The translations under genes and the position numbers were made by a program. Below, piece by piece: positions 1-26,865 of a stretch of 26,865 nt of DNA. The stretch is from positions 1 to 26,865 of the IMG/VR virus record IMGVR_UViG_3300010392_003949; one strand, 5' to 3'. The stretch is from a virus. How positions within the stretch are numbered: the stretch's first letter is position 1; each line of letters begins with the position of its first letter. Below the pieces are notes generated by a model. The model saw nothing but the letters and a program-made list of their open reading frames with translations, was not told the origin of the DNA and ran no database searches.

Positions 1-2
1 AT

Positions 3-3000
3 GTATTTTCAAAAATAAGAGAATCAGTAAGAAGCAAGAAGGGTAGCACTTCTGTATTTGACGATTTGGTTTCTTCGGCGTCAATAAGGTCTGGGGCCGG
101 AAGAAGAGATATTGTCGATCCGATAAAGTTGAATAGAGCCGAAACAGCCAAACTTGGCAAGGTTGACGTTGATCGTAACCTCCTTCCTGCCGTAAGACAA
201 AATTTTCTTCCCGTATTGAGATCTGATCTTGAAAAGTTAAATCAAGAAACCGCCAAGTCTATTTCCCAAGTAATCAGCCAATCAGCAGACAGGCAGGAGT
301 TAAAGAATAAGGTTGATCCCAAAACTGGAAAAGAACCAACGATCAATAGAGAACCCACAACGAATACAAGAAGGCCAACAGATATTAGGGTTGGTGTTCC
401 CATCACTCCCCCGGCAATTGTCGATAAAAATACGGATAATTTGTTTAAAGCCGTAAATTCTCTTTCAAAACAGATTGAAGAAAATGAACTTGCGTCAAGA
501 AGAGCGGCAACGGTTGGAACAAGTAGGGTTGGTGGGTTTGCAAGGGAAGATATTAGGGGTTTTACCGCTGATAGGGGGGGTAGATTACTTTTGCCGGAAG
601 CTAGCGAAAGCACTTTGGCCCAAAGACAAAGACAGGAAGCTCTAAAAGGAAGGCTTTTTGAAAGACAAAGGCAAAGAGATTTAGCCAAGTCTTTGAGATT
701 AAATGTATTTGACGAAGCTTTACCGACTAGATCTGACCGTGCAAAAGAATTTTTTACAAAAAAAAGAAATGTTAGCTTACGTGGCGGTCGTCTTGAGCGT
801 CTTGGAAATAAAGTTGGTGGAACTCAAGGAACTTTTGCCCTATTTGGAGCTTCCGCAATCGCCAATAGTATCGCTGGAGCAAATCCCGATAGTCGTTTTG
901 CTCAAGGAGCATCAAATGTTATCAATAATACCGCAACAGCAGCCATTTTCGGCAGCTTGATTAATCCTGTAGCTGGCGCTATTGCAGGACTTTCCACATT
1001 GGTAATTTCTCTATCAAAAGAATTCGGTTTGCTTGACAGTGCAACCAAAGGGCTTGTAGATAGTTTCAAAAACTTTTTTGGATCTTATGATACTGGGGAA
1101 CTGGATGTTGAAAGAGACAAGGTTCTTGAGGATATAAGAGACTTGTTTAAAACCGAATTCATTACAACTACCACAACTTTACCAAACAATAGAATTACAA
1201 ATGCAATCCCATTCGGTGCCGGTGGACCCGGAGGAGCGCCATCTTCTTTCAATAATACCGGTCGAGTAGAAACAACGACAGCCGTTACAACCCTAACTGA
1301 TCCTAGAAAATTTTCACAATTTTTATCATCTTCTTTATCTGGAGACAGCGTGGAAGAGTTAAGCAAATCATTAGTTTCTTTTAATGCAATTGTAAGCAAT
1401 AGCTTGTTTGGAGACAAAGCAAGTATAGAAAAGGCAATAATTAGATTTTCACAAGGTATTGAAGATCCAGCGCAAAGAAGAAATTTCAACGCCGCTTTTA
1501 CCGCATTACCAGAGAATGAATTAAAAGGGATATTTGGAAACCAATCCCTCAAAGAATTGTTTACAGAAGACATATTAAAAGAAATAGACAAAATAAAAGA
1601 AGCCTTAAAGGGAAAAAATAATCTCGAAATTGACTTAATTAACCAACAAGTCAGCCTTCTTGAATCAAGATTAAATTCAGTCAATCAAATTAGCCAAATA
1701 AATAGGGCCGGAAATATCAGAAACGCTCAATTCCGGGGAGGACAAGAAAGATTTGGTCTGGAAACATCCCTAAGATCCTTACTATTAACTCCTTTGGAAG
1801 AAATTGGTTTCAGGTCACAGCGCGAATCCCAACAGATCAGGGATAGACAGCGCAATGAACAGGCCAACATAAATGATACATTTTTAAAAGCAAATTTTCA
1901 ACTTTTTGATGATCTTGAGTCTTTTTTTGCAAGCTCAGCAAACGCAAAGACAGCCAGCGTGGTTACAACAAGAATCGCCGCATCAGAACTGTCTGGTCCC
2001 GACACCCTAAGAGAAGTTCTTAGCGACAAGAACATTGAACTTGAAGAAAAAGAACGTGAGAAATTGGTAGATACCCTTACCAAACTCCAGTCCCTTGAAA
2101 ATGACAAACTTGAAGCAACAGAAAAAATCCTAACAGAGACAGAGGAATCTTTAAAAACCCTTGAAAGAAATCGCGAACTCCAAGAAAAAGAAATAAAATT
2201 AAGATTTGAGCGCGAAAGATTGTTGGATAGGGCTAATGCAAACTTAAAACTCATTGATTCTCGGCGCCAGTTTTCAAGAAACGCAGAATCCATTGAATCC
2301 CTAACATCCTCAAGGAGAGAAGATCTTAATGCAAGAATTGCCAGTCGTGGATTGGTGCCCAACGATTTTAATGAGGGAATCAACAATGCCCTCAATGAGT
2401 CTTTTCAAAGAAACGATCTTGATGTATTTAATCAAGTTGTTGGCACCGTTGATGAATTGGCAAAAACACTCAAATCCGGCCTTACTACAGCCCTAACTGA
2501 TACAATTCTACAGGCAAAAAGTGCCTCCGAGGCTTTTGGCGGTTTGGCCGATGCAATAGCAAGAATCGCCCTACAAAGAAGTTTAGAAACTTTGTTTGAT
2601 TCCGCGTTAAGCAGGGCTGGTTCCGCTTTTGGGAATGGAAGACAAGGATTTATGTCTGGCGGCCTTGTCCAAGGAGGTTCTGGTTTTCGAGATGATGTTC
2701 CAGCCAACTTGAACTCAGGTGAGTTTGTATTAAGGCGAAGCGCCGTTAATAGAATCGGCGTCGGAAACCTAAATCAATTAAATCAGCAATCATTTTTGGG
2801 ACTTCAAGATGGTGGTTTTGCAAGGGTTAATTTAAATAATAGCACACAATTCCTTGGAAATCCAAGGCGTCCATCCGGCTTTAGAATAAATATTGATCCA
2901 AGCCTATCGGCATTTGCCCTGTCAAGTGACATCAATAGACAAAACCAAGTAAGGGAAGAAAGAACCCAACAGGCAATTTCCTACAGACAACAGCAACAAC

Positions 3001-3728
3001 AACTTCTTGATCAGTTCAGAAAACAACAGCAGGGAAGAAGACTTGGGGCCTTGATTACTTTGGTTTCATCCGCCGCTGGAGCCGCGCTAAACAATCCAAA
3101 TTCTGGAATTGGAGGAAGTGATTTTTCTGGAACTGGCCCACAGCAAGCCACAAACAAAGGGTTCACAGCGTCAAGAAGTGGAATTTTGAGAAATTCAGGT
3201 TCGGCCTTTAATCAGGGCGGTGTCGTTGGACTAGAAAGGGGTGGTATTCCAGCAATCTTAACTGGCGGTGAATTTAGGGTAAATAGAGATTTGGCATCAT
3301 CAATTGGAATGGACGCTTTGGGAAGACTCAATTCCGGCCAAATATCCTCATTCCAGGGAGGCGGTGCCACATCCAGCATTCCATCCCAAGAGAACCCGAC
3401 AGAACGAGTTGTTGATGCAATTAAGGAGCTTCAATCCGTACTTGAAAAAAATAATCCAGCAACAACAAGCCAAGGCGGCCAGCAACAAAATAATCAATCA
3501 AGGCTTGCCCCCTCAATCAATATTGACATTCCCATAACAATACAAGGGGGTTCGTCTTCTGATTTGAGCACGACAAGATCCACCGAAGAAATTGACTTGC
3601 AAGAAGATAGCAATAGGGACCAAGATTTGCAACAGTTCCAGAATACAATGCGTGCAATGATACAAACTGAAATTGAAAAACAATCAAGGCCCGGCGGCCA
3701 ATTATACTCAATAGTCAAAAATTCTTAA
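3..3728 (+). CDS. Tail tape-measure protein, 5'-partial
   Basis: This is the tail-length ruler and scaffold (the lambda H role), which fills the tube lumen. The frame stays open from base 3 at the left edge to the TAA at 3726-3728, so at least 1241 residues are present and the start lies outside. The first possible start inside is a TTG at 66 with no Shine-Dalgarno, so I do not accept it. Features seen: hydrophobic Ala/Gly-rich segments at about 820-1050, a long charged coiled-coil stretch at about 1680-2260, and a Gly-rich C-terminal part. That part has two copies of a module (2652-2810 and 3214-3370) of the form GG-V-x-G, then PA-x-L-x-x-GEF, then IG-x(4-5)-L-x-x-LN/LNS. Such modules are common near the C-terminus of siphovirus tape measures. 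At about 0.15 nm per residue the tail would be roughly 185 nm or longer. It converges on the next gene with one base between them. Confidence 0.9.
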   Translation, partial: VFSKIRESVRSKKGSTSVFDDLVSSASIRSGAGRRDIVDPIKLNRAETAKLGKVDVDRNLLPAVRQNFLPVLRSDLEKLNQETAKSISQVISQSADRQELKNKVDPKTGKEPTINREPTTNTRRPTDIRVGVPITPPAIVDKNTDNLFKAVNSLSKQIEENELASRRAATVGTSRVGGFAREDIRGFTADRGGRLLLPEASESTLAQRQRQEALKGRLFERQRQRDLAKSLRLNVFDEALPTRSDRAKEFFTKKRNVSLRGGRLERLGNKVGGTQGTFALFGASAIANSIAGANPDSRFAQGASNVINNTATAAIFGSLINPVAGAIAGLSTLVISLSKEFGLLDSATKGLVDSFKNFFGSYDTGELDVERDKVLEDIRDLFKTEFITTTTTLPNNRITNAIPFGAGGPGGAPSSFNNTGRVETTTAVTTLTDPRKFSQFLSSSLSGDSVEELSKSLVSFNAIVSNSLFGDKASIEKAIIRFSQGIEDPAQRRNFNAAFTALPENELKGIFGNQSLKELFTEDILKEIDKIKEALKGKNNLEIDLINQQVSLLESRLNSVNQISQINRAGNIRNAQFRGGQERFGLETSLRSLLLTPLEEIGFRSQRESQQIRDRQRNEQANINDTFLKANFQLFDDLESFFASSANAKTASVVTTRIAASELSGPDTLREVLSDKNIELEEKEREKLVDTLTKLQSLENDKLEATEKILTETEESLKTLERNRELQEKEIKLRFERERLLDRANANLKLIDSRRQFSRNAESIESLTSSRREDLNARIASRGLVPNDFNEGINNALNESFQRNDLDVFNQVVGTVDELAKTLKSGLTTALTDTILQAKSASEAFGGLADAIARIALQRSLETLFDSALSRAGSAFGNGRQGFMSGGLVQGGSGFRDDVPANLNSGEFVLRRSAVNRIGVGNLNQLNQQSFLGLQDGGFARVNLNNSTQFLGNPRRPSGFRINIDPSLSAFALSSDINRQNQVREERTQQAISYRQQQQQLLDQFRKQQQGRRLGALITLVSSAAGAALNNPNSGIGGSDFSGTGPQQATNKGFTASRSGILRNSGSAFNQGGVVGLERGGIPAILTGGEFRVNRDLASSIGMDALGRLNSGQISSFQGGGATSSIPSQENPTERVVDAIKELQSVLEKNNPATTSQGGQQQNNQSRLAPSINIDIPITIQGGSSSDLSTTRSTEEIDLQEDSNRDQDLQQFQNTMRAMIQTEIEKQSRPGGQLYSIVKNS

Positions 3729-3729
3729 T

Positions 3730-4503
3730 TTAGAGTCCGACTTTTCTTCTAATTGCGGCAAGCTGTTCGTCAATTTTTTTCAAGTTTTCGTTGTAAATTG
3801 CGGCCTGAACAGGACTTAGTTCCGGCATATAAGCAAACTCAAGATTTGGGGTAAAGTCCCTCAACACAGTGCAATCAACCCCAATCTTATTGCCCTCCAT
3901 AAAGTTGGTTGATAGAAATGCCTCAAATTTATTGCAAGAAATTTTTCCCTCATCAACACCATCTGGCAAAACCCTATCAAGCAAAACAATATTCGTCTTT
4001 GGATCTATAATCGCAACTTCATATTCGACAATTTTTCTATCTGGAAGTTCGGCATAAACCAAGTTTAGACCATTATGGCTTGAGATTTTTCTTGTAAAGC
4101 AGCCTGGATCAACAATTTGCGCCTCTTTCGCCCCAAATCTTAACGATATTTTCGCCGGTCTCACCAACCCCGGCGCCTTATCAATTATAACGTCTCCGCC
4201 CTTTTCCGAATCCTTGTCAAAAGTCGCCTCAACCAAGCTATACTCTTTGTAGCTTAGTTGAATTTTGTCCCCGCGCATCAAAACTCCATTTTCAAAAGAA
4301 TCAATTTCAATATCTTGTGACCCAACACGCTTAAAGCCCTTAATGTAGAATAACTTTTTTGAACTTGTAATTGTGTAGGCCGTTTTGCCCGAATCAATAA
4401 TGATATTCGATCCATCCCTAAGATTGTCCCAGTTTGAACTGGTTGATGAAACAACCCTGTTTGATCCGTTCAATATGGAAATTTTTGTGTTTATGTTTTT
4501 CAT
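3730..4503 (-). CDS. Unknown tail-tip-associated protein, last gene of the minus-strand block
   Basis: 257 residues of no family I recognise. It starts at ATG 4503 after a good ribosome-binding site (AAGGAAA about 3 bases upstream on the minus strand) and lies 7 bases downstream of the J-type gene, so it is surely co-transcribed with it. The protein looks beta-rich, with alternating short hydrophobic strands and no signal peptide or membrane segment. It ends in a short amphipathic helix (the last 25-30 residues, ELSPVQ to RRKVGL) that could trimerise or dock. Only two Cys lie in its second half near each other. In lambda, the place after J holds side-fibre and accessory genes, so a small fibre, tip or J-docking protein is a reasonable guess. 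No enzymatic motif is visible. It is convergent with the tape-measure gene, leaving no room for a separate terminator. Confidence 0.75.
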   Translation of the reverse strand: MKNINTKISILNGSNRVVSSTSSNWDNLRDGSNIIIDSGKTAYTITSSKKLFYIKGFKRVGSQDIEIDSFENGVLMRGDKIQLSYKEYSLVEATFDKDSEKGGDVIIDKAPGLVRPAKISLRFGAKEAQIVDPGCFTRKISSHNGLNLVYAELPDRKIVEYEVAIIDPKTNIVLLDRVLPDGVDEGKISCNKFEAFLSTNFMEGNKIGVDCTVLRDFTPNLEFAYMPELSPVQAAIYNENLKKIDEQLAAIRRKVGL

Positions 4504-4510
4504 ATTTTCC

Positions 4511-7500
4511 TTAATTAATATTCTCTATTGCTTGTATTCTGGAACTTATGCCAACTTTTTGCCTCAAATAGTCCTCCGGTCTTATTCCATTTATTGAGGA
4601 TAAGTAATCCATAACTTCTTGATCAAATCTATCCAACAATACCAGAGTAGAATATCTAAATGTTCCAATCGTTGTATTTCTATTTCCCGGAACAACTATT
4701 TTGATCTCATCTTGCATGTCTGGATAATCGTCAAGAAATCTATAAAAAATCTTAATAACATTTCCCAAAAACAGGTTTGTATTCTTAATGTCCTCGGTGG
4801 TAAATTCTTGAGGCGAACAAAATATTGCAAATCCCCTATAATCACTCCTTGACTCAACCCCCTCAACGTCAAAATTGGAAAAATTCAATGTAATGCTATT
4901 AACCGTTACAACCGGATCAAATGATGAGATTAATACCGTTTCCGGCACTGGATTTGTCACACCGAGAATATCATAACCATTTCTATTGCATTCATAGGAG
5001 TGGCGCTTTTCCTTGGCATCATAGGCACTGACAACAATATCATAATCCCTGTAAGGACCATCTTCCAAAGCCTTATTTTGGAAAAACTGAATATTGTCTT
5101 CCATTGAAAATTCATAATTACCTTGTGGTAAGAAATTTAGCAAATCTTGGGAATACAACTCTCTTCCCTCAAGACTGTCTGTGTCTTTTGGAGAGTATAT
5201 TTGTATTCTTGTTTTGTAATTTGAAAGAGCCTCCTCATCAAACACCCTTAAGTCAAAACTCCAATTCCAGAAAAATTGGGGTTCTGGTTCTGAAACTATT
5301 ACCGTTTGTCTTGACGCTCCGGGATTTGTCCTGTTTTGACCAATACCCCTTAGGGAATTAACGCTAATTCCACATACAGATCCAGGGCAGTCCTTGGTTT
5401 CTATTGGCTCGCCCCCATTAAAGCTGGAAAATACCGCTCCATTTGTTGAAATAAAAGAACCATCTGTTCCCCAAAATCCAAAATCATAATTCCTATTTCC
5501 AAGTAATTGTCTGTCTATTACAACATCATCAACATCATCATTTACTGGAATGATTGCAACTCTGTGGCTATTTGGCGGTCTCTGGGTGGGCTGATAAACA
5601 TTTTCCTGCAAATTAACACCCTCATAGAAAAGAATGTATTTGTTATTCTCCCCCTTTGTAACTATGAAGCTTGGATTGCAGCCATTTTCATCATTAAAAA
5701 TTACGTTCTTTAATACTGGCGCGCCAATATTTTGCTGCTGCGTGACATCAGAGCCAAAATTAAGGCCAGTTTCAATAATGTCATATTTCCCAGTCTCATG
5801 GAAGGTACCAAAAACGCTATAGAGCATTGGTTCCTCTTCTTTTACAGTAATTACTTTGTATAACTCAGATTCGCAATCATCAACGGCATTTCCAGATTTT
5901 TCGATTGCAAAAATAAGATTGTTGGCAATATCATAGTCCCCAGTGTTAAATTGACTCATTCCAACACCAGTGTATGGATCTCCGGTAAATGTTATCTCGG
6001 TCAATCCATTATTGTGTGAAATTGTTGTCGGCCCTCCGGTAAAGAAGATTTCCTGGATCATGCCCCTGTTTATTCCGCTTATGTCGCGCGAATCAAGACT
6101 TGCTGAATTTATCAAACTTGGCTCATAATTATAAGTCGGGGTTGCAATTGAAAATTTATATGTCTCCCAGTTATGGATTGGAATTTTTCTATCAACCAGA
6201 ATTTTTGCGCCACTTTCATTTGGATAGGCATATATTTCTGTTTTCAGAGTCCTTCCAGAGTAACGTTTTTTTGTTTTATTTTCATCAAACACCTTTATAA
6301 CATCTCCGGGCCTTAACAGTGATGCTTCACCAAGCCCAGCCTGGAAAGATATTGTGCTTGTTTCAAGCCTTTCTGTTGTAAGGAGCCATTTTCCAAGCCT
6401 ATATGCCTGGCCACGACTGGTGCATCCAATTGCGCTTATATCCTGTTGGTTAATTCCATATTTTCTAATTCCATCAGGATCTTCAATATATTCAAGAGTT
6501 GGTATGTAATTGTTTAGTTTGTCATTATACCTGACAAGAGCAACCGTATGGCGCGATCTTTGACTTGAGCTTGCATAAACAAAGTTGCCGTCTTTTACAT
6601 TGGCGTTTGTAAATATAACCTTTGGTTCTTTTGGAGAGTCCTGGCTAACATCTATATTGCCCGCCAAGTAATATGTCATTCCGCGAAAGACAGACGCCAA
6701 GCTATTTGCAACATCATACGCCTCTTCCTGGGTGTTTAAGAGAATATTGGCTTCAAACCTTGGCTCAAGTCCAGAAGATGGTGACTCTGCGGCTGAATAA
6801 CCATCCCTAACCAACTGATCACAATACTGTCCTATTTCATACAATGACCATTTATCAACGAAATCCTCATCAATAAAATTACCAAGTCCATAGCGCTTGT
6901 TGGTAATCATGTCATAATAAACCCATGCAGGATTATTGGACCATTCCTTGTTATCTTTAAAAGTTCCATCCCAAAAACTGTCATAGCTTTTTTTAATTGG
7001 GTCATAATTGGAGGGAACCTTTATTTTGGTTAAGTCTAGCAGGTATGATGTGTCGGGAACTTGGCTAAAAAATTCGGCATCAAATAAATTGGAGGCCAAA
7101 ACTGAATGCGGGTATCTGTATGTTTGACTAAAAATTTGGGTTATTGAATCAACATTCGCAGAGCAAGACACGGCTGGATGAACAGCCTCGGCTGTTTTTC
7201 TTATAATCTCGACCTCCCAGGCCAAAAAATTGTTATTTGTTGATTGATCTTCGAGGTTTATTCTTTCGGTATATAAGAATGGGGAACTTGAAACACGGCC
7301 AACAAGATTAACATTTCTCTCCTTGTCAATTGAAAATAAATTTAGGGTGTCCTGGTTTTTAAATACCTGTCTTACTTTAATAATTGCATCAAAATGATAT
7401 GACAAACTATCTCCATATTTCTTAATATTCTCAACTTCTTGGTAATTAAGGGATGTTAGCCTAAGATTTACATTAAACGCAACAATATTTCTGTCATAGA

Positions 7501-8104
7501 ATCTATAAACTTTTCTATTTTGCAGCGCGGCATCCGGGTCAAGCTGCAACAAGGCATCATAATTGCCCCTATACTTGTCTTTTCTATCAGTCCCCAACGC
7601 TGGAATTGGCCTTCCATTGTCCGAATAAGAAAAATTTGGACCAAGCAAGTTTTCACTAATCGGAGTTGTTATTGTAATCTCTTCGTCAAATATCGACTGC
7701 GTTCCTATTCCTGTCGCCCCATTTGCCGTTCCAGGAACGAACTTAAATTGAATGTTTGAGAAATTGTATTTGTTTGATTCATCAAGAACTGGCGTGTTAT
7801 TATAGTAGACAGATCTTAAAACCCCCGAGTTAATACTTGTTCCTGATAAAATACCATCATTAAATGGAATGAATTCAACATCAGACCATCCCGTTCTTCC
7901 TATATAGCCACCATGATATCTATTGTAGCCACTAACCAAGCCCTGAACTTCGCCCTCACAAAGAAGATCCAGTAGTTCTATTCTATTTTTTGAATAAGCC
8001 CTTTGGTATTCTTCAGATCCGTCAATTTGAACAAAAATTCCCTCTGGTTCTATAACCGGCTTTCTTGCCCCGCCTCCTTTTCCTCCAAAACCTTGAATAA
8101 TCAT
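4511..8104 (-). CDS. J: Tail tip attachment / host specificity protein J
   Basis: 1197 residues, close to lambda gpJ (about 1130). gpJ-type proteins form the central tip hub and carry the receptor-binding C-terminus. The N-terminus has the J signature: a Gly/Lys-rich start, then SKNRIELLDLLCEGEVQGLV, then VYYNNTPVLDE and the SNIQFKFVPGT strand (about residues 39-125). In the middle (about 515-610) is the typical run with RHTVALVRYNDK, YIEDPDGIRKYG, RGQAYRLGKWLL, LETSTISFQAGL and RPGDVIKV. The part after about residue 700 is beta-rich, less recognisable and presumably host-specific; it would be expected to diverge fastest. The start at 8104 overlaps the stop of the I gene by one base (TAATG), which suggests translational coupling. 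Identification of the family is firm; the receptor cannot be told from the sequence. Confidence 0.93.
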   Translation of the reverse strand: MIIQGFGGKGGGARKPVIEPEGIFVQIDGSEEYQRAYSKNRIELLDLLCEGEVQGLVSGYNRYHGGYIGRTGWSDVEFIPFNDGILSGTSINSGVLRSVYYNNTPVLDESNKYNFSNIQFKFVPGTANGATGIGTQSIFDEEITITTPISENLLGPNFSYSDNGRPIPALGTDRKDKYRGNYDALLQLDPDAALQNRKVYRFYDRNIVAFNVNLRLTSLNYQEVENIKKYGDSLSYHFDAIIKVRQVFKNQDTLNLFSIDKERNVNLVGRVSSSPFLYTERINLEDQSTNNNFLAWEVEIIRKTAEAVHPAVSCSANVDSITQIFSQTYRYPHSVLASNLFDAEFFSQVPDTSYLLDLTKIKVPSNYDPIKKSYDSFWDGTFKDNKEWSNNPAWVYYDMITNKRYGLGNFIDEDFVDKWSLYEIGQYCDQLVRDGYSAAESPSSGLEPRFEANILLNTQEEAYDVANSLASVFRGMTYYLAGNIDVSQDSPKEPKVIFTNANVKDGNFVYASSSQRSRHTVALVRYNDKLNNYIPTLEYIEDPDGIRKYGINQQDISAIGCTSRGQAYRLGKWLLTTERLETSTISFQAGLGEASLLRPGDVIKVFDENKTKKRYSGRTLKTEIYAYPNESGAKILVDRKIPIHNWETYKFSIATPTYNYEPSLINSASLDSRDISGINRGMIQEIFFTGGPTTISHNNGLTEITFTGDPYTGVGMSQFNTGDYDIANNLIFAIEKSGNAVDDCESELYKVITVKEEEPMLYSVFGTFHETGKYDIIETGLNFGSDVTQQQNIGAPVLKNVIFNDENGCNPSFIVTKGENNKYILFYEGVNLQENVYQPTQRPPNSHRVAIIPVNDDVDDVVIDRQLLGNRNYDFGFWGTDGSFISTNGAVFSSFNGGEPIETKDCPGSVCGISVNSLRGIGQNRTNPGASRQTVIVSEPEPQFFWNWSFDLRVFDEEALSNYKTRIQIYSPKDTDSLEGRELYSQDLLNFLPQGNYEFSMEDNIQFFQNKALEDGPYRDYDIVVSAYDAKEKRHSYECNRNGYDILGVTNPVPETVLISSFDPVVTVNSITLNFSNFDVEGVESRSDYRGFAIFCSPQEFTTEDIKNTNLFLGNVIKIFYRFLDDYPDMQDEIKIVVPGNRNTTIGTFRYSTLVLLDRFDQEVMDYLSSINGIRPEDYLRQKVGISSRIQAIENIN

Positions 8105-8742
8105 TATGATACGTTTTCTAAATTATCAGCCAATTCAAAAGAAACTTTAAAACTTGCAGCAATTCTTTGGCTCCCAACGAGCATTGTTCCATAACCAACT
8201 GGAACCGGCCTACCTTCCCCCACCACATTTGTTGGGCCATTGAACAAATAATTTTCCGTACTTGGGGCAATTGGGTTTGGCTTTGGCGGTTTGGCGAGCA
8301 ATCCGGCAACCCCGGCTCCCAGCAAGCCAAGACCGGCAGCCGCAATAAAACCACCATATGGGCCGCCAACATATAGTCCAACAATAACCAATATAGCCCC
8401 CAAAATTGTCAAGAAAATATCAAGACCTTTTCCGCTTCCCTTCAGAATAGGAATAATATCAAGGCTTTTTAATGTTCTTTTTATTGTCAGTCCAGACTGA
8501 GTGTATTTTTCAACATCATCTTTGTGTTCGGGCTTGTAATGCTTGCCATTAATCAACACCTTATAACGAACGCCAAGTTTGTCATAGTTATAAAGAAGTT
8601 TTGTAAGTTGGTTTTTTGTCAAAACATCAATAGCCCTAATTGCCTCACCAACAGACTTTACCGCAAGATCCCACCTGGCTTTCCCTAATTTTTTTCCAAT
8701 ATATCCATGCAGTGTTATTTTTGCTTTTTGTTGGCTCATCAT
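8104..8742 (-). CDS. I: Tail assembly protein I
   Basis: 212 residues, resembling lambda gpI, which is needed for tip assembly before J polymerises. Seen in order: an N-terminal small alpha/beta domain that begins with the typical ITLHGYIGKKLGKARWDLAV stretch (residues 9-28) and contains the AIRAI helix; a long Gly/Ala-rich hydrophobic segment (about 107-150) of the kind seen in this family; a Pro-rich hinge (about 152-160, PPKPNPIAP); and the conserved C-terminal motif YLFNGPTNVVGEGRPVPVGYG (about 165-185). The start is ATG 8742, which overlaps the preceding stop as ATGA; the second codon is also ATG (8739). The order K-I-J is that of lambda. The hydrophobic segment might be read as a membrane helix pair, but in this family it is usual and the protein is not known as a membrane protein. 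Confidence 0.88.
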   Translation of the reverse strand: MMSQQKAKITLHGYIGKKLGKARWDLAVKSVGEAIRAIDVLTKNQLTKLLYNYDKLGVRYKVLINGKHYKPEHKDDVEKYTQSGLTIKRTLKSLDIIPILKGSGKGLDIFLTILGAILVIVGLYVGGPYGGFIAAAGLGLLGAGVAGLLAKPPKPNPIAPSTENYLFNGPTNVVGEGRPVPVGYGTMLVGSQRIAASFKVSFELADNLENVS

Positions 8743-9488
8743 GATGTCTTTCTCATTACAGCTATTGATTTTTGGAAAACCTTGCCCTTGGACACGAAAT
8801 TTTTGAGGGTTCTTTTTCTTGATGGTGATTTTGATGGCTGGTCATAAAAAACTCCATTTCCATCATATACAGAAACGTGACAAGCTGGTTTTACATCTCT
8901 TTCGGGGAAAAACACAATGTCTCCTTTTTGAATATTCTTGGTTACTTTGGAAAAACCGAGACCTCTGTAATAATCAACGAAAACATTAATATACTCCTCC
9001 TTGTTGTATGGTGACTTAACCATTTCTTCATAAGTTAATAGCCGCCAATGAAAAAAGTCATGTTTTGGAAATCTTATGTTAAGAACCTCCTCGTAGTAAT
9101 CTTTCACAAGTTCGGTGCAATCAAAAATCCCAAGAATAAACGGTCTATTAAGCAATGGTATTTTAATTCCCTTTGGTTCATAGAACTCAAAATTGTTTGT
9201 TAAGTTGGAATAGACAAGCATTGGCACTTTTTGCTTTTCGCTAATAAGCCTGTCAAATTCGGAAAGATTATGATCTTGATTAACGTGGGTATGAAAAGTG
9301 CAATAAATGTCCTTTTCAAATTTTTCTGTTTCGTAAGGATTGGCAATGTAGTGGTTTTGCTTGTCTTTTGAAAGGTTTTTAAAGAACTCGGTCGTTCCAT
9401 CTTGCAGAATAATTCCACCAATTTCCTCACCCGGAAAATAGTTTTGCGCCGACTTGATTCTCATTAATGGAATGTTGATATTAATCAT
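8739..9488 (-). CDS. K: K-type tail protein: JAMM (MPN) + NlpC/P60 peptidase
   Basis: Two catalytic domains, as in lambda gpK, thought to trim or cut peptidoglycan or process the tip. Numbers count from ATG 9488. The JAMM domain has Glu22 (GEEIGG) and a perfect zinc motif HTHVNQDHNLSEFD, with His66, His68, Ser76 and Asp79 (H-x-H-x7-S-x2-D). The NlpC/P60 domain has the nucleophile Cys124 (GIFDCTELV) and His204 (ACHVSVYDG). I chose ATG 9488 because it overlaps the upstream stop as ATGATTAA, has a G-rich stretch 6 bases before it, and begins right at the domain. The frame can be extended to ATG 9500 or TTG 9506, adding 4 or 6 residues. The stop overlaps the I start (ATGA). The extra JAMM gene upstream makes two JAMM domains in a row, which is unusual. 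Confidence 0.86.
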   Translation of the reverse strand: MININIPLMRIKSAQNYFPGEEIGGIILQDGTTEFFKNLSKDKQNHYIANPYETEKFEKDIYCTFHTHVNQDHNLSEFDRLISEKQKVPMLVYSNLTNNFEFYEPKGIKIPLLNRPFILGIFDCTELVKDYYEEVLNIRFPKHDFFHWRLLTYEEMVKSPYNKEEYINVFVDYYRGLGFSKVTKNIQKGDIVFFPERDVKPACHVSVYDGNGVFYDQPSKSPSRKRTLKNFVSKGKVFQKSIAVMRKTS

Positions 9489-9858
9489 GCAGAACCCCAT
9501 TTCCAAAAAGCTTTTGCCTTATCTCCGGTTTTAATCGTTTTTCCGGGTCAACAATTTCAAATTTATCCAACCTATTGATATAGACAATGTTAAAATAGCC
9601 GGTTATTTCAGCATACTCAACGTCAAACAAACTTGGCAAATCGGAACACCTCTCTGTATGGGAGTGAAAGACGCCAACAACATCACCAATCTTTTCCGCC
9701 CTTAGGAAATCATCATAAGAAATTTCGTAGCCAAATTCTGGATCTTCATCAACATTTCGGCATGGAATTATATGTAAATCATTCTTACTCAATGCAATAA
9801 GCCCGCACATTTCCTGCCGGGTATTGCTTAAACAATGACGTTTTATTTCCTCGATCAT
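9481..9858 (-). CDS. Stand-alone JAMM/MPN metallopeptidase-like tail protein
   Basis: 125 residues, with a JAMM fold close to the N-terminal half of lambda gpK. Seen: Glu16 in the family motif RQEMCGL, and GVFHSHTERCSDLPSLFD with His65, His67, Ser76 and Asp79. The gap between the second His and the Ser is 8 residues, one longer than the usual 7. The active site is therefore either slightly altered or only structural; catalysis cannot be assumed. It is the first gene after the nuclease insertion and has its own GTGTAAAA element 27 bases upstream and a ribosome-binding site (AAGGCAAAAGG). Its stop overlaps the K-type gene by 8 bases. Either gpK was split and its JAMM part duplicated, or a second JAMM protein was acquired. 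Confidence 0.82.
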   Translation of the reverse strand: MIEEIKRHCLSNTRQEMCGLIALSKNDLHIIPCRNVDEDPEFGYEISYDDFLRAEKIGDVVGVFHSHTERCSDLPSLFDVEYAEITGYFNIVYINRLDKFEIVDPEKRLKPEIRQKLFGNGVLHD

Positions 9859-9877
9859 ATCCTTTTGCCTTATGATA

Positions 9878-9885
9878 TTTTACAC
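9878..9885 (-). promoter_or_regulatory. GTGTAAAA element upstream of the JAMM/K/I/J unit
   Basis: Minus-strand reading is GTGTAAAATATCATAAGG, 27 bases before ATG 9858, with the AGG forming part of the ribosome-binding site. It is one of five near-identical leaders in this window, and its position fits a phage late promoter whose -10-like element lies about 12 bases before the transcript start. It gives the K-I-J part its own start, which the nuclease insertion upstream would make necessary. Function is inferred. Confidence 0.5.
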
Positions 9886-9921
9886 AATTACACTTTTTTT
9901 TCGGGAAATTCTTTTTATCCC

Positions 9922-9933
9922 TATAATTATAAT
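9922..9933 (+). promoter_or_regulatory. Two adjacent TATAAT boxes just before the nuclease gene
   Basis: TATAATTATAAT lies directly before ATG 9936. Each half is a perfect -10 consensus, but no clear -35 box is found 16-18 bases upstream, and the region is AT-rich, so chance is possible. If used, the transcript would be almost leaderless. The nuclease gene has no GTGTAAAA element, so it may be transcribed early by host polymerase, unlike its neighbours. The string TATAATAGAT also occurs in the other divergent region, at 12369. Confidence 0.3.
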
Positions 9934-9935
9934 AG

Positions 9936-10694
9936 ATGAAAAAATATACAACCGCCGATTTTGTAAGAATGGCTAGGGAAAAACATGGGGATAAGTATGA
10001 CTATTCATTGGTTGAGTATAAGAATAGAGAGAGTAAAGTAAAAATAATTTGTCCGAAACACGGGATTTTTGAACAAAATGCGCAAAGCCATTATCAAAAA
10101 GGACATGGATGTTTGAGATGCTCAAAACTTAGTTACGAAGATTTCTTAAAAAGGGCTCGAACAATACATGGCAACTTATTCAATTACTCATTGTTGGATT
10201 ACAAAGGGACTAGACAAAGAATTAAAGTAGCATGCCAAAATGGTCATATTTTTAGCATTAGGGCAGACAATCATTTAGCGGGAGGTGGTTGCCCAAAATG
10301 TAAAGAGTCATCCTTGGAGACAAACATGAAGGCAATCCTGATTAGAAACAAAATCCACTACAACCACCAAAAAAAGTTCAAAACATGCTATAATCCCGAA
10401 ACTGACAAAGCCCTAATTTTTGACTTCTATCTTCCTAATTATAAAACACTTATAGAAATTAATGGTCCCGCGCACTACATCAAGAATTTTTACAAATCCA
10501 GCAATGATAACTTCTCCAATAGGGTCAAAAGAGATTTAATAAAGAGGCGCTGGTGCAAAAACAACAATTACAATTTTCTCGTCATTCCATATACAAGAAC
10601 AAAAAATATGGAGGAAATATTGCTTGGCTTTATCGAGAAGAAATCTTGTTTATGCCAGCAAAGCCACCAAATGGAAGTTCCCTCGTTGACTTGA
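9936..10694 (+). CDS. Free-standing homing-type nuclease: two zinc-ribbon modules + PD-(D/E)XK-like domain
   Basis: 252 residues. The N-terminal half has two copies of a DNA-binding zinc module of the type found in phage mobile nucleases: F-x-x-x-A-R/RA, then HG, then YS, then Y, then I/V-x-C. Zinc ligands are Cys39, His42, Cys59, Cys62 and Cys100, His104, Cys119, Cys122. The C-terminal half has FDFYLPNYKTLIEINGPAHY with Asp163 and Glu174 and Asn176 in the place of the usual Lys, as in Vsr/DUF559-like nucleases. It is the only plus-strand gene inside a minus-strand operon and it splits the lambda L-K neighbourhood. There is no clear Shine-Dalgarno. Its last 21 codons run antisense over the end of the L gene (10630-10694). 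I infer a selfish, site-specific element; its target site is unknown. Confidence 0.85.
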   Translation: MKKYTTADFVRMAREKHGDKYDYSLVEYKNRESKVKIICPKHGIFEQNAQSHYQKGHGCLRCSKLSYEDFLKRARTIHGNLFNYSLLDYKGTRQRIKVACQNGHIFSIRADNHLAGGGCPKCKESSLETNMKAILIRNKIHYNHQKKFKTCYNPETDKALIFDFYLPNYKTLIEINGPAHYIKNFYKSSNDNFSNRVKRDLIKRRWCKNNNYNFLVIPYTRTKNMEEILLGFIEKKSCLCQQSHQMEVPSLT

Positions 10695-11760
10695 AAGATC
10701 CATCCTCCTGAAGCGCCGCCCTACCAAACCTTAGCCCACAAGCATGAATACTTTTTGAACATTGATCGGCATCCCAAAAATCCGAATTACTTGTTGGTGG
10801 AGTGTTTTCGGGGACTGCCTTTTTAGCAACAAAATAATAATTGATTCCATCTTTTGTCACATAAACGTACTCTGCTTGGCCATATGTTTTTTCCGGGTCA
10901 TATTCCCCCTTGTCATATTCTTGAAGTTCTGTTTGGGTAAGATTGAAATAATTAATTCCATAAACATCAGAGAACTTTGAATCAGCAACATTTGCAACCG
11001 GAGGAGCATAACCATTTCTTCCAAGATATTTTTCCAAAACCCCATCGTGCTCTGTTGAAAGTCTTGAAGTTCCATTTATTCTATTATCGGCAAATTCATA
11101 ACAGCAGCCCTCACCCCTATAGGAAAATGGGCATCTATTTGCCAAAACAAGTCTCTTGGGCAATTTTTGGCCGCGAACATCAAACAAAGTATTCAATTCA
11201 TATTTAAGTATTAACTTACTCTCCTCTATTTTTCTATCAATGTAAAATATTTGCCTAACAAATTCAGCGTTCGGGTCCGGGTCAAAACCCTCTGGTGGCT
11301 TGCGACCAATAAAGTTAATTGAATCAATATGCTTTGCAAATGTTCTAATTCTTGTAACCTTTGCCCCAACCATCTCTGAGATAGATGCAATTTGGCATTT
11401 TAATAGGGAAAGGGCCGCCGATCCTTCCTCAAGTGTTGATATTGTAAGGGTTGGTGTAGGGGCTGGTCCAGAACCATTTAATTCAAAGCCATCAGCTTGA
11501 ATTGGCATTGCGAAAAACGTATTTCCCTGAAAAACTAAATCGCCCCTTGTCAAAGAAAGGTTGTTATGAAATCTGAATATTGTAAGTTGTTCGTATTGCT
11601 TGTTGTTGGAACTTGAGACACTTGTCACCCCATTTTCAAACAAAACATCAGAAAGATCTATTTCGTAAAAAGTGACTATTGTTGATGGATTGAGTTTGTT
11701 TGCCTCTTTATTTATCTTTTTTGAACCAGATAGAGCCTGCGCTTTTGTTAAGTTTGGCAT
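10630..11760 (-). CDS. L: Minor tail protein L, with Fe-S-type cysteines and an inserted sugar-binding-like module
   Basis: 376 residues, longer than lambda gpL (about 230). The N-terminal beta domain resembles gpL (residues 30-190: FRFHNNLSLTRGDLVFQGNTF, ISTLEEGSAALSLL, DPNAEFVRQIFYIDRK). The C-terminal part keeps four cysteines in the gpL pattern: Cys210 and Cys219 (CPFSYRGEGC) and Cys334 and Cys341 (CSKSIHAC). In lambda gpL this domain is known to hold an iron-sulphur cluster. Between the two pairs lies an insert of about 90 residues, ending in a stretch (287-333: YDPEKTYGQAEYVYV, then YYFVAKK, then W) that looks like a CBM5/12-type carbohydrate-binding module. The last residues after GGFAGIN are read from sequence shared with the nuclease end. 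ATG 11760 follows the M stop by one base; no strong Shine-Dalgarno, so coupling is likely. Confidence 0.9.
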   Translation of the reverse strand: MPNLTKAQALSGSKKINKEANKLNPSTIVTFYEIDLSDVLFENGVTSVSSSNNKQYEQLTIFRFHNNLSLTRGDLVFQGNTFFAMPIQADGFELNGSGPAPTPTLTISTLEEGSAALSLLKCQIASISEMVGAKVTRIRTFAKHIDSINFIGRKPPEGFDPDPNAEFVRQIFYIDRKIEESKLILKYELNTLFDVRGQKLPKRLVLANRCPFSYRGEGCCYEFADNRINGTSRLSTEHDGVLEKYLGRNGYAPPVANVADSKFSDVYGINYFNLTQTELQEYDKGEYDPEKTYGQAEYVYVTKDGINYYFVAKKAVPENTPPTSNSDFWDADQCSKSIHACGLRFGRAALQEDGSFKSTRELPFGGFAGINKISSR

Positions 11761-11761
11761 A

Positions 11762-12328
11762 TTACAAAGTAAGTTGATAAGGTTCTGGTTTTACTTGCCT
11801 AAAAATAGCCCTAATATCGAAGTGTTCTCTTGGCTTGGTCTGGGTTTCCCACTGTTCGCAAACAAACATCTTATTGCTCATAAATGGCTTGGGAGGGTTA
11901 AACGCAAACGATTCCACCCCTGCTCTTTGATGAAGAAAGTGCAATATGGCCGTTGTTTCATAAACGTCGCGGGTTAAAAATTGCAAATCATAATTGAGAA
12001 GATTGGTATTTATACCATCCTGGGCTCTGTGTTCAACACCAACACCAAATCTGACTATTTTCAATCTTGGCTGCTGAGTCATCGTTGTTGAGTATGAAGG
12101 GGACCAGATAAAATGTTTTGTCGTTACTCCATTGATTCCCACCTCGGCTTTTGTCCATTTTTCGGAATTGTAGCCATTTATTGTAAAATCACTCAATGAT
12201 TTTTGATGATCCTTGAGGGCATAGTAATAAATATGGCTATTGGCTGGATGCTCAACAATTTCATGCCTTTTTATATTAAAAGATGCCGAACTCCATGTCT
12301 TTATGTCATATATAGAAGGCTGCGCCAT
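11762..12328 (-). CDS. M: Minor tail protein M with N-terminal sugar-binding-like extension
   Basis: 188 residues; lambda gpM is about 110. The gpM core is residues 86-188: PRLKIVRFGVGVEHRAQDG, then NTNLLNYDLQF, ETTAILHFLHQRAG, F-x-F-NPP, FVCEQWE. gpM joins the distal tail tube to L. The N-terminal 45 residues (WSSASFNIKRHEIVEHP, then SHIYYYALKDH) have the aromatic and Y-Y-Y-A-L pattern of a small CBM5/12-like domain, absent from lambda gpM. It is the first gene of the minus-strand block. ATG 12328 follows a doubled ribosome-binding site (AAAGGAATAAGG) and a GTGTAAAA element. A second M-type protein lies on the opposite strand at 14295-14897 with the same two-part layout. Confidence 0.86.
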   Translation of the reverse strand: MAQPSIYDIKTWSSASFNIKRHEIVEHPANSHIYYYALKDHQKSLSDFTINGYNSEKWTKAEVGINGVTTKHFIWSPSYSTTMTQQPRLKIVRFGVGVEHRAQDGINTNLLNYDLQFLTRDVYETTAILHFLHQRAGVESFAFNPPKPFMSNKMFVCEQWETQTKPREHFDIRAIFRQVKPEPYQLTL

Positions 12329-12350
12329 TTTTTCCTTATTCCTTTACTAT

Positions 12351-12358
12351 TTTTACAC
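12351..12358 (-). promoter_or_regulatory. GTGTAAAA element upstream of the M-L unit
   Basis: Minus-strand reading is GTGTAAAAATAGTAAAGG, 30 bases before ATG 12328. Together with the element at 12423 on the plus strand it forms a divergent promoter pair inside the 128-base gap between the two blocks. The following AAAGGAATAAGG is almost the same as the leader of the fibre gene at 25176 (TAAGGAATAAGG). Confidence 0.5.
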
Positions 12359-12383
12359 CACCTCATTCTATAATAGATAGAAA

Positions 12384-12421
12384 GGTCACATAAAACTTTT
12401 CAAATTGGTAAAATCGTGACC
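12384..12421. promoter_or_regulatory. Inverted repeat GGTCAC / GTGACC, possible operator
   Basis: GGTCAC at 12384-12389 and GTGACC at 12416-12421 are perfect inverted copies with centres 32 bases apart, about three helical turns. They lie between the divergent GTGTAAAA elements, and the right arm ends one base before the plus-strand one. A pair of half-sites for a regulator would fit; six-base arms can also arise by chance. Confidence 0.25.
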
Positions 12422-12422
12422 C

Positions 12423-12430
12423 GTGTAAAA
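12423..12430 (+). promoter_or_regulatory. GTGTAAAA element upstream of the tube-like gene
   Basis: The leader reads GTGTAAAACCAAATAGG and lies 34 bases before ATG 12457; a ribosome-binding site (TTAAGG) follows. It is one of five such leaders and marks the start of the plus-strand structural block. Confidence 0.48.
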
Positions 12431-12456
12431 CCAAATAGGTTTAAGGTTCAAAGAAT

Positions 12457-14259
12457 ATGTCAAATTTTCAGCCAATCCACAGACTAAATAGGGAAAATGT
12501 ATTTATTTACCTAAATGACACTCCCATTTCAGGCGCCCAAAGCCTGTCGGCCTCTTGGAATAGCAATCTTTCCAATATCAAGTTCCTTGGGATGCAGCAG
12601 CAGGAAATTGTTGAAAAACCAATTGGTCCCCAGGTTGGAACAGTTACCCTAAATTCGCTTGTTGTAAATCAAGACCAATTTATCAACTTTACAGGAGAGG
12701 CGGGACTAAATGGTTATGTATTGGACCCAGAATCAACAAACAAAAACTATTCCTTCACTTCTGGATTCCTAACGTCTTATAATTCAAGAGCTTCCATCAA
12801 CTCAATTCCCGAGATTAACACCACCTTCACAGTCCTTGGGAACATGGGCAATCTCCCAACTGGGGGGCCTCTTGAGTTAAATTTTCAACAAAATAGGTCC
12901 AATTTAAATAATAGCGGCGAATATAGCATAGCCGACCCAAATAGAATTTCAATCAGTCTTGATGATTATGACACAAACCGGGTGTTAAATTATGAACTTA
13001 TTATAAATGTTGACAGAAACAGCTTTTACTCCATTGGGGGAAGATCGGCAAGCGCTGTAAAAATCAATTATCCAATCGAAGTCACCACAACCTTTCAATT
13101 TGAGATTGACAATTATGACTTTCGAAACATGAAGGATAGTCCATGTAAGGAGAAGATTGAAAATCTATCCATTGGACTTAATAAATACCAGGGTGGACAA
13201 ATTTTGTCTTATGATTTTTCCGGCATGAAACTGATTGCCGAAACTTACTCAGCAACCACTGAGGGAAATATTGTTGTTGATGCAACTTATAGGACTTATT
13301 TGAAAAAACTGGATTCGGTTCTAAATGCAAAGCCAGCGCTGCCAAATTTTGATTTTGATTCAAATCAGAATTCCACAACTGGCGTGGCGGCAATTATTTA
13401 TGGGACTGGTGTTTGTGATATAGAATTGGGCGATGATCCCGAATTTTGTTTTGAATGTATTAATGATACCGTTTGTGGCAGGGGGGTTTGCACACCAACG
13501 CCCTCCAATACTCCATCAACATCAATATCGCCAAGCGCCTCAAACACGCCGTCAAACACGCCAACAAATACTCCAACGCCAAGTGTCACACCAAGTATCT
13601 CTGTAACGCCAACACCATCAAACACCCCAACAAATACCCCAACACCGACACCATCTGAAGGAGCACCGCCACCGACACCGCCAGCTTCACCCCCGGCGTC
13701 ACCACCGAATTCGCCACCCAATTCACCACCGGCGTCTCCGCCAAATTCACCGCCCGCTTCTCAACCGGCTGTTGATCCAGAATGTTTTGATGCTTTCGGG
13801 GGCGAAAGGATTCCAACGGTAATTAATGTTCATTTAGCTTTTACTCTTAGGTCAGATTGCCACGGGAATGGGACTAGAGATACTAGCTGTGATGATTTAG
13901 ACACCCTCCTTGATAATGATATTGAGTGTGGCGTTTCCAATGTCACGGTAACTCTTGAAGCATACTCCGAGCAAGAAGGGCTCCAAGTAACATGTGGGTC
14001 AGCAAAGACAATTAATTATGTTTTGGATGGAAATGACGAAAACTCTACACTATTGAATGAAGGTGTCGATGTTCCAATAATTGGTTGTTGTTGCGCACAA
14101 GGTATTAAGTATAGCTATACAACAAGATGCACAAATGATTGCGCTCCAGATTGTGATAGTAATGAAAATTTCCTTGATGTATCGAATGCGACACAAGAAT
14201 GTAATAGCTTTGATGGATGTTGCCCTGAAAATGGTGTTATTATTTCCATAACAGGATAA
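12457..14259 (+). CDS. Tail tube-like protein with Pro/Thr/Ser linker and Cys-rich C-terminal domain
   Basis: 600 residues in three parts. Part 1 (about 1-325) is beta-rich and starts with a strand-turn-strand like tail-tube proteins (NVFIYLNDTPISGAQSLSASW). It also has a YSFTSGFLTSYNSRASINSIPEINTTF-type stretch (positions 12754-12834) that recurs, diverged, in the products at 14897 and 15745. Part 2 (about 346-440) is a low-complexity linker of TPS/NTP repeats followed by PPASPPNSPP repeats. Part 3 (about 443-600) has about 14 Cys, including CCC and two CC-type clusters; five more Cys precede the linker. Such cysteine content is rare in phage tails and suggests a compact domain held by metal or disulphides. 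I infer a structural protein with a surface-exposed display domain, but the role is not proven. The linker is a good O-glycosylation acceptor. Confidence 0.78.
   Translation: MSNFQPIHRLNRENVFIYLNDTPISGAQSLSASWNSNLSNIKFLGMQQQEIVEKPIGPQVGTVTLNSLVVNQDQFINFTGEAGLNGYVLDPESTNKNYSFTSGFLTSYNSRASINSIPEINTTFTVLGNMGNLPTGGPLELNFQQNRSNLNNSGEYSIADPNRISISLDDYDTNRVLNYELIINVDRNSFYSIGGRSASAVKINYPIEVTTTFQFEIDNYDFRNMKDSPCKEKIENLSIGLNKYQGGQILSYDFSGMKLIAETYSATTEGNIVVDATYRTYLKKLDSVLNAKPALPNFDFDSNQNSTTGVAAIIYGTGVCDIELGDDPEFCFECINDTVCGRGVCTPTPSNTPSTSISPSASNTPSNTPTNTPTPSVTPSISVTPTPSNTPTNTPTPTPSEGAPPPTPPASPPASPPNSPPNSPPASPPNSPPASQPAVDPECFDAFGGERIPTVINVHLAFTLRSDCHGNGTRDTSCDDLDTLLDNDIECGVSNVTVTLEAYSEQEGLQVTCGSAKTINYVLDGNDENSTLLNEGVDVPIIGCCCAQGIKYSYTTRCTNDCAPDCDSNENFLDVSNATQECNSFDGCCPENGVIISITG
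13492..13779 (+). repeat. Low-complexity Pro/Thr/Ser linker coding region
   Basis: Codons 346-441 of the tube-like gene. The first half is built of TPTPS, NTPS and NTPT units and the second half of PPAS and PPNS units. The two halves use different repeat types, so they probably expanded separately. Extended, unfolded, Thr/Ser-rich linkers of this kind are typical O-glycan carriers in other systems. Confidence 0.8.
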
Positions 14260-14267
14260 AGCCCACA

Positions 14268-14275
14268 GTGTAAAA
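14268..14275 (+). promoter_or_regulatory. GTGTAAAA element upstream of the second M-type gene
   Basis: The leader reads GTGTAAAATAAACTAAAGG and lies 27 bases before ATG 14295, in the 35-base gap after the previous gene. TAAAGG acts as ribosome-binding site 8 bases before the start. Confidence 0.5.
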
Positions 14276-14294
14276 TAAACTAAAGGTTTATGGA

Positions 14295-14897
14295 ATGGCT
14301 TTACCAGTTTGGCAAAGTGAAAAGGCATACGAGCAATATGACATAATAGAAGAGCCAAATGGATCAAACATTTACTATTATGCTCTTATAAAGCACACCG
14401 CATCATCAACTTCGGGAAGTTCCGGTTCCTCCGGTAGTTCTGGAAGCTCGGGCTCTGCGGGCTCTTTTTACACTGACTTGGTAAAGTGGGCCGGAATCCT
14501 TGAAATAAATGGCAAAAAAATACCACACTTCTTTTGGAGGCCGGATAATAACACAAAATACACAGTTAGAACAGAGGTCAGAAAAGTTCAATTTGGGGAC
14601 GGCTATGAGCAAAGGTCAAAAACAAATATTGACAATATGCTCTTAACTCTTCAACTATCATTCTCAAATCGCCCATACAAAGAGACCGTGGCAATACTCC
14701 ATTTCCTGAACCAAAGGCGCGGCTATGAACAGTTTGTCTATATTCCGCCCTGTATTTACACAACTTATAATTACAACTTTCCAAAAAGATTCGTTTGTAA
14801 GTCTTGGGACCATACAACGGTTTTTAACGAGAATAATAGAATAACAGCGACATTTGAAGAGGTGCCGCCAGAAACCAAATTTGAGGTGATACGCTAA
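14295..14897 (+). CDS. Second minor tail protein M paralogue, with (GSS)n linker
   Basis: 200 residues. Three parts: a CBM5/12-like N-terminal module (5-35: VWQSEKAYEQYDIIEEPNGS, then IYYYALIKH); a flexible linker of GSS repeats (about 37-57); and a gpM core (about 64-200) with VRKVQFGDGYEQRSK, ETVAILHFLNQRRGYEQF, FVCKSW. It is clearly a paralogue of the M protein at 11762-12328: both share the N-terminal module and ILHFL-x-QR-x-G, but this copy is on the other strand and has gained the linker. Its FGDGYEQR motif is closer to the classic gpM than that of the other copy. The linker has the same composition as the fibre at 25176. ATG 14295 has TAAAGG 8 bases upstream. It overlaps the next gene by one base pair triplet end (TAATG). 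Confidence 0.86.
   Translation: MALPVWQSEKAYEQYDIIEEPNGSNIYYYALIKHTASSTSGSSGSSGSSGSSGSAGSFYTDLVKWAGILEINGKKIPHFFWRPDNNTKYTVRTEVRKVQFGDGYEQRSKTNIDNMLLTLQLSFSNRPYKETVAILHFLNQRRGYEQFVYIPPCIYTTYNYNFPKRFVCKSWDHTTVFNENNRITATFEEVPPETKFEVIR
14403..14465 (+). repeat. (Gly-Ser-Ser)n linker coding region
   Basis: Codons 37-57 of the second M-type gene, consisting of four GSS units plus SAGS. The serine codons are mixed (AGT, TCC, TCA, AGC, TCG, TCT), so the unit did not arise by recent slippage of one short DNA repeat. It is the same kind of sequence as the fibre repeats at 25368 and 25911. Confidence 0.85.
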
Positions 14898-15745
14898 TGA
14901 TATACTTTGATGAGGTTGATGTTCTAATTAATAATACGGGAATTTATTGCGATTCCGCGACAATTGGTTCTGAGAACAATCTTCTCCCAGTATATAGCAT
15001 CGGAAACTCAAGGGGTCAATTTAACCCAAATGGGCCGATTAAGCACAACCTCTCTTTGTCTTACTTACTTTCGGTAGACCAAGATCCAAGTTTTGCAATT
15101 GCAAGCGGAATCAAAGAGTTGACAAATGACTCCTCTTATACCCCAATTACAATAGAAGTGAATAATTTGACTGGATTTTACCTTCTCAAATCCTATTCAA
15201 TGGCAATTAGGCCAAATGATTTGGTGAGGGTAAACGCCCAGTATGAAAGTTATTGGGAAATGTCCGGGGATTTTGGAAGTCAAACATACAGCGGCGACTA
15301 TAAAGATCATACAAGATTGGCTCATGGAAACGTAACCTATTTATCAACTGATCTATCATATTCGGAAATGCCAATCTATTCAATCGGTTATGATTTTAGC
15401 GCCGAATGGAGGCCCCAGTATTCGATGGGGAAAAAATATCCTGTTGATAAAAAATTGATAAGCGCATCGGAAAAAATAGACATAGAAAAAGACACATATA
15501 CAAAAATTGAATTTTCGGGCCAGGAAGCAACAAATTCCTTTCTTGCCAACACAACAACCGGCCTTGATTTTATGACGCTAAATACAATGTGTTTTAGCGA
15601 ATATGACACAGGGGTCAAACCATTCACCGGCGACTATGTAAATATGTCAATTAATTTATCCGGCTTTAGAATAATTCAAAGTGATGTTGAGGCACAGATT
15701 AATGATTTAATGTCAAATAGGGTGTCAATGAGAAAGTTTTATTAA
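14897..15745 (+). CDS. Tail structural protein, tube-like paralogue
   Basis: 282 residues, not matched to a named family. It appears to have two related halves, each with a strand-rich motif containing PVYSIG / PIYSIG (about residues 30-36 and 156-161). A FYLLKSYSMAIRPNDLVRVNA stretch (about 93-113) parallels the YLTSYSSEFAPNQMIKANA stretch of the next gene product, so the two are probable paralogues. No Cys-rich or sugar-related part. The start ATG 14897 overlaps the previous stop (TAATG) and has a strong GAGGTGAT ribosome-binding site at 14883-14890. The next gene overlaps by one base. Position and fold hints suggest a virion or tail structural role; nothing enzymatic is visible. Confidence 0.72.
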   Translation: MIYFDEVDVLINNTGIYCDSATIGSENNLLPVYSIGNSRGQFNPNGPIKHNLSLSYLLSVDQDPSFAIASGIKELTNDSSYTPITIEVNNLTGFYLLKSYSMAIRPNDLVRVNAQYESYWEMSGDFGSQTYSGDYKDHTRLAHGNVTYLSTDLSYSEMPIYSIGYDFSAEWRPQYSMGKKYPVDKKLISASEKIDIEKDTYTKIEFSGQEATNSFLANTTTGLDFMTLNTMCFSEYDTGVKPFTGDYVNMSINLSGFRIIQSDVEAQINDLMSNRVSMRKFY

Positions 15746-16728
15746 TGCAATATACTTACAAGAATGCCGTTATTAAAATTGATGATAAGGACATTGTTGC
15801 CGAAAACATTTCTCTATCAATGAACGCCGAGTTGAATGGCGTTTTCACAGAGGGTAGAAAGAATAGTTATGCGTTTACCCCAATTAATGGCATTAATGGA
15901 ACCTTGCAAATTTCTTATTATCTGACTGGTTCAGATCCAATTAGAAGCTACATTACATCAGAAGAGGGGAGTATGAGCGGATATTTTGGTGGAATTTCTA
16001 TCCCAAGTGGCTACCTAACATCTTACTCATCTGAATTTGCGCCAAACCAAATGATCAAGGCCAATGCCAATATATCATTTTTTAATTCTCCAACTGGCAC
16101 GTTCACACCGACATACAACCAGTCAAGTGAAAAATTAAAGTATTTGAATGTCTCTGATATTTCAATAACCGGGCATTCACTAGGAAATCTTGATGATGTG
16201 GAATTAATAAGATACCAATATTCACAAAATGTGGCCCCGCAGTATCACATAGGAGATATAAGTCCAAGAAAGGTTGTTAGTGAGAATAAACAACTTAGTA
16301 TGGCAATACAAAGCGCGCATATTTCCGGGGTTTTACCCCACCAAGGATCAAGCGCATATTTGCAGGTAAGCCTTTCACATCCAAGACTTCCAAATTTCTC
16401 AGACTCAATATTCATTGATGGTGTTGTAACAACAAGATCAATCAATACAAGTTCAAATGACACTATTTCAAACAATTTGACCATAGAGCAAAATTATCTT
16501 ACAAGGCGCCCGAGAATAACCTCATTGTCAAGAACGCAAACCAGCGGCGGTGACAATATAACAATTGGCGGAACAAACATGAAGAATACAAAAAAAGTAT
16601 TGTTCTGTATTAATGGGGAAACAGTTCCAAGAAAAGAAGCAACATTTTCAATCCTTAGTGATAGTGCAATAAGGGTAACGGTGCCATTGGGGGCAAGCCG
16701 TGGCATGATAGAAATTTTATCCGACTAA
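15745..16728 (+). CDS. Tail structural protein, tube-like paralogue ending in one IPT/TIG domain
   Basis: 327 residues. The first 250 parallel the preceding protein: an opening strand pair (AVIKIDDKDIVAENISLSMNA), the YLTSYSSEFAPNQMIKANA stretch at about 91-109, and a PQYHIGDISPRKVVSENKQL segment comparable to PQYSMGKKYPVDKKL in the neighbour. The last 75 residues (from RPRITSLSRTQTSGGDNITI) form one Ig-like IPT/TIG domain with the usual SGG-x-x-ITI-x-G-x-N pattern. The next gene codes for eight more such domains, so the array is split over two genes. ATG 15745 overlaps the previous stop (TAATG) and is preceded by GAGAAAG. Role inferred as virion surface or tail protein. Confidence 0.74.
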   Translation: MQYTYKNAVIKIDDKDIVAENISLSMNAELNGVFTEGRKNSYAFTPINGINGTLQISYYLTGSDPIRSYITSEEGSMSGYFGGISIPSGYLTSYSSEFAPNQMIKANANISFFNSPTGTFTPTYNQSSEKLKYLNVSDISITGHSLGNLDDVELIRYQYSQNVAPQYHIGDISPRKVVSENKQLSMAIQSAHISGVLPHQGSSAYLQVSLSHPRLPNFSDSIFIDGVVTTRSINTSSNDTISNNLTIEQNYLTRRPRITSLSRTQTSGGDNITIGGTNMKNTKKVLFCINGETVPRKEATFSILSDSAIRVTVPLGASRGMIEILSD

Positions 16729-16754
16729 TACCATGTTTATTTACCATGTTTATT
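16729..16754 (+). repeat. 13-base perfect tandem duplication across the start of the TIG-array gene
   Basis: TACCATGTTTATT occurs twice in a row (16729-16741 and 16742-16754), directly after the stop of the preceding gene. It duplicates the start codon. The first ATG (16733) opens a 7-codon frame that stops with TGA at 16754-16756, just after the real start at 16746. Confidence 0.9.
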
Positions 16755-18992
16755 GAGATTTTTGACAAGATATCCTCCGCGCAAATTGTAGTCAGCAATA
16801 TTGACCCAAAAACAGGTGTTGTTGGTGAGATTATTAGGTTCAGTGGCCAAAATTTTTATGGAATTGATTCCGTAACTTTTGCCGATGGTATTAGCGGTGA
16901 TTTTTCTGTTATATCCGACAAAATAATGCTTGTCACTGTTCCAAATGGCGCCGCCTTTGGTGATGTTACAGTTACCTCAACTTCTAGAAGCACAACTGGA
17001 ACTTACTCAAGTTTTTATCCCTTTCCCAATGTAACTGGCTTTACTCCGAAAACTGGAACCTCTGGTGATGTTATTTCAATTTTTGGCAATGCATTCTCTG
17101 GAATCACCGGGGTAAAAGTAAACAATCTTGATCTAGAGTCTTTTGCTGTTGTTAACAATTCAACAATTACCGGGGCAATTCCATCTGGGAATACAAAAGG
17201 AAATATATCTGTTCATGGATACTTTGGAATTTCGGATGTATCTGTAAAAGAATTTATTCCCCAGCCATCAGCAATAACAGTATCTCCGAGCGGCGATATT
17301 AAGAATGCCCAAGTTACAATCAATGGTCTAAATTTCTTTTCGTCAAACTTATCGGCAACACCGGATGGAAATTATTACTATGTTGGATTTGGGGATGTTT
17401 CAAGAACCGGCGCTTTTGGAATAGTTGACCAATTTACTCTTACCGGCCTGATTCCTCTTAATGGGAAAAGCGGAAATTTATATATATTTGGTGTTGATGG
17501 AGTTAAAAGAAGCGACTTTACATTTGATGTTCAAAACAACTCTCCGACACTAAGCCATGTTTATCCATCTACCGGCGTTTCAAATACAAGATTTTCAGTA
17601 AGTGGAAATAATATCTATGATATTCTTGGTATTGAATTGTCAGGACCAATCAACTCCACCGCTCAAAACATAGCCTGGGATAGCGGAAATGGGAATTACG
17701 TATCTTTTCAAACACAAACAAACTTAAATCCAGGCTACTATACTGTTACAGTCACCGGAAAAGCCGGGGCTGACTTGATAACCAATGGAATTTACATATT
17801 GGGCTCTCCGACATATACGGGATTTTATCCAGATACCGGAGCTTATAATTCCAGCATTATTCTAAGTGGTGAGAATTTTTATAACTTTTCAAGAGTTTAT
17901 ATCAATGACACTGGAAATCCCGTTAACGTATTGTCGGGAACAAATAATTCAGTTCTATATTTAAAATTGCCAAACATTTATGAAACTGGCGCCAAATTTA
18001 TTGTTGATAACACGGTAGCTCCAGTAACGGGCGATTTATTCAGATATTACTTAACCCCCGAAATAACGGGATTTTCACCAACCTCTGGAACTTACAATGA
18101 TGATATTGTTATTTCTGGAAATAATTTTGATGGCGTAACCGGCCTGAGAATTGGAACGAAGTTTGTTCAGGAATTTAGCGTAATAGACAGGACTGGAATT
18201 AATTTTTCACTACCATATGATGTTCTTGATGGAAAGATTCAAATCAGGGCCACGGGAGGCAATTCCTCTTCTTTTGAAATTTTTAACTTCTTAACAACAC
18301 AGCCTATTCTAAGCGGCTTTACTCCCCAGACTGGTTATGATGGAGTTACCGAAATAACCCTTAGTGGCATAGCTCTAAATAATGTATTTTCAATTGAATA
18401 TTCCGGTAATGGAACCACCCTTTTTGACTATTCTTTTTCTTTATCTGGTAATGGATTTTTATACTCAACAATTCCAACAAATACAACCGGCGGCCCCATA
18501 ATACTTGTTGATCAGGAAAACAGAAAGTCACAATCAAGTGATGAGATATCTATTACAGAAATTCTTGTTCCATACATATCAGGATTTTATCCAATGGAGG
18601 GGCCAAGTGGAACATCATTTAATATTAGTGGTTCTGGAATTTTAAACGTAAACCAAGTTTTTGTTAATGGGTCCTCAGTTAGTTTTTCCCATACAACAAT
18701 AGGCTCTGTTCCCGTCGTCAATACATCAATACCGGATATTAATCCATTTAGGCAAGAAATTACAATAAAAGTTTCAAGCCCGGCTGGATCTCACACATCA
18801 GATGAGAGATTTTTGGTTTATGCCGATGACCCACATTTCTATAATACAGAAACCCTAATATCAACTGGTTGGAACTATCCATCCAGCGGCTATGAACGAT
18901 ATATCAAAAAGCTTGGGGATGCAAGCGGGGCCTGGGTTGTTAAAGATCCAATTGGGGTTGAATATGTTATTTCGACTTTTGTCAACATCTAG
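16746..18992 (+). CDS. Array of eight IPT/TIG Ig-like domains, virion surface protein
   Basis: 748 residues made of tandem IPT/TIG domains of about 80-90 residues. Their opening motifs (I-x-G-F-x-P-x-x-G, then I-x-I-x-G-x-N/F) begin near residues 20, 100, 178, 270, 358, 441, 524 and 612. A short tail of about 50 residues follows (TGWNYPSSGYERYIKKLGD, then AWVV). There is no signal peptide or membrane anchor. Ig-like domains of this sort decorate phage capsids, tails and fibres and are thought to bind surface sugars weakly. Repeats are well diverged, so the array is old. ATG 16746 has no clear Shine-Dalgarno and lies in a 13-base duplication. The preceding gene ends in one more TIG domain, suggesting a shared structure. 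Confidence 0.85.
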   Translation: MFIEIFDKISSAQIVVSNIDPKTGVVGEIIRFSGQNFYGIDSVTFADGISGDFSVISDKIMLVTVPNGAAFGDVTVTSTSRSTTGTYSSFYPFPNVTGFTPKTGTSGDVISIFGNAFSGITGVKVNNLDLESFAVVNNSTITGAIPSGNTKGNISVHGYFGISDVSVKEFIPQPSAITVSPSGDIKNAQVTINGLNFFSSNLSATPDGNYYYVGFGDVSRTGAFGIVDQFTLTGLIPLNGKSGNLYIFGVDGVKRSDFTFDVQNNSPTLSHVYPSTGVSNTRFSVSGNNIYDILGIELSGPINSTAQNIAWDSGNGNYVSFQTQTNLNPGYYTVTVTGKAGADLITNGIYILGSPTYTGFYPDTGAYNSSIILSGENFYNFSRVYINDTGNPVNVLSGTNNSVLYLKLPNIYETGAKFIVDNTVAPVTGDLFRYYLTPEITGFSPTSGTYNDDIVISGNNFDGVTGLRIGTKFVQEFSVIDRTGINFSLPYDVLDGKIQIRATGGNSSSFEIFNFLTTQPILSGFTPQTGYDGVTEITLSGIALNNVFSIEYSGNGTTLFDYSFSLSGNGFLYSTIPTNTTGGPIILVDQENRKSQSSDEISITEILVPYISGFYPMEGPSGTSFNISGSGILNVNQVFVNGSSVSFSHTTIGSVPVVNTSIPDINPFRQEITIKVSSPAGSHTSDERFLVYADDPHFYNTETLISTGWNYPSSGYERYIKKLGDASGAWVVKDPIGVEYVISTFVNI

Positions 18993-18993
18993 T

Positions 18994-19022
18994 TTGACAG
19001 TTTCATAAATTCTATTTAAATT
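18994..19022 (+). promoter_or_regulatory. Weak sigma70-like promoter candidate before the sugar-modifying enzyme
   Basis: TTGACA (18994-18999) is a perfect -35 box; 17 bases later comes TAAATT (19017-19022), which matches four of six -10 bases. The transcript would start just before ATG 19032. The gap has no GTGTAAAA element, so the enzyme may be expressed differently from the structural genes. AT-rich sequence makes chance matches easy. Confidence 0.25.
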
Positions 19023-19031
19023 ATTACTTTA

Positions 19032-22000
19032 ATGAAGGTAAAGGCGCACACATGCTTTCTTGGAAGAACGGGTTATGCCCATCATTCAAGATCATTTTTT
19101 ACAAAATTATCTGACTATTGTGATCTGAAGGTAAGAAATTATACTGTCGATGATGACATGTACTCCTATCTCACTGATAGACAAAAAGATATAGTAATAG
19201 AACAGAGCCTTCATGACTCAAATGACCAAAGAATAATTCGAGAACACCCCCCATTTTGGAAAGAGGAAATTGAAGCATTTGAACAAGATATTGATATTGT
19301 CTTGGAGGTTCATTCTCATTACTACTTTTATCAAAATTATAGCGCCAAAACAAAGATTGCTTATATTGTCTGGGAATCCACCCTTATGCAGCAGGGGTTC
19401 TTTGACATGATTAAGGACAAGTTTGATTATTTTTGGTGTCCATCAGAATGGCAAAAACAGGCAATGATAAGTCAGGGTTGGGATAAGAATAAGATTTTTG
19501 TTGTCCCGGAGGGGGTTGAGCCAGAACTAAAACCCGTCAATAACACCGAATACCTCTGCAATCAAAAGAAGTTTAGGTTTTTTCTTGCCGGTAGATGGGA
19601 CTATAGAAAATCGACAAGTGAAATAATCAAGGCTTTTTTGGAAGAATTTAAGGACAATGATGATGTTGAATTGGTGTGTTCAATTGACAATAATCATGCT
19701 CAAGATGGATTAACGACAGAACAAAGACTTGTTAAAGAACGTTTTGTTGATGATAAGATAAAAATAATTCATTTTCCAGACAGGGGGGAATATATTAGGT
19801 TGATGCAATATTCCCATTGTCATGTTTCTTGTTCAAGGTCCGAGGGCTGGGGTTTAACTATCTCTGACTCAATAGCTTGCGGAACACCGACAATTTATGC
19901 TCATTGCACCGCACCAATTGACTTTGCATCCGAAATTGGAATTCCAGTAAAAGCCGACGCCCAAAGACCAGCCAAAGACTGCGTGTTTTTGCAAGGCGTT
20001 GATGGAAATTACTATGAACCGGACTTTAATGACTTAAAAAGGCAGATGCGTCATGTTTATGATAATTTCAAAGAATTGAAGGAAAAGGCGGTTGAGTATG
20101 CCCCTAAATTTTCGGAAAAGTATTCATGGGGCAATGCCGCCAAAAAAGCCCACAAAATTTTAAAACAAATATACTCCGGGAACAGGCCAAATGTAAACCC
20201 CCCCGCCTTCTTTGAGGAAGTCACAAAAAAGAAAAACCCAAAAATTGCAATGATAACCCCCCATCTTTCCACGGGGGGCGCGCCAGAATATTTATTTCAA
20301 CTAATCCAAACATTTGACAATCAAGACAACATACATGTTGTAGAGTTAAGTCAATTTAGCAAAAAATACACCATTCAAAGGGAAAAAATCGCGGCAATAT
20401 TGCCAAAAGAAAACTTTCATACTTTGGGTTATGTTCTGGAAGATGAGGATAAGCAAGAGAAGTTTGACCAAAGGTTGCTAAAGTTAAAGCAAATTCTTGA
20501 GGAAATAGCCCCGGATGTTGTTTATTTGAATGAGCAGTTGGAGACGGTTGAGTATAAGCCAATCAATGATGAGTTAATTGAGTATCTGTATCGGAATTAT
20601 CATATTGTCGAAAATTGCCACAATAAGAAGATTTCTGAAAAACGACACCAACCCAACCAATACCTGTTTTGTTGTCAAGAATTGGTCGATGAGGCAGTAA
20701 GTTTGGGGTATGCGCCAGAAAAATATGTTTATGATTTGCCGATTGTAACCAAAAAACGCCCCCCAAGGAACGATTCTTTAAGAAATCTTGGCCTCGATCC
20801 TCAAAAAAAACATGTATTAAATGTTGGTATTCTTGGCAAAAACAAAAACCAAGATTACATTATTGATTTGGCAAGACAAAACCCTGAAGTTGAATTTCAT
20901 TTTATTGGGAACAACTGTTTTTCCAATAGTATGAGAAACACACAAGAGGATATCCAAAAGTTAAAAAACTGCACATTTTGGGGTGAGAGAGATGATGTTG
21001 GTAAATTCATGGAATGCATGGATATTTTCTTGTTTCCGTCCCTTTCAGAAGTTAATCCAATTTCTGTCAAAGAAGCCCTTTCTTATGGTATGGAGATTTG
21101 GGTTAACGATTTGCCCTGCTATGAAAAATATTTTACCCAGGGACTCAATATTAAGAAAATTGACGAATGCAGCTTTACAAATGATAAGAAAATTGCCTGG
21201 GTTTTTTGTTTTACCCAAGACTACGAATACTATGCTGACAATTTAATCAAGGAGTTGGGAGCCAAGTCAAGATTTGATATTATTCCTTATTCTGTGAATT
21301 TTAACAAAGATGGATGCAAAAGAATTGACATAGATCTATCTAATGATACGGGAAACATTTGGGAAAATCTAAAGTATAAGAATTTTAACAAATACTATTC
21401 AAAATTTAAAGCCGCGATTGATTCCACAAGTCTGGATTACGATCAATTTATCTTTATTGACGTTGACATGATTCCTCTTGGTCAGCAGGATCAAATATCA
21501 AAACATTTCAACAAACTTGCCAATTATCCACTTTTTATTAGATATTACCACAATCATATAAATAGCTGGACAGAATACAATGGTAAAAAAACCGAAGGTC
21601 ACTATGGGCAAGAAGTTGAAAAATTACTTGGAGCAAGAAGAAATCTTGATGTTTTGCTGGCAACCGGAATATTTATCTACAACAAAAACAGCGTGCCATT
21701 TTTTGAAGATTGTTTAAACACGTATAAAGAATTAAAAGTTAAAGATATAACTGAATTCTGTGATGATAATGCAATTTCAGAAGAGAGGGTGGCCAATGGG
21801 CTGTTCTGGAAAAAGGGATATAAAAAATTCATTCCCATAACATGGCAGAATAAAGACCATAAAAATTACCATGGAGATTTCAAAAAATATTTAGATCAGG
21901 GCTTTGACATAGTTTATGACATTGAAACTAAACAAGAATTGTTTCTTCATGGACCTGATCCACACTTTGCTAAAAAAACTTCCGAAGCCTTAAATAAAGT

Positions 22001-25000
22001 GGTTAACCAAATGAACGACTCTGAGAACTTAATGATAGTTGCGCATCTTGATGATGAATGTATTTTTGGCGGTAATTTACTTATAGGAAACGAAAAATGG
22101 ACCATTGTTGTTGCAACTCAGCCCTCCAAGGAGAGATTTGACGATTTTAAGAAGGTAATAAAAGAAACCTCTTCCCTGAAATCTGTTGTAATTCTTGGCT
22201 TGGAGGATGATATCAACAAGCAGCTTGATGAAAATCTTTTACACGACCAAATAAAAGAGATTATTGATAAAAGTAACTTTGGCAAAATTATTACCCATAA
22301 TCCAGTTGGGGAATATGGGCACCCACACCATAGAAACGTTTTCAATGCCGTAAAGCGTTTGAATAGAGAGTTTTATGTATTCTGTAAAGACCCTTCGTTT
22401 ACAAACAATAGACAACATTTGCTTAATTGTTATGAGTCTCAACAGGAAATCATTGACCAACTAAAAGAAAAAAATGGCGATTGGTATATCTCTAATGATC
22501 AGTCAACAAACTACATAGACAATCCCGGAATTTCAGAATATGATCTCAATTTGGATAAAAATCCTTTCATTCCATGTTTTTCCAAATCACCTCAAAGCAA
22601 CCTCGGGAAAGAATGTTTTGTAATTACCTCATATTGTAACACTAAGGAAAAACTTGAAGAATTAAAAAAATGTATAGCAAATCTTCCAAAAGATATTGAC
22701 ATAATTCTGTATTCGCCACTTGAGTTGGAGAAAGAGTATCAAGATCTGGTTGATAAATATATCTTTAATAACGAAAATCCAGTTTTTTCCATTGAGGAGA
22801 GATGCCTTCTTTTTTGGCACTTTATAGGACCTGATAAAATAACAGCATGTGTGCCTGATTATGGATATGCCGCAATATATCAAATTAAACATGCTTTTTT
22901 GGCTGCGTGCTCATTTGGCTATGAAACCATTCATTTTATTAACTATGATTGCTTTATAAATAAGGAGTTTTTCCAAAGTCACAGAGACAATTTGCTTAGA
23001 GAAAAGAGCGGGCTTTACTACTTAACTGAAAATAATTATGTAAATATGTTGTTCTTCTCCCTAAAGAATATTAGTTCAAATAGAGATTTTTTTCACAAAG
23101 TAAATAAAAACCATTACATAAAACTCGAAGATGGCGTGGCAGAACATTATCTAACAGACCTTTTTGGAAAATGTGGTCTTTCGCCATTGGAAAGCCCAAA
23201 TGATACAAATATTACTTCAACAATTGATTTTGACCCCGACCCTATAAAAGAGTATCAAACTCAAAAGTTCAAATTTTTCTTTTGTATGGAAGATTTTGGC
23301 GATTTTAATAGATCCAGCAAACTTACGCTTTGTTTTTATGATATTAAGGAGCCCCTTGATGGCCTTTTGGTCAAAACAAATAAAGGAACAGTAGATATTG
23401 GCAACATCCACGAGAATACATTCATTAACACCGAATTTGAATATAACTCCGTTTGTGGTTTGTCAATTTATGAAAATGGTCAAAATGTTTTTAATGTAAA
23501 GGATATTCATTACAACGGCAGGAAAAATTACCTTAAGAGAACGGAAAAAAAATACAATGACCAAAAATATATTTTTATTGACTCAAATGCCCTGGGAGAT
23601 ACGTTGTCCTGGATTCCCTATGTTGATGAATACAGAAAAGTAAATGATTGTAAGGTGATTTGCTATACAATTTGGGCTGATTTATTCAAACAAGAATATC
23701 CAGAAGTAACATTTATTTCGGAAGAAAGCCAAGATTACAGCTTGATTCAAGAGTGTTCTGAAAAGATTATTGTCGGACTTGATCTTGACAAACACAATTA
23801 TACAGAATACTCATTGCAAGAGCACGCCTCAAAAATTTTAGGTCTTAATCACAGAGAAATAGTCCCGAAAGTAACCGTAAAAAACAAAACCAACAACTTT
23901 AAGAAAAAGTATGTCTGTATTGCGACACAAAGCACATCCCAGGCAAAGTATTGGCAAAAAGAATACTGGGAAGAGGTTATAAAATTCCTCAAGAAAGAGG
24001 GGTATGACGTTGTGTGCATAGACAAGTATGAAAGTTTTGGAATTGAGGGTCATTATAATTTTATGCCAGATGGGTGTATTAACAAAACTGGTGAAATTGA
24101 CATAAATGATCGCATAACAGATATTCATAATTGTGAATTTTTCATTGGATTAAGTTCGGGGCTGTCTTGGTTAGCTTGGGCTCTTGGAAAGCCGGTTATA
24201 ATGATTTCTGGATTTACAGACCCTATAAATGAATTTTATAATCCATATAGAGTCATCAATACGAATGTTTGCAACTCTTGTTGGAATGACAAGGAATGTA
24301 AGTTTGATAGATCCAATTGGCTTTGGTGTCCAAGAAATAAAAATTTTGAGTGTTCAAAAGGTATTAAGCCAGATATGGTTATAGAAAAGGCCAAAAAAAT
24401 AATCCATAATTTGGCGCCAAAAATCTTTTTTACCGAAAGGGGGGAAGTGGATTTTTCCAAGTATGATTATAATCAACCAATCTTTGAAACTGGCAAAAAG
24501 TACGGATGGGAGGTGGCATGTTACCAAGAAATATTCATGCATGATGATTATACAAAGAAATTTTCGGTCGAAAAGGACGACATTGTTATTGATGTCGGGG
24601 CGAATATTGGGTTTTTTACAAGATTTGCTGTTGAAAATGGCGCGCAAAAGGTTTATTCAATAGAGCCCAACAAAACATATTATGACTTATTGAAGAAAAA
24701 TACACGCAACCTCAAGAACGTGAAAACACTAAATATGGCCATAATGGGAGAAAATTCCAATATTGAATTTTATGAAAATGGTCATTTTGGAGGATCGTCC
24801 ATACATGAACCAAAAAGTGAAGATCTAAAGAAGAACTACAAGGTAAAATGCCTCAATTTGGACACATTTATGGAACGAAACAAAATAAATAGAATTGATT
24901 TTCTCAAGGTAGATGTTGAGGGGGCCGAAATTGATGTTTTTAATGGCATTTCTGATAAAAACTTGGAAAAAGTAAGAAAAATCGCCCTTGAATATCACAA

Positions 25001-25127
25001 CAATATTTTTTACAAAGATAAATCCACAAGAGACAATTTTATTAAAAGATTTGTTGATTTGGGCTTTAATCCATATACCCTTTTTACCGCAACAGACAAT
25101 CTTCAAATGATATATTTTTGGAAGTAG
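19032..25127 (+). CDS. Seven-domain sugar-modifying enzyme: GT4-GT4-GT-PIG-L-GT-heptosyltransferase-FkbM methyltransferase
   Basis: 2031 residues in one frame. Order and key residues: (A) 1-375 GT4-type transferase, SEGWGL with Glu271 and Asp279; (B) 403-715 second GT4, HLSTGG (411-416) and E-x7-E at 673/681; (C) 717-995 GT-A-like, DVD at 810-812; (D) 1000-1150 PIG-L/LmbE deacetylase, AHLDDE (1004-1009) and GHPHH (1096-1100); (E) 1193-1410 GT-A-like segment, NYD at 1304-1306; (F) 1415-1815 autotransporter O-heptosyltransferase type, SNALGDT (1518-1524), STSQAKYW (1634-1641) and a cysteine finger Cys1747, 1750, 1756, 1766, 1774; (G) 1825-2031 FkbM methyltransferase, DVGANIG (1854-1860), Glu1878, KVDVEGAE (1959-1966). 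No Shine-Dalgarno before ATG 19032. In TibC-type enzymes domain F adds heptose to serines of a repeat protein; the fibre next door is the obvious substrate. Activity and sugar are inferred. Confidence 0.92.
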   Translation: MKVKAHTCFLGRTGYAHHSRSFFTKLSDYCDLKVRNYTVDDDMYSYLTDRQKDIVIEQSLHDSNDQRIIREHPPFWKEEIEAFEQDIDIVLEVHSHYYFYQNYSAKTKIAYIVWESTLMQQGFFDMIKDKFDYFWCPSEWQKQAMISQGWDKNKIFVVPEGVEPELKPVNNTEYLCNQKKFRFFLAGRWDYRKSTSEIIKAFLEEFKDNDDVELVCSIDNNHAQDGLTTEQRLVKERFVDDKIKIIHFPDRGEYIRLMQYSHCHVSCSRSEGWGLTISDSIACGTPTIYAHCTAPIDFASEIGIPVKADAQRPAKDCVFLQGVDGNYYEPDFNDLKRQMRHVYDNFKELKEKAVEYAPKFSEKYSWGNAAKKAHKILKQIYSGNRPNVNPPAFFEEVTKKKNPKIAMITPHLSTGGAPEYLFQLIQTFDNQDNIHVVELSQFSKKYTIQREKIAAILPKENFHTLGYVLEDEDKQEKFDQRLLKLKQILEEIAPDVVYLNEQLETVEYKPINDELIEYLYRNYHIVENCHNKKISEKRHQPNQYLFCCQELVDEAVSLGYAPEKYVYDLPIVTKKRPPRNDSLRNLGLDPQKKHVLNVGILGKNKNQDYIIDLARQNPEVEFHFIGNNCFSNSMRNTQEDIQKLKNCTFWGERDDVGKFMECMDIFLFPSLSEVNPISVKEALSYGMEIWVNDLPCYEKYFTQGLNIKKIDECSFTNDKKIAWVFCFTQDYEYYADNLIKELGAKSRFDIIPYSVNFNKDGCKRIDIDLSNDTGNIWENLKYKNFNKYYSKFKAAIDSTSLDYDQFIFIDVDMIPLGQQDQISKHFNKLANYPLFIRYYHNHINSWTEYNGKKTEGHYGQEVEKLLGARRNLDVLLATGIFIYNKNSVPFFEDCLNTYKELKVKDITEFCDDNAISEERVANGLFWKKGYKKFIPITWQNKDHKNYHGDFKKYLDQGFDIVYDIETKQELFLHGPDPHFAKKTSEALNKVVNQMNDSENLMIVAHLDDECIFGGNLLIGNEKWTIVVATQPSKERFDDFKKVIKETSSLKSVVILGLEDDINKQLDENLLHDQIKEIIDKSNFGKIITHNPVGEYGHPHHRNVFNAVKRLNREFYVFCKDPSFTNNRQHLLNCYESQQEIIDQLKEKNGDWYISNDQSTNYIDNPGISEYDLNLDKNPFIPCFSKSPQSNLGKECFVITSYCNTKEKLEELKKCIANLPKDIDIILYSPLELEKEYQDLVDKYIFNNENPVFSIEERCLLFWHFIGPDKITACVPDYGYAAIYQIKHAFLAACSFGYETIHFINYDCFINKEFFQSHRDNLLREKSGLYYLTENNYVNMLFFSLKNISSNRDFFHKVNKNHYIKLEDGVAEHYLTDLFGKCGLSPLESPNDTNITSTIDFDPDPIKEYQTQKFKFFFCMEDFGDFNRSSKLTLCFYDIKEPLDGLLVKTNKGTVDIGNIHENTFINTEFEYNSVCGLSIYENGQNVFNVKDIHYNGRKNYLKRTEKKYNDQKYIFIDSNALGDTLSWIPYVDEYRKVNDCKVICYTIWADLFKQEYPEVTFISEESQDYSLIQECSEKIIVGLDLDKHNYTEYSLQEHASKILGLNHREIVPKVTVKNKTNNFKKKYVCIATQSTSQAKYWQKEYWEEVIKFLKKEGYDVVCIDKYESFGIEGHYNFMPDGCINKTGEIDINDRITDIHNCEFFIGLSSGLSWLAWALGKPVIMISGFTDPINEFYNPYRVINTNVCNSCWNDKECKFDRSNWLWCPRNKNFECSKGIKPDMVIEKAKKIIHNLAPKIFFTERGEVDFSKYDYNQPIFETGKKYGWEVACYQEIFMHDDYTKKFSVEKDDIVIDVGANIGFFTRFAVENGAQKVYSIEPNKTYYDLLKKNTRNLKNVKTLNMAIMGENSNIEFYENGHFGGSSIHEPKSEDLKKNYKVKCLNLDTFMERNKINRIDFLKVDVEGAEIDVFNGISDKNLEKVRKIALEYHNNIFYKDKSTRDNFIKRFVDLGFNPYTLFTATDNLQMIYFWK

Positions 25128-25142
25128 CCTTTTTATGGCCTA

Positions 25143-25150
25143 GTGTAAAA
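25143..25150 (+). promoter_or_regulatory. GTGTAAAA element upstream of the fibre gene
   Basis: The leader reads GTGTAAAAATTATTAGG and lies 33 bases before ATG 25176. A doubled ribosome-binding site (TAAGGAATAAGG, 25163-25174) follows, nearly the same as that of the M gene on the other strand. This suggests strong late expression of the fibre. Confidence 0.52.
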
Positions 25151-25175
25151 ATTATTAGGTCATAAGGAATAAGGA

Positions 25176-26865
25176 ATGTCAGAAATAACAAGGTTTTTCA
25201 TTGGCGACAGGATATTTGCACCATTGGATGCCACGGGGGATTATGTCAATAAATATCAAGATGGCGCCATATTCACCACACAGGAGCAGCCATACAGACA
25301 ATATGTATTAAGAAGCGGACAATGGCAACAACTTACCTCAACTGGGGATGGTGCGGCTGGCGTCCCTGGAACATCTGGAACTAGCGGAACATCAGGTACT
25401 TCTGGCACGTCTGGATCATCTGGAAGTTCTGGTTCTTCGGGATCTTCCGGCACAGATGGAACAAGTGGAAGTTCGGGTTCATCTGGAACATCAGGAGCAA
25501 ATGGATCTTCCGGCCTATTGTCTTTAACTGGAGATCAAGACAGGGGTATTATTGTTTTAAATGGTTCGGCGCCAAATGGTTATGTATCTGAATATGTTGT
25601 AATAAGCGGAAGCGGGCTGGGGGTCAATACTCTTGAGCCGTCTGGGTGGGTCCACGTTCATCAAAGCGGTGGCGGTTGGCCACATCTTTTTTTAACAAAT
25701 GAAAATCAAATAGTTGTTTCTGTTTCCGGTTCCGGTGTTTTTATGCCACAGATTAAATCTGGTGACATAGAAGCATTTACTTTTATTACTACGGGTGATA
25801 ATGGGGAAATTGTTCATACACATGTTAAAAATCTACCTTCTGGTGTTGGAAGTCAATTTATAACAGTTGAAAGTGATGGAAGTCTCGCTCTTAGACCATC
25901 GGATGCTCAAGGAACATCTGGAACGTCTGGAAGTTCAGGCACTTCTGGTTCATCCGGGACAAGTGGCACTTCGGCAGTTGGCGTTACTTCTGGAACAAGT
26001 GGCTCGTCCGGTTCTTCTGGAACAGATGGAACTAGCGGTAGCTCAGGATCTTCTGGAACAGATGGCTCTTCGGGAAATGATGGAACTTCTGGGTCATCCG
26101 GGTCCTCAGGAGCAGATGGAACTAGCGGCAGCTCAGGATCTTCTGGAACAGATGGCTCTTCTGGAACAGACGGTTCTTCTGGTGGAGATGGAACATCCGG
26201 TTCGTCTGGATCATCTGGCGCTGACGGAACATCTGGTTCATCGGGTTCTTCAGGGGTAGATGGAACTTCGGGTTCGTCCGGTAGTTCTGGAACAGACGGT
26301 TCTTCAGGTGGAGATGGAACGAGTGGTTCATCGGGGTCTTCCGGCGTTGATGGAACAAGCGGAAGTTCAGGTTCTTCTGGCTTTGATGGCAATGCTGGAA
26401 CAAGCGGATCATCCGGTTCGTCTGGAACTGATGGGACAAGTGGTAGTTCTGGCTCATCTGGAACTGATGGTTCATCCGGGGGTGATGGGACCTCAGGCTC
26501 CTCTGGTTCTTCTGGGGTAGATGGAACATCTGGTTCATCAGGCTCTTCCGGCGTGGATGGAACTTCTGGTTCTTCCGGCTCATCTGGAACCGATGGCTCA
26601 TCTGGTGGTGATGGAACAAGTGGATCATCTGGTTCATCTGGAGTTGACGGAACATCTGGGTCTTCGGGATCTTCCGGTGTTGATGGTACGTCTGGATCTT
26701 CTGGAAGTTCTGGTGTTGACGGGACAAGTGGTAGTTCTGGCTCATCTGGAACAGACGGTTCTTCTGGTGGAGATGGAACATCCGGTTCGTCTGGATCATC
26801 TGGCGCTGACGGAACATCTGGTTCATCGGGTTCTTCAGGGGTAGATGGAACTTCGGGTTCGTCCG
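25176..26865 (+). CDS. Collagen-like Gly-X-Y tail fibre, 3'-partial
   Basis: Open from ATG 25176 to the right edge, 563 codons seen and no stop. Residues 1-64 form an N-terminal domain (MSEITRFFIGDRIFAPLDAT, ending in QPYRQYVLRSGQWQQLT) that probably binds the tail. Residues 65-113 are a first Gly-X-Y block; 114-245 a globular beta-rich domain with several His (WVHVHQ, GWPHLF, VHTHVKN), which may bind metal; 246-563 a long second Gly-X-Y block built of GTSGSSGSSG-x-DG units, x being T, A, V or F. X and Y are nearly always Ser, Thr or Asp; Pro is absent, unlike most collagens, so the helix would need other stabilisation, for example glycans on Thr/Ser. One interruption, TSAVGVTSG, at about 25968-25994. 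Translation is likely very strong from the doubled ribosome-binding site. Receptor-binding tip not in the window. Confidence 0.9.
   Translation, partial: MSEITRFFIGDRIFAPLDATGDYVNKYQDGAIFTTQEQPYRQYVLRSGQWQQLTSTGDGAAGVPGTSGTSGTSGTSGTSGSSGSSGSSGSSGTDGTSGSSGSSGTSGANGSSGLLSLTGDQDRGIIVLNGSAPNGYVSEYVVISGSGLGVNTLEPSGWVHVHQSGGGWPHLFLTNENQIVVSVSGSGVFMPQIKSGDIEAFTFITTGDNGEIVHTHVKNLPSGVGSQFITVESDGSLALRPSDAQGTSGTSGSSGTSGSSGTSGTSAVGVTSGTSGSSGSSGTDGTSGSSGSSGTDGSSGNDGTSGSSGSSGADGTSGSSGSSGTDGSSGTDGSSGGDGTSGSSGSSGADGTSGSSGSSGVDGTSGSSGSSGTDGSSGGDGTSGSSGSSGVDGTSGSSGSSGFDGNAGTSGSSGSSGTDGTSGSSGSSGTDGSSGGDGTSGSSGSSGVDGTSGSSGSSGVDGTSGSSGSSGTDGSSGGDGTSGSSGSSGVDGTSGSSGSSGVDGTSGSSGSSGVDGTSGSSGSSGTDGSSGGDGTSGSSGSSGADGTSGSSGSSGVDGTSGSS
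25368..25514 (+). repeat. First Gly-X-Y repeat block of the fibre
   Basis: 49 codons of GTS, GSS, GTD and GAN triplets. Separated from the longer block by a globular domain of about 130 residues, so the fibre has a short stalk, a knob and a long stalk. Confidence 0.88.
26160..26280 (+). repeat. 121-base exact direct repeat, copy 1
   Basis: Identical base for base to 26745-26865, 585 bases downstream. The base before it (T at 26159, A at 26744) differs. Given the free variation of serine codons elsewhere, the identity means recent duplication, gene conversion or an assembly effect. Confidence 0.93.
26745..26865 (+). repeat. 121-base exact direct repeat, copy 2, ending at the window edge
   Basis: Second copy of 26160-26280. 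The window stops exactly where the repeat copy stops being checkable, as expected when an assembler cannot cross a repeat. The true number of repeat units in the fibre is therefore unknown. Confidence 0.93.

Follow-up and report, generated by a model that had tools for sequence, protein, structure and literature searches.

A TibC/AAH-type glycosyltransferase encoded beside a collagen-like fibre: a probable protein-glycosylation module in a phage

Our data suggest that a phage encodes its own protein-glycosylation module, in which a TibC domain would O-glycosylate the repeats of a fibre, and fused domains would extend and cap the glycan. We consider this the probable reading. The genes lie in virus record IMGVR_UViG_3300010392_003949, the entire 26,865 bases of which were analysed and are referred to here as the window. 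A first-pass annotation, made from the DNA letters and a list of open reading frames, had described a 2031-residue enzyme, with several glycosyltransferase domains, a deacetylase, and a methyltransferase, 48 bases upstream of a collagen-like fibre. In the ORF list, both reading frames are present with this spacing (Table 1). Similarly, the Pfam matches above cut-off are two GT4 regions, PIG-L, GT9, and FkbM. Relatives of the two genes co-occur in many phages, and in some bacteria. Hence, the fibre is probably glycosylated by the enzyme.

Table 1. Positions in the window of the enzyme, its predicted domains, the fibre, and a further candidate acceptor
Feature	Position	Strand	Basis
Minor tail protein, possibly a second acceptor, with a GSSGSSGSSGSS run inserted at 14415-14468	14295..14897	+	PF05939; run found
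Multidomain enzyme, putatively glycan-building, 2031 aa	19032..25127	+	ORF; Pfam; NCBIfam
Domain 1, GT4-type glycosyltransferase, residues 1-390	19032..20201	+	PF20706 above cut-off; PF00534 in two stretches; PHROG 2170
Domain 2, GT4-type glycosyltransferase, residues about 400-735	20229..21236	+	PF00534/PF13692, best stretch 583-704
Domain 3, probable GT-A-type glycosyltransferase with DxD motif, residues 735-1000	21234..22031	+	FIDVDMIPL motif; no Pfam assignment
Domain 4, PIG-L/LmbE-type de-N-acetylase, residues 1000-1109	22029..22358	+	PF02585 above cut-off
Domain 5, recurs with TibC domains in other phages, residues 1195-1440	22614..23351	+	29 relatives in loci examined
Strand-rich region, position of the TibC N-terminal beta-barrel	23166..23555	+	4rap alignment spans model residues 185-603; low pLDDT
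Domain 6, TibC/AAH-type O-heptosyltransferase catalytic domain	23526..24422	+	TIGR04414; PDB TibC; fold match
Predicted catalytic base Asp codon, residue 1523 (TibC Asp-110)	23598..23600	+	4rap alignment; invariant in phage-relative alignments A1 and A4
Iron-finger C1747, C1750, C1766, C1774 (TibC C339, C342, C358, C370)	24270..24353	+	Invariant in phage relatives
Domain 7, FkbM-type methyltransferase, residues 1854-2011	24591..25064	+	PF05050 E 2.8e-23; TIGR01444 above cut-off
Collagen-like fibre gene, proposed substrate, open at contig end	25176..26865	+	PF01391; PHROG tail fibre families; composition
G-[ST]-[ST] repeat run 1	25350..25520	+	Composition
G-X-Y repeat run 3, 97 triplets, Ser/Thr/Asp-rich	25992..26864	+	Composition

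The GT9 domain scores 289.1 bits (E 5e-86) against the TIGR04414 equivalog model, which has a curated cut-off of 200. In a sequence search, TibC from the PDB (4rap) matched the domain with an E value of 2.5e-56, versus 2.6e-3 for LPS heptosyltransferases. Likewise, the AlphaFold model matches the TibC fold with a Z score of 33.7; scores for LPS heptosyltransferases (about 20–22) and a related GT9 enzyme lie between 19.6 and 22.9. An LPS-type identity, distant in both sequence and fold, was rejected. The roles of key TibC residues are taken from PMC4358343. The LGD motif of the window enzyme aligns with catalytic Asp-110, and all four sugar-binding residues (Thr-226, Lys-230, Arg-286, and Trp-305) are identical. 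Note that the Arg-286 equivalent is absent from most relatives in the A1 alignment. The four iron-finger cysteines are also identical residues. In the model, hairpin strands of a putative thumb (in TibC, a beta-hairpin used in dodecamer assembly) are apparent, with the TibC tip Phe-Val not kept, and several relatives have no such segment. The 4rap alignment covers the N-terminal beta-barrel, but pLDDT is below 50 over much of this region. Sequence and predicted fold thus clearly place the GT9 domain in the family of TibC/AAH protein O-heptosyltransferases.

Other roles have been given to phage glycosyltransferases. In aquatic phages, they are also interpreted as modifiers of phage DNA. For pelagimyophages, glycosyltransferases of similar islands, in host-recognition clusters, have been proposed to alter host LPS (PMC7029224). 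The window enzyme might act on host LPS or capsule in this way, blocking superinfection or shifting serotype, and LPS heptosyltransferases also belong to GT9. We regard this as quite improbable, since the domain is much nearer TibC by both measures above, and has an iron finger. Furthermore, an action on the host surface leaves unexplained both the position in a tail module and the association with repeats described below.

Two of the fused domains merit comment. For domain 3, D76, D78, E184, H239, and G240 are invariant across four aligned sequences. Its predicted structure was discarded (pLDDT 39; the modelled piece was without the first strand). In domain 4, motifs AHLDDE and GHPHHR were recognised by eye.

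The fibre ORF runs for 563 residues, up to the contig end, and matches the Collagen family (PF01391) with an E value of 3e-48. Its repeat runs comprise 123 G-X-Y triplets, in which Ser occurs 147 times, Thr 43 times, and Pro once. The fibre had been described as almost only Gly, Ser, Thr, and Asp. This does not hold for the whole length, which includes a 58-residue N-terminal part and a non-repeat insert at residues 116–245 or thereabouts. Every Gly codon, and every Ser codon, is used in the repeat runs. Hence, the repeat is maintained at the protein level, and such full synonymous diversity rules out origin as a DNA satellite. Judged by the G-X-Y repeat, and the match to tail-fibre families, this is a phage collagen-like tail fibre with a putative triple helix. 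The window also encodes a TIG-repeat protein (16746-18992) and a Pro/Thr/Ser-rich protein (12457-14259).

A scan of viral contigs with the whole enzyme, as one protein, gave no matches. Relatives were found only once an alignment of the TibC domain was used instead. TibC-type genes are common among uncultivated phages, in at least 581 stretches. Among fibre-bearing records, 16 of 50 had TibC, versus 1 of 39 controls (p 3e-4); the sole TibC-positive control was also the sole control with a G-[ST]-[ST] fibre. Conversely, the fibre was present in 23 of 44 TibC records and 3 of 57 controls (p 8e-8), and all three of those controls were also TibC-positive. Note that, in the AT-rich control set, TibC was looked for only in the two fibre-positive records, piecewise, and the other 16 were left out. 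The two genes were no more than 4 kb apart in 9 of 17 records, where 3.9 were expected (p 0.004); the proximity test at 1.7 kb did not by itself reach significance (p 0.10). In the nearest relative, L442, a repeat fibre with an S74 chaperone lies 3 bases before a GT4-TibC-FkbM enzyme. In Microcystis phage Mel-JY01, repeat fibres flank the TibC-type enzyme on both sides.

The association extends to bacteria, where chromosomal TibC genes adjoin lipoproteins with G-[ST]-[ST] repeats, or runs of such repeats. At four gammaproteobacterial TibC loci the repeats are within about 2 kb, and at a fifth locus, from Schekmanbacteria, 5.5 kb away. For LPS-type GT9 loci, repeats were nearby in 0 of 20. In both phages and bacteria, therefore, the association of TibC genes with proteins bearing G-[ST]-[ST] repeats is non-random.

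The first-pass annotation had also proposed a fixed, adjacent pair of writer and substrate. This was not borne out. A Ser/Thr-rich repeat was inside the examined flank at only 11 of 80 enzyme-selected loci, though a fibre was somewhere in about half of the enzyme-selected records of at least 20 kb. Many phage TibC genes have no fibre inside 4.5 kb, and most are not directly beside one. The enzyme could be a virion-protein glycosyltransferase with another main acceptor, such as the TIG-repeat protein, the Pro/Thr/Ser-rich protein, or the minor tail protein with the GSS insert, the fibre being incidental. Tail genes surround the TibC gene here, and in phages many genes of this type are near those for sheath, terminase, or tape measure and lack an adjoining fibre. 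A GSS run also occurs at 14415-14468. We nevertheless think this unlikely, because the G-[ST]-[ST] association recurs across unrelated contexts, including bacterial lipoproteins and directly adjoining fibres.

Shared ancestry must also be weighed. Large aquatic phages might carry both genes by common descent, with no functional link. Within one terminase lineage, the fibre was found in 9 of 26 TibC-positive and 1 of 8 TibC-negative records, which is not significant. Hence, common ancestry may account for part of the phage signal. The adjacency labels are also clustered on the tree. Adjacency nonetheless requires at least 12 changes on that tree, at least seven of them forced by well-supported branches. 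Gene orders and strands also differ between phage loci, and bacterial chromosomal loci display the same link. As a full explanation, descent alone therefore has a very slim chance of being correct.

Returning to fibre glycosylation, three lines of evidence lend strong support to the earlier proposal that a TibC/AAH-type enzyme acts on an adjoining Ser/Thr repeat protein. These are membership of the family, conservation of the active site, and, independently, the link to G-[ST]-[ST] repeats in both phages and bacterial chromosomes. That the fibre is the substrate is inferred, as are the identity of the sugar, the sequence of reactions, and any advantage to the phage, which the first-pass annotation had suggested might be stiffening, shielding, or altered host binding. 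Briefly, the TibC/AAH-type domain would take a nucleotide-linked sugar, heptose or some alternative, out of the infected cell's pool. Transfer would be direct, onto serines, perhaps threonines, in the G-[ST]-[ST] stretches of the downstream-encoded fibre. Elongation of the glycan would fall to the GT4 domains, probably together with two more regions resembling glycosyltransferases. An amino sugar may be deacetylated by the PIG-L domain, and the glycan end methylated by the FkbM domain. A phage-made supply of ADP-heptose is not supported; a synthase gene (TIGR02199) above the family cut-off was present in 0 of 43 viral records. Whether G-[ST]-[ST] repeats serve the TibC-type enzymes as a general code for acceptors seems to us evenly balanced. 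On this reading, capped O-glycans would be built on proline-free collagen-like fibres of phages and on lipoprotein tails of some bacteria, and glycosylated virion fibres would form a widespread, overlooked class among uncultivated phages.

The open literature searched yielded no account of phage genes of the TibC type. One protein of an uncultured phage does, however, carry the automatic annotation ‘Glycosyltransferase Aah/TibC’. The link between a TibC-type writer and G-[ST]-[ST] repeats points to self-glycosylated virion fibres, and the uncultivated phages concerned may number in the hundreds. It also provides a simple, testable acceptor motif. If true, this would add a new type of acceptor to an enzyme family described for the adhesins of pathogenic E. 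coli. Glycosylation might also explain how nearly proline-free fibres are stabilised.

The closest known systems are those of the BAHT family (TIGR04414), comprising TibC-TibA of ETEC and AAH-AIDA-I of DAEC. The window enzyme shares the catalytic domain, Asp, sugar-binding residues, and iron-finger cysteines, and its gene is likewise near a Ser-rich repeat protein that is a candidate substrate. It has Ser at the position of TibC Pro-300, as does AAH, and thumb tip residues unlike those of TibC. Unlike BAHT enzymes, it is fused to GT4, PIG-L, and FkbM domains and sits in a phage tail module. Known BAHT substrates are beta-helical autotransporters; no such gene was recognised in the 26,865-base window, and the candidate is instead the collagen-like fibre. 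By these sequence comparisons, the enzyme belongs to the BAHT family, but the locus is not an autotransporter pair of the TibC-TibA type. BclA-type proteins of Bacillus are also collagen-like filaments, with O-glycans terminating in methylated sugars. However, they are on the bacterial spore surface and their enzymes are different. Among phage isolates, Mel-JY01 encodes GT4 and TibC domains in a single 1227-residue protein (WWT39291.1, annotated as methyltransferase FkbM), as in the window enzyme, although the middle domains differ and no PIG-L domain was found. In mycobacteriophages, according to the account of Freeman et al. 2023 given in PMC12619734, phage-encoded enzymes glycosylate virion proteins. 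The targets reported there are capsid and tail tube subunits, whereas the proposed target here is a collagen-like fibre.

The decisive result, from sequence and AlphaFold model comparison, is that the GT9 domain of the 2031-residue enzyme belongs to the TibC/AAH family, and the enzyme is a BAHT member. Against TIGR04414, the domain scored 289 bits, where the curated cut-off is 200. Among solved structures, it matched TibC with E 2.5e-56, compared with 2.6e-3 or worse for LPS heptosyltransferases. The AlphaFold model gave Z scores of 33.7 to TibC and 19.6-22.9 to LPS enzymes and another GT9 structure. Residues with functional importance in TibC (PMC4358343) are retained (Asp-110, Thr-226, Lys-230, Arg-286 and Trp-305, with Cys-339, 342, 358 and 370; TibC numbering). 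At TibC Pro-300, the window enzyme shares Ser with AAH, where this residue permits both heptose isomers. In Pfam, GT9, two GT4 regions, PIG-L and FkbM all exceed the cut-off. Residues 735-1000 and 1195-1440 had no Pfam match. In the former, a DxD motif and other residues are invariant in comparison with three distant relatives.

The window is the whole IMG/VR record (26,865 bases). Apart from the enzyme and fibre, it encodes a siphophage-like tail module: a J-like central tail protein, tail assembly and minor tail proteins, a tape measure and a TIG-domain protein. Repeat runs of the fibre comprise 123 G-X-Y triplets; Ser occurs 147 times in them, Thr 43 times and Pro once. Their synonymous codons are fully mixed, so it is the protein that is under selection. 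Note that a TPTPTS stretch near a TibC gene of another locus, L205, resembles the Pro/Thr/Ser-rich stretch of the window. The 252-aa ORF is perhaps a homing-endonuclease-like insertion.

Features of the window
Feature	Position	Strand	Remarks
2031-aa enzyme ORF	19032-25127	+	right part of window
Fibre ORF	25176 onward		48 bases 3' of enzyme ORF; open at contig end
Inserted GSSGSSGSSGSS run	14415-14468		in minor tail protein (PF05939)
Apparent paralogue of minor tail protein	11762-12328	-	no such run
600-aa ORF	12457-14259		
Mucin-like Pro/Thr/Ser-rich stretch	13400-13750		in 600-aa ORF
252-aa ORF	9936-10694	opposite	amid tail genes; weak treble-clef (DUF4379/DUF723) matches

Scanning with a TibC-domain alignment found relatives encoded on at least 581 viral stretches. 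Microcystis phage Mel-JY01 and three uncultured giant-phage records were the only matches from the annotated phage collection. The domain occurs in fusions with GT4, FkbM and the domains without a Pfam match, in many orders. In L442, the closest relative at 56% identity, 3 bases separate the end of a repeat fibre that carries an S74 chaperone from the GT4-TibC-FkbM enzyme downstream. Locus L346 divides the modules between two genes, and its repeat fibre is 294 bases from the TibC domain. For G119 and G140, a single viral record holds two TibC-type genes. The downstream repeat fibre of Mel-JY01 (L003:9152-9986) is in two overlapping frames, reflecting a frameshift or sequencing error.

TibC occurred in 16 of 50 records picked for a GTSGSS-type fibre versus 1 of 39 controls, picked by an unrelated proline pattern (Fisher p 3e-4), and the fibre pattern in 23 of 44 TibC-picked records (>=20 kb) versus 1/39 in one control set and 2/18 in another (pooled p 8e-8); these p-values are optimistic because related records were kept, unthinned. 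The one TibC-positive control is the only one of the 39 with a G-[ST]-[ST] fibre. Both fibre-positive records of the second control set carry a TibC gene ~5 kb from the fibre. Above 100 kb, five of six TibC-picked records had the pattern. Of the 17 records with both, 9 had fibre and TibC domain no more than 4 kb apart, with 3.9 expected at random placement (p 0.004; this null ignores late-gene clustering). Fibre and enzyme could share a strand or converge, and either could come first. Adjacency requires at least 12 changes on the TibC tree, 7 forced by starred branches.

The fixed pair of enzyme and fibre suggested in the first-pass annotation was not supported: only 11 of 80 enzyme-picked loci had a repeat fibre within the available flank. 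Many of the contigs stop nearby because repeats break assemblies; some other loci have long flanks with no repeat fibre. In a terminase-matched set, the fibre occurred in 9/26 records with TibC versus 1/8 without, which is not a significant difference. Therefore, shared ancestry may explain part of the phage signal.

The bacterial TibC-repeat link is independent of phage ancestry, though built on few loci. Of the five loci that a genome scan with the TibC alignment gave, L442 is phage-like. Three others, L443, L444 and L446, are from gammaproteobacterial MAGs; in each, a stand-alone TibC gene is at most about 2 kb from G-[ST]-[ST] runs, which in L444 and L446 sit in small lipoproteins. In Schekmanbacteria (L445) the distance is 5.5 kb. 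A further, repeat-blind search covered 369 gammaproteobacterial genomes and placed TIGR04414 above cut-off in two: the known L444 genome and another, in which 108 bases separate TibC from a 112-aa lipoprotein carrying GTSGTTGTSG repeats. None of 20 gammaproteobacterial LPS-type GT9 loci, together 237 kb, had such a run. Bacterial loci of this kind are possibly the cellular counterpart of phage writer and acceptor. On chromosomal contigs L443, L444, L446 and L484, the G-[ST]-[ST] lipoproteins or runs by stand-alone TibC-type genes often have acidic tail ends.

Most likely, the TibC-type domain would attach the first sugar to Ser/Thr of the fibre repeats, and the fused domains would lengthen the glycan, deacetylate it and methylate it. 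None of 43 viral records had an ADP-heptose synthase at or above cut-off, so the donor would be host-derived. Conjecturally, the glycan could confer stiffness, protease shielding or receptor mimicry. In the collagen of a deep-sea worm, glycosylated Thr can stand in for hydroxyproline and stabilise the helix, which makes fibre stiffening plausible.

Our search of the open-access literature found no description of TibC-type enzymes in phages or their G-[ST]-[ST] link. The window system differs from TibC-TibA in having no such autotransporter pair; its membership is as an enzyme only. Glycosyltransferases of similar aquatic phage islands have been interpreted as LPS modifiers (PMC7029224). In mycobacteriophages, phage enzymes are known to glycosylate virions (cited in PMC12619734).

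Follow-up and report, generated by a model that had tools for sequence, protein, structure and literature searches.

The 26,865-nucleotide stretch of viral DNA analysed here (IMG/VR record IMGVR_UViG_3300010392_003949; referred to below as the window) encodes an unbroken 2031-aa multi-enzyme protein (19032-25127, +), one of whose domains matches the BAHT (TibC/AAH) family of protein O-heptosyltransferases. This match, taken together with the serine-rich collagen-like fibre gene that adjoins the ORF, suggests that these phages probably decorate the fibres with which they bind the host with sugars.

A BAHT domain with an intact active site and iron finger

A preliminary description of the window had placed an autotransporter-heptosyltransferase-type domain at 23580-24370. 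That stretch is in frame, corresponds to residues 1517-1780 of the ORF at 19032-25127 (+) and contains all of the motifs quoted for it, but the domain is longer: the catalytic part, as delimited by TIGR04414, runs from 23526 to 24401 (+) and is preceded at ~23244-23510 (+) by an N-terminal eight-strand beta barrel comparable to TibC residues 1-97 (strands at residues 9-97 of an AlphaFold model, with the TibC alignment starting from model residue 6). Residues 1499-1790 match TIGR04414, the autotransporter strand-loop-strand O-heptosyltransferase family, with an E-value of 4.6e-86 and 289.1 bits against a cut-off of 200 (NCBIfam), and the best solved relative of the domain is TibC (4rap_A; E 2.5e-56 over 268 residues), the runner-up being LPS heptosyltransferase II at 0.0029. 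The LPS heptosyltransferase (WaaC/WaaF) models stay under their cut-offs (TIGR02193, 30.8 vs 185.3 bits; TIGR02195, 24.6 vs 134.6), and a plain LPS heptosyltransferase is ruled out by profile, sequence and structure scores that are all far weaker than those for BAHT/TibC. The family assignment made in the preliminary description is upheld by the profile search, and we regard it as nearly certain.

The residues with assigned roles in TibC are Asp110 (candidate base), Thr226, Lys230, Arg286, and Trp305 (donor binding), and Cys339, 342, 358, and 370 (iron ligands required for assembly and activity; PMC4358343). The residues aligned with D110, T226, K230, R286, and W305 in the window protein are D1523, T1635, K1639, R1694, and W1713, all of them kept, and the four iron ligands align one to one with C1747, C1750, C1766, and C1774 (24270-24353, +). 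The cysteine cluster listed earlier is right in these four members but not in the fifth, C1756, which lies opposite TibC Leu348, outside the finger, and is missing in most relatives. None of the four finger cysteines varies among the phage (68/68), bacterial (79/79), or tandem-paralogue (20/20) sequences, and across the divergent phage clade they are, like the catalytic base and the Lys230 equivalent, essentially invariant. This conservation and the intact 2031-aa frame argue against the domain being a decayed or inactive relic of a hypervariable region, a reading that draws on the hypervariability of phage glycosyltransferase regions (PMC7029224) and that we hold to be extremely unlikely.

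The equivalent of Arg286, which in TibC reads the donor adenine (PMC4358343), is missing in 11 of the 68 phage copies, the window copy not among them, and hence donors may vary within the phage clade. At the stereoselectivity site the window has S1708, where TibC has P300 and AAH has S294; AAH, with Ser at this site, takes both ADP-heptose epimers (PMC4358343). By homology to TibC and AAH, the ADP-heptose donor and serine acceptor suggested in the preliminary description would both hold. The TibC thumb-tip residues F265 and V266 are not conserved in the window domain, and thus a TibC-like dodecamer may not form.

A TibC-like fold is predicted for the BAHT unit. The AlphaFold model, built for residues 1397-1815 from an input alignment with 62 relatives, has a mean pLDDT of 85 (~90 in the finger region), shows an eight-stranded region before the catalytic part in agreement with the TibC barrel, and has a short predicted hairpin at model residues 272-281, whose tip residues are unlike those of the TibC thumb. 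With this model, Foldseek ranked TibC chains top (E ~1e-30), with LPS heptosyltransferases at 1e-10 or weaker, and VIA-align placed model residues 6-401 on TibC chain residues 18-393, from the N-terminal barrel through the C-terminus (Z 34.4, 344 residues), followed by GT9 and LPS enzymes, which align in the catalytic part alone (Z 19-22).

Multi-enzyme context and comparison with known systems

According to Pfam and NCBIfam, the modules of the 2031-aa ORF are arranged in the order GT4, GT4, unassigned, PIG-L, unassigned, BAHT, FkbM. The first GT4-type glycosyltransferase (19512-20147, PF20706 span) is related to modules that open many of the phage relatives; the others are a second GT4 glycosyltransferase (20778-21143; PF00534, whole-protein E 4.9e-25), a PIG-L/LmbE-type deacetylase (22029-22358; PF02585, 1.5e-9), and an FkbM-type methyltransferase (24585-25064; PF05050, 2.8e-23; TIGR01444, 1.3e-31), all on the plus strand, and Pfam gave no match for the ORF segments at residues ~736-992 and ~1191-1400. 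The fused modules (GT4, FkbM, and others) reappear in relatives in varying order, and phage BAHT copies are found both stand-alone (~388 aa) and fused. A near-identical contig (L273) stops short of the ORF. DNA glycosylation is a frequent role of phage glycosyltransferases (PMC12619734), and the ORF might contribute to it, but its domains are unlike DNA glycosyltransferases, it lies in the tail module, and its family is of the protein type, all of which make such a role very improbable.

The BAHT unit resembles TibC and AAH in its predicted GT-B heptosyltransferase fold, N-terminal barrel, catalytic Asp, donor residues, and four-Cys finger, and AAH also in the Ser at the stereoselectivity site. 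Unlike them, it is one part of a multi-enzyme polypeptide, it is encoded in a phage tail module beside a collagen-like fibre, its thumb-tip residues differ, and the phage copies form a separate clade; moreover, the known acceptors of TibC are beta-helices, whereas the candidate acceptor here is a collagen-like chain. No partner autotransporter was found among the window ORFs scanned, the contig being a fragment and Pfam covering part of the ORFs.

Other viruses provide partial parallels. In the chlorovirus PBCV-1, A064R fuses two glycosyltransferases to a methyltransferase and targets the glycans on the virus's capsid protein (PMC9614988); it is thus a virus-encoded glycosyltransferase/methyltransferase fusion like the window ORF, but it works on algal-virus N-glycans with another enzyme set and without a heptosyl starter. 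Mimivirus L230 hydroxylates lysine and adds glucose in collagen-like proteins of the virus that are low in proline (PMC9614988), and resembles the window BAHT as a viral enzyme with a collagen-like, low-proline viral substrate (here a candidate one), although it is of a different enzyme type and forms a different linkage. Mycobacteriophage virions are reported to have glycans on their capsid and tail-tube subunits, to which a shielding role was ascribed (as quoted in PMC12619734), in contrast to the collagen-like fibre considered here.

Spread and phylogeny of phage BAHT enzymes

An alignment-based scan of viral contigs yielded at least 591 with confirmed BAHT relatives. The phage records with BAHT, whether isolate or reconstructed, include Microcystis phage Mel-JY01 and three very large uncultured phages, and BAHT is present in 22 of 38 T4-like contigs in a sample picked by terminase. 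Phylogenetic analysis of 147 sequences put 65 phage copies together with two nominally bacterial contigs in one supported group and the bacterial copies in another, so the domain is of a phage lineage set apart from the bacterial one. Recent transfer from one bacterium is unsupported, as the phage copies make a separate clade relative to a bacterial side that comprised the best 80 of 293 matches. The two exceptions, L038 (uncultured bacterium bin) and L105 (Chloroflexi MAG), look like phage DNA; judging from the sequences, L105 carries T4-like genes, and in L038, which holds the nearest homologue, a GSS-rich fibre ORF, similar at its C-terminus to tail-fibre chaperone domains, ends 3 bp upstream of the enzyme. 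Shorter tandem BAHT-like copies that lack the N-terminal barrel are also seen (L132:10134-11018 and similar genes elsewhere); the 20 compared all retain the four finger cysteines, with Lys230 or Arg286 altered in several.

PHROGs contains no family for the BAHT domain at E 0.001. The BFVD entries that match the BAHT model best are A0A6J5SVC1 and A0A7S9XE01 (Virus NIOZ-UU157), the former being named 'Glycosyltransferase Aah/TibC [uncultured Caudovirales phage]', hence the presence of BAHT in phages is already on record as a database name. For both entries the literature searched gave no target, fusion logic or neighbourhood beyond the database names, and no paper on phage BAHTs was found in the open-licence literature. 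The enzyme family is known, therefore, while the fusion, the genomic setting and the probable target appear to be undescribed.

The adjoining collagen-like fibre and its co-variation with the enzyme

The candidate acceptor starts 49 bp past the end of the BAHT ORF. This gene (25176-26865, +), which is cut by the contig end, encodes a collagen-like tail-fibre-type protein as judged by matches to PHROG tail fiber families, a PF01391 match over the cut-off and its composition: there are 116 Gly-X-Y triplets, in which GSS and GTS predominate, with ~1.24 Ser per triplet and Pro nearly absent. The first 59 residues form an N-terminal cap (25176-25352, +) with 11 invariant positions in common with the fibres of a second phage group, where BAHT is again directly upstream. 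The window ORFs other than those of BAHT and the fibre have no match among the second group's ORFs at E 1e-4, and thus the enzyme-fibre pairing is present in a second phage type. The cap had no match in isolate phages. In the second phage group, a conserved gene for a DUF6165 protein (L125:9861-10250 and equivalents) separates BAHT from the fibre.

Among 14 contigs retrieved by the fibre cap alone, BAHT lies immediately upstream in 12, every one of which has Ser/Thr-rich GXY repeats; the two without BAHT have the same cap and the repeats are absent. When the second-group set was retrieved by the gene upstream of the cassette, repeats were present in 15/15 loci with BAHT and 0/3 without it (Fisher p=0.0012; 0.0027 after merging duplicates), and the BAHT-negative loci miss exactly the block between the upstream marker and the fibre. 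The upstream protein of L290, L291, and L292 shares 90-94% identity with that of L289, with L291 having both the enzyme and the repeats and the others neither. This co-variation represents one or two independent changes on the tree, a number for which significance on the tree is unattainable, and hence we treat it as a strong natural contrast, not as proof.

Runs of Ser/Thr-rich GXY triplets occur at 12 of 111 phage BAHT loci, several of which are close relatives, and at none of the 78 bacterial BAHT loci or the 77 terminase loci compared. Manual counting in the T4-like contigs, which are fragments from the terminase sample, gave collagen matches in 12/22 with BAHT vs 4/16 without, a genome-wide association that is weak and confounded. 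No such fibre is nearby in 54 of the 68 BAHT locus clusters, in part owing to short contigs, several of which, the window included, break inside repeats. The repeats near one BAHT clade (L024) are Thr-rich, with Ser almost absent.

The main rival explanation is that the polypeptide remodels the host surface polysaccharide (LPS/O-chain) and thereby excludes competing phages. Polysaccharide pathways are among the settings from which GT4, PIG-L, and FkbM modules are known. Such a role has been published for SAR11 myophages (pelagimyophages), whose hypervariable tail-fibre region contains glycosyltransferase genes and rfaE (PMC7029224). However, the domain groups with the protein O-heptosyltransferases rather than with the LPS heptosyltransferases, and it adjoins the fibre gene and varies with the fibre repeats, so that we consider remodelling of the host surface unlikely. 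Glycosylation of a different protein, either another protein of the virion with Ser/Thr-rich stretches, encoded at 12457-14259 or at 14295-14897, or a protein on the host surface, for instance an autotransporter, is a rather unlikely alternative. The former virion candidate has a long Pro/Thr/Ser-rich stretch and the latter a (GSS)n linker, and bacterial BAHTs modify autotransporters (PMC4358343), but neither virion candidate has relatives in the compared BAHT loci, whereas the fibre cap recurs beside BAHT.

A proposed assembly line for a fibre glycan

O-heptosylation of the phage fibre, with the fibre itself as the acceptor, is the reading that we favour with moderate confidence, and from the evidence above we infer an activity, a donor and acceptor, an order of steps and a biological effect. 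The BAHT unit would move heptose from ADP-heptose onto the serine (perhaps threonine) hydroxyls of the Gly-Ser/Thr-Ser fibre repeats, heptose attachment to serine being established for TibC/AAH (PMC4358343). The first sugar would then be extended by the two GT4 modules, deacetylated by the PIG-L module, and methylated by the FkbM module of the same polypeptide, and the 2031-aa ORF would serve as a glycan assembly line for the phage's own tail fibre. Candidate effects of such a glycan are that it stabilises the proline-free collagen-like fibre, shields it, or alters host binding. The phage BAHT subfamily has a new architecture and probably a new kind of acceptor. A broader proposition, for and against which we see the case as evenly balanced, is that phages have a widespread branch of protein O-heptosyltransferases specific to them, whose members assemble glycans of several sugars on collagen-like tail fibres and are exchanged as cassettes with the Ser/Thr repeats; fibre-region glycosyltransferase clusters, until now interpreted as modifying host LPS, would then often be fibre-glycosylation systems.

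If true, phages have their own protein O-glycosylation machinery of the bacterial-adhesin type, applied to a host-contacting organelle, and a gene that hundreds of contigs of uncultured phages carry would gain a target and a chemistry. This would also provide a testable alternative to the LPS-modification view of fibre-region glycosyltransferases, hint at a means of stabilising or shielding collagen-like fibres that have no proline, and make the phage BAHT and fibre naturally linked enzyme/acceptor pairs.

Sugar donor and host

The Gram-negative host to which the preliminary description pointed fits the lambda-type tail genes recognised in the window (gpL, gpM, NlpC/P60, JAB, and J-like), although these fall short of proof; the J-like protein has only distant matches, mostly in phages of Gram-negative hosts. 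The donor may come from the LPS pathway of the host; none of the window genes was recognisable as one for ADP-heptose synthesis. The rfaE gene has been recorded in pelagimyophages and was interpreted there as serving LPS modification (PMC7029224). Among the records of relatives, a minority have rfaE-domain-like matches, none over the family cut-off: a 735-kb phage has a full-length heptose-7-phosphate-kinase-like gene, L004 a match resembling the adenylyltransferase domain, and a 238-kb record adjoining pieces of both the kinase-like and the adenylyltransferase-like domains. With such matches confined to a minority and below the cut-off, a universal phage-made supply of ADP-heptose is unsupported.

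The BAHT-carrying isolate Microcystis phage Mel-JY01 (L035), which also encodes a GTS/GSS protein, is a cyanophage in which an rfaE-like gene was looked for and not found. Cyanobacterial LPS is not known to contain heptose. Beside another phage BAHT (L031:6406-9345) are an alcohol dehydrogenase, a TPP-dependent enzyme, and a short PfkB-type sugar kinase, a cluster that possibly synthesises an unusual sugar donor.

Other genes in the window

The protein encoded at 12457-14259 (+) is mucin-like in its long Pro/Thr/Ser-rich stretch and has a cysteine-rich C-terminus, and its N-terminal half has no relatives in isolate phages. The gene at 14295-14897 (+) is a second minor-tail-M-like gene (phrog_14) into which the (GSS)n linker is inserted, the other M-like gene being at 11762-12328 (-). 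The lone plus-strand ORF within the minus-strand lambda-type tail operon (9936-10694, +) overlaps the 3' end of the gpL-like gene; it has sub-threshold matches only, to DUF4379/DUF723, and may be an inserted mobile (homing-endonuclease-like) gene.
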